DNA of 64,000 nt, from positions 45,718 through 109,717 of the forward strand of contig JAQWTI010000037.1 in assembly GCA_029242745.1 (NCBI GenBank), read 5' to 3'. A program made the position numbers and the translations under genes. The notes beneath the pieces were generated by a model. It was not told the DNA's origin. It saw only the letters and a program-made list of their open reading frames with translations, and searched no databases. The DNA comes from Acidimicrobiales bacterium. Its GTDB lineage: Bacteria; Actinomycetota; Acidimicrobiia; Acidimicrobiales; MedAcidi-G1. This document shows, piece by piece, positions 1 through 64,000 of this stretch (positions are counted from its first letter, which is position 1; the number at the start of each line of letters is the position of its first letter).

Positions 1-10
1 TTGAAGTTAT

Positions 11-36
11 GGAGTTTAGTTGATATTTTAAACTCC
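11..36. promoter_or_regulatory. 8-bp perfect inverted repeat upstream of the GS-family gene
   Basis: GGAGTTTA (11-18) and TAAACTCC (29-36) are exact inverted complements with a 10-base AT-rich spacer, about 60 bases before the glutamine-synthetase-family gene. It could be an operator or the terminator hairpin of a gene left of the window. No U-run follows it on the + strand, so an operator is slightly favoured, but this is inference. Confidence 0.35.
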
Positions 37-97
37 GATCAACTGAAGCATAGTTAACTACGTCTAGTGCGCTTTAATGACCATTCGGGGGGCTGCA

Positions 98-1387
98 ATG
101 AATGCTGTTGATTTTGAACGTCTTCGAGTTTTATATCCGGATACTTTCGGATTTGCCCGAGGCAAGTATGTTCCGATTGAGGCAGCCGACGGAAACTTAA
201 ACTATTCAGTAACTGCTTTTGGAATTGGATACGACAGGGGCCTCATACCTGCACCTGGGGCTGCTGTCCTGGAAGGCATGGCTGATATGACGGCGGTTTA
301 CGACCCCGCTACGGCGCGCCCGTCGTGGCAAGAAAAGACCGGGATAGTGATAGCCGATCTCCAAGCAGGCGACCAGCCCCTCGCCATATCGCCTCGTGTA
401 GCACTTCAAGAGTCCATCAAATCACTAGTCGACATCGGCTACATGCCAAAGATCGGCGTTGAGGTCGAAGGGTACGTTCTGGAGCGAAACAGCACCAACC
501 AGTGGGTTCCTTGGAACACACCGACATCATATTGCTATGGGACTGGGGTGTTAGCAGACCCCGTTGGACTAGTCGACGACATTATGACCACAGCTGCAAA
601 AGTGGGTATACCTATTGAAACAGTTAGCTCTGAATATGAATCAGCACAGTTTGAATTTACTATTCATTACGATGATCCAATAGTAGCCATAGATAATACC
701 TTTTTACTTAAACTACTAGCCCGCGAACGCGCTATTGAACACGGCTTGATGATGACTTTTCTTGGTCGCCCTTTTAACGACCGAGGTGGCAGTGGAATAC
801 ATCTGAATATCAGCCTGACAGATTCGAATGGTGTAAATCTTTTCGATAAGCCTGATGAGAAAATGGGTATATCTCAGTTGACTTATCAAGCAATTGCTGG
901 TGCTTTAGCACACCATGAAGGCTTAACAGCGATCTGTGCTCCCACCGTCAATTCCTACAAACGCTTGTTCCCCGGCCAGCTATCCGGCTACTGGGCCAAC
1001 TGGGGCCACGACCACCGGTCCGTTGCTGTAAGAGTTCCGGGTGACCGCGGCACAGGGACAAGGATTGAGAGTCGACTAGCTGACGGTTCCGCAAATCCCT
1101 ACTTAGCCGCAGCAGCACTACTGCAAGCTTGCCGACTTGGAATAGAGGGAGAAATGGTCCCACCTCCCCCTGAAGAAGGCGACGGTCTGGAAGTAGCAAA
1201 TACAGAGCGGTGCTGTCCAGAGAACCTATCAATGGCTCTCGATGCACTTGAGGCTGATCTAGATTTGGTTGCCTCGCTGGGCTCGCCCATCGTCAGACAT
1301 TTCGTTGCGATGAAACGAGCCGAGTGGGCACGATTCTCTCGAACAGTCACCGATTGGGAACTAAATGAATACCTCAGTTACCACTGA
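98..1387 (+). CDS. glutamine synthetase family protein (type III / gamma-glutamylamide ligase-like)
   Basis: ATP-dependent ligase that should join ammonia or an amine to the gamma-carboxyl of glutamate. Visible GS motifs in order are an N-terminal beta-grasp region, VEVEGYVLE (metal-binding glutamates), GSGIHLNIS (ammonium/metal loop, with Asn where GlnA usually has His), NSYKRLFPG, RSVAVRVPG, and ESRLADGSANPY near the C-terminus. At about 429 aa it is shorter than GlnA-I and fits the GlnA-like/PuuA-like branch that often uses polyamines or other amines. The ATG at 98 is preferred over the one at 77 because a G-rich stretch precedes it. Its 3' end overlaps the convergent SDR by 14 bases. It lies about 1 kb upstream of a heliorhodopsin. 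The middle (about 600-930) is visibly AT-richer than the flanks. The substrate cannot be told from the sequence. Confidence 0.88.
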   Translation: MNAVDFERLRVLYPDTFGFARGKYVPIEAADGNLNYSVTAFGIGYDRGLIPAPGAAVLEGMADMTAVYDPATARPSWQEKTGIVIADLQAGDQPLAISPRVALQESIKSLVDIGYMPKIGVEVEGYVLERNSTNQWVPWNTPTSYCYGTGVLADPVGLVDDIMTTAAKVGIPIETVSSEYESAQFEFTIHYDDPIVAIDNTFLLKLLARERAIEHGLMMTFLGRPFNDRGGSGIHLNISLTDSNGVNLFDKPDEKMGISQLTYQAIAGALAHHEGLTAICAPTVNSYKRLFPGQLSGYWANWGHDHRSVAVRVPGDRGTGTRIESRLADGSANPYLAAAALLQACRLGIEGEMVPPPPEEGDGLEVANTERCCPENLSMALDALEADLDLVASLGSPIVRHFVAMKRAEWARFSRTVTDWELNEYLSYH

Positions 1388-2186
1388 CCGACTCGCTGCG
1401 ATCCGGTAACTTTCCGAGCAGAATGGCGGCTTCAGCACCACCATCAACGATCAGATTGGCGCCATTTATCCAACTTGCTGCTGGGCTCAGCAGGAACACG
1501 ATAGGAGCAGCGATCTCTGAAGGGTAACCCTCACGCCCGCCAGCGGCTGCACGTAATTGGACCAACCGGTCACGATTCATAGTCGAATAGAAATCATCGA
1601 GTATCGGGGTATAGGTGGCACCTGGACTAACTGCATTCACCCGGATTCCTCGATTAACCCCTGCAGAAGAAACATCGAGGGAGTACATGGTCACACACTC
1701 CTTGCTCAAACGGTAAGCATCTACCGGTTCCAGCGCAAGGCTGTCAAAGAACTGGAGCCCCTCTGCGACTCCAGAAGAAGCCACTAGTTTCTCGACGACG
1801 TTGGAGCGCAGTTGCCAATCAGTGCCCGCGCATGAGGCAACATTGACTACCGACCCTCCATCCTCTAGCAGCGGAAGAACCAGATCCGTGATCGCACGAA
1901 GCCCGTAGAAATTAATTTCCATGATCTCACGAGAAGATCTTGAAGTTGGGACCCCCGCTGCATTACACAAACCATGAATCGGTTGGTTGAGACCAGCGAT
2001 CAGATTTCCAATTTCAACCTGGTTCCTCAGATCGCATTGAACGAAGTTGTCTACTTGAACTTCCGGCGGGTTGATATCCACACCGGTTACATTGGCTCCC
2101 TCATCCAGTAGAGACGATCCGACTGCCGCTCCAATCCCTGAGGAAATGCCGGTTACTACGTAATGGCATCCAACTAACTCACTCAC
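1374..2186 (-). CDS. short-chain dehydrogenase/reductase (SDR)
   Basis: Classical SDR of 270 aa and a probable NAD(P)-dependent alcohol/ketone oxidoreductase. The Rossmann motif TGISSGIG is at residues 13-20. CNAAG, the catalytic YRLSK (YxxxK) and a C-terminal VSPGATYTP segment follow, ending with LIVDGGAEA as usual for SDRs. The annotated family includes coniferyl-alcohol and hydroxysteroid dehydrogenase-like members, so the substrate is unknown. The gene is convergent with the GS-family gene and overlaps its last 14 bases. It is divergent from the heliorhodopsin, with a 245-base intergenic region (2187-2431) that must hold both promoters. Confidence 0.88.
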   Translation of the reverse strand: MSELVGCHYVVTGISSGIGAAVGSSLLDEGANVTGVDINPPEVQVDNFVQCDLRNQVEIGNLIAGLNQPIHGLCNAAGVPTSRSSREIMEINFYGLRAITDLVLPLLEDGGSVVNVASCAGTDWQLRSNVVEKLVASSGVAEGLQFFDSLALEPVDAYRLSKECVTMYSLDVSSAGVNRGIRVNAVSPGATYTPILDDFYSTMNRDRLVQLRAAAGGREGYPSEIAAPIVFLLSPAASWINGANLIVDGGAEAAILLGKLPDRSESVSGN

Positions 2187-2431
2187 GACTCTCTCCCCAT
2201 GCTTCCGCGGACTATTCAGACAATACCAAGGCTCCCCTCATCATGACCTCAACAAGCCACCTCTTCACCTACCACCTAAGTGGGAGGGGCCAACCAAATC
2301 CTGAAGCACGTTCTCCAACTTGGCGACTCCCCCTAGGCTCGGCTGGCTAGGCCGTTCTTCGACATGCACAACAAATCCCCATCGAGGAACGATAGCCACC
2401 TGCCGACAGCACCAACCAACAAGGAACGACT

Positions 2432-3190
2432 GTGGACGTTGCAATAAGCAAATTACGCAAACTCAACTTGGCCGCAGGGCTACTACACCTCGTGTCGCTC
2501 ATCGGGATCCTTTTGCTCTCAAACGACGTATCGCTCCCTATTCGAGCGACCTACATGACCGGTGCCCCATCAACCGACTCATTTTCTGATCCTGTCAACT
2601 TATTCAACCTAAACATCGGCTACTCGGTCGCCATTTTTTTCGGGCTTTCAGCCTTCTTTCATTTCTTGGTTTGCTCACCAAAGTTCTTCCCTCGCTACGC
2701 AGACGGCCTTCGCCGTAATCAAAACATATTTCGTTGGGTTGAATACTCGATTTCATCCTCAATCATGATCGTGGTGATCCTGCAACTCAATGGAACAACT
2801 GACTACATCGCCCTTACCGGCATTTTTGCAGTCAACGCGTGCATGATCTTGTTTGGATGGCTGCAGGAGAGGTACACCTCTCCAGGTGATGGCGACCTTT
2901 TGCCCTTTACTTTTGGAAGCCTTGCCGGAATGGTGCCCTGGTTGGTGGTCACAATCAGCCTTATCTCACCCAAGGGCCCAACTCCAGATCCCACCCCCGG
3001 CTTCGTGTACGGCATCGTGATCTCGCTGTTCCTCTTGTTCAACTGCTTTGCAATTATTCAATGGAAGCAGTACCGCGCTCTTGGCAAGTGGGCCAACTAC
3101 CTCCATGGCGAGCGTCGCTATATCATTCTCAGTCTGGTCGCGAAGTCTGCTTTGGCTTGGCAGGTTTTCGCCGGGACACTTGCTGGATGA
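2432..3190 (+). CDS. heliorhodopsin
   Basis: Seven-helix retinal protein of the heliorhodopsin family, which sits in the membrane in inverted orientation (N-terminus inside). The match to the founding actinobacterial heliorhodopsin 48C12 is unmistakable. Helix C carries RWVEYSISSS with the counterion Glu104. Helix G carries SLVAKSALAWQ with the retinal-binding Lys238. FGWLQERYT and KWANYLHGER loops are also family hallmarks. Length (252 aa) is normal. The start is GTG at 2432, preceded by AAGGAA at 2421-2426. Heliorhodopsins are not classical pumps, and a signalling or enzyme-regulating role has been proposed. The gene stands alone, with a GS-family gene nearby and no carotenoid gene in view. 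Confidence 0.97.
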   Translation: MDVAISKLRKLNLAAGLLHLVSLIGILLLSNDVSLPIRATYMTGAPSTDSFSDPVNLFNLNIGYSVAIFFGLSAFFHFLVCSPKFFPRYADGLRRNQNIFRWVEYSISSSIMIVVILQLNGTTDYIALTGIFAVNACMILFGWLQERYTSPGDGDLLPFTFGSLAGMVPWLVVTISLISPKGPTPDPTPGFVYGIVISLFLLFNCFAIIQWKQYRALGKWANYLHGERRYIILSLVAKSALAWQVFAGTLAG

Positions 3191-3269
3191 GCCCGCTTCT
3201 TCACTATTCCATTTAAGCCAAAGGGGAGTTCTTCAACTCAACCCCGAGAGCCGAAAACCAAAGGGATGA

Positions 3270-3806
3270 TGGCCCAATTCCGTAACGAATCGTCTCACTG
3301 GTGAGGGACTGAGAGTAGTTCCGCCAGGTATCGATTGCCCTACAGTAAAGTCCGAACTGGTAACAATTTCTTCAGCCCGGTCCAGTAGCAACAATAGTTG
3401 TGGCCAATTGAGTTGGGCCTCCGCAGGACTCGTTTCCACTCCTGCACATATTGCCCACTGGGGCTTCGAGCTTTACAGCCCAAATGGAGCAGCATTGTCA
3501 AGTTCCAGCCGGGCAACCTTGATTGAATCCACAGGAGACGAAGTTGTCACCTTTGGTGGACTTCCCCACAGATACGGCTATTACGCAGCCCAGAAAAGCT
3601 TTGAATACAGTGACGGCACGGCTATCTCGGTAATTGGCCACCAAGGCGGAGGTGCGGGCTACGTTTCGCAACTCCTCTACTCAGCAGACCTGGATCTTGC
3701 GATTTCAGTCCTGGCAAATGCAGATTTCCGTTATCGCGGTGCATGCAGGTCACACGGGGTCTTGGACTGCATTGTTTCAGAACTTTTCAAGGCCTACCGA
3801 GACTGA
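3270..3806 (+). pseudogene. 3' remnant of a beta-lactamase-family serine hydrolase
   Basis: An open frame of 178 codons, opened after a TGA at 3267, encodes only the C-terminal part of a class-C beta-lactamase/esterase-like protein. Recognisable are SAGLVSTPAHIAHWG, a GYYAAQKSFEY strand, GHQGGGAGYVS (the HxGxxxG box after the active site) and a closing segment ADLDLAISVLANAD. The part that should hold the catalytic SxxK and YxN motifs is missing, and no ribosome-binding site precedes the first possible start (TTG 3408). I interpret it as a decayed gene whose 5' two thirds have been deleted. A translated small relic cannot be ruled out. Confidence 0.6.
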
Positions 3807-3978
3807 CGAGAGCTCGGTAAAGCCGAACTCTGGCGAATTCCTCAGGTGTCTTCCGGAAGACCTCCGGCGCACCGATGACACTCCATGGCAAAGGTGGATT
3901 GGCTTGCCTACCGTGTCCGGAAAGAACTGCGGGCCCTTAATCGCCACTCTTTCCAGCCAAGACTAGATTGCGAAAGCA

Positions 3979-4992
3979 ATGATGGAACGCTTGAACTTGA
4001 CCGGTGATCGGCAGGACTGGTACGCCCTAGTCGACGAGGAAGTCATTGACCCGGATCAAGAAATTATCGACCCCCACCACCACCTATGGCATCTCCCTGG
4101 CGCCAACTACCTCATAGAAGAACTATGGGCAGACACCGAATCAGGCCACCGGGTCACTAAGACCGTCTTCATCGAGTGCCACTCCTCCTATCGGGACAAC
4201 GGACCAAACCACCTTCAACCTGTCGGCGAGACTGAGTTCGTCGCAACATTGGCCAACCAAAGCAGAACCGGTCCGGGGCCATATATCGCAGGCATAGTTG
4301 CCCATGCAGACCTCCGCATGAGCGACCGATTACCCGAAGTATTGGACGCCCACGTTCGAGCCGGTGGCGGCCTGTTCCGGGGCATCCGCCATGCTGGCTC
4401 CCATGCTGAAAATCGCGAGTTTCTCACGATCCCAGGTCGAGCACCAGCCGGGTTGTTCGCTGATGAGAACTTTCGCGAGGGCGTACGTCTCCTGGGTCGG
4501 CGCGGTTATACGTACGAGAGCTGGCACTACCACTACCAATTGCGCGACTTCATTGAGTTGGCTCGATCTGCACCGGAAACCACGATCATTCTCGACCACT
4601 TCGGCACACCTCTGGGTGTCGGGCCATACACCAATTATCGGGATGAAATTTTTAATGCCTGGAAAACAGATATCGCTGAGTTGGCAAGCTGTCCAAACGT
4701 GGTAGCCAAACTTGGAGGCCTCGCTATGCCAGACAACGGCTACGGCTGGCACCTAGGTACACGCCCCCCGACCTCCGACGAGGTCGTAACCGCCCACCGG
4801 GACTACTTCCTCCACACCATCGAACAGTTCGGACCTGATCGGTGCATGTTCGAGAGCAATTTTCCTGTTGACCGGGTGTCGATGTCGTACAGGACCCTGT
4901 ATAACGCATTCAAAAAAATGGTCGCCGATTTTGGCGCAGACGAACGCGCTGCAATGTTTGCTGGTACCGCATCACGCGTTTACTCCATCTGA
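3979..4992 (+). CDS. amidohydrolase family 2 TIM-barrel hydrolase
   Basis: Metal-dependent hydrolase of the amidohydrolase-2 branch, which includes lactonases of the 2-pyrone-4,6-dicarboxylate and fuconolactone type and some decarboxylases. The first metal motif is IIDPHHHLW (HxH) at about residues 29-37. Further family marks are FIECHSSY, FRGIRHAGSH, ILDHFGTP and the terminal CMFESNFPVD, whose Asp closes the active site. At 337 aa it is full length. Two adjacent ATGs (3979, 3982) are possible starts. It opens an operon: the DDAH-like gene starts 16 bases after its stop. A role opening a ring or lactone in the same pathway is inference from context. Confidence 0.85.
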   Translation: MMERLNLTGDRQDWYALVDEEVIDPDQEIIDPHHHLWHLPGANYLIEELWADTESGHRVTKTVFIECHSSYRDNGPNHLQPVGETEFVATLANQSRTGPGPYIAGIVAHADLRMSDRLPEVLDAHVRAGGGLFRGIRHAGSHAENREFLTIPGRAPAGLFADENFREGVRLLGRRGYTYESWHYHYQLRDFIELARSAPETTIILDHFGTPLGVGPYTNYRDEIFNAWKTDIAELASCPNVVAKLGGLAMPDNGYGWHLGTRPPTSDEVVTAHRDYFLHTIEQFGPDRCMFESNFPVDRVSMSYRTLYNAFKKMVADFGADERAAMFAGTASRVYSI

Positions 4993-5008
4993 ACGGGACA
5001 TCAGGTCA

Positions 5009-5782
5009 ATGCACATCGCCATCACCCGAGAGGTCAGTCAGTCAATCGGGGACTGCGAACTCACCCACCTCGAACGGACTCCAATCAACCACAACACCGC
5101 CCGAGATCAGCACGCTGCTTACGAGGCCGTGCTCACGAGTTTGGGTTATCAGATCGAACGCTTACCCACCGAACCAAATATGCCGGACTCGGTGTTTGTG
5201 GAGGACGTGGCGGTCGTCCTTGACGAGGTGGCCATCATTACACGGCCGGGTGCCCTGTCGCGCAGAGATGAACGCCCCAGCATCGAGAGTGCACTGAGGC
5301 CCTATCGTGAACTGGAACACATAACGTCCACGGGGATTCTCGATGGTGGAGATGTCCTAATAGTCGGACGGGACATTTGGATCGGTGTTTCTAGCCGCAG
5401 CAACGTCGATGCCATCGGCCAGTTCCGCTCCCACGTGGATTACCACGGCTACCAAGTCCACAGTGTGCAGATACGCGACTGCCTGCATTTAAAGTCCGCC
5501 GTAACTGCACTCGACGACACGACCGTGCTGGTGAACCCTGCCAGGGTCAATTTGAGTAACTTCAAAAACCAGCGATGTATTCAGGTTGACCCGTCCGAGC
5601 CGGAGGCTGCCAACGCACTTCGGGCAGGCCGCACCATTGTCGCTGCCTCAGCATTTCCTCGGACCGCTGCGCTTATCGAGGCTGCCGGATTTGCGGTGGT
5701 CACAGTAGATGCATCAGAGTTAGCCAAGGCTGAAGGCGCACTGACATGCTGCAGCCTGCTATTTGACGTATCTGTTGCATGA
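5009..5782 (+). CDS. dimethylarginine dimethylaminohydrolase-like (DDAH) guanidino-hydrolase
   Basis: Pentein-fold enzyme of the DDAH family (257 aa). The family releases an amine from methylated arginines or related guanidines to give citrulline-type products. Visible are MPDSVFVEDVAVV with the substrate-binding Glu-Asp, GILDGGDVL, the catalytic His in CLHLKSAVTAL, and the nucleophilic Cys near the C-terminus in GALTCCSLLF. The ATG at 5009 is chosen because the reading frame further upstream runs inside the amidohydrolase gene and has no family similarity. The stop overlaps the next gene's start by four bases (ATGA), implying translational coupling with the LDI-like gene. Confidence 0.88.
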   Translation: MHIAITREVSQSIGDCELTHLERTPINHNTARDQHAAYEAVLTSLGYQIERLPTEPNMPDSVFVEDVAVVLDEVAIITRPGALSRRDERPSIESALRPYRELEHITSTGILDGGDVLIVGRDIWIGVSSRSNVDAIGQFRSHVDYHGYQVHSVQIRDCLHLKSAVTALDDTTVLVNPARVNLSNFKNQRCIQVDPSEPEAANALRAGRTIVAASAFPRTAALIEAAGFAVVTVDASELAKAEGALTCCSLLFDVSVA

Positions 5783-7272
5783 GCCTCACCAACTCCCCTC
5801 TCCCGCTGGATAAACGGTCACTCGGCTGGCTGCGTTATCTCCACCGTAAGGCCACTACACCAGACAACTGGAACCGTGACGGCCAGCCTCACCCCCACTG
5901 GGATGACCGCACCGGGGAACCGATGCTTTCCTGGCACCGATTTGACCTCGTGGACTCGAGCTACGCGTTAGCTCTTATGGCAGATCGCACCCCTGCCTGG
6001 AGAGAGGTGTATGCCGAGATCCTCGACCAACTCATTACTAGACATACCTCGTGGTGGGCGGCATCTGACTGGCTAACCCAATTCGGCCCCGATCCCGATC
6101 GTTCCCACTATCCACAAGAGTGGAGACCCCTTGTTCCTGCCGAACGGTGGGGCGACTACGACGTGCCCGGCTGGACCGCTAACGGCATCGAGCCGTACGG
6201 CACTCAAATGGATCCCATCGCCGCCGATGGAATGCTCTTCTTTAAAGGATTCTTCGGACTGCTTTTAGGCCTTCACCGTCGCGTTACCGGCGATGGTCGT
6301 TGGAATCAGCCCTTCGAAATGATCCAGGACGGTGAGCACACCTTTACCTGGTCACATTCGGCTATCGCATCCCACTTGACCGACCAGTGGCGCAAACGAC
6401 CAATTGGGGTGCACTGCGAAAATACAAAGATCTGGCCCTACTGACTGAGCGGCGCCGGCCTCGGTCTGAGGCTGCACGACTCTCTTCTTGGCACCAACTA
6501 CCACCAAGTCTTTGACCGCTGGTGGGACCACGCTGAGGCCAACTACATCACTTGGCAGGACGGACGACCCGTCGCCATGGACCTCTACTACGACCCAGTG
6601 ATCGACGAGCACGTGGCCAATCCACTGGGCCTGATGGCGCCCGTTTGGTATCTAGCCCCCCAGAGGCCGAAAGTCGCCCGTTCTGCTTGGGAGTTGGCAG
6701 TCATGTTGACTGGTCTGGACGGCGAAGGTGACCCTGCCGGGCTCAATGATCCAGCATTCATTTCGCTTCTGGCTATGCAAACCGGTGAGTTCGACAATGG
6801 ACGAGTGCAGGATCGCCTCTGGGAGGTCCTCGACGACATCCACGAGCCCAACTGGGACCCCAACACCGGCGAATTCACCTTCGGGTTCGGACTTGGTGAG
6901 CCATATCCACGGGGTCAATTGAACGCACGCGCTATGGCCGGCTGGGTTTGCACGCCCGGTGCCTGGAGCAAACTTTTTGATGCCTGCAGCAATGACCGGT
7001 TTACCGAGCCGACGGTCTCCGGTGTCGACTTCCCAAATACCGCTTTGAGCGAAGCCCAGTGGGATGGTGACGCATTGCATGTAGCGGCACAGGCTCGGAA
7101 CGAGTCGCTCGTCGACTCTCCAACCTCAGTCCGAATCACTGCACTCCCAGCAGATGGGCCATGGATCCTTGTACAACCTGACGACTCCAAAGTGCCGATT
7201 GAAATTGTTTCCGGCGAAACCACCGTGGAACTCAGAGCCGATGGTCGTCGGCGTACTCTGAGGCAATCTTGA
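5779..7272 (+). CDS. selenocysteine-containing linalool dehydratase/isomerase-like protein
   Basis: A 497-residue frame interrupted only by UGA at 6442-6444 (residue 222). The fold is the (alpha/alpha)6 barrel of linalool dehydratase/isomerase (LDI). LDI of Castellaniella has a pair of active-site cysteines nine residues apart (Cys171/Cys180, from memory) in a CEPDNYFVQC context. Here Cys213 is followed nine residues later by the UGA, then LSGAGLGLRLHDSLLGT, which matches the LDI helix after Cys180. The UGA therefore replaces the second catalytic cysteine. A SECIS hairpin follows at the proper distance. The frame stays open for 275 further codons of family-like sequence, and no Shine-Dalgarno precedes the next ATG (6577). 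The KGH segment holding LDI His129 reads KGF here (Phe158), so the chemistry probably differs from LDI. The gene is coupled to DDAH by ATGA. The alternative is a nonsense-mutated pseudogene or sequencing error. Confidence 0.85.
6442..6474 (+). promoter_or_regulatory. UGA selenocysteine codon with bacterial SECIS hairpin
   Basis: UGA at 6442-6444 is followed by C (a UGAC context) and, after 11 bases, by a hairpin. Bases 6456-6462 (CGGCCUC) pair with 6468-6474 (GAGGCUG), giving seven pairs including one G-U, and enclose the five-base loop GGUCU. The loop sequence and the spacing (18 bases from UGA to loop) match the known bacterial SECIS rules and closely resemble the Escherichia coli fdhF element, whose loop also contains GGUCU. 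The hairpin lies inside coding sequence, as bacterial SECIS elements do. Folding was done by eye. Confidence 0.85.
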
Positions 7273-7329
7273 TGCTTAACACCAGACTGGATTGACGAGG
7301 TATGAGCACTGGCTCGTAACCTCCCAGCG

Positions 7330-8700
7330 ATGCATGAGTACGACACTGAAAATCAGGCCCTCGTCCGATCAGTAGTTGATTACGCCTTGGCACGCTTGGT
7401 CGAAGAACCGCCTCTCCGACCCGTTAAAACCGCCCATGAGTTGCAAGCACTAGTCGGCAAAACCATTACGGCCGAGGGACTGGGTGGCAACGAGGCGTTA
7501 TCCCGCTATGCCGAACATCTCGCTCCTAGCACCATCGCTGCCGACAACCCTCGCTACCTGGCCTTTGTTGCCGGTGCACCGACCCCTGCCGCAACCGCCT
7601 TCGACTTCGCTGTGACCTCATCGGCGGTCGCTGGATCAAGTTGGCTAGACGGTGCTGGTCTGGTCCACGCCGAGAACGAGGCGCTCCGGTGGATTGCCGA
7701 CCTGGCAGGACTTCCCAAAGCCGCTGGCGGTTGTTTCGTCACTGGTGGAACTATGGGGAATCTGTCTGCACTCGTCACAGCCCGTGATGCAGCGAACCGA
7801 GGCCGCGTCAGCGCTGGAACCACCCGTCCGGAACGGTGGGCGGTAGTCGCGTCAGCCAGTTCACATGCGTCAATCGGCTCTGCTGCCCGTGTTATGGATA
7901 TAGATGTCATTGTCGCCGACCTAGACGAGGAACTACGCCTGACCGGAGATTCAGTGGCCGCAGCGATAAGAAATCGGCCTGATCACACTGAGATCTTCGC
8001 CGTGGTAGCTACCGCCGGCACCACAAACGTGGGTGTAGTTGATGCGCTCGATTCGATAGCTCAAGTGTGTGATATTCATGGAATCTGGTTTCACGTTGAC
8101 GGCGCTTACGGTGGCGCAGCACTGGCCGCTCCATCAGTCAAACACCGCTTTAAGGGAATTTCACGCTGTGACTCGCTGATTGTTGACCCCCACAAGTGGT
8201 TGTTTTCACCGTTCGACTGCGCTGCGCTTATCTATCGTGACCCAACGCCAGCCCGCCTTGCGCATACACAGCATGCTGGCTACCTCGATCCACTAATCGA
8301 TGAGACCGTGTTCAACCCCAGCGACCATGCTCACGTACTAACCCGCCGGGCCCGCGGCTTGCCCTTCTGGTTTTCGCTAGCCGTCTACGGCACCAATGCC
8401 TACCGGGATGCCATCGAACAGACCCTTACCGTGGCTCGGGCCACTCGAGATCTAGTCCTACGCTCCGCTCATCTCGAGCTAGTAATCGAGCCAGAACTAT
8501 CAGTCGTAGCGTTCCGTCGCCAAGGCTGGGACGCTCAGGACTATCAGGCGTGGTGTGACCAGTTGCTTACCGCAGGGATGGCGCTGCTCACCCCCACCAC
8601 GTTTGACGGTCAGCCAGCCATGCGGGTATGCATCATCAACCCGAGAACAACAGTGGATGACCTTGCTGAGATCCTCGCAACTCTCAACCCTGTTGCCTAG
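7330..8700 (+). CDS. PLP-dependent group II amino acid decarboxylase
   Basis: 456-aa pyridoxal-phosphate enzyme of the aromatic-L-amino-acid/glutamate/tyrosine decarboxylase family. Motifs in order are an N-terminal helix-turn segment; GGCFVTGGTMGNLSAL (PLP phosphate contact); SASSHASIGSAARV with the His that stacks on PLP; FHVDGAYGG with the Asp that binds the pyridine nitrogen; and DPHKWLFSPFDC with the Schiff-base Lys. Fourth gene of the operon, starting 57 bases after the LDI-like stop. An upstream ATG at 7302 is closed by TAA within six codons. The substrate is unknown. Context suggests an amino acid or aminated intermediate made or consumed by the DDAH and LDI-like steps. Confidence 0.9.
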   Translation: MHEYDTENQALVRSVVDYALARLVEEPPLRPVKTAHELQALVGKTITAEGLGGNEALSRYAEHLAPSTIAADNPRYLAFVAGAPTPAATAFDFAVTSSAVAGSSWLDGAGLVHAENEALRWIADLAGLPKAAGGCFVTGGTMGNLSALVTARDAANRGRVSAGTTRPERWAVVASASSHASIGSAARVMDIDVIVADLDEELRLTGDSVAAAIRNRPDHTEIFAVVATAGTTNVGVVDALDSIAQVCDIHGIWFHVDGAYGGAALAAPSVKHRFKGISRCDSLIVDPHKWLFSPFDCAALIYRDPTPARLAHTQHAGYLDPLIDETVFNPSDHAHVLTRRARGLPFWFSLAVYGTNAYRDAIEQTLTVARATRDLVLRSAHLELVIEPELSVVAFRRQGWDAQDYQAWCDQLLTAGMALLTPTTFDGQPAMRVCIINPRTTVDDLAEILATLNPVA

Positions 8701-8741
8701 CTCAGCTTCTGATAACCACAGACCTCAGATACGTTCGTGCC

Positions 8742-9554
8742 ATGGGTCGTATATCTAGAACTATTGGATTAGCCAAAGCGTCATGGCAGGTGCTCCGCCG
8801 AGACCGCGAACTTCTGGCATTGCCGGTGCTCTCATTCCTCGTATCCGTCGTGGCACTCGTTGCGCTCTGGGTACCAATCGCGGCGGTGAGCGGTCTATCA
8901 GGCCTCTCGTCCGAAGACGGCCAAATTGATCCAGTGTTCGCACTCGCTGGAATCGCCAGCGCGCTAATACTCAGCATTGTTGGGGTGTTTTTCAAAGCAG
9001 CACTCGTGGCCGGAGCATACGAACGACTCTCCGGCGGTGATCCAACAATACGGTCCGCCCTAAACCGTGCTGTGGGTCGTCTGAGTGGCCTCCTGCCGTG
9101 GGCTCTCCTCAGTGCCACAGTTGGACTCATCCTCTCTGTGTTAAAGGAACGAGCTGGGCGTCTCGGCAGGTTTGCCGTAGATCTGATCGGCATGGCCTGG
9201 GAGGCCGCTTCATTTCTCGTTATCCCAGCAATCGTGGTCGACAACCACCGGGCAGTTAGCGGCCTCAAAGCCTCAGCATCACTACTTAAGAAAACTTGGG
9301 GCGAGAACCTTGCCTCTCAAATAGGATTCGGCCTCCTTGGCCTAGTGTCCACAATCCCGGCAATCCTCCTTGTGATGGTGGCCGGGCCGATCGGTCTAGT
9401 GATTGCCGTCCCATGGGTAGCACTGGTTGTGGTCGTCCTTACCGCCCTCGGCGCCATCTTCCAAACCGCCCTCTACCTCTACGCCACAACCGGTTCCATG
9501 CCGGAAGGCTTTGAGAACTCCAATCTTCAGGAGGCCTTCGCAGCGCGTCCGTGA
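8742..9554 (+). CDS. DUF6159-type integral membrane protein
   Basis: 270-aa polytopic protein with about six hydrophobic segments. They include residues 28-55, 66-90, 118-140, 150-165 and two strongly hydrophobic stretches near 190-245. The start reads MGRISRTIGLAKASWQVLR, a form typical of DUF6159 proteins (amphipathic helix, then membrane). The middle contains IPAIVVDNHRAVSGLKASA, also characteristic. Function is unknown. It is followed by a strong GC-rich hairpin that should end transcription, and is preceded by 41 bases after the decarboxylase stop, so it may be the last gene of that transcript or independent. Confidence 0.75.
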   Translation: MGRISRTIGLAKASWQVLRRDRELLALPVLSFLVSVVALVALWVPIAAVSGLSGLSSEDGQIDPVFALAGIASALILSIVGVFFKAALVAGAYERLSGGDPTIRSALNRAVGRLSGLLPWALLSATVGLILSVLKERAGRLGRFAVDLIGMAWEAASFLVIPAIVVDNHRAVSGLKASASLLKKTWGENLASQIGFGLLGLVSTIPAILLVMVAGPIGLVIAVPWVALVVVVLTALGAIFQTALYLYATTGSMPEGFENSNLQEAFAARP

Positions 9555-9567
9555 TTCAGTAAGCGAA

Positions 9568-9593
9568 ACAGCCCCCACCGAAGCGGGGGCTGT
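9568..9593. terminator. hairpin terminator-like structure
   Basis: ACAGCCCCC (9568-9576) and GGGGGCTGT (9585-9593) form a perfect nine-pair stem with an eight-base loop, 14 bases after the DUF6159 gene stop. There is no U-run, as is common in high-GC Actinobacteria. The segment 9594-9820 beyond it shows no convincing gene. Confidence 0.7.
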
Positions 9594-9820
9594 CCGCACG
9601 GTGGGAAAACCGTGTCCGATAGCGGCTCCTCAGCCATCTACCAGTACCGCCAGCCTAGGAACCTTCAGCCCAAGTCGGCACTGTCTCCAACCTTGGCCCG
9701 CCCCAACGACGTCGATCGCGACAACCACCAACCTGTGGACTCTCCGTGTGGCATCATCTGCCTGTCGGCTTTGACTTTGTTCACGACACCCAGCCTCCCA
9801 CTGGCCAACTATTCTCAGGC

Positions 9821-10642
9821 TTAGCCAGCCACAACGCCAGCGATGCCAACCAGCACCAAACTGAGCCCAGCGAACTGCCACCCCCGTACCTCGTCATTAA
9901 ACGCAAGTCGACCGACAGCCACAGTGACCGCCGGAAACATCGCCCCCCCTACTGCAGCGGGCAGCGGATCAGCCTGTACGCCAAGAATGTAGAGAAATGT
10001 GGCCCCGGCAGCCGATACGCCCATAAGCGTCCCCAATAATCGGGAACCAGTTGTCGGCTTAATCGAGACCCGACCGCCAAGGGCCAGAGCAACCGAAACC
10101 AAGCAAGCTGTCCCCCGTTGCATCAGACTAGGCCAGGCGCCGCTGGCCGCAGAGGTCTCCACAAGGACGGTCATTCCGATACCGAAAGCCAAGCCGGAAA
10201 CTGTTCCCCAAAATAACCCCTTCCAAAGCCCCACAACCCTTACACCAGAAGCAACGAGGCCCAGCCCCAGAGTGGACAGCACCACCCCAGCAAACACGAA
10301 GATTGATGGCCGATCACCGGCAATGATCACGTAACCGGCAGGTAACACAGCGACCAAAACAGCCACTACCGGCGCCACTACAGTCGACGAACTCCGCCTC
10401 AATCCAATGAGGTAGGCAACCATCCCAACCCCGACGCCAACGCCCGATAACGCACCTATTAACACGTCGTGAAGGTTGAAAGTGCCAGGCACCACCAGAA
10501 CGAGCACGATGGACACCACCGCTGCGGTTCCCTGGCCCAAGATGGCCAAGGTCAGAACCCCAGAAAAACCCATAGCCCGGCGACCGAAGTATTCAGATGC
10601 GCCAACAGATAGTGAACTCAACATTCCAAGGAGGACACCCAT
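9821..10642 (-). CDS. EamA/DMT-superfamily transporter
   Basis: Drug/metabolite transporter-type permease with about ten hydrophobic helices arranged as two EamA halves. First half: MGVLLGMLSSLSVGASEYFG through GYVIIAGDRP. Second half: GLWKGLFWGTVSGLAFG through the C-terminal GWQFAGLSLVLVGIAGVV. The typical EamA signatures are the helix ending in LRRSSSTVVAPV and the final AFNDEVRGWQ. ATG at 10642 is chosen because the 15 residues upstream of it (to 10687) are basic and precede the normal family start. Likely an exporter of amino acids or other small metabolites; the substrate cannot be told. Confidence 0.8.
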   Translation of the reverse strand: MGVLLGMLSSLSVGASEYFGRRAMGFSGVLTLAILGQGTAAVVSIVLVLVVPGTFNLHDVLIGALSGVGVGVGMVAYLIGLRRSSSTVVAPVVAVLVAVLPAGYVIIAGDRPSIFVFAGVVLSTLGLGLVASGVRVVGLWKGLFWGTVSGLAFGIGMTVLVETSAASGAWPSLMQRGTACLVSVALALGGRVSIKPTTGSRLLGTLMGVSAAGATFLYILGVQADPLPAAVGGAMFPAVTVAVGRLAFNDEVRGWQFAGLSLVLVGIAGVVAG

Positions 10643-11015
10643 CCGGCGGCATGCTATGTGTAGAGGTAGTCGTCTCCCAGCATCCACCGGCTGCTGCGTT
10701 CAGACTTAAGGGAATGTAAATAACGGCGCCAACAGGCGGGGACCGTCAGGTTTACCTTCTGCCTAGCCATCCTCAGCGATTATTGACGCCATCACCTTGC
10801 ACAGAGTCGTCCATGCCGACTGCGCAGACCCCGGATGTGAGAGGTGCCGACAACCAACAGTTGCTGCACCTGAACCGGCCGGCGTCACCCCTGTACCTCA
10901 ACTGAGCGAACTGGCGAAATATGTGCAGCCGTTGGTGACCTATTCAGAAAAAGTGGCGCTTCTAAGACGTGGGTGCACTTCCATACGCATTCTCACTGAT
11001 CTATACCCGCTCGCC
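10643..11015. other. intergenic region, no supported gene
   Basis: About 370 bases between two minus-strand genes. A 77-codon open frame exists on the + strand (10797-11030) but it has no ribosome-binding site, no recognisable domain and overlaps the next gene's 3' end. I see no RNA gene or repeat. The promoter of the DMT transporter must lie here. Confidence 0.5.
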
Positions 11016-11711
11016 TCAAAGAGGCCTTAACTTCACACGAACCCCGCCAATATTCAAATTGGCTGACCTGTCAGACCTCAACTCCAGCCCGGAAACGCCC
11101 TCACCTCGATCATCTTCAGGCACAACGAAACGTATCTCCCCCTCGTCCAACGGCACCACCGTGCCCGAGGGACGCACTCCGAGAACATTTGCCCAGCGCC
11201 TAGCCATGCTGTCTGGATCGTCCGCCTGCACCTCGACTGCAACGAGATCAGTTGCAACATCAGTTCGCACAGACTCTCGCCAGGCCGAACCAGCCCATGG
11301 CCAGTCACTCCAGTCGTCGGTCTCATCAACTGACAAGATTGCGCCTCCGATGTCCTTTGGGTGCAGATGGACACCATCGACTCCCGCCATAGACGCCTCC
11401 AACACAATCCGCACATCCAAGTCCCGTAGTCGCCGGCGGAAGCCAGCCAAGTCGTCAGTCTGCACCAGCACCATGTAGCCGCCATCTCCACCTCGCCGGT
11501 CCAATTGACGCCCCGCTGCAGTCCCGCCCACCGTTGGAGAGACAATCTCCAGCAGTCGCTCTCCCACCGGAAACAAAACATTGCGGAGGCCAAATGCGGC
11601 GACCCCCAAGTCATGCACGCAGGCCTGTAAGCCCAATTGACCAACAACGTCGCTCTCCACCGCAAGGAGATCTCTCGCCACTAGGGCTACTTGCCGCAGT
11701 CGAATTGCCAT
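11016..11711 (-). CDS. glyoxalase-like (VOC superfamily) protein
   Basis: Two-repeat vicinal-oxygen-chelate fold of about 231 aa. The first module runs from MAIRLRQVALVARDL to the GERLLEIVSP strand and the second from ATDLVAVEVQADDPDS to the RFVVPEDDRG strand. GGYMVLVQTDD and VHLHPKDIGGAIL link them. It resembles the glyoxalase-like domain family (PF13468 type), whose members are mostly uncharacterised and may bind a metal. The start at 11711 is preferred. A longer frame to 11789 adds a segment without family similarity. It is transcribed away from cspA. Confidence 0.7.
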   Translation of the reverse strand: MAIRLRQVALVARDLLAVESDVVGQLGLQACVHDLGVAAFGLRNVLFPVGERLLEIVSPTVGGTAAGRQLDRRGGDGGYMVLVQTDDLAGFRRRLRDLDVRIVLEASMAGVDGVHLHPKDIGGAILSVDETDDWSDWPWAGSAWRESVRTDVATDLVAVEVQADDPDSMARRWANVLGVRPSGTVVPLDEGEIRFVVPEDDRGEGVSGLELRSDRSANLNIGGVRVKLRPL

Positions 11712-12021
11712 TTGAGAAACCGTACTTGGCTTGACAAAGCTCAACACGTCGAAACTGTCAGCACGCACTGAGCAACACAAATTCGCCAACTTGCCTCTTT
11801 ATTATTTTCAGCGTGAAATACAGACAAAATTCTTCATCCGAGTCCAATAAAGCCAGTATCCATATACAAAATTCCGTATTGAGACGAGAGTTGTCTTGAG
11901 GCAAATTAAGTCAACTGTGTCCCCGAGCGACGGGTCCGGTCCAGATATGCGTAGGATTGCTATACCGGGCCGATCAGGTTCTGGTTTTTTCAAAAGTTTC
12001 AAAAGAAAGCGATACCGAATA
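11712..12021 (+). promoter_or_regulatory. long AT-rich leader/intergenic region before the cold-shock gene
   Basis: About 310 bases between the VOC gene and cspA. It is AT-richer than its surroundings and runs into a purine-rich stretch (TTTCAAAAGTTTCAAAAGAA, 11992-12011) just before the start codon. Cold-shock mRNAs usually have long structured leaders, so a temperature-sensitive 5' UTR is plausible but not shown by the sequence. Confidence 0.35.
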
Positions 12022-12222
12022 ATGCCGAATGGCACCGTAAAATTCTTTAATGCCGAAAAGGGCTATGGATTCCTCTCCGTCACTGACGGAGAAGACGTCT
12101 TCGTCCACTACTCCAACATTGAGGGCGAGGGTTACCGCAGCCTTGACGAAGGTCAGGCCGTCGAATTTGAGGTCGGCCCCGGCCGTAAGGGTCCCGAGGC
12201 TCTTAGCGTCCGCAAGGTCTAA
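12022..12222 (+). CDS. cspA: cold-shock protein, CspA family
   Basis: 66-residue single CSD protein that binds single-stranded RNA/DNA and acts as an RNA chaperone. The RNP1-like KGYGFLSV and RNP2-like VFVHYSNIE motifs are intact. The protein starts [18 protein letters not shown], the canonical beginning. The ATG at 12022 is chosen over the in-frame ATG at 11896, which would add 42 non-conserved residues. It is followed by a strong terminator, so it is probably monocistronic. Confidence 0.95.
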
Positions 12223-12309
12223 ATCTGAACTGGTGGGCAAGGACGGGCGTTAGCCCAACACCACAGCCCAACACGCTGCCATCTCATTTCCTTCTAGGAG
12301 AGGTGGCAG

Positions 12310-12335
12310 AGAGCCCGCTCTTTGGAGCGGGCTCT
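12310..12335 (+). terminator. strong intrinsic terminator of cspA
   Basis: AGAGCCCGCTC (12310-12320) pairs perfectly with GAGCGGGCTCT (12325-12335) around a TTTG loop, an 11-pair stem. It also lies just downstream of the minus-strand DMT gene stop (12355), so it may serve both directions. Confidence 0.85.
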
Positions 12336-12354
12336 TTCGCGTATCAACCCTGTA

Positions 12355-13347
12355 TCAATCTTTGACGGTCCCATAACGCCGGTACCCGGGCACAGCACCA
12401 ACATGCAAGCCCCGTACCCGACCAGCGGGATCTGGAAACTCTTCCTCATTCGACCGGGCCGACCGAATTGTTAACCACAAGATCGCCCCTAAGGAAATAG
12501 CCCCACCCAAAAGAGTGCCTCCTGCGGGCTGTTCGCCCATCCAGATCCATACCCAAACCGGGGCTAAAACGATTTCAGAAATCAAAAGCAAACTGATATC
12601 GGCTGGAGGAACGAAACGGTGCGCGTAGTTCCAAATAGGGGCAAACAGGCCGATTAGTAACCCACCAGAGATAAAGGCCATCCATACGTCAAACACAGGC
12701 GCACCAAAACCTTGCCCTCCAACAGCCACCAAAGCAGCCACTACTCCAGCGGCTGCACCACCAATCATTGTCGGTACGGCGGGATCACGGGCCGGGGCGC
12801 TGCGGATCAGCACCGCGTACCCGGCAAGGGCTATGGGGAGGACCGTCGACAAGACAATCCCCAGCGTGTCTCCTGCCCCTACGTTGCCGGCCACCATCAC
12901 GACGACACCAACGCCGGCAGCCGCGATCGCCATCATGGTGTCCCGAGTAACTGGTTCGCGGAGAATTACCCTGCCGAGGATGGCTGCGTAAAGGGGACTT
13001 GTTGACTGCATCAGGAGAACGAAAGCAGCCGACACCCGACTCAATGCCACCACAAAGAGAGTAAACAATACTCCTAGCAACAGGCCTGCCACCACCTGCC
13101 GAGTTCCGGCATCACGAACCGCCCGGACCGGATTACGGCCAGTTGCCAGGATCACCAGAAGAGAAACTAAGGCCACTGAGAAGCTCCGGTGGCTCAAATA
13201 CTGCCATTCGTCGGCCTCACGCAGAGAGCGAAAGGTCAAGGGCCCAAAACTGAATGCCATCCCACACATAAGGACAACCACAGAGGCTTGGAACCTAGAG
13301 AAGGTAGGCAACTTTAGACAACTCCTTGCCGAGTGACCCAGTAACAC
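12355..13347 (-). CDS. EamA/DMT-superfamily transporter
   Basis: 330-aa permease with about ten hydrophobic helices in two EamA repeats. The first contains SRVSAAFVLLMQSTSPLYAA followed by LREPVTRDT. The second contains ADISLLLISEIVLAPVWVW followed by MGEQPAGGTLLGG, both hallmark positions. The C-terminus is a charged cytoplasmic tail of about 40 residues. GTG start at 13347. This is the second DMT transporter in 3.5 kb; the two are not close paralogues by eye. Substrate unknown. Confidence 0.85.
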   Translation of the reverse strand: MLLGHSARSCLKLPTFSRFQASVVVLMCGMAFSFGPLTFRSLREADEWQYLSHRSFSVALVSLLVILATGRNPVRAVRDAGTRQVVAGLLLGVLFTLFVVALSRVSAAFVLLMQSTSPLYAAILGRVILREPVTRDTMMAIAAAGVGVVVMVAGNVGAGDTLGIVLSTVLPIALAGYAVLIRSAPARDPAVPTMIGGAAAGVVAALVAVGGQGFGAPVFDVWMAFISGGLLIGLFAPIWNYAHRFVPPADISLLLISEIVLAPVWVWIWMGEQPAGGTLLGGAISLGAILWLTIRSARSNEEEFPDPAGRVRGLHVGAVPGYRRYGTVKD

Positions 13348-13585
13348 CGCCTATCGCCGACGAACGATAGGCCCGAAACTCTGCTTCCAGTCGGATATCT
13401 CAATACGAGGCTAGACAGTGCCTCCGGTCACGTATCCCGGTTCCCAACTGTTGGTGCGCTACCATGTAACGACGCCGTCTGTTAATAGTCGGTGGGTTCG
13501 CTAACGGGAATTGGTTCCCCGGTAGAGGTGAGCCGTCCGCCCCGCCAATCCGTGCCGGGCGATCCCATTAGAAGCCTCTCATAGG

Positions 13586-13609
13586 CAGGCCCGGCGGACC
13601 GCGGGCCTG
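13586..13609 (+). promoter_or_regulatory. hairpin abutting the Shine-Dalgarno of the DEAD-box helicase
   Basis: CAGGCCCG (13586-13593) and CGGGCCTG (13602-13609) form an eight-pair GC stem with an eight-base loop. Its last base is the first G of the GGAG that serves the helicase start at 13618. At low temperature such a stem would limit ribosome access, and a helicase could open its own leader. The structure is seen; the regulatory role is inference. Confidence 0.5.
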
Positions 13610-13617
13610 GAGTTCAC

Positions 13618-15147
13618 ATGTCGTCCCCCACCTTCGCCGATCTCGGCGTGCCGTCAAATATTTACCAGGCGCTTGACGCCCGAGGTATCAGCTCGCCATT
13701 CGCCATCCAAGCTGTCACCATCGCCGATGCCCTGGCCGGCCGCGACGTCTGCGGCCGAGCCCCGACAGGCTCAGGCAAGACCTTGGCATTCGGGATTCCG
13801 CTGGTCGCCTCAGTCGGTCGCGCCGACCCTCGACGTCCACGCGGACTCGTGCTAGCCCCCACCCGAGAACTGGCAGAGCAAATCCGTACTGAGATTCGGT
13901 CTTTTGCCGGAAAAGTTCGTGTCGGTGTTGTCTACGGCGGTGTCGGCTATGGCCCGCAGCTAAAGGCCCTTCGCGACGGTATCGACATCCTTGTTGCCTG
14001 CCCTGGGCGTCTGGAAGATCTCATCGAACAGGGTGCCGTGGACCTTCGAGACGTTGACCGTGTCGTGCTCGATGAGGCCGACCGAATGGCCGACATGGGC
14101 TTTATGCCTGCCGTCCGTCGCCTGCTTGATCAAACGGCCAAGGTCCGTCAGACAGTTTTATTCTCAGCCACACTCGATGGAGACATCGCCAAGTTAACCC
14201 GCGACTACCAGAACGATCCGGTACGCCACGAGGTGGGAGACGAAACGCCCGACATCGCTGCCGCAACTCACTTGTTCTGGAACGTGGGAAAGACTGAACG
14301 AGTTGACTTGGCCGCCAAGGCCGTTGCTGCCGCTTGGCCAGCGATAATCTTCTGTCGGACCCGGCATGGCGCTGACCGCCTAGCCAAACAACTCGAACGG
14401 TCCGACATCAAAGCGGCGGCCATTCACGGAGGCCGAAGCCAGAGTCAACGAACTCGTGCGCTTGCCGACTTCAGCAACAGTCGGGTGCATGCCCTGGTTG
14501 CGACCGACGTGGCAGCGCGCGGCATCCACGTGGATCGGGTGGCAGCGGTGATCCACTTCGATCCACCCGAGGACCACAAGGCCTATGTCCACCGGTCCGG
14601 GCGGACCGCGCGAGCAGGCGAGGGTGGTGTGGTTATATCACTCGTTCAACCGGATCAAAAAAAGGACGTGCGTCGGCTCCAGCGTGATATCGGCCTCGAA
14701 CAACTAGTGACGACCGCTGATCTGGCTCTTGTCTGCAGCCTCACTACAGGCGATAAGACCTTGGCTGCACCTCAAGATCGCCCTCAACGTCGAGAAGGCC
14801 GTAACAACGACCGCTCCGCCGACCATCAGTCTCGCAGGAACCGCTCCCAGGGCAATCGCCACAACTCCCAGAAACGGAGCGAAAACTCTCGCTCCGGAAA
14901 CGGTGCTGGTAACCGGCAGGGCGGTCCCAAGAGGAACGGTAAGCCCAATTCACGTGGTGGTGATTCTGGCGCCAGTTCCTCCAGCCACCCCAAGGGTGGC
15001 AACCAGAAGCACGGCGGACAGAAAACCGGTGGGAAGGGTCAAGGTCAGAAAACCAATGGGCCTCGGTCCAGCGCCCCAAGGCACGGCGCCAAGCCAGGAC
15101 AACGCCGGAACGGTAAGCCCAGCAACACCCGTCGAAACGCCGCCTAA
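13618..15147 (+). CDS. DEAD-box ATP-dependent RNA helicase (RhlE/CsdA-like)
   Basis: 509-aa SF2 RNA helicase that remodels mRNA and ribosomal RNA, often in cold adaptation. The Q motif region FADLGVPSNIYQAL...FAIQ is followed by motif I APTGSGKT, PTREL, VACPGRL, motif II DEAD (in VVLDEADRM), motif III SAT, then helicase-C motifs ALVATDVAARGIHVD and HRSGRTARAG. Residues from about 385 onward are a low-complexity, Asn/Arg/Gly/Lys-rich basic tail of the RNA-binding type. It has a 270-base upstream region with a hairpin at the Shine-Dalgarno, suggesting post-transcriptional control. Confidence 0.95.
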   Translation: MSSPTFADLGVPSNIYQALDARGISSPFAIQAVTIADALAGRDVCGRAPTGSGKTLAFGIPLVASVGRADPRRPRGLVLAPTRELAEQIRTEIRSFAGKVRVGVVYGGVGYGPQLKALRDGIDILVACPGRLEDLIEQGAVDLRDVDRVVLDEADRMADMGFMPAVRRLLDQTAKVRQTVLFSATLDGDIAKLTRDYQNDPVRHEVGDETPDIAAATHLFWNVGKTERVDLAAKAVAAAWPAIIFCRTRHGADRLAKQLERSDIKAAAIHGGRSQSQRTRALADFSNSRVHALVATDVAARGIHVDRVAAVIHFDPPEDHKAYVHRSGRTARAGEGGVVISLVQPDQKKDVRRLQRDIGLEQLVTTADLALVCSLTTGDKTLAAPQDRPQRREGRNNDRSADHQSRRNRSQGNRHNSQKRSENSRSGNGAGNRQGGPKRNGKPNSRGGDSGASSSSHPKGGNQKHGGQKTGGKGQGQKTNGPRSSAPRHGAKPGQRRNGKPSNTRRNAA

Positions 15148-15190
15148 TTCTCGACCGTTACATCAAACGCCTATAGTCGGCTGTCCTTCC

Positions 15191-15730
15191 GTGCATCTGG
15201 CCCTCAACCTTTGCTTAGTCGGATTGATCGCCGGAGCCTGTGGGTCTTTGGATGTCCACCCTGAGACCTCTAAGGAGAAGATTCCTCTTGCTGAGGTGGA
15301 GCCAGATCGCCGTGAAGCGATGCAATCATCTCAGGAACGCTTCAATGCCTGCATAGATCGGGCTGGCTATGAGTTTCGTGGCTTTGCCGGAGGCGAAGGC
15401 GATGCAATCGTCATTGAGGACTCTCGGTACCAAGCCGCTCTGCAGCGTTGCGCCAATGAGTCGGGGGTTGCTTTGCTCCGCGCAGGGTTCGCCGAGTCTC
15501 GTTCCAGTCGAACGACTGATCAGATCCTCGCTGAGAACAACGCAATCTTGAAAGTAGTTGAGTGTTTGCGGGCCAAAGGAAAGGACCTCATCGATCCTGT
15601 TCAGGACGAGGTCGGTGGCCTTAATCTTCGATCTGCTCTCCAGTCTGCTGCGGTCGATCCGCGCGACAGCCAAGAAGCCCGGGAGTGTCTTAGTGAAGTG
15701 GGTCTACGTCGCCCACCGATAGGCAACTGA
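15191..15730 (+). CDS. predicted lipoprotein, unknown function
   Basis: 179 aa. The N-terminus has a hydrophobic signal ending in the lipobox LIAGAC, so it should be a membrane-anchored secreted protein. The mature part is charged and has four further Cys (in FNACIDRAG, LQRCANESG, VECLRAKG, ARECLSEVG) at regular spacing, suggesting two disulfides. GTG start at 15191; the frame upstream lies inside the helicase gene and is not conserved-looking. No known domain recognised. Confidence 0.65.
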   Translation: MHLALNLCLVGLIAGACGSLDVHPETSKEKIPLAEVEPDRREAMQSSQERFNACIDRAGYEFRGFAGGEGDAIVIEDSRYQAALQRCANESGVALLRAGFAESRSSRTTDQILAENNAILKVVECLRAKGKDLIDPVQDEVGGLNLRSALQSAAVDPRDSQEARECLSEVGLRRPPIGN

Positions 15731-15748
15731 TTCCACACCTACGAGGGA

Positions 15749-16903
15749 CTAACCGACAGAGAGCATCCGATCGGCGTACCAACCAGCGAATCGGGCCACG
15801 TTGGGCTCAAGGTACGAAAATCGCCCCTGTTCAGCAAACGGCGACTGCATCCCCCGGTGCTGTCGTTCCAGCATTGGTATATCTTCGGCTATAGCAACAT
15901 CGAAGCGTTGGTAGTAGGCCTCCGCCACCTGCTCAAACTGGTCGAGGCCCACTGTCTCCGGCGGGAAGCAAACCACCTGTGCACATCTGCATCGATCTGG
16001 GCCATCTGGGTAGACCTCGTACATCCACATACCCTCAGCGCCCGTCGCTATCACCAACGTTGGAAAAAGCCACGAGTAGCGGACACCGTGGGACTCCCGC
16101 TCAGTCAGGGAACCTATTGCCGGAAGAGCTTTGAGCTGATCGACCTCCAGTAGGCCTCCGGTGCCTTGTGTCGTGCTGGAATGAGTAGCCCACGCGCCAT
16201 CCACATCCTCAGGGTCGTCGGGCTCGTTGTAAGTGTCGTCGATGCTTCCTGGGTGCACATAGGGCAGGTGGTAGTACTCATTGAAGACTTCAGCGAAGCC
16301 CTTCCAGTTGCAATCGACCGTGAACTCACGGCGACGAGTGGTAACGAGCGAGGCCAAGTCCCAGCGTGCATGGACTTCACCAAAATCGCCAAGCCATTGG
16401 TCGATCGGCGGGGGCGACGACTCAAGACTCACAAAGGCGAACCCGTAACGCTCAGTTGCTGCAAACTGGTGCATGCCGTAGTCGGAACGTTCAAAGTCTT
16501 CAGTTCGCTGCATGCTCGGCGCTCCGACCAGCCGTCCATCTAGTCCGTATGTCCAGAAGTGAAACGGGCAACGCATTCGCGTGCAGTTTCCCTCGCCCTC
16601 CATCACCTGAGATGCCCGATGTCGACACGTGTTGGCATAGGCACACAGGTCGCCGTCAGCGTTGCGGACCACCACAACTGGCACACCGCCAAGCTCTATC
16701 GCAGCGTAATCTCCCGGGTCAGACCAACGGTCACCCCGGCCGATACCAACCCATCCCCGCCGAAATAGAACTTCTGCTTCGAGTGAGGCGATTTCGGGAT
16801 CCACATAGCAAACGACGGGCAGAGAGTGTCCACTTGCCGCAGATCCGGTGCATCGAATGAGTGCTTCAACCAAATCACCAGATAGTTGGCTACCCAGAGT
16901 CAT
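15749..16903 (-). CDS. Rieske (2Fe-2S) aromatic-ring-hydroxylating oxygenase alpha subunit
   Basis: About 384 aa. The N-terminal Rieske domain holds the cluster ligands in ANTCRHRA (CxH) and RMRCPFHFW (CxxH) separated by about 17 residues. The C-terminal catalytic domain holds the mononuclear iron ligands in the region NEYYHLPYVHPG (two His), with a late Asp. Such enzymes hydroxylate or demethylate aromatics, betaines or carnitine-type quaternary amines using O2 and a reductase, which is not present nearby. ATG at 16903 is chosen. The longer frame (to 17236) would run over the divergent Ldh-type gene. Divergent promoters must lie in the 48 bases to 16951. Confidence 0.88.
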   Translation of the reverse strand: MTLGSQLSGDLVEALIRCTGSAASGHSLPVVCYVDPEIASLEAEVLFRRGWVGIGRGDRWSDPGDYAAIELGGVPVVVVRNADGDLCAYANTCRHRASQVMEGEGNCTRMRCPFHFWTYGLDGRLVGAPSMQRTEDFERSDYGMHQFAATERYGFAFVSLESSPPPIDQWLGDFGEVHARWDLASLVTTRRREFTVDCNWKGFAEVFNEYYHLPYVHPGSIDDTYNEPDDPEDVDGAWATHSSTTQGTGGLLEVDQLKALPAIGSLTERESHGVRYSWLFPTLVIATGAEGMWMYEVYPDGPDRCRCAQVVCFPPETVGLDQFEQVAEAYYQRFDVAIAEDIPMLERQHRGMQSPFAEQGRFSYLEPNVARFAGWYADRMLSVG

Positions 16904-16951
16904 ACGGCGAATTGTAGGTCCACCGAGGTATTGGTCCCCTACGGTGCTGGA

Positions 16952-17959
16952 ATGCTGGACCATACCCCTTCCCCACTGAGCCTTACGTTGGACGAAATTG
17001 CGGAGTACACCCGCCGTTGCCTTATTCGCTACGGGGCAACCGAACAGGTGGCCACTCAAGTTGCACATGCTGTTCGCGTGGCTGAAAGTAACGGCAACAG
17101 AATATGTGGCCTCTACTACTTGGAAAGTTATTGCCTCCAACTCGAGTCGGGCCGAATCAACGGTGTCGCCCAACCCGTCGTGACCATCCCCCGTCCGGGC
17201 GCCATTCGTGTTGATGGTTTGCTCGGATTTGCCCAACCCGCGTTTGCAGCTGGATTCTCAACCGCTGTCGCCGCCGCCCGCACCAACGGCATCTGTGGAA
17301 TGTCTGTTGAGCACACCCACACCTGCACTTCACTGGGCTACTTCACCGAACAATTCGCCCGAGAAGGCCTTCTGGCTCTCGGGGCCACCAATGCCACGCC
17401 CCGGGTCGCACCACCCGGCGGGTCAGTACCCATTTTGGGTACAAATCCTATTGCTATGGCTGTTCCCGACGGAGATGGAGGAATCGCTCTTCAGTTCGAC
17501 TTCTCTACAAGTGCCGTCGCCCTCGGAAAGGTCACAATGGCTGCAGCTGCCGGCGAAGAGATACCTATTGGTTGGGCTCTAGATGCAGGAGGCCACCCAA
17601 CCACTGATCCACATGCCGCCCTAGGTGGTTCTCTGGTCTCAGCAGGTGGCTACAAAGGCTACGGCATCGGCCTCATGGTCGAGGTTCTAGCTGGCGCGAT
17701 GACCGGCTGTCGGCTCAGCGTCGACGTCCCACCTCTCAAGACTACTGAAGGGGAACCCCACGACCTAGGCCAATTTTATATCGTCATCGACCCTGACTCA
17801 TATAGTGGAGACGGCTTCTACGACCGACTACTGGCCCTAGGTGAGAGCATCGCCGCTCAACCCAACTCCCGCCTACCAGGGGCGAACCGTGTACCGCTGG
17901 ATCCAGTCAGGGTCGAGGTTGCGCTGTGGAATCGTGTGACCGAACTGGCGGGCGACTGA
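16952..17959 (+). CDS. Ldh2 family (malate/L-lactate/ureidoglycolate-type) oxidoreductase
   Basis: 335-aa NAD(P)-dependent dehydrogenase of the YlbC/ComC/DpkA fold, distinct from classical Ldh. Visible family features are the N-terminal four-helix region, RVAESNGNRICGLYYLES, the catalytic-His region near VEHTHTCTSLGYFTEQF, PPGGSVPILGTNPIAMAVP (cofactor loop), DFSTSAVALGKV and YKGYGIGLMVEVLAGAMTG. The ATG at 16952 fits family N-termini better than 16886. Candidates are a 2-hydroxyacid or a cyclic imino acid dehydrogenase. It sits beside the Rieske gene and a coupled hydrolase set, so a role in the same catabolic pathway is plausible. Confidence 0.85.
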   Translation: MLDHTPSPLSLTLDEIAEYTRRCLIRYGATEQVATQVAHAVRVAESNGNRICGLYYLESYCLQLESGRINGVAQPVVTIPRPGAIRVDGLLGFAQPAFAAGFSTAVAAARTNGICGMSVEHTHTCTSLGYFTEQFAREGLLALGATNATPRVAPPGGSVPILGTNPIAMAVPDGDGGIALQFDFSTSAVALGKVTMAAAAGEEIPIGWALDAGGHPTTDPHAALGGSLVSAGGYKGYGIGLMVEVLAGAMTGCRLSVDVPPLKTTEGEPHDLGQFYIVIDPDSYSGDGFYDRLLALGESIAAQPNSRLPGANRVPLDPVRVEVALWNRVTELAGD

Positions 17960-17968
17960 CTGTGTCCG

Positions 17969-18517
17969 TCAACCCTCAATTTCATCGAGTACCGACTCGG
18001 CCACCAAGAACTCTCTAGCTGCAACATTCAGAGCATCAAAGGTCTCACTATTCATGACCAAACCGTCTCGTGCGGCACGTGTCGTATTCGCAAGACCAGC
18101 AGGTAGTGCTGGACCACCAATTTGCAGCCTCTCCACCACCGTGGCTCCCGTCGCACCCTCCGGCACGCCGTCCACCCCAATTCCACGACCCTCAATGTCG
18201 GCAATAACTGATGCCAACGCCGCCAAGGGTGTCGGCACACCAAAGACCACCGAGGCGGAACCAGCATTCTTCGCCTCAACCTCGGCGCTCACCAGTACAT
18301 CTGGGCCCAGGTCATATTCAGTCAGCAATCGCACCGAGTCATTCAATACTGACACGAAGCAATTGACCGCCTCCCCTAAATGCACCTCAGCAAAAGTTAC
18401 ATTTCGGCCCACTCGATCGGCCGCTCCGACATCTAGGCCGGCTACCCGGGCACATCGGAACACCAGATCGTGGACCTCTCGAGGAGCGACCAGAACCTCA
18501 TGGTCAGTGACTTTCAC
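17969..18517 (-). CDS. DUF3726-like protein
   Basis: 182-aa soluble protein of unknown function. The N-terminus (VTDHEVLVAPREVHDLVFRC) and the overall Ala/Val/Gly-rich pattern resemble DUF3726 proteins, which often occur beside dipeptidases and Ldh2-type dehydrogenases. It has no transmembrane segment and no obvious catalytic motif. It is the distal gene of a minus-strand set. Its start overlaps the dipeptidase stop by four bases (18514-18517), implying translational coupling. The family assignment is from memory of sequence style. Confidence 0.5.
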   Translation of the reverse strand: MKVTDHEVLVAPREVHDLVFRCARVAGLDVGAADRVGRNVTFAEVHLGEAVNCFVSVLNDSVRLLTEYDLGPDVLVSAEVEAKNAGSASVVFGVPTPLAALASVIADIEGRGIGVDGVPEGATGATVVERLQIGGPALPAGLANTTRAARDGLVMNSETFDALNVAAREFLVAESVLDEIEG

Positions 18518-19470
18518 GTCGAAAATACTTCACCAAAGAGGCGCAGCCAGTTTCCGCCGAGTACCAGGTCGCGTTCATCAGGTGAGAATCCAGCCTCATC
18601 AAGCCCGATGGACAGGCTCCCAAAGTCCTTCGGCCCATCAAACCACTTTGGCCACGACGGAAACGATGGCGCCTCGGAGGGCGCAGCTGCCCTATCCCAA
18701 CGACCATTGCGCATCCACCCGAGCGAATCAGGACTCCAACCAAGGACAGCATCAGACCCGATAGCAACGTGCTCTACACCTATCCGTTCAGCCAACGTGG
18801 CGACCATCGAGCAGTACTCAGAGCGACTCACATCCGACCCACCCATGAACAGCGGGTAAAGAGTGCAACCGATAACGCCACCCCGTTTGGCTACCGCTGC
18901 CACGAGCTCGTCCGGTTTGTTGCGGGGTGAGTCACAAAAAGCCACTGGGTTTCCATGAGTGATAGCGATGGGTCGAGACGACACATCCACAGCGTCACGA
19001 CCCGTCACGTTACCGACGTGAGAAATGTCGATCAGCACACCGGCGTCATTAAGGGCACGAACCATCCGATGCCCAACTCGGGTCAAGCCACCGTCGAGCG
19101 GTTCCCAGCAACTAGACCCCAAGTGATTCGTAATGTTGTACGTAAGCTGGACGACCCTGATGCCAACGTCAGCGAAAATCCCAGCCATCTCCGGGTCGTC
19201 TCCCAGCATCGAACTGTTCTGAAAACCCAGAACAACAGCTAGAACTCCATCCGCCTTCGCCAAGAGGATTTCGTCAACTGATCGTGTAATCCGAATGAGA
19301 TCATCGTTTTGGCGACACAGGTGCCTAAAGGCCCCGATCCGGGTCATGGCACCCGCCATGTCCTCCCACACGCCGACCGTGGCATGCACCACATCTACTC
19401 CCCCAGACCGCACTTCCTCCACGACATCGCGAGACCAGTCGTTGATCTGCAGCCCGTCGATGATCATCAA
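18514..19470 (-). CDS. peptidase M19 / membrane dipeptidase (renal dipeptidase) family
   Basis: 318-aa zinc TIM-barrel hydrolase. Family marks are the beta strand VVLGFQNSS, VVQLTYNITNHLGSS, LIDISHVG (metal His), IAITHGNPVAFC (second His), VIGCTLYPLFM and VAIGSDAVLG, ending in LGGNWLRLFGEVF, which is the classic M19 C-terminus. The usual first HxD near the N-terminus is replaced by DGLQIND, so the binuclear site may be atypical. Coupled by four-base overlaps to genes on both sides. May act on small amide or dipeptide-like substrates in a catabolic pathway. Confidence 0.85.
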   Translation of the reverse strand: MMIIDGLQINDWSRDVVEEVRSGGVDVVHATVGVWEDMAGAMTRIGAFRHLCRQNDDLIRITRSVDEILLAKADGVLAVVLGFQNSSMLGDDPEMAGIFADVGIRVVQLTYNITNHLGSSCWEPLDGGLTRVGHRMVRALNDAGVLIDISHVGNVTGRDAVDVSSRPIAITHGNPVAFCDSPRNKPDELVAAVAKRGGVIGCTLYPLFMGGSDVSRSEYCSMVATLAERIGVEHVAIGSDAVLGWSPDSLGWMRNGRWDRAAAPSEAPSFPSWPKWFDGPKDFGSLSIGLDEAGFSPDERDLVLGGNWLRLFGEVFST

Positions 19471-21188
19471 ACCACTACCGACGCGCTAGGTCGAACTGGC
19501 AGCACCCAATCGTCAGTGGTGGCTGGACCCAGTTCACTTAGACGTGGCGCACCCTGAAAAAGAGTGACTCTGAGCCAGTCAGTTGATTTAGGTTTGAACT
19601 CGTCCATTCCATATTGAGCCAACTGGAAACGTTGGACCTGTAAAGGAAGGTAATCAGCCGCACACGGATTATCGCGTGGCTCCCCATACCGACGATCACT
19701 GGCAGTCAAGCGTTCCAGCGCCGCCCGGTGTTCGGGGTGGTCGGCAAGGACAGAAGCGATTGACTCGCCGGGGTCTCGATCGGCCAGCACCTGACCAAAG
19801 CGCCAGAGCCGCAGGGCCATATCGACGGCCACATCTCGACCCTCAGGAGCCAACCGATGACGCCGTACCCGGCGGGGCTCCTCCGTGTTATCGCTCACCA
19901 CCCACCAAAAAGCTTCAGCAGTCAATTCGTCTAAGCCAAGTTCATCTAACCAACCGAAACGCTCGTCCAGCAGCGAGCGAATATCAGCAACGGAGGCCGT
20001 CGGATCAGCAGATGCCTGTTCATTGACCAAGAACAACTGATCGAATAGGTCGTCGTCACCATCATGGAGCTCAATAAGCAAGGAGACCACCATTTCCGAA
20101 GTCTCCGGACCTTGTTTCTCCGCCCAGAGGTATAGCGCATCGTAAGGGTGTTCACTTTCAGCAACGTTGACCCACGCCTCAGACACGTTGTCTAGTACCG
20201 GCACCAAAGCCTGCGAATTAAGGAATGGGGTGCAGTCGTCTCCGGATCCTGAGGCAAAGTGTTCACGGGCACGGGCTATCCAATCGTGCAGCAAACTCCT
20301 ACCAGCCGGTGTTGCTTCTTGCCAACGCACATCCGCCAGGGCCACCTCACGAACTCCCACCCATGCATCTAGTACTCGTGGATGCTTGAAGGCGTAAGGC
20401 ACAAGACCAAGTCCCGTTGCATTCCCGAGGCCGAAGTAGCGACGCCACGCTCCGTCGAATCTGACAGCCGTGTCCCCACCCTTTGCTCGGGCACAGTGCT
20501 CAACCATGTCGTAGCCAAGTTCACGGAACATCCAGGCGGCAACAAACTGGGCCCGATACGGCACCCGGAAAGGATGGTCATCGGAATAACCGGCGAACGA
20601 CCGCATCCCAAACTTTCCGTTGGCGTAAAAAGCCGTACTCCGGAGGATGTAACCGGCATCACCCACTCGCTCGGGATCTGGTTGACGACCAGACGCTAAT
20701 TCATCTACCAAGTAACCAAAAAATCGAACACTACGGTTACCTCGAGTGAGACTCAGGATTCGTGGATCAAGACGGCCGCTCTCTTGCTCGGGCACCTCGA
20801 TTCGCAACATAGTAAGAAGTTCGTCGTCTACGTCGCCGTCGACTAGAACCCCAGCCACCTCCCACCGATCAGCGATTACCCGGTCGGTGTGCGCCGACTC
20901 ATCAATCGTCGTGGTGAAAACAACAAAACTAAAACGCTGCTTTCCAGTATCAACCGCGTATATCGACTCACCTCGACCCTCGTCGTCGAGGTCTTGGCGA
21001 ACGCGTTTAGCAGTCCAACCATCGGCCACGGCCCGTCGCAACATAGTCCGGCTAAAGCTGTAGCGGCTGAGACGTGCTGCACCTAGGACGTCTGGTCTCA
21101 TGACATACGAAGCGGGGCGAAGTAGCCCATCTCGGGCTGCCATTTCAGCCTGCAGGGGGTCGACGTTGTCTAGCGCAATCGATGACAC
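19467..21188 (-). CDS. large conserved-looking protein of unknown function
   Basis: About 573 aa from the GTG at 21188. The frame is open to 21269, but a 10-pair hairpin covers that first start. No domain is recognised with confidence. The sequence is acidic and aromatic-rich with no signal peptide, no membrane segment and no Walker motif. A well-defined middle contains GMRSFAGYSDDHPFRVPYR and DAWVGVREVALADVRW. Its 3' end overlaps the dipeptidase start by four bases, making it the lead gene of a coupled trio with the dipeptidase and the DUF3726-like protein. That coupling suggests a shared pathway or complex. Confidence 0.7.
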   Translation of the reverse strand: MSSIALDNVDPLQAEMAARDGLLRPASYVMRPDVLGAARLSRYSFSRTMLRRAVADGWTAKRVRQDLDDEGRGESIYAVDTGKQRFSFVVFTTTIDESAHTDRVIADRWEVAGVLVDGDVDDELLTMLRIEVPEQESGRLDPRILSLTRGNRSVRFFGYLVDELASGRQPDPERVGDAGYILRSTAFYANGKFGMRSFAGYSDDHPFRVPYRAQFVAAWMFRELGYDMVEHCARAKGGDTAVRFDGAWRRYFGLGNATGLGLVPYAFKHPRVLDAWVGVREVALADVRWQEATPAGRSLLHDWIARAREHFASGSGDDCTPFLNSQALVPVLDNVSEAWVNVAESEHPYDALYLWAEKQGPETSEMVVSLLIELHDGDDDLFDQLFLVNEQASADPTASVADIRSLLDERFGWLDELGLDELTAEAFWWVVSDNTEEPRRVRRHRLAPEGRDVAVDMALRLWRFGQVLADRDPGESIASVLADHPEHRAALERLTASDRRYGEPRDNPCAADYLPLQVQRFQLAQYGMDEFKPKSTDWLRVTLFQGAPRLSELGPATTDDWVLPVRPSASVVV

Positions 21189-21240
21189 ACCGAAAGCGTA
21201 GATCCTGAATGGGAATCTGGGACGGTTGGGCCACGCGGAA

Positions 21241-21266
21241 CACCCGCCTCCAACTTGAGGCGGGTG
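21241..21266. promoter_or_regulatory. 10-bp perfect hairpin in a divergent intergenic region
   Basis: CACCCGCCTC (21241-21250) and GAGGCGGGTG (21257-21266) pair perfectly with a six-base loop. The hairpin lies in the leader of the large unknown gene rather than after any gene, so an attenuator or operator is more likely than a simple terminator. It lacks a U-run on either strand. Confidence 0.45.
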
Positions 21267-21456
21267 CATCCCGGGATTCCCCGAACAAGCAACTCCCTAC
21301 GGCACTGCTCGAGTTTCCGTCGAACACCTGCGCCCAGCCGCACTGTCCTCGCAATGCTCGCACCGTTGTCTGCTACATGCAAGGCCGGAGCTCTTCCTTG
21401 GGCTATCGACAACATGTCAACCGTTTAGGCCTTGATCCGACCTACTCTGTCCATCC

Positions 21457-21780
21457 ATGAAGTCGATCTCTTCCCTCAAAACACTGTCGACCCTCATCGC
21501 CGTATTGCTGGTTAGTTCTGCGTGCGGTGAGAAGCCTGCCTTTAAGGATGAAGTAGCAGAAATCCTCCATAGCCGTTGCATGGTCGAACTCGAGAAACGG
21601 GCCGGCACGGCTGCGGCACTCACCCAAGAGGGGCAAACGATCGAAGACGCCTGCAGTTGTGCCGTCGATCTCCTTGCCGAGAACTACGAGGTAATAGACC
21701 TAACCATGATGGGTGACGAGACCCTAGATATCGTTGTCGGCAACGCTGGCAGAACGTGCACCGACCGTCTCAAAAACTGA
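21457..21780 (+). CDS. small predicted lipoprotein
   Basis: 107 aa with an N-terminal hydrophobic signal and the lipobox LVSSAC at residues 18-23. The mature part has Cys in SRCMVELEK, EDACSCAVD and GRTCTDRL, a pattern of two probable disulfides reminiscent of small helical lipoproteins common in marine Actinobacteria. Ends shortly before the homocysteine methyltransferase start at 21804. No known function. Confidence 0.7.
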   Translation: MKSISSLKTLSTLIAVLLVSSACGEKPAFKDEVAEILHSRCMVELEKRAGTAAALTQEGQTIEDACSCAVDLLAENYEVIDLTMMGDETLDIVVGNAGRTCTDRLKN

Positions 21781-21803
21781 TTCCCGAATCAACTTTCGAC
21801 GCG

Positions 21804-22778
21804 ATGAGCCAGTTCAACGAATTGCTCACGATCAAGGGGTACCTCATCCTCGACGGGGCCATGGGCACTCAACTTTTTTCTGCTGGCCTAACTGCTGGTG
21901 ATCCTCCGGAAATCTGGAACCTTGATCACCCTGATCGAATCCAAACCATTCATCAGGATTTCATCGAAGCCGGCTCAGACGTTTTACTCACTAATTCATT
22001 CGGTGGCAATCGCCACCGGCTTAAGTTGCACTCATTAGATGACCGCGTGCACATACTAAATGCCGCTGCTGCTGCGGCTGCCCGGGCCGTAGCCGATCAG
22101 GCTGGCCGACCAATCATTGTCGCTGGATCGATAGGGCCCACTGGCGAGTTGATCGCTCCGCTGGGCGATCTCTCAGAAGAAGCTGCAACTGAAGCCTTCG
22201 CTGAGCAAGCGGCCGGGCTATCCGACGGTGGGGTCGACGTACTGTGGCTCGAGACTATGAGCGCCCTCTCCGAGGTCGAAGCAGGAGTGCGTGGTGCCCG
22301 CTCAGTCTGTGAACTCCCCATCATCGCCACTCTGAGCTTCGATACTGCCGGTCGTACCATGATGGGCCTAACTGGCGAGGACGTCGGGAGAAGAATGGCC
22401 GAACTCGGCATTGCCGGCGTCGGCGCCAACTGTGGCGCCAATCTCGCTGACACCGAGGCAGCGGTGGCTGCGATTCGTTCCACTTGTGGCGACATCCCCG
22501 TGATCTGCAAGGCCAATGCAGGGATCCCAACTTGGAAAGGTGACTCCCTCGAGTACGACGCCACTCCAGAAATCATGTCAGCCCACGCCTACCGGCTCCA
22601 CCAATCTGGTGTGGCCGCGATTGGCGCCTGCTGTGGCAGCACCCCGGAACACATTGCCTACATTCGGAGTGTTCTTAACGGTTCAGTTCCAGTACCTGAT
22701 GTTCCTCCACCCGCCAGATCAGAAACAGTTGAAAACACCGATAGACGTGCCCGAAAACGACGACGTCGGCAGCAGTGA
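21804..22778 (+). CDS. homocysteine S-methyltransferase family protein (BHMT / MetH N-domain-like)
   Basis: 324-aa zinc-dependent TIM barrel that transfers a methyl group to homocysteine. N-terminal YLILDGAMGTQL, the substrate-binding TNSFGGNRHRL, and the zinc ligands GANCGANL and GACCGSTPEHI are all present. Methyl donors in the family include betaine, dimethylsulfoniopropionate and S-methylmethionine. No B12 domain is fused, so betaine or a sulfonium donor is likely. ATG at 21804 follows GACGCG; the frame upstream lies in the lipoprotein gene. The tail ends in a short Arg-rich stretch. Confidence 0.88.
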   Translation: MSQFNELLTIKGYLILDGAMGTQLFSAGLTAGDPPEIWNLDHPDRIQTIHQDFIEAGSDVLLTNSFGGNRHRLKLHSLDDRVHILNAAAAAAARAVADQAGRPIIVAGSIGPTGELIAPLGDLSEEAATEAFAEQAAGLSDGGVDVLWLETMSALSEVEAGVRGARSVCELPIIATLSFDTAGRTMMGLTGEDVGRRMAELGIAGVGANCGANLADTEAAVAAIRSTCGDIPVICKANAGIPTWKGDSLEYDATPEIMSAHAYRLHQSGVAAIGACCGSTPEHIAYIRSVLNGSVPVPDVPPPARSETVENTDRRARKRRRRQQ

Positions 22779-22788
22779 GGTCACCCCA

Positions 22789-23664
22789 TCAACTCGAGGC
22801 AATATCCACCGCGGCTAATGCTTCCTCAGCCACTCGGGCGCCTTCGAGGAGCAAGTCAGGTACCAGCTCAAACTCGAAATCTGGAGCATCGTCGATGGTG
22901 GGTAGCTCCAGGTGGAGGACGTCAAGATCAGACGGTACGTCCAACCATTGCTGTCTAGTTAGTTCCGCAGCAGCCGCTCGGACTCCGACCATCATTAGCG
23001 ACAGTGCCGTCTGCTTGGTGGCTGGCGTGAACTTGGCCGCTACGTCCAAGACGACCAGCCGTGTCGGCGCCAACGACAGGGCCCGCCGAAGTGGGATGTT
23101 GGACACCACACCGCCGTCAATGTGCAGTTCATCGTCACCTAACTCCACAGCGGGCAACACGCCCGGCACGGCAGTGGTTGCGCACAACAGATCGACCACC
23201 GGTCCGCTTGTCCACCAAGTGACCTGACCTGTTGACGAATCAGTCGTACCGATATGACATGGCACGGAAGCATCAGATAGGTCGTCTAGTGGCGCATGCT
23301 CAACTATTAGCGCCCGGAGCCGGTCTCCATTGTCGAAACTAGGTCTGCCACGTAAAATTGCTGCAAGGTTACGGACCACGTTGCCGCGAATGGGCCTGGT
23401 ATCAGCCACATTTCGCCACACGTTCTCCAGATATCGCGCTTGGTCGACGGTCGGGTCTGCAGCCAAGAAGGTCCCGTTAAGCGCCCCCGCCGAAACACCG
23501 ACAACCTCGTCAGGCACGATTCCATGTTCCAACAGCACGCGAATCATTCCTGCTTGGGCGGCACCCCGGACTGACCCACCAGAAAGGACAAAAACGGTAT
23601 GGGCTCGTTGTGGCACGTCCTCCAAGGAACGAAACCAACTTTTGAGGATCCGTAATCGGGCCAT
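22789..23664 (-). CDS. patatin-like phospholipase
   Basis: Ser-Asp dyad lipid acyl hydrolase. The oxyanion-hole motif GGSVRGAAQAG is followed by GVSAG with the nucleophilic Ser and by HIDGGVVSNIPL with the catalytic Asp. Length about 291 aa from the ATG at 23664; a GTG at 23724 is also possible but overlaps a palindrome in the divergent promoter region. No signal peptide. Probable intracellular (lyso)phospholipase acting in lipid turnover. Convergent with the homocysteine methyltransferase, with 10 bases between stops. Confidence 0.9.
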   Translation of the reverse strand: MARLRILKSWFRSLEDVPQRAHTVFVLSGGSVRGAAQAGMIRVLLEHGIVPDEVVGVSAGALNGTFLAADPTVDQARYLENVWRNVADTRPIRGNVVRNLAAILRGRPSFDNGDRLRALIVEHAPLDDLSDASVPCHIGTTDSSTGQVTWWTSGPVVDLLCATTAVPGVLPAVELGDDELHIDGGVVSNIPLRRALSLAPTRLVVLDVAAKFTPATKQTALSLMMVGVRAAAAELTRQQWLDVPSDLDVLHLELPTIDDAPDFEFELVPDLLLEGARVAEEALAAVDIASS

Positions 23665-23722
23665 AGCGAAACGGTAGTGGCCCAGCCGCCAACTCAGTGG
23701 GCCGATCCGACTTCTCAACGAC

Positions 23723-23736
23723 ACCCTAATTAGGGT
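23723..23736. promoter_or_regulatory. 14-bp perfect palindrome between divergent genes
   Basis: ACCCTAATTAGGGT is a perfect palindrome six bases before the DUF1214 gene start and upstream of the patatin gene. Its position between divergent promoters makes it a good candidate operator, possibly also containing a -10-like element (TAATTA). No regulator gene is adjacent. Confidence 0.45.
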
Positions 23737-23742
23737 CTACCT

Positions 23743-24936
23743 ATGTCTGCTGCTGAACTTCGATCGGCATGGCACGCCTTCTGCGAGGACCTAAAGGACG
23801 GCGCGGAGATCGCTCTGGACCCCGACCGCAAGATCGACGACGTTGATCGAGTCGAGGGAATCCAGGCACTGCTTCGTCGGTTGGCCGGCGATACGAGCCG
23901 GGGACTGGAAGGTGGAGACGTATTCCATCCCCAGTTGGCGTGGTGCCACCCCTTCAAGAACGGCCAAGACAACCCTGATGGACTTTACCAGATAGCGGAA
24001 ATCGACTTGGCGGCGACCTACCGACTGTCAGGCTCCATAGGGACTGTCAGTTATCTCGGAATCACAGCCATGACCACTAAGTTCGCCACGCAGGGAGTGC
24101 AACAGTTTCTGACCCTCAAGGGCGACGAACTAATACTCGACGCCGATGGACGTTTTGAAGTGTTCTTCGGAGCTGGGCCCGCACCCGACGAAGTCTCCAA
24201 CAGAAACTGGTTTCCACTTCCCCCACAAGAGTGCAGTCTTATGATCCGTCAGTTTTTCCAAGACTGGGAGAATGAGGTTCCCGCCGACCTCCATCTTGAG
24301 TGCCTGAACCCGGAATCGGTAAGAACCCGTATGGATGCAGGAACATTGCTCCACCACCTCAACCAGCTGAGTACTCAGGTCGTGGACATGACAGCGTTCT
24401 GGGCTGAATTTGGTGGCGCACACCTCGAGCGTGACGAGATCAACTCTTTTAGTCACGTCCAGGCGGCTCAGGGCGTCAACTCAAACCTGGGCGGCAGCGT
24501 GGATCAAGGCTACGGCCAAACCTGGTACCGAATAGCCGACCACGAAGCCCTGGTGTTGGAGGTGGAGATTCCTGACTGTGTCTACTGGGGTATCCAGTTG
24601 GGTGACGTCTGGTATCAGTCCCTCAACTGGTGGGATCGTCAGTCCAGCCTGAACGGCCATCAGGCCGTCGTGTCCAGTGATGGAGTTTTCCGAGCGATAA
24701 TCGCCCACCATGATCCAGGCGTGGCTAACTGGCTTGATACAACTGGATCCACCCAGGGCTGCATCACATATCGATGGAACCAAGCTGTTAGCCAGCCCAT
24801 CCCAACCTGCGAACTAGTTGCCTTCGATACTCTGTCTTCCTATCTCGATGACCGATGGAAACTGATCACACCCGGTGAGCGCGCCGTGGTCCTGCGCGAC
24901 CGTCGGCGTGGAGCACTCAGGAGGTTCCGACGGTGA
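23743..24936 (+). CDS. DUF1214 domain protein
   Basis: 397-aa soluble protein. The C-terminal half carries the DUF1214 pattern. VLEVEIPDCVYWGIQLGD is followed by a WYQSLNWWDRQSSLNGHQ stretch and AIIAHHDPGVANWLDTTGS, the most recognisable family segment. Members are widespread in mycobacteria and relatives and of unknown function, sometimes near steroid or lipid catabolism. The LLM gene downstream starts within its stop codon (four-base overlap, 24933), indicating one operon with the two LLM enzymes. Confidence 0.75.
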   Translation: MSAAELRSAWHAFCEDLKDGAEIALDPDRKIDDVDRVEGIQALLRRLAGDTSRGLEGGDVFHPQLAWCHPFKNGQDNPDGLYQIAEIDLAATYRLSGSIGTVSYLGITAMTTKFATQGVQQFLTLKGDELILDADGRFEVFFGAGPAPDEVSNRNWFPLPPQECSLMIRQFFQDWENEVPADLHLECLNPESVRTRMDAGTLLHHLNQLSTQVVDMTAFWAEFGGAHLERDEINSFSHVQAAQGVNSNLGGSVDQGYGQTWYRIADHEALVLEVEIPDCVYWGIQLGDVWYQSLNWWDRQSSLNGHQAVVSSDGVFRAIIAHHDPGVANWLDTTGSTQGCITYRWNQAVSQPIPTCELVAFDTLSSYLDDRWKLITPGERAVVLRDRRRGALRRFRR

Positions 24937-25880
24937 TTCCCCTCCCCCACCTGTCCATTCAGCTACTTAATTTTTCTGCTGCTCCCTCTGCTGACTGGCA
25001 AGTCCTGGCAGACCACGCCACGGCCGCCGATCAGGCCGGGGTGGATCGCCTGGCGATCTCTGACCACGTGGCATTCGGTGACAACCTTGACGACTATGCG
25101 GACCCGTCTAAGGGTGGCACAGCCGGTGGCCGTCAACCCACCGGACCAGACGGAGCCTGGTTAGAGCCTCTCACAACGCTCAGTTGGCTTGCCGCTCAAA
25201 CGAACCGAATCCGGCTCCAGACAGGAATCCTTTTAGCAGCCCTTCGTCGCCCCATTGTCCTAGCCAAGACCGCCGCCACCCTCGACGTGCTCTCCGGAGG
25301 CCGATTAGACTTGGGCGTCGGAGTTGGCTGGCAGGACACCGAGTACACCGCAGCCGGCCTCAATTTCAGCCAACGGGGCCGCCTCCTAGACCACAGTCTT
25401 GAAGTGTGTCATGTGGTCTGGACCACAAACCGCTCTTTCTACACCAGTAACGAACTGACCTTCGAAGGCGTTCACGCCATGCCTGCACCGGCGCAACAAG
25501 GTGGGATACCCATTTGGGTCAGCGGAACAGCAAATAGCCGAACAGCCAAACGCCTGGCGACCTTCGGATGTGGATGGATTCCTTGGGGAGATGACCGAGC
25601 TGACATCATCTGCGGGATCAGACGGATGAAGCGTCAGTTCGAGGAACTAGGGCTTGGTTCCGTTCCGCTCGAAGTTCAAGGGCCAGTACCCATTGTCAAA
25701 AATAACGATGGTGTGATGAACCTCGAACGCACCATGGAAGGAATCCCCCCACTAGTAGAAGCCGGTGTCACCGACTGTCGAATATCGATTCCACTGCCAA
25801 CCGACCCGTCAGCCGCTGAAGACAGGCTCGGTCAACTTGTCGCTGCCTTCCGAACCACCACCGGACGACTGGCCAATTAG
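24933..25880 (+). CDS. LLM-class (probably F420-dependent) oxidoreductase
   Basis: 315-aa TIM-barrel of the bacterial-luciferase-like family. Characteristic are DRLAISDHVAFGDN at residues 34-47, RIRLQTGILLAALRRP, VLAKTAATLDVLSGGRLDLGVGVGW, and GGIPIWVSGTAN. The actinobacterial style and the F420 reductase gene elsewhere in the window argue for F420 rather than FMN. GTG start at 24933, coupled to the DUF1214 gene. Substrate unknown. Confidence 0.88.
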   Translation: MIPLPHLSIQLLNFSAAPSADWQVLADHATAADQAGVDRLAISDHVAFGDNLDDYADPSKGGTAGGRQPTGPDGAWLEPLTTLSWLAAQTNRIRLQTGILLAALRRPIVLAKTAATLDVLSGGRLDLGVGVGWQDTEYTAAGLNFSQRGRLLDHSLEVCHVVWTTNRSFYTSNELTFEGVHAMPAPAQQGGIPIWVSGTANSRTAKRLATFGCGWIPWGDDRADIICGIRRMKRQFEELGLGSVPLEVQGPVPIVKNNDGVMNLERTMEGIPPLVEAGVTDCRISIPLPTDPSAAEDRLGQLVAAFRTTTGRLAN

Positions 25881-25912
25881 GTGGCCAGTCACATACTGAC
25901 TGGAGTACAGCA

Positions 25913-26782
25913 ATGAAGTTCGGTTTCTTTGGAGTCAATAGTGGGATTCTTGCAAACCCAGACACCATGGTCTCGGTAGCTGTTGCCGCTGAGACCAACG
26001 GTTGGGAATCAATCTGGACTGGTGAGCATGTTGTTGTTGCTGATCCACAGCGACCACCGTCACCAGTCGTCCCAGGTACCCATTTCGTGGATCAGATTAC
26101 GTCGATAGCGTTCCTAGCCGCCCATACCTCAACTATCCGTCTTGGTACGGGGATCGTGATCCTGCCCCAACGTAATCCAGTAGTTCTAGCCAAGGAACTG
26201 GCTTCTCTGGACGTGCTTTCTGGTGGTCGCCTTGAGGCCGGGTTCGGAGTGGGCTACGTCCCCGTCGAGTTTGAAGCCATTGGAGTTCCGTTCTCTGAGC
26301 GGGGTGTCCGGAGCGACAACCATCTTGACGCCATGACTGCCCTGTGGCGAGGTGAAACGTCCTTCGAAGGACCCTTCACTTCGTGGAGCGGCGTGGAAGC
26401 GTCACCCCGTCCAATCCAAGCCGGTGGTCCTCCAATCCACCTCGGCGGCGGCGCACCAGCCACGTTTCTTCGAGTAGTGCAGCGGGCCCACGGCTGGTAC
26501 GGCTTTCTGACCACACTGGAATCGACCGCATCTTCTGTGGAAAGCATCCGGACCCTTGAGAACGAACTCGGCCGCCCCGCAGGAATGGGGCCAGTCTGCA
26601 TCTCAGTATCCCCAGCCGAACCGGTAGACCAAGACCTTGTCAATTGCTATAGGGATTTGGGCGTCGACCGGATGATTCTCGTTCGCGACTTTCGTGACGT
26701 GGCCCGCGGACCCGAACCGACACGAGCCGAAGCGGTCATGCGCTTTCTCGCTGAAACCCCCGAACGACTCAACTTCAACTAG
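25913..26782 (+). CDS. LLM-class (probably F420-dependent) oxidoreductase
   Basis: 289 aa. Motifs ESIWTGEHVVV, TIRLGTGIVILPQRNPVVLAKELASLDVLSGGRLEAGFGVGY and GGPPIHLGGGAP define the LLM family. It lies 32 bases after a gene of the same family, but the two differ in length and loop sequences, so they are not a recent duplication. A tandem LLM pair with a DUF1214 protein suggests two reductive or oxidative steps on one substrate. Start ATG at 25913. Confidence 0.88.
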   Translation: MKFGFFGVNSGILANPDTMVSVAVAAETNGWESIWTGEHVVVADPQRPPSPVVPGTHFVDQITSIAFLAAHTSTIRLGTGIVILPQRNPVVLAKELASLDVLSGGRLEAGFGVGYVPVEFEAIGVPFSERGVRSDNHLDAMTALWRGETSFEGPFTSWSGVEASPRPIQAGGPPIHLGGGAPATFLRVVQRAHGWYGFLTTLESTASSVESIRTLENELGRPAGMGPVCISVSPAEPVDQDLVNCYRDLGVDRMILVRDFRDVARGPEPTRAEAVMRFLAETPERLNFN

Positions 26783-26852
26783 CGCTTCGGATAGCGAGCA
26801 ACTTTTGAGGAGGACACCTATCTCCCTCCATGCCAGGCTCTGAAACAGCGAA

Positions 26853-27476
26853 TCAACCTTCAACGTCGACGTCTAGGCCATCTACTTCAGCCCCGATCGT
26901 CGTCGATGCACCGTGGCCAGTGTGAACCAGAGTCGCGCGGTCCAATACGAATAGACGCGATCGAATACTCTCGACTAGTAGTCCCCGGTCCGAGAATGAG
27001 CGGCCCGTGGCCCCTGGGCCTCCGTTGAACAGTGTGTCACCCGAGAACACAGCCCCAAGCGTGGGTACGTGAATACAACAGCCCCCCGGTGAATGGCCTG
27101 GTGTATGCAAAATTTTTAGATCAGCACCACCCAGACTGACAAGGAGGCCATCATCGAGTGGGGTATCGATGCGCCGATCAGGATGAACAACGTCCCACAA
27201 CATCCCATCGTCAGGATGTAACCAAATCGGGGCACCGGTCTGGTCTGCCAACTCGACTGCCGCATTGATGTGATCGTTATGGCCGTGAGTACAGAGAACA
27301 CTGCGAACCTGGCGACCTCCCACGGCCTCCGCTATGGGCAGGTGATCGTGGGCGGCGTCTATCACCACCACCTCGTAGTCATCGCCGACCAACCAGACAT
27401 TGTTCTCGACCTCAAAATCTTCACCATCCAGCGAAAAGATTCCACTAGTCACCACATGGTCTATGCGCAGCGCCAT
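26853..27476 (-). CDS. metallo-beta-lactamase-fold hydrolase, partner of the mycothiol formaldehyde dehydrogenase
   Basis: 207-aa glyoxalase-II-like MBL protein. The metal motif is THGHNDHINA (HxHxDH), followed by HTPGHSPGG, VFSGDTLFNGG and the late LVHTGHGAST. MBL hydrolases of this kind are typically encoded next to S-(hydroxymethyl)mycothiol dehydrogenase in Actinobacteria and are thought to hydrolyse the S-formylmycothiol product to formate and mycothiol. Here it starts 39 bases after that gene's stop on the same strand. The assignment rests on context plus fold. Confidence 0.85.
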   Translation of the reverse strand: MALRIDHVVTSGIFSLDGEDFEVENNVWLVGDDYEVVVIDAAHDHLPIAEAVGGRQVRSVLCTHGHNDHINAAVELADQTGAPIWLHPDDGMLWDVVHPDRRIDTPLDDGLLVSLGGADLKILHTPGHSPGGCCIHVPTLGAVFSGDTLFNGGPGATGRSFSDRGLLVESIRSRLFVLDRATLVHTGHGASTTIGAEVDGLDVDVEG

Positions 27477-27515
27477 AGTTGGCCGCCCCCTCAGTCAGCG
27501 TCTCTTTGAATCAGG

Positions 27516-28598
27516 TTAAAGAACTACCACTGAACGGAGAACCTCACCGCGTTCCATCTTGTGAAAAGCTTCTTCGACCTCATCGAGGGCGATGGTCTCA
27601 GACACGAAACGGTCGAGGTCTAGACGCCCTTGAAGGTACAAGTCGATAAGCATCGGGAAGTCTCGACTGGGCAGGCAGTCGCCGTACCAGGACGACTTCA
27701 GGGATCCACCCCGACCAAAGACCTCGATCAGCGGCAACTCAAGAGTGGCCTCAGGATTGGGTACTCCCACTAGGACCACCGTGCCGGCTAGGTCTCGAGC
27801 ATTGAAGGCCTGCTGATAGGTAACCGGAAGGCCAACTGCATCAATGGCCACATCCACACCATTACCTTCAGTTGCCGCTCGGATGGCCAGCACCGGATCT
27901 TCTTTGGAAGAGTTCACCGTGTGGGTGGCGCCAAACTCCCGAGCTATCTCCAACTTCCGATCGTCAAGGTCGACGGCCACAATGGTATGAGCGCCGGCCA
28001 ACCGGGCTCCAGCAATCGCAGCATCGCCCACTCCCCCGCAGCCAAATACCGCTACCGAATCACCGCGGCCCACCCCTCCAGTGTTCATAGAAGCGCCGAG
28101 GCCTGCCATGACCCCACAACCAATCAACCCTGCTACTTCGGCGGGAGCCGCTGGATCAACCTTGGTCGCCTGGCCCGCTGCGACCAGTGTCTTCTCGGCG
28201 AACGCACCGATACCTAGCGCTGGAGACAAATCTTGACCGTCCAACTTCATTTTCTGGGCAGCATTATGGGTGGCAAAGCAATACCACGGCCTCCCTCGAC
28301 GGCATGACCGACACTGGCCACAGACAGCACGCCAGTTAAGCACCACGAAGTCACCCACCTCCACCTCTGTGACTCCCGGTCCAACCTCAGCGACGGTGCC
28401 TGCTGCTTCATGGCCGAGTAGAAACGGGAACTCATCGTTGATGGCGCCCTCCCGATAGTGGAGATCCGTGTGGCACACCCCACAGGCCTTCACATCTACC
28501 AGGACCTCACCTGGGCCAGGATCTGGCACCTCAATAGTTTCGATGGTGACTGGAGCCCCTTTGGATCGGGCCACCACGGCCCGGACACTGTGCGGCAT
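27516..28598 (-). CDS. mscR: S-(hydroxymethyl)mycothiol dehydrogenase (zinc-dependent class III-like ADH)
   Basis: 360-aa medium-chain dehydrogenase. The catalytic zinc region is [13 protein letters not shown] with GHEAAG. The structural zinc site is [15 protein letters not shown]. The NAD-binding motif is [14 protein letters not shown], and the C-terminal [16 protein letters not shown] matches mycothiol/glutathione-type formaldehyde dehydrogenases. It oxidises the formaldehyde-mycothiol adduct. ATG at 28598 follows AAGGGG; upstream residues are not conserved. Mycothiol dependence supports an actinobacterial host. Formaldehyde could come from the demethylating Rieske or oxidase enzymes in the region. 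Confidence 0.88.
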
Positions 28599-28855
28599 CA
28601 GATTTCCCCTTGCTGGCTGGATGATTGGTTCTGGCCACCGGGACCAGTAGGACTGCTGGTCGATGATAGAGCAAATTAGCCAAGTCGGCCTCTCTTCACC
28701 TTCCACGTAACTGAACGATCCAGCACCGACCAGTCAAATTGCCGAACCAACACCTTGTTGAAAATATGGATTCATATTTTGCGACATCGCTGCAAAACAG
28801 AATGGCAACCTGAGTCTGACCAGCAGAACTGTTTCGAACACGGTGAAATGGGCGT

Positions 28856-29014
28856 CTAGCGCTTCTGGTGCCGATCCGCCAAGATCGCCATACCTCCTGT
28901 AAAACCAGCTAGTACTAGTAAGAAGATCATCGCGCTGGTAGCGATCACGCCACTTGCTGCACCAGCCAATAGCAAACCAATCAGCAGGACAGGAACCCGT
29001 GGAAGGCGTCTCAC
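28856..29014 (-). CDS. small hydrophobic protein with two membrane segments
   Basis: 52 codons from a GTG at 29014. After VRRLPR come two hydrophobic stretches, residues 7-24 (VPVLLIGLLLAGAASGVI) and 28-45 (SAMIFLLVLAGFTGGMAI), then the charged tail ADRHQKR. This looks like a small double-pass membrane protein rather than chance. GGAGG lies about 17 bases upstream, in better spacing to an ATG at 29023 that opens only ATG-TCC-GGG-TGA and ends inside the GTG start. Translation by coupling to that mini-frame is possible. Confidence 0.45.
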   Translation of the reverse strand: MRRLPRVPVLLIGLLLAGAASGVIATSAMIFLLVLAGFTGGMAILADRHQKR

Positions 29015-29089
29015 CCGGACATGTTGGCAGATCCTCCAAGCCCAACCCGATCATAGAATGAATATCCGACAGCAGCTAGGGGGTGAAAT

Positions 29090-30136
29090 ATGCGTGTGGC
29101 CGTAACGGGTGCAACGGGACTGGTCGGATCACACTGTGTCGCCGCAGCACTTACAGCCGGCCATGAGGTCCGCATGGTGGTGCGAAACCCTGCCAAGGCG
29201 AAGGCCACTTTGGGGCTCCATGGCTTGAACGACGATGCCATTCAGGTCTTTGAGGCGGATCTAACTGATCACGACAGCCTCCGTGCCTCCCTAGTTGATA
29301 TCGACGGACTGATTCACGCCGGTGCAGTTTTCAGCCTTGATCCACGGGATGCACAAACAATGCGTGAGGTAAATCCAACCTCGACGAAAGTACTTCTCGA
29401 TGAGGCCGCCAATCTTGGACTTCATCGAATCGTCCACGTTTCGTCGATGGGGGTCTACGCCGCCAACCTGACAGACATCACCCCGGAGAGTACGGTAGGT
29501 CCCGAATCAGGGCCCTACACAAGTTCCAAAATCGCTGCCGACGCTGTCGCAGCAGCGCACCAAGAAGCAGGCCAACCGGTAGTTATTGTTTGCCCGGGTG
29601 GAATCCTTGGACCCTTAGATCCCAACCCCGGACTCAGCGATTCAATGGCCGCTATTCGCGACTGGATCCGACTGCGGGCCGCACCAATGCCTCGATCCAT
29701 CCGTTTCAGCTTCGTTGACGTCCGGGACGTAGCAACAGCCTGCGTGGGCTCGCTCACCGATGGAGTGGCACCAGCACGACACCTTCTCGCCGGCCACATA
29801 CACGGCATGGCCGAGATATTGAACATGGCCAGCAGGCTTACCGGCCGGAAGGTCCGAGTTTTAAGTAGCCCACTGTGGGTCATTACTCTGGGAGGCGCGA
29901 TCTGCGATCTAGTTGGTCGAGCCACCGGGAACAAGATGCCGCTTACTCGCGAGACGGCCTACCTGACCGTGACAAACGCTCGGGCCGGTGGCCTGCAATC
30001 CGTAGACCAGCACAGCGCCTCCCAGGCCTTTGGCTTCCCTTCTCGGTCTATCGATGAGACCCTGGCGGACACCATTCGGTGGTTGCACACCACAGGCCAT
30101 CTCACCACCGAGCAGGCAGGGATTCTTGGTACCTGA
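29090..30136 (+). CDS. NAD(P)-dependent epimerase/dehydratase (extended SDR)
   Basis: 348 aa. The Rossmann motif TGATGLVGSH opens the protein at residues 6-15. HVSSMGVY supplies the catalytic Ser region and YTSSK the Tyr-Lys pair. A C-terminal substrate domain with ILNMASRLTGRKVRV follows. It resembles the 3-beta-HSD/dihydroflavonol-4-reductase-like branch that acts on sterols, aldehydes or nucleotide sugars. A good ribosome-binding site (AGGGGGTGAAAT) precedes the ATG at 29090. Monocistronic by spacing. Confidence 0.88.
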   Translation: MRVAVTGATGLVGSHCVAAALTAGHEVRMVVRNPAKAKATLGLHGLNDDAIQVFEADLTDHDSLRASLVDIDGLIHAGAVFSLDPRDAQTMREVNPTSTKVLLDEAANLGLHRIVHVSSMGVYAANLTDITPESTVGPESGPYTSSKIAADAVAAAHQEAGQPVVIVCPGGILGPLDPNPGLSDSMAAIRDWIRLRAAPMPRSIRFSFVDVRDVATACVGSLTDGVAPARHLLAGHIHGMAEILNMASRLTGRKVRVLSSPLWVITLGGAICDLVGRATGNKMPLTRETAYLTVTNARAGGLQSVDQHSASQAFGFPSRSIDETLADTIRWLHTTGHLTTEQAGILGT

Positions 30137-30288
30137 GACCTGACGTCCCAACCTTCAGCAGGACTCATCGGATTCCTCCAGATTTTCAAGCACGAGGATC
30201 ACATCGGTGGCAAACCACACCAGACTTTCAGAAAGTTGGCAATTGGCTGTCTTCGGCACCACCTTTTAAGCCAGAGAAGCGCCAGTTG

Positions 30289-30801
30289 TCATACCGGCCA
30301 CGCGTCACAGACCCGCAACCACGAGTCCGCTAGGGACTCAGGCAGAATACGTACATTGGCCACGGTAGTCGTGAAGTTGGTATCTCCCGGCCAACGGGGA
30401 ACCACATGCACGTGGAGATGGTCGGGGATCCCAGCCCCAGCGGCATGGCCAAGATTTAACCCAACGTTGACTCCACCGGGTTGAAACGCTGCCCGAACCG
30501 CAGCCACCGCATCGCGGACCGTAGCCCACAACTCATCATGCTCCCCAGGAGTGAGGTCGCTGAGATCAGGTACGGCCCTCCGAGGCAACACCATCAGATG
30601 ACCACTGGTATAAGGGTAGGCATTCATTACCGAGAAGCAGGTCAATCCTCGGTGCACGACGTAAGTCTCGTCGTCTGGGTAATCCCCATCGGCTAGCACC
30701 TCGAAAAGGGTTCGGCCATCGTCGCTGGCCGCATGCACATCAGCCCCCTCGTCTAACGCAGACACGTAGGCGCGCCGCCAACCAGCCCATAGTTGGTCCA
30801 A
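30289..30801 (-). CDS. HIT-family nucleotide hydrolase (Ap4A phosphorylase-like)
   Basis: 170 aa. The histidine triad is HLHVHVVPRW at about residues 131-140, with upstream YPYTSGHLMVLPRRAV as in actinobacterial HIT proteins. Such enzymes cleave dinucleoside polyphosphates or aminoacyl-adenylates. It starts five bases after the thrS stop on the same strand, the usual thrS-HIT order in Actinobacteria, consistent with clearing Ap4A or adenylates made by the synthetase. Confidence 0.93.
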   Translation of the reverse strand: MDQLWAGWRRAYVSALDEGADVHAASDDGRTLFEVLADGDYPDDETYVVHRGLTCFSVMNAYPYTSGHLMVLPRRAVPDLSDLTPGEHDELWATVRDAVAAVRAAFQPGGVNVGLNLGHAAGAGIPDHLHVHVVPRWPGDTNFTTTVANVRILPESLADSWLRVCDAWPV

Positions 30802-30806
30802 GCCGA

Positions 30807-32807
30807 TCAGGACGCCACCTCCTCCACAGGGCCAGCTACTAGGCCGCCAGACTCAACGGCAGCAGCCAGTCGTAAGAGGAACATGTCCAGCGGCAGATCG
30901 CGCTCCGGAGACTCTGCGCCGCGCGCGTTGTCTCCTACCGTTCCATGGGCAGCGTCGTCGTCGCCCACAACTAAAATATGCGGAATTTTTTGCACCTTCC
31001 CAGTGCGGACCCGCTTCCCTAACGGCTCATCAGCCGGATCTACAGTCGCGCGTAAACCGGCATCAACGAGAGCCTCCCGCACCGATGTGGCATAAGCCTG
31101 ATGCTCGTTAGCCACCGGCAACACCCGCACTTGCTCCGGCGCTAACCACAGAGGAAAGGCTCCTGCATAGTGCTCTAGAAGAACGCCGAAAAAACGTTCG
31201 ATGGACCCCATGAGAGCACGGTGGATCATGACTGGCCGGTGGCGGGCTCCGTCGGCGCCCACATACTCCAAGTCAAACCGTTCCGGCAGATTGAAATCCA
31301 ACTGAATCGTCGACAACTGCCACGGCCGACCAATGGCGTCTGTTACATCGACATCGATCTTCGGGCCGTAGAAAGCCCCACCACCTTCATCCACCACGTA
31401 CTCCAAGCCAGCAGCATTTAACGCCTCGCGAAGCCCATCAGTAGCTGAATCCCATAAGGCATCATCGCCAACTGATTTCTCTTCTGGTCGTGTAGACAAC
31501 TTGGCCTGAAAGTCCTCGAAGCCAAAAGCCCGCAGCACGCTCAGTGTGAAAGCCAGCAGCGAAGCCAACTCACCAGGTATCTGGTCGGGTGCGCAGAATA
31601 TGTGGCTGTCGTCTTGGGTAAACCCTCGGCTACGCAAGAGACCGTGTACGGCCCCTGAAAGTTCGTAGCGGTACACGGCGCCCAACTCGAAGAATCGGCG
31701 GGGAAGATCACGGTAACTGCACTGACCACTCTGAAAGATCGCCACGTGGAAGGGGCAGTTCATTGGCTTCGGGTAGTAACTCGCACCATCCACTTCCATG
31801 GGTGGGTACATGCCATCAGCGTAGAAATCAAGATGCCCACTGGTCTCCCACAGAATCGACTTGGCAATGTGTGGGCTGAAGACAAAGTCATAGCCACCGG
31901 CCTCGTGTCGAGCCCGGCTGTAGTCCTCTATCAACTTGCGGACTAGGGCGCCCTTCGGGTGCCACACTGCCAAGCCTGGCCCGAGAGCTTCCGGCCAAGA
32001 AACCAAGTCAAGCTCGGTGGCCAGTCGACGGTGATCACGCTTTTCCGCTTCAGCCAGACGGTGAAGGTGACCTTTAAGTGCCTTCTTGTCTGCCCATGCG
32101 GTGCCGTAGATCCTCTGGAGCATGGGTTGCTTCTCATCACCCCGCCAGTAGGCGCCGGCCACTTTCTGCAGCGCGAAGTGTCGAAGTCTCCCGGTAGATG
32201 GCACATGAGGGCCAGTGCACAGGTCAATGAAACCGTCACCGTTTCTATAGTAGGTAACAGTCCCGTCCGCAGAGGCTTCACCCGCCATGTCAACGACCAC
32301 GTCACCCGCTGTGACCTTCTCAATGATTTCCACCTTGTACCGGTGGGCAGCAAACAAGTCGAGTGCCTCGGTTGCAGTTACCTCATGGCGTTCGAAAGTC
32401 TGGTCGGCATCGACAATTTCTCTCATTCGAACCTCGATGGCCAGCAGGTCATCTGAGGTAAAAGCCGCACCACCAGGCAACTCAAAGTCGTAATAGAAAC
32501 CGTGCTCAATCGGTGGACCAATAGCATGAGTAGCGCCTGGCCAAAGATCCAGCACGGCCTGTGCCAGTACGTGGGCCGTGGAATGCCGCAACGTGTAGAG
32601 GCCTTCGTTGCTGTCGGCTGTAACCACCGAGACCAAGTCGCCATCACCCAGTGGCCGAATCAGATCTCGACCCTCACCGTCGACGGTAACGATGACCGCC
32701 GCTTTTGCTAAACCCGGCCCAATGTTGGCAGCGAGGTCGGCGCCCGTTGCCCCTTCGCTGAGCGTACGCGACGAACCGTCGGGAAGGATGATGGTGAGTT
32801 CGGACAT
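30807..32807 (-). CDS. thrS: threonyl-tRNA synthetase
   Basis: 666-aa class II synthetase charging tRNA-Thr. Domains in order are an N-terminal TGS domain (LTIILPDGSSRTL), the zinc editing domain with HSTAHVLAQAV, the catalytic core with motif 2 YRYELSGAVHGLLRSRGFTQDD and zinc-binding KPMNCPFH, motif 3 MIHRALMGSIERFFGVLLEH, and the C-terminal anticodon-binding domain. Length is normal. The ATG at 32807 fits. It forms a transcription unit with the HIT gene and probably npdG upstream, which ends 62 bases before it. Confidence 0.97.
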   Translation of the reverse strand: MSELTIILPDGSSRTLSEGATGADLAANIGPGLAKAAVIVTVDGEGRDLIRPLGDGDLVSVVTADSNEGLYTLRHSTAHVLAQAVLDLWPGATHAIGPPIEHGFYYDFELPGGAAFTSDDLLAIEVRMREIVDADQTFERHEVTATEALDLFAAHRYKVEIIEKVTAGDVVVDMAGEASADGTVTYYRNGDGFIDLCTGPHVPSTGRLRHFALQKVAGAYWRGDEKQPMLQRIYGTAWADKKALKGHLHRLAEAEKRDHRRLATELDLVSWPEALGPGLAVWHPKGALVRKLIEDYSRARHEAGGYDFVFSPHIAKSILWETSGHLDFYADGMYPPMEVDGASYYPKPMNCPFHVAIFQSGQCSYRDLPRRFFELGAVYRYELSGAVHGLLRSRGFTQDDSHIFCAPDQIPGELASLLAFTLSVLRAFGFEDFQAKLSTRPEEKSVGDDALWDSATDGLREALNAAGLEYVVDEGGGAFYGPKIDVDVTDAIGRPWQLSTIQLDFNLPERFDLEYVGADGARHRPVMIHRALMGSIERFFGVLLEHYAGAFPLWLAPEQVRVLPVANEHQAYATSVREALVDAGLRATVDPADEPLGKRVRTGKVQKIPHILVVGDDDAAHGTVGDNARGAESPERDLPLDMFLLRLAAAVESGGLVAGPVEEVAS

Positions 32808-32869
32808 GTGTCTCCGAGGTTAGCGACCGGACCCGCTCTCCCGTAGCGCTAAGTAAGAGTCGGCAGGAT

Positions 32870-33526
32870 TCAGTCTTCAATTCCAGTGAGGCGAACCGCA
32901 ACTCTAGTTTGGTACCGGCTGTTGAGTTGCAGCAGCACTGCGGTAAACGCTTCGATAGCCATGGCATTGGACAGGCCGCCGGCGTCAAGTGGGCGCGCTC
33001 CCGGAATTCCCACGATGATTTCCGACGCCGTCTCAGTGGCCCGCGGATGGTCCGAACAGACCAGCACGTCGCTGGCTACCTCATGGTTGAGGTTTCCTAG
33101 TTCAGTAGCGGGCACATGGTGAAGAGCAGCTGCCACATACGCATCAGCGACCTCTGCCTGCACACTGGCGGATACCGACCCGCGCGGCGGCACCAAGGGC
33201 TGAAACTCTCCAGCCACCTGCGCAATAGCGTTTGACATGCAGATGACGACCTTCCGATGGAGGTGGTCAGCAACTGATCGTGCCGTCGCTGCTGCAGCAT
33301 CCCAAGGAGTAGCGATAACCACCACTTCGGCATCCGCTGCCCCCGCGTTGTCGGCTGAACGAATCGAGAGCGAGCGGTCGGGCCACTTCTCTAGAATCCG
33401 GTCACACACCTCCATAGCCCTGTACTTTGACCGCGACCCAACCAGCACATCGTGCCCAATATCAGCTAAGCGAGTTGCCAAAGCTCTACCAGCTGGACCT
33501 GTTGCTCCAAGGAGTCCAATTTCCAC
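32870..33526 (-). CDS. npdG: NADPH:F420 oxidoreductase
   Basis: 218 aa with the N-terminal Rossmann GLLGATGPAGRALATRLADIGH and VLVGSRSKYRA (NADPH phosphate recognition), VVVIATPWDAA, VVICMSNAIAQ, and the C-terminal LDAGGLSNAMAIEAFTAVLLQLN. This is the F420-dependent NADP reductase family, which moves hydride between NADPH and coenzyme F420. It links this genome's LLM-class enzymes to F420. GTG start at 33526, divergent from fabI across 67 bases. Confidence 0.88.
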   Translation of the reverse strand: MEIGLLGATGPAGRALATRLADIGHDVLVGSRSKYRAMEVCDRILEKWPDRSLSIRSADNAGAADAEVVVIATPWDAAAATARSVADHLHRKVVICMSNAIAQVAGEFQPLVPPRGSVSASVQAEVADAYVAAALHHVPATELGNLNHEVASDVLVCSDHPRATETASEIIVGIPGARPLDAGGLSNAMAIEAFTAVLLQLNSRYQTRVAVRLTGIED

Positions 33527-33593
33527 TCCGTGAGGCTACAGGGACTCTCAGGTACGCTCCGAATCAATTCTCCAACGAGAGGAAAACATTTCT

Positions 33594-34361
33594 GTGGGCA
33601 TTCTGGACGATAAGAAACTTTTGATTACCGGTGTACTTACCGACGCATCAATAGCGTTTGCTGTAGCACGCCTAGCCCAAGAGCAAGGTGCCGAAATAAT
33701 CCTGACTGGTGCAGGGCGAGGTCTTAGTCTCACTCGCCGGACGGCGAAAAAATTGCCTGTCGCAGCTGAGGTGCTTGAGTTCGACGTCACCTCGGCAGAA
33801 CAAGCTACGGCTCTTCATGACCACTTAAGAGACCGCTGGGGCCGAGTAGATGGCGCACTACACGCCATTGGATTCGCACCCGAGGTGTGTCTCGGGGAGG
33901 ACTTCATGGCCGCCCAATGGTCAGATGTTTCCGTCGCAATGGAGATCTCTGCCTACTCGCTCAAGACGGTGGCCGAGGTTGTCAGTCCACTGATGACAGG
34001 TGGCGGTTCAATCGTCGGCCTTGACTTTGATGCTCGGTTTGCCTGGCCGGCCTACAACTGGATGGGGGTGGCTAAGGCAGCCCTCGAATCGGCTTCGCGT
34101 TATCTGGCACGGAGCCTCGGCTCAGACGGCGTACGCGTGAATATGGTGGCCGCCGGTCCTATCCGTACTATTGCAGCTAAGAGCATTCCCGGATTCGCAG
34201 ATTTCGAGGAAGCTTGGGCAACCAGAGCCCCTCTCGGATGGGACGTAAACGACACCGAACCAGTCGCCCGGGCTTGCGTTGCGCTACTTTCGGACTGGTT
34301 TCCGGCGACGACTGGATCAATGATTCACGTAGACGGCGGCTACCACGCTATTGGCGCCTAG
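33594..34361 (+). CDS. fabI: enoyl-[acyl-carrier-protein] reductase (NADH), InhA/FabI type
   Basis: 255-aa SDR-fold enzyme reducing trans-2-enoyl-ACP in fatty-acid synthesis. LITGVLTDASIAFAVAR is the diagnostic FabI nucleotide motif. AIGFAPE and the catalytic Tyr-X6-Lys in YNWMGVAKAALES follow, and the protein ends IHVDGGYHAIGA, as InhA-like actinobacterial FabI does. GTG start at 33594 with AGAGGAAA at the right distance. Essential housekeeping gene. Confidence 0.95.
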   Translation: MGILDDKKLLITGVLTDASIAFAVARLAQEQGAEIILTGAGRGLSLTRRTAKKLPVAAEVLEFDVTSAEQATALHDHLRDRWGRVDGALHAIGFAPEVCLGEDFMAAQWSDVSVAMEISAYSLKTVAEVVSPLMTGGGSIVGLDFDARFAWPAYNWMGVAKAALESASRYLARSLGSDGVRVNMVAAGPIRTIAAKSIPGFADFEEAWATRAPLGWDVNDTEPVARACVALLSDWFPATTGSMIHVDGGYHAIGA

Positions 34362-34406
34362 AAGGCACTTCTTCGACTTAACTGATGCCGTGTCAACAAA
34401 TAGCCC

Positions 34407-35300
34407 TTAGTCGTACAGGGACGTTCCCATAGGCACCCGGTTCGTACATTGTGCATCCACGATTGGATAAGCATTCACGGAGTTACCCCGGCCACCGGGG
34501 TGATATTCGAAGTGGAGGTGCACTCCCTCAGCATTGCCGGTATCGCCCATCAATCCAATGATGTCACCAGCCCGCACCTCACCAGACTTACCGAAACCCG
34601 ACATATGGGTTCCAAAGTAAAAGTCGCCATTGGTGGCCACCAGATCAAACGACCATCCTCCGAGGGTGTCCCAACGGTGGCTGACCACACCGTCTACCGG
34701 AGCGAGGATTGGTACGTTCCGATGTCCCACTAGGTCGACGCCGTCGTGACGCCGGTTACCGGAACGCAGTTCCCACCATGAATCACGAAACTTAGTTCGA
34801 CCACCGACCGGGCAGACCCAATCCGACGAGGTCGCCTGGCGCACCACAGCAGAGTGGTTCCTCCGGGCATGGGATTCACGCTTTAGGCGCGCTCGCTGGG
34901 TTGTCGATATACCAGCAAGCACGTCGCCGTAACTTGATTCAAGTTGAGTGGCATCTCGCACATTGTCTCCCACCAACCGGTTCGCAGCAGCCAACGCACT
35001 GACCGCCGACCTGTGGCGAAGACCAGCCTGGGTTAGAAGGTCAACTACCACCCGTAGGCGTCGCTCAGCAGACGCAATACCGAGACTGGTCAGCGGGAAC
35101 AGGTCCGCTGCAGCGGAGATCAAAGGCAGCAGGCCGGTAGCCCGATCAATTACCAGATTCTGCGAGGCGTCACTTGTGAAAACAACCGATTCCACAGCAC
35201 CGTTCGATGTCTCGTTGCTGGGGGCAGCCTGTGCAGCGGTGGAAGCAAAACAAGCGATCAGCGCGACAAGCGCGACGAGTACACAAGGTTGACGATGCAC
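34407..35300 (-). CDS. secreted M23 family metallopeptidase
   Basis: 297 aa. The N-terminal signal peptide runs MHRQPCVLVALVALIACFAS to about residue 25, followed by a helical linker and a C-terminal LytM/M23 domain. Zinc ligands are visible in RHDGVDL (HxxxD) and VHLHFEYHPGG (HxH), with the classic ILAPVDGVVSHRW strand between. The enzyme should cleave peptidoglycan cross-bridges outside the cell and is catalytically complete. Compare the degenerate relative at 59589. Convergent with fabI. Confidence 0.88.
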   Translation of the reverse strand: MHRQPCVLVALVALIACFASTAAQAAPSNETSNGAVESVVFTSDASQNLVIDRATGLLPLISAAADLFPLTSLGIASAERRLRVVVDLLTQAGLRHRSAVSALAAANRLVGDNVRDATQLESSYGDVLAGISTTQRARLKRESHARRNHSAVVRQATSSDWVCPVGGRTKFRDSWWELRSGNRRHDGVDLVGHRNVPILAPVDGVVSHRWDTLGGWSFDLVATNGDFYFGTHMSGFGKSGEVRAGDIIGLMGDTGNAEGVHLHFEYHPGGRGNSVNAYPIVDAQCTNRVPMGTSLYD

Positions 35301-35364
35301 CTGGGAATCTTACCTCTGACGCCCCGACCGCCCGATCAATAAGCACGCCATAGGAGATGGGCAT

Positions 35365-36417
35365 TTACTGTGGCTCTGCATCAATCTCGCTGTCGGTCTC
35401 GTCAAGAATGTCACCAACTAGTTCCTCCAAGACATCTTCGAGAGAAACGATTCCAATCCAGCCATCTTCCCTGACCACTGCTGCAAGCCGTATGCGCTTC
35501 CGGCGCAGTAGATGCAGAGCCTCGTCCAGCGGAAGGTCTGGCGGCAGTACAGCCATTGTCCTGATGTCTTCGAGGGTCAAGGTCTCATTCTCTGCCTCCG
35601 GCGGAAGGCGGAGAACCGACCGAGCATGAACTACGCCCACGAGACTGCCATCGGAACCGGTGAGTGGAAGTCGGCTGTGTCCGGACGCTGCCAGTACCCG
35701 TTCCACCTCGGTTACTGGAGCCCACCGGTCGACTGTCGCCACGTCAGACCTCGGCACCATGACCGATTCCACCGTACGGTGCCCTAAATCGAGTACACCA
35801 GAGAGTAGGTCGTGTTCAAATCCGTCGATTAGGCCCCGCTGACGCGAGGTTTCAAACATCGACGCCAACTCTGGCGCACCTACTACTCGACTGATCTCAT
35901 CTACTGCTGTTATCCCGAATGGGCGAACCAACAGGGCAGAAACGCGATCAAGTAACACAACAGCCGGACGCGCTACCGCCACAAAAGCTGCATGAGGTGT
36001 AACCGTCCATCGGAGCGTCCGCTCGGGTGCTGCTATAGCAAGATTCTTAGGCACAAGCTCGCCAAATAGCATCTGGACTACAGCTGCCAAACCAATAGAC
36101 ACCGACCATGACGCCACCTCAACCGTGCGTTTAGAGAGTCCGAAGACTCCGAACAGGTCACCCACTATTCCTCCGATTGCCGGATTAGCAAGGACACCGA
36201 GAGCGATGCTGCTCGCCGTAATCCCTAATTGTGCTCCTGACATTTGGAGGCGGAGATCGCTGCGGGCTCGAAGGGCCCGAGATGCAGTTCGAGATCCGTT
36301 TTCGGCTGCTTCAACTAGCAGCGCTGGTCGGGCGGCTACGAGAGCGAACTCGGTTGCCACGAATAGAGCATTGACCCCAACCAAGGCCATCACGCTGCAT
36401 ATAGCTAACGCCGTCAC
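35365..36417 (-). CDS. CNNM/CorC-HlyC family transporter with CBS pair
   Basis: 350 aa. The N-terminal CNNM domain (about residues 1-170, three to four helices beginning ALAICSVMALVGVNALFVATEF) precedes a CBS pair with VMVPRSDVATVD and LVGVVHARSVLRL. Unlike the adjacent paralogue it lacks the C-terminal transporter-associated CorC_HlyC domain and ends after GIVSLEDVLEELVGDI. Such proteins are associated with Mg2+/Co2+ homeostasis. GTG start at 36417 overlaps the upstream gene's stop by four bases. Confidence 0.88.
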   Translation of the reverse strand: MTALAICSVMALVGVNALFVATEFALVAARPALLVEAAENGSRTASRALRARSDLRLQMSGAQLGITASSIALGVLANPAIGGIVGDLFGVFGLSKRTVEVASWSVSIGLAAVVQMLFGELVPKNLAIAAPERTLRWTVTPHAAFVAVARPAVVLLDRVSALLVRPFGITAVDEISRVVGAPELASMFETSRQRGLIDGFEHDLLSGVLDLGHRTVESVMVPRSDVATVDRWAPVTEVERVLAASGHSRLPLTGSDGSLVGVVHARSVLRLPPEAENETLTLEDIRTMAVLPPDLPLDEALHLLRRKRIRLAAVVREDGWIGIVSLEDVLEELVGDILDETDSEIDAEPQ

Positions 36418-37730
36418 AGGTTCTCATCCTCGGTGAGGTTCAAATCTTTGCGCGGCGCCACCACTCGCAGAGTCACAATTCGTCGACCGTCAACGGCCAG
36501 CACCTCAATTCTCCAGCCCTTATCGTCCACCATCGCTGTGGGCTCAGGGATTCTTCCTAGCCGGTAAAGCACGTAACCAGCCAGCGTCTCATAGGGACCG
36601 TCCGGCATGGCAAATCCCGTGATCTCCAACACGTCATCGGCTCCAAGGCTGCCCGAAACCACGGTGCTGTCGAGGCTGTCCACCTGCGTAAAGGGAACCG
36701 TCGCGGGGAGGCCAGTCAGTTCAAGCAAATCATCATCGATCTCGCCGACCAACTCTTCCAGCACGTCTTCTTCGGTGGCTATGCCGGCCGTCCCCCCATG
36801 CTCGTCGACGACCACAGCCATGGCACTTCGAGCCTGTCGAAGATCCTCCATCACCCCCACCAACGCACGGGTCTCTGGGACTACTAACGCCGGGAACATC
36901 AGGTCCGTGACCGCCACTTGGTGTCGAATCTTTCGATCGATAGCGAGTAACGCTTTTACATGCACCACTCCCATCACATGGTCGAGATCACCATCGACCA
37001 CCGGGAAACGGGAACAACCTGTGCGCGCCGCTTCAGCAAGCAGGTCTCCACCTACCGCCCGCATATCGAGCACGTGGACATCCAGTCTGGGCACGAGAAC
37101 GTCAGCGGCTACCTTTTCGGCTAATCGAATAGAACGGGTAAGCAGAGCCACATCATCGGAGTCCAACGTCTCGTCTGAGGAGGTTCGAATTAAGTCGCTG
37201 ATCTCGCCCAACGTGTGGGATGGCTCCAGATCAACGCGCGGTGTAACGCCGATGCGTCGGACCACCGCATTGGCCAGTCCATCTAGCACCTTCACCACCG
37301 GCCTACCCACAGTCCCTATTGCATTTATTGCAGGAGCAAGGCGACGGGCTAAGAGCTCAGGGGCCGCCAACGCAAGGTACTTAGGGACCTGCTCACCCAC
37401 CACCAAATGGAGGATCGTAGCCACAATGATGGCTACGACTACTGAAGGTCCAGTGGGATGGCTGTCTCCTGTAAGAATCCGAGCGACTGTGGGTTCGGCT
37501 ACGAAGCCGAGCAATAGTGCCGACAGGGTGATGCCGAACTGGGCTCCGGAGAGGTGACCGGTCAGCCGCTGCAATAGTGCCCCAACTCGACGAGCGCCGA
37601 GATCTCCATCTTCGGCCGCTGCCTCAATCCGGGCACGATCCACAGCCACGAGACTGAACTCAGCCGCCACGAAAAACGCATTGACCGCCAGTAGGCCAAC
37701 TACAGCCATCAAACCCATGGGAATGGACAT
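36414..37730 (-). CDS. CNNM/CorC-HlyC family transporter with CBS pair and CorC_HlyC domain
   Basis: 438 aa. CNNM membrane domain (MGLMAVVGLLAVNAFFVAAEFSLVAVDRARIE at the N-terminus), CBS pair (VLVPRLDVHVLD and MGVVHVKALLAI, then VVVDEHGGTAGIATEEDVLEELVGEI) and a C-terminal CorC_HlyC domain (DGPYETLAGYVLYRLG). Probable Mg2+/Co2+ efflux or regulation. Arranged with a coupled, shorter paralogue, the common tandem arrangement in Actinobacteria, suggesting a heteromer. Divergent from the MarR-ABC operon. Confidence 0.9.
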   Translation of the reverse strand: MSIPMGLMAVVGLLAVNAFFVAAEFSLVAVDRARIEAAAEDGDLGARRVGALLQRLTGHLSGAQFGITLSALLLGFVAEPTVARILTGDSHPTGPSVVVAIIVATILHLVVGEQVPKYLALAAPELLARRLAPAINAIGTVGRPVVKVLDGLANAVVRRIGVTPRVDLEPSHTLGEISDLIRTSSDETLDSDDVALLTRSIRLAEKVAADVLVPRLDVHVLDMRAVGGDLLAEAARTGCSRFPVVDGDLDHVMGVVHVKALLAIDRKIRHQVAVTDLMFPALVVPETRALVGVMEDLRQARSAMAVVVDEHGGTAGIATEEDVLEELVGEIDDDLLELTGLPATVPFTQVDSLDSTVVSGSLGADDVLEITGFAMPDGPYETLAGYVLYRLGRIPEPTAMVDDKGWRIEVLAVDGRRIVTLRVVAPRKDLNLTEDENL

Positions 37731-37774
37731 CTACCTGCAGGCTACCGACGCTCCCCAATGAGACTCTCCTAAGG

Positions 37775-37793
37775 TAGTTAGATACACTAATTA
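37775..37793. promoter_or_regulatory. candidate MarR operator overlapping the marR promoter
   Basis: TAGTTAG (37775-37781) and CTAATTA (37787-37793) form an imperfect inverted repeat around ATACA, ending two bases before the GTG start of the MarR gene and in the divergent region shared with the transporter genes. Size and position fit autoregulation by a MarR dimer. It may also overlap a -10 element on the + strand. Confidence 0.5.
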
Positions 37794-37795
37794 TC

Positions 37796-38275
37796 GTGCT
37801 GCACCCTTCTAGAGACAGAATTCTCGATACCCCTAGTAACCGTTCCATAAGCCAAGAAGTTGCAGCAGGGCGTGCAGCGGCGAAATTGGCCCGTCAGATC
37901 ACTATTCCTCTAGCTGAACACCAACTCAGCCTTTCCCAATACAGAGTGTTGATCTTTCTTGACGAAGGTGGCGCAGCACCATCCGATCTCGCTGAGCGCC
38001 TGTCGGTCAGTCGCCCGTCGATCACCGCCCTCATGGATGGCATGGCTGAACGAGGCCTCGTGGAACGCCACCGTCATCCCGACGATGGTCGACGGGTGGT
38101 TCACCATCTCACTGAATCAGGCAGGAGCGCCCTCCAGCTAGCAGACGAGGCTGTAGCGGGTCGCCTGCTACGCCTAGGTGCGCACGTAAACGCTGGCGAC
38201 CCCACTCCTCTGATCCAGAACCTGAGTCGATTTGGAGATGCCATCCGGGCGGCCCGAGCCGCTGGCATCACCTGA
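37796..38275 (+). CDS. MarR-family transcriptional regulator
   Basis: 159-aa winged-helix repressor. The DNA-binding part is PSDLAERLSVSRPSITALMDGMAERGLVERHRHPDDGRRVVHHLTESG, with recognition helix SRPSITALMD and the wing DDGRR. Flanking helices make the dimer. GTG start at 37796. It leads directly into a two-gene ABC exporter whose longest frame begins inside it, so it probably senses a drug-like or fatty ligand and controls that exporter. Confidence 0.92.
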   Translation: MLHPSRDRILDTPSNRSISQEVAAGRAAAKLARQITIPLAEHQLSLSQYRVLIFLDEGGAAPSDLAERLSVSRPSITALMDGMAERGLVERHRHPDDGRRVVHHLTESGRSALQLADEAVAGRLLRLGAHVNAGDPTPLIQNLSRFGDAIRAARAAGIT

Positions 38276-40112
38276 ATCCGTGTACGCCACAGGTACAACC
38301 CCCCAAATCGACCCCGATACCTCCAGGGGCTGGTTTCGGCGTCTCCTCCCGGTTATCGCTGCTCGACGGAGGACTTTCGCCATAGTGGTATTTACAGGCC
38401 TGACTGGCCTAGCCATCCAAATGTCGGTCCCCATGGTCCTCCGAAGCGCCATCGATGAGTCTCTTGCCGACATAAGTAATCCAGGGGCCTTCGCCGATCT
38501 GAGACGGCACGTAGTGCTCTTAGTAGGTATGGGCGTCGCCTCCTTCGGCCTTCGATTCACATACCGCTACCTACTGTTCGGAGCGGCGTATCGCATCGAG
38601 ACCGATCTTCGGGCCGCCGTATACCAACACCTAACCCGCCTTTCTTTTTCGTTCTATGACCGTGTCGCAGCCGGTGAAGTGATCTCTCGAGCCAACTCCG
38701 ACATTCGGTCCATCCAGTTGCTGCTGGCTTTTGGGCCACTCGCTGGGCTCTCTGCAACGAGCTTCCTGATCGCATTCGGGTTCATGCTCAGCATCCACGT
38801 ACCGCTGGCGCTGGTCACTGTCTCAACGATGCCACTGGTCTACGTACTCGGCCAGAAACTACGTGATCAGGTCTTCCCACTTTCTTGGGTGACTCAGGGC
38901 CGGATGGCGGAAGTGGCTACGGTCGTCGACGAGAACATCAACGGAACTCGAGTAGTCAAGGCGTTCGCTGCGGAGTTTGGACAGGTCACGTTGATGGCCA
39001 GGGTTGCTGATCGTCTCCGATGGTCGGCTACTGCCCTCATTGAGGCAAGGGCCCGGTTCAACCCATTGATCGAGGCCATTCCGCGCCTAGGTATGGCTCT
39101 CGTACTCCTGTACGGCGGCTACCTCGCTATCGACGGCCAGGTTGGAGTGGGCTCGCTGCTGGCTTTCAGCGGCTACGTCACCATGATCGCCGTACCATTC
39201 CGAATGTTTGGCTTCGTCCTACTTCAGGCCCAAAGGGCGGCGGCTTCATCTATGCGGATTTACGAGATCCTTGACGAAGCACCAGCCATCGTGGACCGGC
39301 CTGGAGCCCGGGAACCAGTACCCGGTGCGCCCGATATTGGCCGAGTGGAATTTCGTAACGTGACCTTTGCGTATCCCACTACCAGTGCCTCCAGCGTCGA
39401 AGGGGAGGTGCCCCTCGTCCTCGATGGTTTCAATCTCGTAGTCGACCCTGGAGAAACCGTCGCCATCGTGGGACGCACTGGCTGCGGCAAATCAACAGTG
39501 GCTCGTTTACTGCCGCGCTTTTACGACGTTTCGTCCGGAGCTGTTTTAGTAGATGGTCTAGACGTACGTGATCGAACACTCATTGGATTACGGCGCTCCA
39601 TCAACCAAGTGCCAGATGAGTCATTCCTATTCTCGGAAAGTCTGCATGACAATGTGGCCTTTGGCCGCCCCGGTGCGTCACGCTCGGAGGTCGAGGCTGC
39701 AACGCGAATTGCCTCTGCCGACGACTTCATCAACCAATTGAACGACGGCTTCAATGAAGTGGTTGGCGAGCGGGGCTACACGCTCTCAGGAGGACAGCGC
39801 CAACGCATCTCTCTCGCGCGCACAGTACTCGCCGACCCACGGATACTGGTTCTTGATGACGCCACCAGCGCCATCGATGTCCAAACCGAAGAAGCCATCC
39901 ACCGGGGGCTTACCCGCCTCATGTCCGACCGAACCACCATCGTGATTGCCCATCGGCTTTCCACCATCAGGCTTGCCGACCGAGTTGTGCTCATGGAAGG
40001 TGGCCGCATTGTTGCCGACGGTACACATGCTTACCTGCTGGCCACGGAGCCTCGATATGCAGCCATCCTCACCCAGACAACGGACACTGAGACGCTGGGA
40101 GAAGCCGACTGA
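38232..40112 (+). CDS. ABC multidrug exporter half, subunit with degenerate Walker B
   Basis: 626-aa fused six-helix membrane domain plus nucleotide-binding domain. Walker A GRTGCGKST and signature LSGGQRQ are canonical. Walker B is ILVLDDATS, where the catalytic Glu is replaced by Asp. Together with the partner's non-canonical signature this predicts one dead and one live ATP site, the asymmetry known from heterodimeric exporters. The frame opens at TTG 38232; ATG 38238 and GTG 38280 (just after the MarR stop) are also possible, and 38280 would remove the 44-base overlap. No Shine-Dalgarno decides it. Confidence 0.92.
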   Translation: MEMPSGRPEPLASPESVYATGTTPQIDPDTSRGWFRRLLPVIAARRRTFAIVVFTGLTGLAIQMSVPMVLRSAIDESLADISNPGAFADLRRHVVLLVGMGVASFGLRFTYRYLLFGAAYRIETDLRAAVYQHLTRLSFSFYDRVAAGEVISRANSDIRSIQLLLAFGPLAGLSATSFLIAFGFMLSIHVPLALVTVSTMPLVYVLGQKLRDQVFPLSWVTQGRMAEVATVVDENINGTRVVKAFAAEFGQVTLMARVADRLRWSATALIEARARFNPLIEAIPRLGMALVLLYGGYLAIDGQVGVGSLLAFSGYVTMIAVPFRMFGFVLLQAQRAAASSMRIYEILDEAPAIVDRPGAREPVPGAPDIGRVEFRNVTFAYPTTSASSVEGEVPLVLDGFNLVVDPGETVAIVGRTGCGKSTVARLLPRFYDVSSGAVLVDGLDVRDRTLIGLRRSINQVPDESFLFSESLHDNVAFGRPGASRSEVEAATRIASADDFINQLNDGFNEVVGERGYTLSGGQRQRISLARTVLADPRILVLDDATSAIDVQTEEAIHRGLTRLMSDRTTIVIAHRLSTIRLADRVVLMEGGRIVADGTHAYLLATEPRYAAILTQTTDTETLGEAD

Positions 40113-42043
40113 TGGGTGGTCACGGCTTCTTCGGTGGGCCAACATCGATGCAAGCCAATGCACAAGCTGGATTACCCTTCGCTGAGGTTCCCGACGAGTT
40201 GCGGGCCCGGATCGAAGAAGTCCTACGCCATGAGCCCGACCACCCCACCCCGGATGTGTCGTTCTCCCACTCGCGTTGGGACCGTCGACCATTTGGGCTC
40301 CGGGTATTCCTGACCCCCCATGCCAAAGGCCTCCTAGTGGCCCTCCTTCTCGTCATCGTCGAGACAGGGCTGCTACACGTTGGGCCACTGCTTACCCAAC
40401 TGAGTATCGACCACGGTGTCTTAGCAGGCGACATCGGCGTACTGGTGGCCGTAACCATGGCCTACCTGGGCGCCATTGCACTCTCGACGATCGCCTCGTT
40501 CCTTCGCACCAGGTTTACCGGACGACTTGGGGAACGACTGGTTTACGAGTTGCGAATCCGGGTGTTTAGCCACTTCCAACGTCAATCGCTGGACTTCTTC
40601 ACCAGCGAGAAGTCGGGCGTCCTCATGACAAGGATGACCAGCGACATCGAGGCCCTGACCACCCTGCTTCAAGAGGGTCTAGTGAGCTTCATCGTTCAGG
40701 GCATGACGCTGCTCGTGATCACCACCTACCTTCTAATCCTCCACCCCGGCCTGGCGTTCGTCTGTCTCGTCACTGTCATTCCCATCAACCTGCTGCTAAC
40801 TCTGTGGTTCCGTCGGGTATCCCACGTCGGCTATCTGCAGGTACGAGACCGGATCGCCGAAGTTCTCTCCAACTTGGCCGAGAGCCTCGCTGGGATCCGA
40901 GTTATTGCGGCGTTCAGTCGACGGGATCACGACGTAGCTCGACACCAGCAGATCATTGACGCTCATCTGGATGCCAATCTCCGGATGGGCAGAGCTCAAG
41001 CGTTATTCGGGCCGGGCACTGAGTCCATCGGAATCATTGCCCAAGCCGTGGTTCTCCTAATCGGCGGTCGTATGGCGCTCCGGGGAGAAGTCACGATCGG
41101 TCAACTAACAGCCTTTCTCTTGTTTTTGACCTCGTTCTTCGCCCCCGTCCAAACCCTGGTCCAGCTCTACAATCAGTACCAGCAAGGCAGTGCAGCAGTA
41201 CTGAAGTTGCAGAATCTCCTGGGCGCAGAACCAACAGTGGTCGAAAAGTCCGACGCCACGGAGTTGCCTCCCATCGTTGGTCGGATCCGGCTTGAAGCGG
41301 TGACGTTTGGCTACGACGTCGATAACCCCGTACTACGCGATGTGGAGTTGGAGGTAGAACCGGGTGAGGTGTTGGCCGTAGTCGGCCCGACCGGTGCGGG
41401 CAAGTCAACAATCGCCAAATTGGTGGCCCGTTTCCACGACCCCACAATCGGACGAATCACCATAGATGGCCACGACCTGCGCGACGTCGGCATAACGTCA
41501 CTGCGTCGTCAACTGGGTGTAGTTCCCCAAGAACCGTTCCTGTTCAATGGAACCATCGCCGACAATGTGTCGTTCGCCCGGCCCGATACGCACCACGACG
41601 AATTGGTCGCCGCCTGCGAGATAGTTGGCCTAGGTCCCTTACTGGAGCGGATGCCTGACGGAATAGATTCTCCGATACACGAACGGGGTGCCTCACTGTC
41701 GGCCGGTGAGCGCCAATTAGTTGCCCTGGCACGCGCATTCTTAGCTAAACCCCGGGTGCTTGTGCTCGACGAGGCCACCTCCAACCTAGACCTCCAATCT
41801 GAATCAGTTATCGAACGGGCGCTGGATCGAGTTCTCCAGGGCCGCACTGCCATCCTCATCGCCCATCGACTAGCCACTGCTATGAGAGCAGACCGAGTGG
41901 CCGTCGTTGACGGCGGTCGGATTATCGAACATGGAACCCACCGCGAGTTGCTTGCCCTCGGTGGCCAGTACGCCTCGATGGTCGAAACATGGGAACGACA
42001 CGCATCGGGTACCTCCCCAGCCACTGAAGCAGCAGCACAGTGA
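40112..42043 (+). CDS. ABC multidrug exporter half, subunit with catalytic Walker B
   Basis: 643 aa. A soluble N-terminus of about 70 residues precedes the six-helix domain. The NBD has Walker A GPTGAGKST, signature LSAGERQ (Gly to Ala and Gln to Glu relative to LSGGQ) and Walker B VLVLDEATS with the catalytic Glu. It complements the preceding subunit. This Walker B pairs with the partner's canonical signature to make the active site. Start ATG at 40112 shares one base with the preceding stop. Confidence 0.93.
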   Translation: MGGHGFFGGPTSMQANAQAGLPFAEVPDELRARIEEVLRHEPDHPTPDVSFSHSRWDRRPFGLRVFLTPHAKGLLVALLLVIVETGLLHVGPLLTQLSIDHGVLAGDIGVLVAVTMAYLGAIALSTIASFLRTRFTGRLGERLVYELRIRVFSHFQRQSLDFFTSEKSGVLMTRMTSDIEALTTLLQEGLVSFIVQGMTLLVITTYLLILHPGLAFVCLVTVIPINLLLTLWFRRVSHVGYLQVRDRIAEVLSNLAESLAGIRVIAAFSRRDHDVARHQQIIDAHLDANLRMGRAQALFGPGTESIGIIAQAVVLLIGGRMALRGEVTIGQLTAFLLFLTSFFAPVQTLVQLYNQYQQGSAAVLKLQNLLGAEPTVVEKSDATELPPIVGRIRLEAVTFGYDVDNPVLRDVELEVEPGEVLAVVGPTGAGKSTIAKLVARFHDPTIGRITIDGHDLRDVGITSLRRQLGVVPQEPFLFNGTIADNVSFARPDTHHDELVAACEIVGLGPLLERMPDGIDSPIHERGASLSAGERQLVALARAFLAKPRVLVLDEATSNLDLQSESVIERALDRVLQGRTAILIAHRLATAMRADRVAVVDGGRIIEHGTHRELLALGGQYASMVETWERHASGTSPATEAAAQ

Positions 42044-42756
42044 ATCCGTTGGAGTTCATACTCGGACTGCTGGTCTTGACGACTGGCTACACCATTCAGG
42101 GCCTGTTGGGGTTCGGGGCTTGCCTCTTTGCTGTACCAATTCTCGCAGTGATCGCCCCAGAGTTCATCCCAGGGCCTGTACTCATGGTCAACCCGCTGCT
42201 CTGTGCATTGGTTGCATGGCGCGAGTACAGCTTTATCGATTGGCCAGTTCTCCGTTGGGCACTTGTCGGACGCGTCCCCGGAGTTCTGCTTGGCGTTTGG
42301 GCGCTAACTCAAGTGTCTGAAGACCGACTGGGACTGCTATTTGGCACTCTGCTGCTACTCGGTGTAGGTCTCAGAATCTCAGGTGTACGCACCAGTCGAA
42401 CCCCATGGACACTGGTGGGAGCCGGCGGCCTGAGCGGCTTCATGGGCACTTCTGTGGCCGTCGGTGGGCCACCAATCGCCTTGGTACTCAACGATGCCTC
42501 AGGTTCAGAGCTGCGTTCCACTCTCAATGCATTTTTCTTAATTGGAACGACTATTTCGGTTATCTCGCTGACCATCGTCGGCGAATTCGGTGTCTCTGAT
42601 CTCCTCCTAGCCGTGTGCCTCATTCCTTCTGTGCTTATCGGCGTAGCACTAAGCAGCCGTCTGCGAGACGTGCTCACACGCGCTTGGCTCGCACCAGCGG
42701 TGTATGGACTATCCAGCTCATTTGCTGTGATCCTTGTCATCCGATCACTGGTCTAA
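42040..42756 (+). CDS. TauE/SafE-family sulfite/organic anion permease
   Basis: 238-aa membrane protein with about seven to eight hydrophobic helices in two repeats. TTGYTIQGLLGFGACLFAVPIL in the first half and GGLSGFMGTSVAVGGPPIALVL in the second are the family signature loops. It would export sulfite, sulfoacetate or similar anions. GTG at 42040 overlaps the ABC subunit stop by four bases, so it belongs to the MarR operon. Confidence 0.88.
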   Translation: MNPLEFILGLLVLTTGYTIQGLLGFGACLFAVPILAVIAPEFIPGPVLMVNPLLCALVAWREYSFIDWPVLRWALVGRVPGVLLGVWALTQVSEDRLGLLFGTLLLLGVGLRISGVRTSRTPWTLVGAGGLSGFMGTSVAVGGPPIALVLNDASGSELRSTLNAFFLIGTTISVISLTIVGEFGVSDLLLAVCLIPSVLIGVALSSRLRDVLTRAWLAPAVYGLSSSFAVILVIRSLV

Positions 42757-42795
42757 CCACTACCTACTAGGCAGGAGCCCCGTAGGGTCCTCACC

Positions 42796-43605
42796 GTGTC
42801 AGAATCACCCGTGGAAACAGTTCTGGACCTTGACGGAGTGAGTCGCCGGACCGGGGGGACGACTCTGGTAGATCAAGTCAGTTGGCGAGTCGACCGAGGT
42901 CAACATTGGGTCGTGCTCGGCCCAAACGGGTCAGGCAAGAGCAGCCTGTTACGCATTGCGGCTCTTCGGCTCCACCCCACCACGGGGAAGGTGCGGGTGT
43001 TGGGTCAGGAACTAGGTCGGACTGATGTGCGATCGCTGCGGCAGCGAATCGGTTACGCATCGGCCACCTTGTCCGACGCGTTCCGTTCTGACTTGCCGGC
43101 GGTTGACGTGGTGATGACCGCTCGCCACGGAGCGCTGGAACCCTGGTGGCACGATTACGCCCCGGAGGACCACCGCCGTGCACGCGAGTTGCTATCACGG
43201 ACCGGTTGCAGCCACCGCGCTGATCACCGGTTTGGCACACTCTCGTCCGGTGAGCGCCAAAGGGTTCTCTTGGCTAGGACGTTGATGGTTGATCCCGACC
43301 TGCTACTACTGGACGAGCCAACAGCGGGGCTGGACCTCGGTGGTCGTGAAGAACTGGTGACCACGCTGGCAGACCTAGCCCTTGATCCCAAGATGCCCCC
43401 GATAGTTCAGGTCACACATCATGTTGAGGAAATTCCACCGGGTTTCACCCACGCACTACTCATGGAAGGAGGTCGGGCCATTACGGCTGGCTCACTAAAC
43501 GATGTCCTTACCGCCAAAGTGTTATCGGACTGCTACGGGCTTGACTTATCCCTCACATGTGAAGCTGGCCGCTGGTCTGTCCAAGTACGAAGTGATCGCC
43601 AGTGA
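42796..43605 (+). CDS. ABC transporter ATP-binding protein (ModF/YlmA-like)
   Basis: 269-aa stand-alone ATPase. Walker A GPNGSGKSS, signature LSSGERQ, Walker B LLLLDEPTAGLD and the H-loop VTHHVEEIP are all intact. The SSGERQ signature and the style QHWVVLGPNGSGKSSLLRI are typical of YlmA/ModF-like proteins often found beside thiamine pyrophosphokinase in Actinobacteria. No permease is adjacent. GTG start at 42796. Confidence 0.88.
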   Translation: MSESPVETVLDLDGVSRRTGGTTLVDQVSWRVDRGQHWVVLGPNGSGKSSLLRIAALRLHPTTGKVRVLGQELGRTDVRSLRQRIGYASATLSDAFRSDLPAVDVVMTARHGALEPWWHDYAPEDHRRARELLSRTGCSHRADHRFGTLSSGERQRVLLARTLMVDPDLLLLDEPTAGLDLGGREELVTTLADLALDPKMPPIVQVTHHVEEIPPGFTHALLMEGGRAITAGSLNDVLTAKVLSDCYGLDLSLTCEAGRWSVQVRSDRQ

Positions 43606-44261
43606 CTGCTGATCCAGCAAACCGACACGCTTTAATCTTCACTGGGGGGCCAGTTCCTCAAGATCTTCAGGCACTTCCCGACGCCGACTTCATCATCGCC
43701 GCTGATTCTGGTATCGATAATGCCCAGCGTCTTGGCTCGACAGTGGACCTTCTGGTCGGTGACCTGGACTCGGCTAGTTCCAGAGCCAAGGAGAGTGCGC
43801 AGGCTGTGGAAAGCCATCCGGTAGACAAAGACGAGACGGATTTAGAGTTGGCGCTCACCGCTGCACTAGCCGCAGGAGCGACCTCAGCGACCATTGTGGG
43901 TACCTTTGCCGGCCGCCTCGACCACGCCTTAGGCAACATGCTGGTGGTGGCCAATAGCAGGTGGAACAATCTGCGGATCGACATGCTGATCGATACCGCC
44001 CGGGCCTGGGTAGTCCGAGACCGGGTCTCCTTTGAGGGAGACCGGGGAGACCTAGTCAGCCTGCTAGCGGTAAATGGTCCTGCTAGGGGGGTTACAACAC
44101 GAGGATTGGCATGGCCTCTCCAGAATGCGAAGCTGGACCCCAGTGTGGGATTAGGAATGTCCAACCAGATGAGTGGAGTATCGGCTGAGGTCGCCGTCGA
44201 CGCTGGGACAGTGCTCGTGATCGCTCCCCTCCGCAACCAACTGGTGACTCTGGGCAAGTGA
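43602..44261 (+). CDS. thiN: thiamine diphosphokinase
   Basis: 219-aa enzyme transferring pyrophosphate from ATP to thiamine. ADFIIAADSGIDNAQRLG and DLLVGDLDSAS hold the metal- and nucleotide-binding Asp residues. DKDETDLELAL is the diagnostic catalytic motif, and GTFAGRLDHALGNML follows. The C-terminal thiamine-binding domain ends with GMSNQMSG. GTG start coupled by four bases to the ABC ATPase. The following lipoprotein starts within its stop, so the operon continues. Confidence 0.93.
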   Translation: MTADPANRHALIFTGGPVPQDLQALPDADFIIAADSGIDNAQRLGSTVDLLVGDLDSASSRAKESAQAVESHPVDKDETDLELALTAALAAGATSATIVGTFAGRLDHALGNMLVVANSRWNNLRIDMLIDTARAWVVRDRVSFEGDRGDLVSLLAVNGPARGVTTRGLAWPLQNAKLDPSVGLGMSNQMSGVSAEVAVDAGTVLVIAPLRNQLVTLGK

Positions 44262-44590
44262 CACCAGCAGTTATTCTTCGGATGATGAGAGCACGCGCGC
44301 GTGGCTTAGTGGCCCTCGGCACAATGGCACTACTTAGTTCCGGTTGTGGTGAATCTGAAGATCTACGTCCTGTGCTTAAATCCGAAATCCCAACAACCAC
44401 AACCGAGCCAATCGTGGTCTACTCCGAAGAGGGAAACGGGCCAAAGTACGTCGACATGTACTTTGAAGCCGAAAGGAGATGGCCCGATCTGACGCCCAAC
44501 CAGTGGGCGGAAGCCGCCACCTTCATGGTCGAAGGTGGCAATTGGGACGAAGCCACAGTCTTCATGGGTCCAGCCACGATCAGCGAGTAA
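44258..44590 (+). CDS. small predicted lipoprotein
   Basis: 110 aa from GTG 44258 (alternatives ATG 44282 and 44285). The signal ends in the lipobox-like LLSSGC. A short Thr-rich linker (IPTTTTEPI) precedes an acidic helical C-terminus with WPDLTPNQWAEAATFM. Coupled by four bases to thiN. No known domain. Confidence 0.6.
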   Translation: MTPAVILRMMRARARGLVALGTMALLSSGCGESEDLRPVLKSEIPTTTTEPIVVYSEEGNGPKYVDMYFEAERRWPDLTPNQWAEAATFMVEGGNWDEATVFMGPATISE

Positions 44591-44738
44591 TCCCACTACC
44601 AAATATGGCTACGGTCCACGTTCTGTAAGACCCGCACCAATTAGGCAGGCGGTGGTGGCACAATCTATCTCTCCAGTCATTTTGCACTTAGCGAGAATCC
44701 TTCTGGATCTCAATCCGGAAGAGACCTAAAGGAGAATC

Positions 44739-45674
44739 GTGGACTACCGGATTTTTGTTGAGCCACAGCAGGGAACGACATACGAGCGGCTCCTCGCTCT
44801 GGCCCGTCACGCAGAACAACTGGGATTTAACGGATTTTTCACTTCGGATCATTATCTGAGCATGGGAGACAGCAACGGGCTTCCAGGCCCTACCGACGCC
44901 TGGACAACGCTTGCAGGTCTCGCCCGCGACACACAAAGCATCCGACTTGGCACTCTGGTAACCCCTGTCACATTTCGCCATATCGGCCCTCTCGCTGTAT
45001 CCGTGTCCCAGATCGACCACATGAGTGGCGGACGCGTCGAAATCGGCCTTGGGGCCGGCTGGTATGAGGCTGAACACCAAGCACAGGGTCTGAGCTTTCC
45101 ACCAATTGGGGAACGCTTCGACCTGCTCGAGGATGCCTTAGAGGTCATAACTGGCATGTGGAACACGCCAATTGGGGAGACTTTCGACTACTTGGGCCGA
45201 GTCCTGAATATCAAGGGTTCGCCTGCTTTGCCTAAACCAAACCAGAAGCCAGGGCCGCCAATAATCATGGGTGGGGCCGGTGTTAGGCGAACCCCACAGT
45301 TAACTGCCCGTTTCGCCACCGAGTTCAATGTTCCCTTCTCTCCACCCGACAGGTGGGCGGAACTAAGCAATATTGTGCGCGAGGCTTGTGGAGTCATCGG
45401 GCGCAATCCCGATGACCTGATCTACTCCTGTGCGCAGGTTGCCTGCTGTGGCGAAGACGAGGTCGAAATGGAGCGGCGATCAACCGCTATTGGTCGACAG
45501 TCGGATGAGCTCCGCCAGAACGGGTTTGCGGGAAGTCCTGAGGAAATACAAAAAAGGGCCGCGGAGTACGAGAACCGTGGATGTAATCGGATCTACCTGC
45601 AAATTCTTGACGACCAGGATCTAGATCACCTAGACAGCCTCGCCGCAGCACTCTCGGTCAGAGGCGAGGCGTAG
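44739..45674 (+). CDS. LLM-class (probably F420-dependent) oxidoreductase
   Basis: 311 aa. FNGFFTSDHYLSMGD, IRLGTLVTPVTFRHIG, MSGGRVEIGLGAGWYEAEHQA and GPPIIMGGAGVRRTPQLTARFATEFNVPF define the luciferase-like family. GTG at 44739 follows the strong site AAAGGAGAA. Monocistronic. The gene is followed by about 550 bases containing a decayed reading frame. Substrate unknown. Confidence 0.88.
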   Translation: MDYRIFVEPQQGTTYERLLALARHAEQLGFNGFFTSDHYLSMGDSNGLPGPTDAWTTLAGLARDTQSIRLGTLVTPVTFRHIGPLAVSVSQIDHMSGGRVEIGLGAGWYEAEHQAQGLSFPPIGERFDLLEDALEVITGMWNTPIGETFDYLGRVLNIKGSPALPKPNQKPGPPIIMGGAGVRRTPQLTARFATEFNVPFSPPDRWAELSNIVREACGVIGRNPDDLIYSCAQVACCGEDEVEMERRSTAIGRQSDELRQNGFAGSPEEIQKRAAEYENRGCNRIYLQILDDQDLDHLDSLAAALSVRGEA

Positions 45675-45792
45675 GCCAAAATTCAGAGTTCAGACACTGG
45701 TGTCCGTCTACCGCATGTCGTGGAAATGTCCAGGGATTCGGGCGTGTCTCTACGAAGCTGGTTCCTGACCGTGTTGACTATTTCCACGTCGG

Positions 45793-46064
45793 TCACCATT
45801 TTCTGCAAGTCGCTGAGAGGATCTGACCTCCGATGCCAGGAGAGAAGTCGCCGTAGTAGATGATTCGCTCACCATCATCAGCACAGAATTGGTAGTTGGT
45901 GGCGAGAGCAGACTTCAGTTGTCCGGGAATCGTGCAAATGCTTCAACAATGCTTGCCGCCAGAACGTAGACCGCAGAGCCTCCTAGGCGGCCGTGCCGAC
46001 ACCCGATTGTTGTGACCTCAGACCCGCAATCAACGGCATCACATGGCTGGAGGCGCCGGAACAT
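45793..46064 (-). pseudogene. frameshifted relic related to the gene at the right window edge
   Basis: Read on the minus strand from ATG 46064, one frame encodes a protein-like segment with PCDAVDCGSEVTTIG and VYVLAASIVEAFARFPD. It then meets a stop near 45918. Changing frame there gives QLKSALATNYQF and the end ERIIYYGDFSPGIGGQILSATCRKW, stopping at 45793. The last part matches the C-terminus of the truncated gene at 63868-64000 (ERIIYYGNFDPAIGGQLLSAACTEW) residue by residue. A single indel near 45918 would restore one frame, so this is a pseudogene or a frameshifted gene of that family. Confidence 0.6.
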
Positions 46065-46221
46065 CCTGCTTTGTTTCAATGTGTCGCTGCTGAGCCAATA
46101 TGAAATTCATTTACTTCTGGCGTTCTAACGGCACCCCACACGGTCTCATGCTGAGTAGAACACCTTTGGAAGATGTCGCGCTGCCCCTAGGGGAAAGTGA
46201 CGGGCTGTTTGCAAACCATGC

Positions 46222-47421
46222 ATGGAAAGCAAGGTCTCGAATCTCCCTAGCCCTAGTGTTCGGAAGATCAGCCAGAACACAAGTGACGCTATTGTCGTCG
46301 GGGCGGGCATCATCGGACTTGCAGCCGCTTACGCCCTCCTGGATGCGGGAAATAGCGTGAGAATTGTTGAACAATTCTCACCAGGGGCTGGCCAATCAAC
46401 CAGAACTGGTGGGGGAATCCGAGTTGCGCACGGATCCGAAGTGAACGCTCAACTAACGCAGCTCAGCCTTCCGACCTGGCTCAACTTCGAGAAACAATTC
46501 GACATCGACCCCCACTATCAGGAAACGGGCCATCTCTTTCTCTCTTCAAAAAACACTAAAAGCCTGGCAACGCAGGCCAACCTGCTCAATTCACTTGGAG
46601 CCCACTGCGCCGTCCTAAGCAACGAAGAACTCTGTATGCGGTGGCCATCGCTGGGTTCTACGGATTTCGAAGTTGGCAACTACTGCAAGACCGGTGGATA
46701 CCTCAACCATCATCGTGTGGTTGCGGGATTCGTTCAAAAGGTCCAAGCCGGTGGAGCGCACTTCGAATTCAACACACGAGTCGAGGGGATCCTGCAAGAC
46801 GACGGCAGGGTCACAGGAGTCCGAACTTCGGCAGGCCTGTTCACAGGTGAGACCGTCGTCAATGCTGCCGGGCCAAACGCCGGAGTGATCTCCTTGCTTG
46901 CTGGGCTAAGGATCCCGTTCGTATCGCGCCGTCATGAACTTCTGATCTTGGAACAAACAGCCCAGGTTCCCGAAAGTGTTCCTTGGCTTATCGACATTGA
47001 CCATCAGGTGCATATGCGGCCTGATGGTTCAGGGCGGGCACTCGTTGGTGGTTTTCTTGGCCAGAACGACCCAACCAATCCAGACCGATACGACAAGTCG
47101 GTGTCCAAGAACTGGTCGACCGCTGTCCGCGCACAAGCAGCGCAGTCTTTTCACCTCACTCGACCTGACTCTGCGGTTCTAAGAGGGTGGGCCGGCCTCT
47201 ATCCGGGAACCGTCGATTATCTTCCTGTGCTCGAACGGTCGATTCCTGGCTTGGTCACTGCCGCCGGGTTTTCAGGTACAGGCCTGATGCACGCTCCTGC
47301 TGTAGGCCAGATCGTCGCAGACCTCGTCAGGGATGGGAACACCTCTGCGGTAGATATCTCCCCTCTTGCATCCACCCGCTTCGACGGGGAGCAGAAGCCT
47401 TCAGACTCCACCGGCTTCTGA
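46222..47421 (+). CDS. FAD-dependent amine/amino-acid oxidase (DAO family)
   Basis: 399 aa. The dinucleotide motif is AIVVGAGIIGLAAAYALLDAG near residues 23-43, with RIVEQ accepting the ribose. TRTGGGIRVAHG, GETVVNAAGPNAGVI and the C-terminal GFSGTGLMHAPAVGQIVADL are the DAO-family marks shared with sarcosine oxidase, dimethylglycine oxidase and related enzymes. Monomeric-type length. Its products would include formaldehyde if it demethylates. ATG at 46222 has no clear Shine-Dalgarno. Transcribed alone. Confidence 0.85.
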   Translation: MESKVSNLPSPSVRKISQNTSDAIVVGAGIIGLAAAYALLDAGNSVRIVEQFSPGAGQSTRTGGGIRVAHGSEVNAQLTQLSLPTWLNFEKQFDIDPHYQETGHLFLSSKNTKSLATQANLLNSLGAHCAVLSNEELCMRWPSLGSTDFEVGNYCKTGGYLNHHRVVAGFVQKVQAGGAHFEFNTRVEGILQDDGRVTGVRTSAGLFTGETVVNAAGPNAGVISLLAGLRIPFVSRRHELLILEQTAQVPESVPWLIDIDHQVHMRPDGSGRALVGGFLGQNDPTNPDRYDKSVSKNWSTAVRAQAAQSFHLTRPDSAVLRGWAGLYPGTVDYLPVLERSIPGLVTAAGFSGTGLMHAPAVGQIVADLVRDGNTSAVDISPLASTRFDGEQKPSDSTGF

Positions 47422-47500
47422 GGCCGGGTTCTCTTTGACTGATACCGGCCCTAGGTTTCGACACCACAGGTAGTGTCCTTTTTGGGGTCCAACTTGAACC

Positions 47501-48046
47501 TCATGCACTCCCTGGGATAATGCCCCAACGGATTCTCGCCCAGTAGCGCTCGTGAAAGAAATAGAGCACCAACTTTGTGATGACCTCAAAACCGCCAATC
47601 GAAATTGCAGTAGCCAAACTGCCGGTGAATAGGTATCCGAGCAGCATTGTGTCCGCACTCGCCAGCACTCGCCATGTTGCCGTCTTCGTGGCCGAACGCC
47701 GGCGGCCGTCCCGATAGTGACCTTCCTCATCCAAGGTGCGGTTCCATTTCAACCGAGACCAAAGCCGCTCATGCAGGTAGTAGAGGGTCATTTTGGTTAG
47801 GACTTCGGTCAGAGCAATAGCAGCGGCAGTTCTTATCTTCTCAGCGCCGCTTGCCTCCTCAAGACCAAAAAATGATCCGAGGAGGCTCAATATGACGAAG
47901 GACAGGATCAGAGTGTCTAGTGTTCCCACCACCCGCCAAGAGATCGCCTTGACGACCGAACGTACCGGCTTTATTTCCGGTGGGTTCGGCGGATCTAGGC
48001 GCGGGTCCTCAGGGCCAAAGATAGGACTTTCGGGATGCTCTCTCAC
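47501..48046 (-). CDS. tandem DUF2061 membrane protein
   Basis: 181 aa containing two copies of the DUF2061 module, SVVKAISWRVVGTLDTLILS at about residues 30-50 and TKTATWRVLASADTMLLGYL at about 118-140. Each is followed by a hydrophobic helix and a closing YYLHERLW / YFFHERYW segment. DUF2061 members are small inner-membrane proteins of unknown function, normally one copy per protein, so this is a fused duplication. Start at 48046. Confidence 0.85.
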   Translation of the reverse strand: MREHPESPIFGPEDPRLDPPNPPEIKPVRSVVKAISWRVVGTLDTLILSFVILSLLGSFFGLEEASGAEKIRTAAAIALTEVLTKMTLYYLHERLWSRLKWNRTLDEEGHYRDGRRRSATKTATWRVLASADTMLLGYLFTGSLATAISIGGFEVITKLVLYFFHERYWARIRWGIIPGSA

Positions 48047-48482
48047 AGTGGGTTAAGTCTGTCACGACCCGGCTAGGAGGCGGTAGCGCGGCGCTGAATT
48101 CCTGGTTGTAAATACGCGCAGTCCACCAGTCAATCGTGCTGCATCTGGTCAGATTTGAACTCCTTTTACGTTTAAAGCTCAGAAATCCTCCCGAAGGCGG
48201 CTGCAAATGAGGACCTGGTCACACCACGTCCAATTTTCGATTTTGGATCGTTAACTGAATTTTGACGGACTGCTTTCGACCCTTCTCCCACGAGGAGCAG
48301 CGTTTATCTCCTATCACCCGCTGACACTTTGTATGCGAGCAGAGTTGCATGAGTTGGCCCACTAGATAGTCGCCACAGCAAGAGTAATCTCACAGGGATT
48401 AACTCCTGTCCGCAGCACCACACTCAATCTATGCGATAGTGGTTTCTGGCCGGGATTTCCTTCTGGCTGGGGAGAGGCCATC
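48047..48482. other. 436-base intergenic region without a supported gene
   Basis: The segment separates a minus-strand DUF2061 gene from a plus-strand small basic protein, so it should hold divergent promoters. No open frame has a plausible start and composition. I see no hairpin longer than a few pairs and no tRNA. Confidence 0.5.
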
Positions 48483-48599
48483 ATGGCTGGCAAAGACAAG
48501 GGTGGACGGAGCAGTAAGACTCCTGCCTCCAAGACCGCCAAAGAGAAGCGGCAGTCGAAGAAGGCGAAAAAGGCAGGAAAGGGCGCTATCACAACCTAA
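48483..48599 (+). CDS. small lysine-rich basic protein
   Basis: 38 residues with about 13 Lys and few hydrophobics, starting MAGKDKGGRSSKTPASKTAK. A purine-rich ribosome-binding site (GGGGAGAGG) lies at good spacing before the ATG at 48483. Composition suggests a nucleic-acid-binding or unstructured protein, like the tiny basic proteins scattered through Actinobacteria. The strong ribosome-binding site and clean composition argue that it is real, but nothing identifies its role. Confidence 0.6.
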   Translation: MAGKDKGGRSSKTPASKTAKEKRQSKKAKKAGKGAITT

Positions 48600-48853
48600 C
48601 GGCACCACTCTGGGTGCCGACCTGAGTCGGTGGCCACATCGCTACGCCACTTGGTTCCATTTGCTGGAGTAGCACCACTCCTCGACCACACCACGAAGAA
48701 CGTCAGCGCCACAGTGTGCTTTCTTGCGGCTGAGTCCGCCACCTCTCCCTTGGGATGGCGTGCAGTGCCGGGGCCCCACTGCAGATGCCGGCAGGCGTTT
48801 AGATGTGGGCTTCTAGGTGGTCGGTCTCGTCGGGAGCGTCCTACCCTGCTGGC

Positions 48854-49864
48854 ATGTTCGCCAAGATTCGGCCTGACACCTGGGGCCACCTCACAAGTGC
48901 CGCTGCCCTAATCATCAGCGTGTTAGTGGGCGGCACAATCGGCTACATGCTCCTCGGACTAGGCATGGTGGATGCCGTCTACCAAACCATTGTCACCGTC
49001 AGCACGGTGGGGTTCCGGGAGATCGCCGACGGCGACCCAGACACCACCTGGAAGGCGTTCACTGCGGTTCTCATCTTGTTAGGCACCGGATCAATGCTCT
49101 ACGGCGCCACGTCGACGATCGAGAGTATTGTTGAGGGCCGTCTCACCGGCCAGTTTCGGAGGTATCGCATGCAACGTTCCATCGACAACCTGTCCGGTCA
49201 CCTGATCGTGTGTGGCGCAGGACGGGTCGGACAGGCCATTACCGAGTTCATCCGCTCGGTTGGGCAGGAGGTGGTGGTGATCGATCGCGATGAGATCCAG
49301 CTAGCCGACGAGGACGTCCTGCACGTGGTTGGAGACGCCACCAGCGACGACGTTCTACGCCGAGCCGGCATGGAACGGGCAGCCACTCTGGTTTCTGCCC
49401 TGGGAGCCAGCGTCGACAACCTCTACGTGACTCTCTCGGCTCGGAAGGGGAATCCCGGCCTGTTCATCGTGTCGCGCGCCCAAGACTCGGAGTCGATGGT
49501 GAAGATGCTCCAGGTGGGCGCCGACCGGGCCGTCAATCCGTATGAGATCGCTGGCTCCCGGATGGCCAGCCTGGCCATCCAGCCCAACGTGGCAGATTTC
49601 GTTGATGTAGTCGTGCACGACGGAAGCTTCGAAGCCAAGTTACGCGAAATTCGACTACCGGACGGAAGCCGCTTCATTGGGCAGACCATCGACGATCTAG
49701 CCATCCGGCAAGAGACCGGGGCGGTAGTGCTGAGTGTGCGGGACAGGTCCGAGCAATTCCACACTGACGACGTGACTAGCCGGCCATTTGCCGGTGGGGA
49801 TGTAATCGTGGCCATCGGGTCCGACACCGCCCTAGACCGATTAGCCACCACGGTGTCGTCCTGA
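48854..49864 (+). CDS. potassium channel with RCK/TrkA-N domain
   Basis: 336 aa. Two membrane helices flank a pore loop ending TIVTVSTVGFRE, a TVGF variant of the usual TVGYGD filter. The cytoplasmic RCK domain starts with LIVCGAGRVGQAITEFIRSVGQEVVVIDRD, followed by VVGDATSDDVLRRAGME, and a TrkA-C domain closes the protein (LPDGSRFIGQTIDDLAIRQE). The ATG at 48854 is preferred to 48803 because MFAKIRPDTW leads directly into the first helix. K+ selectivity is probable but weakened by the altered filter. Confidence 0.88.
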   Translation: MFAKIRPDTWGHLTSAAALIISVLVGGTIGYMLLGLGMVDAVYQTIVTVSTVGFREIADGDPDTTWKAFTAVLILLGTGSMLYGATSTIESIVEGRLTGQFRRYRMQRSIDNLSGHLIVCGAGRVGQAITEFIRSVGQEVVVIDRDEIQLADEDVLHVVGDATSDDVLRRAGMERAATLVSALGASVDNLYVTLSARKGNPGLFIVSRAQDSESMVKMLQVGADRAVNPYEIAGSRMASLAIQPNVADFVDVVVHDGSFEAKLREIRLPDGSRFIGQTIDDLAIRQETGAVVLSVRDRSEQFHTDDVTSRPFAGGDVIVAIGSDTALDRLATTVSS

Positions 49865-50101
49865 CTACTGGACCCCAATTTTAAAAAGACCGCAATGGAC
49901 CAACGTTTCGGTAGCACCCTTTCCCTAAGGAGATCGGGGTGAGGCCAGTCCGGTGGACCTCACTGCGCAGGGTCACGCTCCAGTGGTTGATCAGCCTCCA
50001 GAGGGCGCCCACATGCTTTTACCGGCGCCAACTCGGTTCCTCCCGATGGTTGAGTGTTCGAAGTGAACTTTCACAATAGAGCAGTCTGAACAACGGGACA
50101 G

Positions 50102-51415
50102 TCAGTTGTAGCGACGACCCATCCTTACCAAACCAGCATTTAGCACTGAGCGAAGTATGTAGCCAACGCCCACTACCTGGCCCCGCATGGCAATGAGGCC
50201 TGGTCGGAAAAAACGATAAAAGCGCCGATAGTCACCACCATCAGGTTTATGGAAGCGTCCTGAGACGCCGAGGGTGTCTAATCCATACCTGTACTGCAAG
50301 CACAGGAGCAAAGAACTCGAATGGAGGGCTATATCAGCCTCAAATTCCGGCGTCGGGTCCTCCTCTAGACCGTCAACTGTGAGGCGGACGCTTTGCTCCC
50401 AATCCCAGAGTCGTATAACTGTGGTCCCGAGCATCTTTCGAAGGTACCAAGGAGCATCTTGTCGGAGCCGGACCAAAAAATCTTCAACTGCCTTAGAAAG
50501 GTCTTCGGCTCCGACACTCGGATTTTCGAGCGATAGCGGGCCGGCTGCGAGCGCCCGCTCAACATCTTCTTCGAACCGCAAACAGGCTCCGTCGGTCTGG
50601 TGTGACTCACCCACCTCGTAAGACTCGTTGTTGTATAAAACAACAGGCTCAGCCGAGGTCGCATCACGCAGGAAACGCACCGCTGTTCCAGGGGTATTCA
50701 CCCCGTCGTTCAAGAAGAAGTTCTCTGGATGGCAGAAATATAGGTGGCTGGCAAATGGAACGACCTGCTTGGCCTGCAGGGCTTCACATTGGAAGGCCAC
50801 CATTTCAAGCTTGCTAAGAGCCTCGCTGACACGGAGTTCTCTTTGGTCCGGGTTGCCGACCCAGTTCGCGTAAGAGAACTGAGTCAGCAAGAGGTCAAGC
50901 GGCCCTACTCGCTCAGCGATGACGGCCGCCTCCGAAGCATTTCGAACTCCACAGTCGTTCAGATTCAGGACCGTGGTGCCTCCCGATCGAAATGCGATCC
51001 ACGAGTTTCCCTCAGCGGCGGGGACACAGAGCACCTCGAGCCCAGGAGCTGTTTCAGGGCAGGGAAAGATCCAATCTGGGGAGAGCTCTCGGACTGCGCG
51101 AAATCCGAGCTCGCCGCAGAACTCGGCAACCCGACGGTCAATAGTCGTTTGGAGCAACACAGTGATCTCGCTTCGCCGACCTTCAGGGATCGCCCGAAGC
51201 GTCGGGACGTGGAAGTGATCCGGGTGCTCATGAGAGATCCATAGGTATTGGAAGCCATCTAGATCAGCCATCGTGATGTCGATCGGGCTGTATAGGTCCC
51301 ACCCGTCATGGAACACTCGACCTGACAGCCAAGGGTCGCAGAGGATACGACACCCGTCTACCTCGTAAACAAAACACGAATGGCCGACGAAGTTGATCTT
51401 TACTCCAGACGCCAC
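50102..51415 (-). CDS. metallo-beta-lactamase-fold protein (UlaG/CMP-Neu5Ac-hydroxylase-like)
   Basis: 437 aa from GTG 51415. The N-terminal MBL domain has FVGHSCFVYEVDG, LWISHEHPDHFHV (HxHxDH) and LNLNDCGV. A long C-terminal domain of about 200 residues includes DWEQSVRLTVDGLEE and FHKPDGGDYRRFYRFF. The combination recalls the non-Rieske part of CMP-sialic-acid hydroxylase-like proteins. No substrate can be assigned. The start at 51415 matches the fold's usual beginning (VKINFVGHSC). Confidence 0.75.
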   Translation of the reverse strand: MASGVKINFVGHSCFVYEVDGCRILCDPWLSGRVFHDGWDLYSPIDITMADLDGFQYLWISHEHPDHFHVPTLRAIPEGRRSEITVLLQTTIDRRVAEFCGELGFRAVRELSPDWIFPCPETAPGLEVLCVPAAEGNSWIAFRSGGTTVLNLNDCGVRNASEAAVIAERVGPLDLLLTQFSYANWVGNPDQRELRVSEALSKLEMVAFQCEALQAKQVVPFASHLYFCHPENFFLNDGVNTPGTAVRFLRDATSAEPVVLYNNESYEVGESHQTDGACLRFEEDVERALAAGPLSLENPSVGAEDLSKAVEDFLVRLRQDAPWYLRKMLGTTVIRLWDWEQSVRLTVDGLEEDPTPEFEADIALHSSSLLLCLQYRYGLDTLGVSGRFHKPDGGDYRRFYRFFRPGLIAMRGQVVGVGYILRSVLNAGLVRMGRRYN

Positions 51416-51759
51416 CGGGCCATGTTGCCAGAAAACCTCACGTGCATGGCAGGTAGTTTTTGCACAGGCCCACACCCCTGCGACACAGGGGACCGTCGTG
51501 GCTGGACTCAACTGGAACAAGTAGCCTCATGCACGCACCAGCGGGCTCTATCAGTAAGGAGTTGCAGATCGGCTAGGCACCCACCATGATCCAAATTGGT
51601 ACTCCAGTCAGTCGGCCTGGCGACTTTTCGCCTTCGAGGCGTAACCAAAACTTCGGGTGGAGGAGTTTCATATTAGTTAGCGCTGCAACAGCGCGGTCAA
51701 TCGATTCAGTGGGAAGGAGTCCTGCAGTTCGATGAGAACATCACACACTATGACCCCTA

Positions 51760-51782
51760 AACAAGATCGAAAATATCTTGTT
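51760..51782 (+). promoter_or_regulatory. 8-bp perfect inverted repeat before the AT-rich methyltransferase
   Basis: AACAAGAT (51760-51767) and ATCTTGTT (51775-51782) are exact inverted complements with a seven-base spacer. They end just before the ribosome-binding site AGGAGAAA of the gene starting at 51800. It may be an operator or a leader hairpin transferred with the gene. Confidence 0.45.
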
Positions 51783-51799
51783 GAGCAGGAGAAACATTA

Positions 51800-52543
51800 A
51801 TGAAGTCACTGCTCGTAAACGTGTTTGTTGCGCTGCTTCATCAGATTCGAAAACTAATAGCACTGATAGCGCACCATGCCATACCGTCTACACGTCTTCA
51901 TTCTCCCTCTAGTGCGTTCCACTACTTTCGCGAAGATGAGATTCGTGACTCATATACGCATTTTAAACAGTACTTCTACAATGCAATTTTTTTAGATGGA
52001 AAGCAATTGAGACATTATGCAATTACGAGGGCTCACCAAGTTCACCAGCCTCAATATTCGTACCTTGAATTTGGAGTGTGGAAAGGTCGTACTTTAAATC
52101 AGTTTGCAAAAGTACTAACTGATATTCCAATATATGGTTTTGACTCATTTCAGGGCATTAATGAGGACTGGGTTGGAACCGATGCGCCAAAAGGTCAGTT
52201 CAATTTAAACAGTAAAATTCCTAAATTGCGAAATAACTGCGTACCAATTGTCGGCGTCATTCAAAAAACGCTGCCGCAATTTATTTCTGACAGTAAAGAC
52301 TTAGAAATTAACTTTATTCATATCGATACCGACACCTACCCCACAGCTAAATTTATTTTAGGTCAAGTCAAACCGTACTTAGTTGATCAATGTATTATTG
52401 TATTTGATGAACTATACGATTTCGAAGGTTGGAGCGTTGGAGAATACAAAGCATTAACTGAAGTCTTCACAGAAGATGAGTACGAATTCTTAGCTTTTTC
52501 TAAGGATGAAGGCAATGCTGCTCTTCGTTTTAAAAAATTGTGA
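51800..52543 (+). CDS. TylF-like class I SAM-dependent methyltransferase, horizontally acquired
   Basis: 247 aa. SYLEFGVWKGRTLNQFAKVL is the SAM-binding motif of the macrocin-O-methyltransferase (TylF) family. YGFDSFQGINEDW and INFIHIDTDTYPTAKFIL (metal/acid motif) follow, with VFDELYDFEGWSVGEYKAL near the end. The family modifies sugars of antibiotics or surface glycans. Its base composition is far more AT-rich than the surroundings, with A/T-ending codons throughout, so it is a recent arrival. Strong ribosome-binding site AGGAGAAA. No glycosyltransferase partner is seen. Confidence 0.85.
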   Translation: MKSLLVNVFVALLHQIRKLIALIAHHAIPSTRLHSPSSAFHYFREDEIRDSYTHFKQYFYNAIFLDGKQLRHYAITRAHQVHQPQYSYLEFGVWKGRTLNQFAKVLTDIPIYGFDSFQGINEDWVGTDAPKGQFNLNSKIPKLRNNCVPIVGVIQKTLPQFISDSKDLEINFIHIDTDTYPTAKFILGQVKPYLVDQCIIVFDELYDFEGWSVGEYKALTEVFTEDEYEFLAFSKDEGNAALRFKKL

Positions 52544-52725
52544 GCTAAATAATTTCACTTGGCGCCTTAGGGAACCGACAGTCGCGACCCCCCGCAAGCC
52601 CGAACTCTTCTCGCCAAATTGCACCCCTGTTGAAACCCGCAGGTCAGGACGATCGCTCCCGGTGAGTAAATCTTTTCGGGACGAGGACACTAAAGACTCC
52701 ACCACTCGATAGTGCCTCAACCTCC

Positions 52726-53541
52726 CTACAACGGGAGGTCATCGCCGATATGGCGGCGATGTATGGAGAATTTGAAATATTCAGGTAGAAGCCACTGTTC
52801 GGTACACGTCAGAGCGTCATCATCGACGCGACGTGTCAGCGATTCGATGTACAACGCCAGTTCACCTGGGTCGACGTTGAGACGACTGGCTACGTCATGG
52901 GAGAGTTGCACCGGCCGTAACTCACAATCCGCACGGGCAACACCAACCTCGGGATGTGCGATCAATACCTCGAGTACCGAGCTCTCGAATTCAGAGCGCA
53001 AGACGTCAAACGAGATCGCTTGAGGAGATACGACGTCGACGACCCACACCACCGGCACGTCGTCGAGAGTCTTGACTCGACTTACCCGAAGTACGGATTC
53101 TCCGTTGGTGACCCCGAAAGTCTCCGCCGTTTTGCGATCAGCTGCGATTTCAGAGATCTCGAGTTGGTCGACCTTGACTACTTGGCCAGCAGCGCGCGCC
53201 AACTGTTCAATCGAAGCCAGCGAATCAATTGGCCGTCGGGTTGGTAGCGAACGGTCGAATACCAGTTCAGCGCCCACGCCGTGGCGAACCCGCACGATCC
53301 CACGATCTTGAAGTGTCCGGATCGCCGCACGGACCGTCACCCGGGAGACGTCGTACTGCTCACTCATCTGCTTTTCGCTCGCAAGCAGTTCACCGAGTTT
53401 CACAGATCCGGAGAGGACGTGATCGGACATAATCAGTCTGACAATGTCGTCGGCTAGCGAGCGGCGCGGTGGTCGACGAAGAGGCCGCGGAGTATCAACC
53501 TCAGTCACAATTTCACCATAACGCGCTTGGATATCAGCCAA
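52726..53541 (-). CDS. GntR/HutC-family transcriptional regulator
   Basis: 271 aa. The N-terminal winged helix (LADDIVRLIMSDHVLSGSVKLGELLASEKQMSEQYDVSRVTVRAAIRTLQDRGIVRVRHGVGAELV) is followed by a UTRA ligand-binding domain of the HutC type. It lies downstream of and in the same orientation as a catabolic cluster (aminotransferase, LLM, nitrilase), whose expression it probably represses, with an effector from that pathway. Confidence 0.92.
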   Translation of the reverse strand: MADIQARYGEIVTEVDTPRPLRRPPRRSLADDIVRLIMSDHVLSGSVKLGELLASEKQMSEQYDVSRVTVRAAIRTLQDRGIVRVRHGVGAELVFDRSLPTRRPIDSLASIEQLARAAGQVVKVDQLEISEIAADRKTAETFGVTNGESVLRVSRVKTLDDVPVVWVVDVVSPQAISFDVLRSEFESSVLEVLIAHPEVGVARADCELRPVQLSHDVASRLNVDPGELALYIESLTRRVDDDALTCTEQWLLPEYFKFSIHRRHIGDDLPL

Positions 53542-53680
53542 TACCGGAACCCTCGCTAGTCGGAACCTACGTAGCCGATGTAGCGCCTGAGTGGGCGAGC
53601 ACCGAACGAGCGAACAAGACGGACCGTGATTGCAGCGTCATCATTGGTGGATGTTTTCGGTTTAGGGTCCGTCAGGCTCA

Positions 53681-54937
53681 TTATTCTCTCCGTAGAGACA
53701 GGTTGGCGCACACCTGAGATACGTCCTCGAGTAGGTGGTCGACTTCGTCGACTGTGTGTGCGGTGGAAACAAGCCACTTGTACGGGACCCGAACTAGGTG
53801 ACCTCGTTCAAATAGCCCACTTTCGAGCTTGGCTGCGCAAATACGGTCCACAGAAGCCAAGATTTGGGGATCAGTGGGGTCACCGTCAGCAACGATCACG
53901 CCGGTTATTCCAGCGTCACCGGTGACGTGGAGTGGTAATGCTGACATTGCTGCGACCTCCCGGAGGCCCGCTCGTAACTGCTCACCCAGCTTGGCGAGAT
54001 AGGTGTAGGCATCGGTTTCGCGTAGCACTTTCAGCGTCGCGAGGGCTGCGGCGCAAGAGAGTGGATTACCGTTAAGTGTGCCGGCCACGAAAGCCGGTGT
54101 CGGGTTATTTGAACCAGCGATAGTCAGTTCCATGATGTTGCGCGTACCAGCGATTGCACCGATCGGGAGGCCACCACCGAGCGACTTGCCATAACAGGCC
54201 AAGTCGGGAATAACGCCATATCTCTCTTGGGCGCCGCCATAGGCCAACCGAAATCCGGTTACGACCTCATCAAAGACCAGTACTATTCCGAGCCGCGTAG
54301 CCGCATCGCGGAGACCCTCCAAGAAACCTGTGCTGGGCGCGAAAACCCTGTGGAATGGCTCAACAATCACAGCCGCCAGCTGGTCGGCGTGTTGTTCCAT
54401 TACAGCTACTGCTGACGCTAGGTCGTTGTACGGGGAGGTAAGGACCAACTCGTTTATCACCGAAGGAATTCCACCTGTGGCACCCACCTGGGCGTAGTCA
54501 TGGTGGCCGTGGTAACTCCCGGAAAACCTCAGAACCTTGTCCCTCTGAGTCGCAGCCCGGGCGAGCCGAAGGGCGTAGAACGTGGCTTCGGCGCCGTCGC
54601 CGACCAACTTCACCTGTTCGGCGCAAGGTATCGCTTCGACTAGTTCGGCCACGAGGCTGGCAGACGCCTCAGTTGTGGCATAGAACTGCGTACCGCAAGC
54701 GACTTGGCTGGAGACCGCCTCGACAACGGCGGGGTGGGCATGGCCGAGAACGATCGAAGCCGAACCCAGTATCCAGTCGAGGTATTCGCGACCTTCGACA
54801 TCGAATACGCGCGAACCAAGGCCCCGTTCGATAATTAACCGGGCGGGCGCGGGAGGAAGATAGCTGGCGACGATGCCACCTGGCACACAGCGCATAGAAG
54901 CTTCCCACAATGTCTCGGCTGACGGTGGGGCAATCAT
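53681..54937 (-). CDS. class III aminotransferase (glutamate-1-semialdehyde aminomutase-like)
   Basis: 418-aa PLP enzyme. GREYLDWILGSASIVLGHAHPAV, VKLVGDGAEATFYALRLARAAT, FSGSYHGHHDY, VFDEVVTGFRLAYGG (Asp for PLP) and YGKSLGGGLPIGAIAG with the Schiff-base Lys are visible. True GSAM has other neighbours; here it is more likely an omega-aminotransferase acting on a beta- or gamma-amino acid. The ATG at 54937 overlaps the LLM stop by four bases (ATGA). Confidence 0.9.
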   Translation of the reverse strand: MIAPPSAETLWEASMRCVPGGIVASYLPPAPARLIIERGLGSRVFDVEGREYLDWILGSASIVLGHAHPAVVEAVSSQVACGTQFYATTEASASLVAELVEAIPCAEQVKLVGDGAEATFYALRLARAATQRDKVLRFSGSYHGHHDYAQVGATGGIPSVINELVLTSPYNDLASAVAVMEQHADQLAAVIVEPFHRVFAPSTGFLEGLRDAATRLGIVLVFDEVVTGFRLAYGGAQERYGVIPDLACYGKSLGGGLPIGAIAGTRNIMELTIAGSNNPTPAFVAGTLNGNPLSCAAALATLKVLRETDAYTYLAKLGEQLRAGLREVAAMSALPLHVTGDAGITGVIVADGDPTDPQILASVDRICAAKLESGLFERGHLVRVPYKWLVSTAHTVDEVDHLLEDVSQVCANLSLRRE

Positions 54938-55947
54938 GGTGATCCGTCCCTGACCTCTTGCAGGACGGATGTACCCAGCAACTCGATTGATCGCATTATG
55001 GCTGTGTGGCTCATCCCGGGAAAGTTGACCCGCAAGATCAGATGGCTCAGCCCTAGTCGCTTCTGGTGTTCTAGGCATCCCTTGACGACAGTCTCAGGGT
55101 CGCCAAGAAGGAATCGATCATGTCCCAGTTCCCAAATATCACGCGGACTCCCCATGCCACCCGGGACATTGTCTCCCATCCCCCATTTTAAGTAGGTCTG
55201 GTACTTTGCTTCCAGAGTGGTCAGCCCAGGTTCCTGCTCCGCCGGAGTTGCACCAATGACGGTTTCGACAATCTTGACGACATCAGCCGGTTTACCTAAT
55301 CCATGAACCGCCCGTTCGTCGTCGTAAAGTTTGCGCTGGCGTTCCATCAGACTAATTGAACTCATGTTGGTCGCGAGCCAGGCGTCGCCAAGCCGGGCGG
55401 CCCTTCGGACTGCCACGTCAGCGGCACAACCGATCCAAATTGGCGGATGCGGCTGTTGGGCCGGTCGAATGGCGATTCGCGCGTCCGATAGTTGGTAAAA
55501 GTTTCCATCAAAGTTGACCGACTCCTCGGTCCATAAGCGCCGCAGTAGATGGATCGACTCCTCGAATCGCTGCGCCCGGGTCGGCTTCTCAACACCGAAT
55601 GCAGAATACTCCTCATCTCGGTAGCCAAGCCCGACACCAAGTACAAGGCGGCCTCCGGAGAGCACATCTACCGTGGCATAGTCTTCAGCAACCATCACCG
55701 GGTTCACGAGCGGCAACAGAAGTAAGGCCGTGCCGATTTGCATCTTTCCAGTTTCTGGTATCAGCCGACTAAGCAATGGGAGCGGCTGAAGGAACTGGTC
55801 TGGACCGGTTAGGAGGTGTTGAGCCAACCAGACCGAATCGAAGCCGGCGTCACGGGCGGCTCTCACTTGGGCGACAGTCTCGTTGGCGCGTTCAACCATG
55901 TCGACACCCGCTGGGTGTTGAGCACCGACGAATAGACCCACCTTCAC
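54934..55947 (-). CDS. LLM-class (probably F420-dependent) oxidoreductase
   Basis: 337 aa. SVWLAQHLLTGPDQFLQPL, MQIGTALLLLPLVNPVMVAEDYATVDVLSGGRLVLGVGLGYRDEEY and HPPIWIGCAADVAVRRAARLGDAWLATNM mark the luciferase-like family. Middle gene of a cluster transcribed nitrilase - LLM - aminotransferase - GntR, coupled by four bases to the aminotransferase. A monooxygenase or dehydrogenase step in amide or amine catabolism is plausible. Confidence 0.9.
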   Translation of the reverse strand: MKVGLFVGAQHPAGVDMVERANETVAQVRAARDAGFDSVWLAQHLLTGPDQFLQPLPLLSRLIPETGKMQIGTALLLLPLVNPVMVAEDYATVDVLSGGRLVLGVGLGYRDEEYSAFGVEKPTRAQRFEESIHLLRRLWTEESVNFDGNFYQLSDARIAIRPAQQPHPPIWIGCAADVAVRRAARLGDAWLATNMSSISLMERQRKLYDDERAVHGLGKPADVVKIVETVIGATPAEQEPGLTTLEAKYQTYLKWGMGDNVPGGMGSPRDIWELGHDRFLLGDPETVVKGCLEHQKRLGLSHLILRVNFPGMSHTAIMRSIELLGTSVLQEVRDGSP

Positions 55948-56021
55948 GAGAAGCGCCTATTTGCTCGGTTCCGACGCCACATCACCTGTTTCCGCTCCCG
56001 CAACGTCAGATCCTGTCTTAC

Positions 56022-56933
56022 TCAGTAAGCGTCGCGGTCGATATCGACGATCGGGAGATACAACTCCGGACGACGGTCTCGAAAGAAGGTGTAGCGCTTG
56101 CCCCACTGTTCAACTTGGTCGATTTCAAGAGTGGCTTTGATCGCTTCCGGACCAACGTCGTAAGGCGCCTCGGCGAGCACATTGCCGAACGGATCAATGG
56201 TCATCGAACCCCCGGTGAATACTCGTTCCCTTTCGGTGACCTCGGCACCACCTTTGTTGGAGGCGCAGATGAAGATGCCGTTTTGCATAGCGCTGGAACG
56301 CAACTCGATCGGCCAAGTCTCCGCCCTTACCGACCAGTGAGCCGCGGTTGGAAGAAACACAATCTTGCAACCATTTACAGCGTGTGTTCGCCAAGCCTCC
56401 GGGAACGATCGCTCATAGCAAATGAGGATGCCGATCCGGCCGTACTCGGTCTCGAAAGTAGCCAAGCCAGGGCCCGGCCTGAAGTAGTAGGCCTCGTTCA
56501 TGCCAGGCGCTTCAGGGGAATTGTTCCACTGGTTTGGAATATGGCTCTTGCGATAGGCGCGTACGCGCCGCCCGTCTGGGAGCGTGCCTTGAACCAACTC
56601 CCCTTGGCGGTCTAGAACCACCACCGAGTTGTAGTACTCGCCCTTGATCTTGCCTTTTTCCCACATGGGTAAAAGGATGTAAGTGTGCAATTCGCGGGCG
56701 AGATCAGAGAACGCTGCGACGGTCGGGCCATCAATTGGTTCAGCAATATCAAATGGCTGAGCGGTCAATACTCCAGCAAAGTACTGAGTGGTCGACAGTT
56801 CACTGAACATGATGAAATCGGGCTGATAATCGGTTGTGTGTTCGCGCACTAGTGCGATATTGGCTTCGACGTTGACCTTGACAACCGGATCGGCCGAGCC
56901 GTTCTGGATGGTCAGAACGTTGGGATTGCTCAC
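56022..56933 (-). CDS. carbon-nitrogen hydrolase (nitrilase/N-carbamoyl amidase family)
   Basis: 303 aa from GTG 56933, preceded by GAGGAGAA. The catalytic Glu is in FSELST (Glu45), the Lys in YRKSHIPNQ, and the Cys in GRIGILICYERSFPEAWR. Subfamily style resembles beta-ureidopropionase / N-carbamoyl-amino-acid hydrolase. It would release ammonia and CO2 from an N-carbamoyl or amide group, giving an amino acid to the adjacent aminotransferase. First gene of the cluster. Confidence 0.9.
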   Translation of the reverse strand: MSNPNVLTIQNGSADPVVKVNVEANIALVREHTTDYQPDFIMFSELSTTQYFAGVLTAQPFDIAEPIDGPTVAAFSDLARELHTYILLPMWEKGKIKGEYYNSVVVLDRQGELVQGTLPDGRRVRAYRKSHIPNQWNNSPEAPGMNEAYYFRPGPGLATFETEYGRIGILICYERSFPEAWRTHAVNGCKIVFLPTAAHWSVRAETWPIELRSSAMQNGIFICASNKGGAEVTERERVFTGGSMTIDPFGNVLAEAPYDVGPEAIKATLEIDQVEQWGKRYTFFRDRRPELYLPIVDIDRDAY

Positions 56934-57049
56934 TGGGTATTCTCCTCTGTTGGATGGGTATAGATGGTGTGCCGAGAGGCTCAGATCAGTTGTTAGATTT
57001 CCTTGCCGCCCCGAGTATTCGTGGACACCAACGGAGCGAGCGGCCGCGC

Positions 57050-57271
57050 TTATCGCCTTCGTTGGTAGGTGCTCCACCCTTCCAAGTCGAGCAGAAGCCA
57101 GCTTTCTGCGTTATCCCGCGTATTCGGTGAATTGCGCTGCTGGGCGGGGAAGGGCAAGCGAAAAGTGGTTGCCGTGGCCGGGTCAATGAGCACAAAACCG
57201 TTACCAGCGCCGTCAGACGAACGATTTTGCGGATTTGGTCCCATCGTGCCCCACTTTAGTCTTGAGGTCAT
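57050..57271 (-). CDS. hypothetical small protein
   Basis: About 73 codons from ATG 57271 (other starts 57283 and 57244). The sequence has a protein-like core, GNGFVLIDPATATTFRLPFP, and ends WLLLDLEGWSTYQ, with no membrane segment. No domain recognised. It lies in an otherwise gene-free stretch of about 590 bases between the nitrilase and the nuclease lipoprotein. The rest, 57284-57526, shows nothing convincing. Low confidence. Confidence 0.35.
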   Translation of the reverse strand: MTSRLKWGTMGPNPQNRSSDGAGNGFVLIDPATATTFRLPFPAQQRNSPNTRDNAESWLLLDLEGWSTYQRRR

Positions 57272-57526
57272 GCTAAATGTCAAATGCTAAGCAGGTGACT
57301 AGTTGACCTGTTTGGGAAAGGAATATAGGTAACGCTAATCTGACGATTTAAGGGGCAAACCAAGAGCCAACTGGCGAACACAACGAAATTAGGGCCCGTA
57401 AACCCTTCGGGCACCGTGGTCGCCGTGCTGGACTCGGGCCAGCGACCTCTTCATTGCCGAACCTCATAAGACTTTGCTTACGGGCTAGCGGCAACGAGCC
57501 CCCACCTACTGGATACGCGCAGAAGC

Positions 57527-59491
<1,965 letters not shown>

Positions 59492-59493
59492 GA

Positions 59494-59557
59494 CCTAAGT
59501 CTGCCACCCCTCCCCTAGGGGGGCGGTGGGTGTCTCGGAAACCCTCGGTGTAGATAC
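59494..59557 (-). promoter_or_regulatory. shared upstream element, copy A (nuclease lipoprotein)
   Basis: On the minus strand the core GTATCTACACCG (59557-59546) is followed by a GAGACACCCACC block, then a C-run and G-rich stretch leading to the ATG at 59491, 55 bases from the core. The same order is seen in front of the genes starting at 61079 and 63726 and at an orphan site near 62200. Confidence 0.65.
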
Positions 59558-59588
59558 AAACACACTTCGCAAACATCGGTTTAACCGT

Positions 59589-61079
59589 TTAGGGAAGGGC
59601 GATAGCCACGATTCGCCAGCCGATCTGTTCGGTCGCCTCCACCGTGACAGAAATGTCGCCGGTACCCAGAGAGGAAGTTTCGTAGCTGGTAATCCCAGTG
59701 CTCTCAGGCCGCTGGTAAACGCTTCTTTCACCACTTCCGTCATCCACTGTGACCTTTATGGGTCCACCGTCGGAAGTAATCACTAGGGCGTACTCAGCGG
59801 CAGCATTGAAGGAGTTGAGCGGCGAAGCCCCGGACCCATCGAAAGAGACCAGCACAGTGCGGCCATCGGCTAGGGACTCGGTTGACGGAAGCGAGACCTC
59901 TACGGCAGCTGGTTCTTCCGTCGGCATCGATTGTTCTACCTCTGGGCTCCCTCGAAGGAACACATAGGCGCCAACGTCGCGGTTAACAAAGTCTTCGCCC
60001 TGACAAATGAGCGGGTTAGCGGAGCGTTCTTTCGCAGAGACCATGAAGTCATCGCGGTTCACATCCGCTACTGCCCGATATTGAGCAAACACCTCATCTG
60101 TCATGAACTCGAAGATCGAGTGGAACTGACGCTTGGAGGCACAGCCCGGCAGTCCTCCCCAACTTGACCGTTGGGTCCCCGCGGTGCAGGGCGATGGGAC
60201 TCCGTTTCCATCGAGGTGCCTTTCAATAGAAATCTCACCAATTCCATGGGCGACGATGTCGCCTGCACTCACCCGGAATCCTGGCGCTGCGGGACGGGCA
60301 AGACCACGCATCCTGTCGACTCCCGAACTCAGGGGAACGATGTCAAGTATTTCCTCGACTGGAAACACGTGGTGAAAGCGAACCCAAAGATTGGGGGCTT
60401 CATCTGGACGGATGTACATCTTCAGGTCTCGATAGTCGCTAGGTGGCGACAGGCCGGTCACCTGCTCATAATCAATTCGCCATTCGTCCTCCCTTGAACC
60501 GCCACCTTCAGCTACATATAGGACTACGCCGTCTACAGGCGAGTAGATCGGTTGCGTGAATCTCGCCTCGTAATAGTTGGTCGTGCGGAAGTAGTGCTTC
60601 ATCGAACAACACGTCTCAAACGAGTCGGAGTAGTCATGCCCGGCATTGGACCGAAATCGGGAAATGCGCTCTACGTCCGAAATATCGATGTGGGAAGCAG
60701 TAATAAACTGAGGGAGATGCCGAACCGCCCACGATTCAAGATCAGCAACTAGGCCGCCAACGCCGAACTGAACTCTGGGCTGGGTGGTAGTGGTTGGGAC
60801 TGCAGTCGTAGCGACTGCAACATTTGTCGTTGCTGGGGCCACTGTCGTGGTAGGCGGAACCGTGGTGGCAGGTGGGACTGCCGCGGTCGTCGGCGGTGCC
60901 GCGGTCGGCGTCGGTGCCGCAGTCGTCGTCGGTGCCGCAGTCGTCGTCAGTGCCGCAGTCGTGGACGGTACCTGAGTTGCCGCAGGAGCAACCGTCGTCG
61001 CTGGTATCGCGGTGTCTGGGCTACCGCCACACCCAAAAGCGACCAGTAGAAACGTCAGACCAACCGCGGACTTCCTCAC
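59589..61079 (-). CDS. secreted lipoprotein with Thr/Ala/Pro linker and degenerate M23-like domain
   Basis: 496 aa. The signal ends in a lipobox-like LVAFGC, followed by about 80 residues of TTAAPTT-type linker. A central domain has the layout of an M23 peptidase: AGHDYSD (HxxxD), QPIYSPVDGVVLYV, WVRFHHVFP, VSAGDIVAHG and FHSIFEFM where active enzymes have HLHFE. The second His of HxH is Ile, so zinc binding should be impaired. A C-terminal beta-rich domain of about 110 residues (DGRTVLVSFDGSG... to RIVAIALP) resembles a pre-peptidase C-type domain. GTG start at 61079, preceded by the shared upstream element. Confidence 0.8.
   Translation of the reverse strand: MRKSAVGLTFLLVAFGCGGSPDTAIPATTVAPAATQVPSTTAALTTTAAPTTTAAPTPTAAPPTTAAVPPATTVPPTTTVAPATTNVAVATTAVPTTTTQPRVQFGVGGLVADLESWAVRHLPQFITASHIDISDVERISRFRSNAGHDYSDSFETCCSMKHYFRTTNYYEARFTQPIYSPVDGVVLYVAEGGGSREDEWRIDYEQVTGLSPPSDYRDLKMYIRPDEAPNLWVRFHHVFPVEEILDIVPLSSGVDRMRGLARPAAPGFRVSAGDIVAHGIGEISIERHLDGNGVPSPCTAGTQRSSWGGLPGCASKRQFHSIFEFMTDEVFAQYRAVADVNRDDFMVSAKERSANPLICQGEDFVNRDVGAYVFLRGSPEVEQSMPTEEPAAVEVSLPSTESLADGRTVLVSFDGSGASPLNSFNAAAEYALVITSDGGPIKVTVDDGSGERSVYQRPESTGITSYETSSLGTGDISVTVEATEQIGWRIVAIALP
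60895..60966. repeat. four 18-base tandem repeats in the linker coding region
   Basis: Units GGTGCCGCAGTCGTCGTC and close variants start at 60895, 60913, 60931 and 60949. They encode repeated Thr-Ala-Ala-Pro-Thr type linker on the minus strand and are in frame, so copy-number changes would only alter linker length. Confidence 0.8.
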
Positions 61080-61081
61080 GC

Positions 61082-61145
61082 TCTCAGTCTGTCACCCCTC
61101 CCCTGAGAACACCATTGCGACTCAAGAACCTCGGGGTGTAGACAG
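61082..61145 (-). promoter_or_regulatory. shared upstream element, copy B (degenerate M23 lipoprotein)
   Basis: Minus-strand core CTGTCTACACCCCG (61145-61132), a divergent version of GTATCTACACCG, lies 53 bases before the GTG at 61079. The downstream part AGGGGAGGGGTG(A/G)CAGACT is nearly identical to copy A. Confidence 0.55.
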
Positions 61146-61179
61146 TGTTAGGACCGACGACTGAACGGAGATAGATGCC

Positions 61180-61395
61180 ATGGCAACCATGGTGATACTT
61201 GTCAATGTCGGCGCAGTTTGGTCAACGGGGGGACATTGGCTAGCAATTGTCTCCCTCGCTGGGGCCATCTGGGCGCGCGGAATCGCTAGCAACTTCCGTA
61301 GAGACTCGCACAACATGCCCAACTACGCCGTGTCACTAATGCTCGCAACCGGAGTCATCGGAATCGTGATGCTTATCGTTGGACTGAGTTCCTAG
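61180..61395 (+). CDS. small membrane protein, tandem paralogue 1
   Basis: 71 aa with two hydrophobic segments (residues 4-30 and 50-69) separated by a charged loop FRRDSHNMPNY. It is clearly related to the next gene: NVGAV/NIGAV, VSLAG/ISLAG, FRRDS/FRRDP, MPNY/VPDY and a final MLIVGLSS/MLIFGLSQ align without gaps at the key positions. Function unknown. Confidence 0.7.
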   Translation: MATMVILVNVGAVWSTGGHWLAIVSLAGAIWARGIASNFRRDSHNMPNYAVSLMLATGVIGIVMLIVGLSS

Positions 61396-61408
61396 AACCC
61401 TGCCAGAG

Positions 61409-61639
61409 ATGCCTCTACCTCTTGCACTCTTAATCAATATTGGTGCCGTGTTGGCGACCAGTGGGAACTCACTGGTTCCGTTCATTTCTTTGGCTGGTTG
61501 TGGTTGGTCGTGGGCGGTAAGCCGAGAAGGTTCGGAGTTTCGAAGGGACCCAGATCGTGTCCCGGACTACGTTCCCGGCCTCAACCTGGCATGTGGGGTA
61601 GTCGGCGCTGCCATGCTCATCTTCGGCCTCAGCCAATAG
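61409..61639 (+). CDS. small membrane protein, tandem paralogue 2
   Basis: 76 aa, starting 13 bases after the previous stop. Two membrane segments around EFRRDPDRVPDYV; see the preceding entry for the paired positions. The pair is an old tandem duplication (clear but modest identity), probably one operon and perhaps a heteromeric membrane complex. Confidence 0.7.
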   Translation: MPLPLALLINIGAVLATSGNSLVPFISLAGCGWSWAVSREGSEFRRDPDRVPDYVPGLNLACGVVGAAMLIFGLSQ

Positions 61640-61682
61640 ACGTCTTTCAAACTGGGCCAAGTGTCCCAACTAGCATCTTCGT

Positions 61683-61940
61683 ATGCCGCAACTGAAATGT
61701 CCCGCCTGTGGGACCAAAGGAGAGGTCCGAGGAACTGAAGAGTTCTTTGCCACACGGGGCCGAGACCCGAGTTCCGACTACGGCTGGCCTGCCCGTAAAT
61801 GCGTTGCTTGTGGCCGAGGCCTCATTGTCAAGCCCCGGGCATTCCCTCCCGGGACGAAGGCAACACTTATCGACCCTGAGACTTGGTCGGCGATGGAGAA
61901 GGTCTGGGACGAGACCTTCGGTGATGCCGGGTCCCCGTAG
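61683..61940 (+). CDS. small zinc-ribbon protein
   Basis: 85 aa. LKCPACGTKG (CxxC) at the N-terminus and KCVACGRGL (CxxC) about 35 residues later form a four-cysteine zinc ribbon. An acidic helical tail follows (ETWSAMEKVWDETFG). Likely a nucleic-acid or protein-binding module; no partner identified. It may be cotranscribed with the small membrane genes before it. Confidence 0.7.
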   Translation: MPQLKCPACGTKGEVRGTEEFFATRGRDPSSDYGWPARKCVACGRGLIVKPRAFPPGTKATLIDPETWSAMEKVWDETFGDAGSP

Positions 61941-61964
61941 ATACTGGATCGCGTACGTTCGTTG

Positions 61965-62120
61965 TTGAAACGTGTTGGGTATCTCTTTGCGTACGGCGGC
62001 TTCCTCGGATACGTCTATGCATCTCACACCTATTTTCCTAGGTGGCTGGAGTTAGGACAAGTGGTTGTTCTAGGCGTGATTGCCATCTTCGTTTTGTTGC
62101 ACATATTGGCTACCGGATGA
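61965..62120 (+). CDS. possible small membrane protein
   Basis: About 51 codons from TTG 61965, in the same frame as and 25 bases after the zinc-ribbon gene. It has two hydrophobic parts (YLFAYGGFLGYVYA and VVVLGVIAIFVLLHILATG) separated by SHTYFPRWLELG. The protein-like topology argues that it is real. The weak start and lack of a Shine-Dalgarno lower confidence. Confidence 0.35.
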   Translation: MKRVGYLFAYGGFLGYVYASHTYFPRWLELGQVVVLGVIAIFVLLHILATG

Positions 62121-62145
62121 CAGGCCCTTCTGATCGGTGATCATG

Positions 62146-62208
62146 CAGTGCCCTGCCATCCCCCTGAGGGGGGGGTGGGGGTGTCTCTGACGCCGTCGGT
62201 GTAGATAC
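62146..62208 (-). promoter_or_regulatory. shared upstream element, copy C (orphan)
   Basis: Minus-strand core GTATCTACACCG (62208-62197) is identical to copies A and D, and the following GAGACACCC block is conserved. 51 bases further is an ATG at 62146 that opens only a 24-codon frame. The element therefore fronts no normal gene. It lies just after the DUF3761 lipoprotein stop, suggesting that a lipoprotein gene was lost here. Confidence 0.5.
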
Positions 62209-62225
62209 GTGTGGGCGTGTCCGGG

Positions 62226-62699
62226 CTAACCCCAAGAGGCAACACCACCGTGATGTGAGCAAGTGCCCTGACGGTTCTTGCTGTAACTGAAAGTGCCATC
62301 CCGGCACCTAGCCGTATAACCGCTGCCCGGAGAGACAGTGGGCCGTCGAACGCATCGACCGTCCACATTCCTGTACTCGTCGGAGGAACACGAGGCCGAG
62401 GAGTTGTACGAAGCGGTGGGTGAAGTAGTCGCCGTAGATCTTTGAGATGGACCCGCATCGCAGGAGGCCAAGTTGGAAACAAGTTCATTTGACCATGTAG
62501 TAGATCGAGAGAAATCGCCGAAGTCTGGATACGCCGCCTCGGTGCCCTCTACAACACAGTCGCACTGACTCCTAGTACCACCCCAGTTTTTCGAACAGAC
62601 GTCACGAACAGCGCCTCGCTCTGATGTTGACCAGCCGCCACCAGCACAGGCCGAAGCCACCAACGACAAGGCGAAGGTAAGAATGAAGATCCTTCTCAT
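62226..62699 (-). CDS. lipoprotein with DUF3761 domain
   Basis: 157 aa. The signal has lipobox LVASAC. An N-terminal cysteine-containing domain (about 25-85, CSKNWGGTRSQCDCVV) is followed by a Ser/Thr linker and the C-terminal DUF3761 motif ARCRDGTFSYSKNRQGTCSHHGGVASW, found in many secreted bacterial proteins. No enzymatic function is known. Unlike its neighbours it has no shared upstream element. Confidence 0.85.
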   Translation of the reverse strand: MRRIFILTFALSLVASACAGGGWSTSERGAVRDVCSKNWGGTRSQCDCVVEGTEAAYPDFGDFSRSTTWSNELVSNLASCDAGPSQRSTATTSPTASYNSSASCSSDEYRNVDGRCVRRPTVSPGSGYTARCRDGTFSYSKNRQGTCSHHGGVASWG

Positions 62700-62748
62700 C
62701 TCTGTGGCATCTCAGTCTGATTCACGCTTTGTCCCTACGTCGGCGCTC

Positions 62749-63726
62749 CTAGAAGCCGCAGTCAGCAGGACGGAACCCTGCCGGGTAGGGAAATATTGCG
62801 TCTTGGCGCCACGGCAGAGCCGGGCCGCCCTCGACGAATGCTTTAGTCATCATCTCCATAGACAGTTGATGACAAGACCCGAACGTGTACATGAGATCTT
62901 CAAGACACCCATACCAATCAGAACCTGTGGTGTAACAACTACCGGCTTCTTCCAGCCAAACTGCCTCTGAGACGACCCACTCGATGTAGGCCGATTGGTA
63001 GTCGCTGAGACGGCTTGAACGGCTGTCGAGACACTCTCCCCATCGGGAAACCATTGAGTAGAGATAGCGGGCCACATCTTGCTGGTCGCCAAACCACTCC
63101 GGCATTTGTTCCGGTGTGCTGGGTTGGTTGGATGCCGTCAGTTCTTGAGCACCTAGATCGATTTCCTCTACCAACTCCTGTACGTACTTTGTTCCACAGT
63201 CGGACGCATCCGATTCGGAAGCAACAGAGGCCGAATCTTGAGAGGTCGATCCACTGTCGGGCAATAGCAGGATCAAGCCGTTGGGGATCTCATTCGGATT
63301 CCCAATCCCGTTCAGTTCGGCGATTTCCAGCCAGCGCGAACCTGACCCCAAGAATCGCTCAGCGATGCTCCAGAGGGTGTCGTCTTGTCTAAAGGTGTAA
63401 GTGGACCCACTGGGACTACTGCTAGCCGCCGACGTAACCGTTGCCTTTGGGGCCAAGGACGAGACTGCTGAATCGGACTGACTTTTCCTAGATGTGGTTT
63501 GAGGCGAAGCAGAGTCGGAGGCCTTGGAAGAGGAACCATCGTTTCCCCCGGTACGAACGCAATTGACTCCTTCTTCTTCCTGAAGGCGTTTGACTTCTTG
63601 GCGATCGGCAAAACTGTCACCCTGAGGACAAGGGTTCGTGTACAACCCAACTTCATTCAGCAAGTCTTCTGTAGTGCAGGCAGAAGCCACTAACAGAACT
63701 GCAACGAGTATCCCGAATCGTTTCAT
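62749..63726 (-). CDS. lipoprotein with LysM domain
   Basis: 325 aa. Lipobox LVASAC, a Ser-rich linker (about 65-110), a single LysM domain (YTFRQDDTLWSIAERFLG to IPNGLILLLP) that binds peptidoglycan, then a C-terminal helical domain with six Cys of unknown role. The LysM part would hold the protein on the cell wall. Preceded by the shared GTATCTACACCG element, 58 bases before the ATG at 63726. Confidence 0.85.
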   Translation of the reverse strand: MKRFGILVAVLLVASACTTEDLLNEVGLYTNPCPQGDSFADRQEVKRLQEEEGVNCVRTGGNDGSSSKASDSASPQTTSRKSQSDSAVSSLAPKATVTSAASSSPSGSTYTFRQDDTLWSIAERFLGSGSRWLEIAELNGIGNPNEIPNGLILLLPDSGSTSQDSASVASESDASDCGTKYVQELVEEIDLGAQELTASNQPSTPEQMPEWFGDQQDVARYLYSMVSRWGECLDSRSSRLSDYQSAYIEWVVSEAVWLEEAGSCYTTGSDWYGCLEDLMYTFGSCHQLSMEMMTKAFVEGGPALPWRQDAIFPYPAGFRPADCGF

Positions 63727-63739
63727 CGTCTCCTGAGTC

Positions 63740-63795
63740 TTTCAGCCCACCCTCAGAAGGTCTAGTGGGTGCCTCTAACACCCCGGTGTAGATAC
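63740..63795 (-). promoter_or_regulatory. shared upstream element, copy D (LysM lipoprotein)
   Basis: Minus-strand core GTATCTACACCG (63795-63784) followed by GAGGCACCCAC. It lies directly after the stop of the truncated gene at 63868, so it marks a fresh transcription start between two lipoprotein genes. Confidence 0.6.
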
Positions 63796-63867
63796 GTACA
63801 GCCGGGCGGCGGGGCCAACGATTGAGGTTCCTTTGCGCTCTTGCAACAAGCAATGTGAAATTCTTGC

Positions 63868-64000
63868 TCACCACTCAGTACAAGCCGCCGAAAGCAATTG
63901 GCCGCCAATCGCCGGGTCGAAGTTCCCGTAGTAAATGATCCTTTCGCCGCTCGGCAGCAGGAGCACTTCCGGGTCGTTCCCGAAGTAGAGGCCTGTATAC
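63868..64000 (-). CDS. C-terminal fragment of an unknown protein cut by the window edge
   Basis: Only the last 43 residues are visible, ending YFGNDPEVLLLPSGERIIYY then GNFDPAIGGQLLSAACTEW. No domain is recognised. It is the intact homologue of the frameshifted relic at 45793-46064. Given the surrounding genes it may be another secreted lipoprotein of the island. The start lies beyond position 64000. Confidence 0.65.
   Translation of the reverse strand, partial: YTGLYFGNDPEVLLLPSGERIIYYGNFDPAIGGQLLSAACTEW

What the first reader, a model, noticed from the sequence alone, without database searches (positions are those of the whole stretch)
5779..7272. A probable new selenoprotein: LDI-like enzyme with selenocysteine at the catalytic cysteine
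A single UGA (6442-6444) interrupts an otherwise intact 497-residue frame. It falls exactly nine residues after a conserved Cys, where linalool dehydratase/isomerase has its second active-site Cys (Cys171/Cys180 pair, from memory). The flanking residues align with LDI on both sides. Eleven bases later is a seven-pair hairpin with loop GGUCU, the bacterial SECIS pattern. Downstream sequence is conserved-looking and has no ribosome-binding site of its own. I know of no described selenoprotein in the LDI fold. A more nucleophilic and acidic selenol at this position would change the dehydration/hydration chemistry.
Basis: partly seen in the sequence, partly recalled or inferred. Interest (0 to 1): 0.97.

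Follow-up and report, generated by a model that had tools for sequence, protein, structure and literature searches.

The report
Selenium version of a terpene-type enzyme
A bacterial gene for an enzyme related to linalool dehydratase/isomerase has a UGA codon where relatives have a catalytic cysteine; the UGA is predicted to be read as selenocysteine, and because the same switch recurs in many relatives, in some at both catalytic positions, it likely marks an overlooked family of selenium enzymes.

Summary

The list of 119 prokaryotic selenoprotein families that I read has no LDI entry, and NCBIfam gives no match. Selenoprotein: near certain, short of mass spectrometry. Reaction: unknown. LDI's capping disulfide and His129 are absent, so it is LDI-like, not LDI.

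The parts
5779..7272 (+). UGA-containing LDI-like gene, 497 codons plus terminal TGA
   Evidence: the only Ldi match in the own genome
6442..6444 (+). In-frame UGA, residue 222, predicted Sec; aligns with LDI Cys180
6415..6417 (+). Cys213 codon; aligns with LDI Cys171; TGA in the double-UGA clade
6456..6474 (+). Predicted bacterial SECIS hairpin, stem 6456-6462 with 6468-6474, loop GGUCU 6463-6467
6460..6468 (+). Frozen codons CTC-GGT-CTG (residues 228-230)
   Evidence: 37 of 37; 46 of 46
5009..5782 (+). Dimethylargininase-like gene whose stop overlaps the start of the UGA gene (ATGA); neighbour in 12 of 36 loci
7330..8700 (+). PLP-dependent decarboxylase gene; neighbour in 7 of 36 loci
3979..4992 (+). 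Amidohydrolase_2 gene; neighbour in 6 of 36 loci

Best explanation
The gene at 5779-7272 has a UGA in place of a catalytic cysteine codon in an enzyme of the linalool dehydratase/isomerase (LDI) family, and it is predicted to make a selenoprotein. Inferred: SelB with Sec-tRNA(Sec) would bind the GGUCU hairpin at 6456-6474 and insert selenocysteine at residue 222 instead of ending translation. Predicted: the full protein folds as an LDI-type (alpha/alpha)6 barrel plus a C-terminal beta domain, with Cys213 and Sec222 in the places of LDI Cys171 and Cys180. Inferred chemistry, to which I commit: a lyase, isomerase or hydratase acting on a small unsaturated alcohol or related metabolite, in which the selenolate, ionised at neutral pH, acts as nucleophile or base rather than as proton donor, and survives oxidation better than the thiols of oxygen-sensitive LDI. 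My odds: about 0.97 for the selenoprotein, 0.9 for fold and active-site position, 0.4 for the chemistry.
Against: No protein-level or selenium evidence. Hairpin energies are not unusual against shuffles and Rfam is silent. In folds of the 51 bases from the UGA the minimum-energy structure holds the core stem in 29 of 46 genes, in 45 of 46 for the 25-base piece. In one search two of five measures do not beat shuffles (pairs with a change on both sides, 457 of 500; further pair types, 115 of 500). selA is also present in genomes where I know only a Cys or other form (G213, G290; gammaproteobacterial genomes), so it does not discriminate there. LDI His129 aligns with Phe158 and there is no Cys before residue 213. 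For the covalent form of the chemistry: PMC6600392 reports calculations that found such pathways in LDI unfavourable. Neighbour genes name no substrate.
Confidence: 0.9

Rival explanations
1. It is a selenoprotein, but a redox one: Cys213 and Sec222 form a selenenyl-sulfide and the LDI fold is reused for thiol/disulfide or peroxide chemistry.
For: Most known prokaryotic selenoproteins are redox proteins (PMC13188914, section 7 read in part). Cys and Sec sit nine residues apart in the active site. In one clade both positions are UGA. His129 of LDI is missing.
Against: Fold and family are those of a (de)hydratase/isomerase in which both cysteines must stay reduced. No CxxU-type redox motif. No redox partner gene is conserved among the neighbours tested (only 13 neighbour proteins were used as queries).
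Confidence: 0.25
2. The UGA is read through by another route (near-cognate tRNA or a changed genetic code), giving Cys, Trp or another residue.
For: None directly; readthrough without Sec cannot be excluded without protein data.
Against: Conserved SECIS-like hairpin and frozen codons, complete Sec machinery, and the gene itself ends in TGA.
Confidence: 0.02
3. The TGA is a true stop: a pseudogene, a truncated 221-residue protein, or a sequencing error.
For: Public protein sets list the product as ending at residue 221.
Against: TGA at the same codon in 37 distinct loci, purifying selection after it, and the family's frozen hairpin codons.
Confidence: 0.01
4. In the double-UGA clade only UGA222 is read as Sec and those genes are otherwise decaying.
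For: No clear second SECIS behind UGA213: the hairpin there is weak and its loop differs between genes. The GGUCU loop lies 45 bases from UGA213, outside the 16-37 range.
Against: UGA213 is at a codon that is Cys in 120 of 120 listed homologues and recurs in 8 of 37 distinct loci and in L090; 26 further listed N-terminal proteins end at residue 212 (their stop codon was not seen).
Confidence: 0.12

Closest known systems
Linalool dehydratase/isomerase of Castellaniella defragrans (PDB 5hlr, 5g1u, 6tft, 6tfr; Pfam PF18566)
   Different: 18% identity over the aligned fold. Predicted Sec at the Cys180 position, Phe158 at the His129 position, no Cys before residue 213 for the Cys48-Cys101 disulfide, and a C-terminal beta-rich part from about residue 412
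Uncharacterised Cys-containing LDI-like proteins (for example P0002, P0066, L091)
   Same: 44-59% identity apart from P0114 (69% over half its length); same HCENTKxWP motif
   Different: Cys at 222. In six non-UGA DNA rows checked there is no GGTCT loop and 3-4 of 7 pairs form
E. coli fdhF SECIS
   Same: GGTCT 18 bases after the TGA, in the 43-base sequence that I recalled and one search found in E. coli fdhF; that it forms the loop there is recalled
   Different: Other stem sequence, other protein family
Known multi-Sec prokaryotic proteins (for example Prx-like UxxU, TsoB UxxxxU)
   Same: Two Sec in one motif (Table 1 of PMC13188914)
   Different: Other families; here the two UGA codons stand at both catalytic cysteines of an LDI-type site, nine residues apart

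Membership tests
Bacterial selenoprotein | In-frame UGA aligned with a conserved Cys of homologues | tested here: met
   Cys in 120 of 120 listed homologues; by its length limits that search could hardly list UGA-cut forms
Bacterial selenoprotein | bSECIS: 3-9 nt loop, 4-16 bp stem, G in the first two loop positions, 16-37 nt from UGA, MFE at most -7.5 (read in PMC13188914) | tested here: met
   Window: GGUCU loop, 7 bp, 18 nt, -11.2 kcal/mol for 25 nt. Over 46 genes the 25-nt piece reaches -7.5 in 35 and the 51-nt piece in 46
Bacterial selenoprotein | UGA and hairpin conserved in relatives | tested here: met
Bacterial selenoprotein | selA, selB, selD and tRNA-Sec in the same genome | tested here: met
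Bacterial selenoprotein | Sec or selenium found in the protein | not testable with these tools
   needs mass spectrometry or 75Se labelling
Pfam Ldi (PF18566) | Profile score above the curated cut-off | tested here: met
   61.4 against 26.1 bits
Pfam Ldi (PF18566) | LDI barrel fold | tested here: met
Linalool dehydratase/isomerase (the enzyme) | Catalytic pair Cys171/Cys180 | tested here: met
   Cys213 and UGA222 align with them; the second is Sec only if the UGA is recoded
Linalool dehydratase/isomerase (the enzyme) | Capping disulfide Cys48-Cys101 | tested here: not met
   No Cys before residue 213; disulfide described in PMC6600392
Linalool dehydratase/isomerase (the enzyme) | Active-site His129 (role recalled) | tested here: not met
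   Aligns with Phe158 in the pairwise alignment
Linalool dehydratase/isomerase (the enzyme) | Activity on linalool, myrcene or geraniol | not testable with these tools
   needs an assay

The most novel reading that the evidence does not exclude
A widespread, unrecognised class of selenoenzymes does redox-neutral lyase/isomerase chemistry in an LDI-type barrel. Sec replaced one or both catalytic cysteines on several separate occasions, and the selenolate forms a covalent selenium-carbon intermediate with an unsaturated substrate: a natural experiment on the disputed covalent (thioterpene) mechanism of LDI.
Probability: 0.35. Interest if true: 0.93.

Novelty: new variant of a known kind. Interest (0 to 1): 0.86.

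Why it matters
It would add a selenoprotein family of a fold and enzyme class that I did not find in the 119-family list. Public protein sets cut these genes at the UGA, which would explain why they were overlooked. LDI's mechanism is argued between acid/base and covalent thiol catalysis. A Cys-to-Sec swap at the very residue in dispute, in separate lineages and at both residues in one clade, makes that question directly testable, because selenium should help a nucleophile and hurt a proton donor.

Tried and rejected
True stop, pseudogene or sequencing error: rejected. Changed code: rejected, the gene itself ends in TGA. Rfam for a SECIS: no match. Fold energy as evidence: unremarkable; the argument rests on conservation. 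selA as a discriminator between Sec and Cys forms: not informative; over cut-off in 48 of 61 relatives, 18 of 18 and 7 of 7 genomes, some with only non-UGA forms known to me. Substrate from neighbours: no single answer (36 loci: dimethylargininase-like gene in 12; 3-hydroxyisobutyrate-dehydrogenase-like, acyl-CoA-dehydrogenase-like and phosphotriesterase-like set in 9; CoA-transferase and acyl-CoA synthetase in 3). The first neighbour clustering took antisense frames for genes and was replaced. A second SECIS for UGA213: inconclusive. The other TGA-split long frame of the window, at 15728, was listed and looks like an ordinary gene end; not followed.

Literature: no held paper has both 'selenoprotein' and 'linalool dehydratase'. 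Listings showed no selenium LDI; most of those papers were seen as listings only, and searches returned none. Reference 66 of PMC13188914 (a groundwater study with new candidates) and all supplements were not read, so an earlier mention there is not excluded.

Full report
What is in the sequence. Frame 5779-7272 (+) gives 497 residues with one internal TGA at 6442-6444 (residue 222) and ends in a second TGA. Cys213 lies nine residues before it. Eleven bases after the TGA a stem begins (6456-6462 with 6468-6474), with loop GGTCT at 6463-6467, so the loop starts 18 bases after the UGA. The E. coli fdhF piece that I recalled, found in E. coli, has GGTCT at the same distance.

Cys in homologues, UGA in relatives. 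Of 1052 homologues found, the best 120 were listed; all 120 have Cys at 213 and at 222. That search can hardly list UGA-cut forms, so it shows only what the alternative residue is. Of loci L020-L080, 58 of 61 cover the column: 53 have TGA, 5 have TGT. Many are one genome reached twice; 41 distinct sequences remain, 37 with TGA. In 61 genomes (own plus relatives) 21 had a match; 20 of these cover the column and all 20 have TGA there. In 395 genomes drawn from the class (some also) 11 had a match: 6 with in-frame TGA and 5 without a stop, of which L091 has Cys/Cys, L093 has Ser213/His222, and three are weak partial matches. Protein sets cut these genes at the UGA: of 119 newly listed N-terminal proteins (the window's own included) 106 end at residue 221, 6 at residue 212, 6 read on with Cys, and 1 ends otherwise (stop codons not seen).

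The hairpin is under selection. In 46 of 46 distinct UGA genes (50 before collapsing; L099, which also has a TAG, and fragment L104 included) the loop is GGTCT and six pairs are kept; the seventh, outermost, in 26 of 46. Pair 4 is C-G in 26, U-A in 12, G-C in 5 and U-G in 3. On 23 distinct rows the covariation score, the share of cells paired and the cells with a change on both sides exceed all 500 shuffles. The number of pairs changed on both sides (457 of 500 shuffles as high) and of further pair types (115 of 500) do not. Sliding the partner destroys the pairing. The rows are related, which such shuffles do not allow for. Codons of residues 228-230 are CTC-GGT-CTG in 37 of 37, against gene-wide shares of 0.37, 0.21 and 0.32; residue 231 is AGG or AGA in 36 of 37. 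In alphaproteobacterial copies residue 231 becomes Gly or Ser while the pairing is kept. Six non-UGA DNA rows have no GGTCT loop and form 3-4 of 7 pairs. Against: energies do not stand out from shuffles, Rfam is silent, and in folds of 51 bases the minimum-energy structure holds the core stem in 29 of 46 genes (45 of 46 for the 25-base piece). The bSECIS limits of PMC13188914 (passages) are met by the window; the 25-base piece reaches -7.5 kcal/mol in 35 of 46 genes, the 51-base piece in 46 of 46.

The genome can do it. The own genome (2.44 Mb, 94.7% complete) has tRNA-Sec (67.5 bits; ARAGORN), selB (265 bits) and selA (401 bits) on contig C46, and selD (344 bits) whose own TGA sits in HGAG-U-GCK. 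Every genome with a UGA form that I tested has selA over the cut-off (20, more), but so have tested genomes with only Cys or other forms known to me, so selA does not discriminate in this sample.

Selection downstream. Between the window and L042 dN is 0.077 upstream and 0.231 downstream, with dS near 1.7 on both sides.

Eight of the 37 distinct TGA genes, and L090, have TGA at 213 too, in GCHxENTKxWPFx. A further 20 of 62 newly listed proteins of the third search end at residue 212 (stop codon not seen). A hairpin behind UGA213 overlaps UGA222 but is weak (z from -1.93 to +0.94 in six sequences) and not uniform. UGA213 as Sec is likely but less sure.

A quick maximum-likelihood tree of 76 rows (thinned from those at hand; near copies and the long rows P0114 and P0118 dropped) places UGA forms in three regions: the window's clade, the double-UGA clade, and alphaproteobacterial copies around one Cys form (P0116). 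Three Cys/UGA changes are needed. Holding all 42 UGA rows together is rejected (p-AU 1.5e-57), with the caveats of a quick tree and of a group named after the first tree was seen (first tree, 101 rows). Gains and losses cannot be told apart. In the order of L072's genome 3 of 15 genomes had matches; G061 has four UGA copies and G464 three, and G463 has copies and fragments.

Function. In LDI both cysteines are essential and must be reduced; the enzyme is oxygen-sensitive; acid/base and covalent thioterpene mechanisms have been proposed, and calculations cited there found the covalent routes unfavourable (PMC6600392, passages). A selenol has a lower pKa than a thiol (general knowledge), so repeated Sec swaps favour a nucleophile or base, or oxidation resistance, over proton donation: inference. 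Neighbours differ by clade and name no substrate.

Known or new. Table 1 of PMC13188914 (119 families by its own count; section 7 parts 1-2 of 3 read) has no LDI entry, and NCBIfam gives no match. Term searches in PMC12013277, PMC9312934, PMC2398784 and PMC1088965 found no 'linalool'. No held paper has both 'selenoprotein' and 'linalool dehydratase'. I conclude: a new selenoprotein family, with a double-UGA variant.

Noticed in passing
L037/L064, L038, L065, L066, L068, L071, L075, L079, L090: A clade with UGA at both catalytic cysteine codons (213 and 222); L039 and L092 in the same clade have Cys213.
   Followed up: partly
G061, G463, G464 (L097-L107): Genomes of the order of L072 (recorded as Alphaproteobacteria) with several UGA-containing LDI-like copies (four in G061, three in G464); the GGTCT hairpin in 11 of 11 loci examined.
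   Followed up: partly
L093: A relative with Ser213 and His222: both catalytic positions lost, perhaps another function.
   Followed up: no
L018 (own genome, C11:14443-15387): The genome's selD is itself UGA-containing (HGAG-U-GCK).
   Followed up: partly
proteins such as P0277, P0282, P0289: 20 of 62 newly listed N-terminal proteins end at residue 212, suggesting more genes with UGA at the first catalytic position; the DNA was not seen.
   Followed up: no
window 5009-5782 and 5779-7272: The dimethylargininase-like gene overlaps the start of the UGA gene (ATGA) and lies next to it in 12 of 36 loci, hinting at a shared pathway.
   Followed up: partly
L070 and L061: A Cys form of gammaproteobacterial type in a bin named Microthrix (UBA2110) that also holds a UGA form; probably mixed binning.
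   Followed up: no
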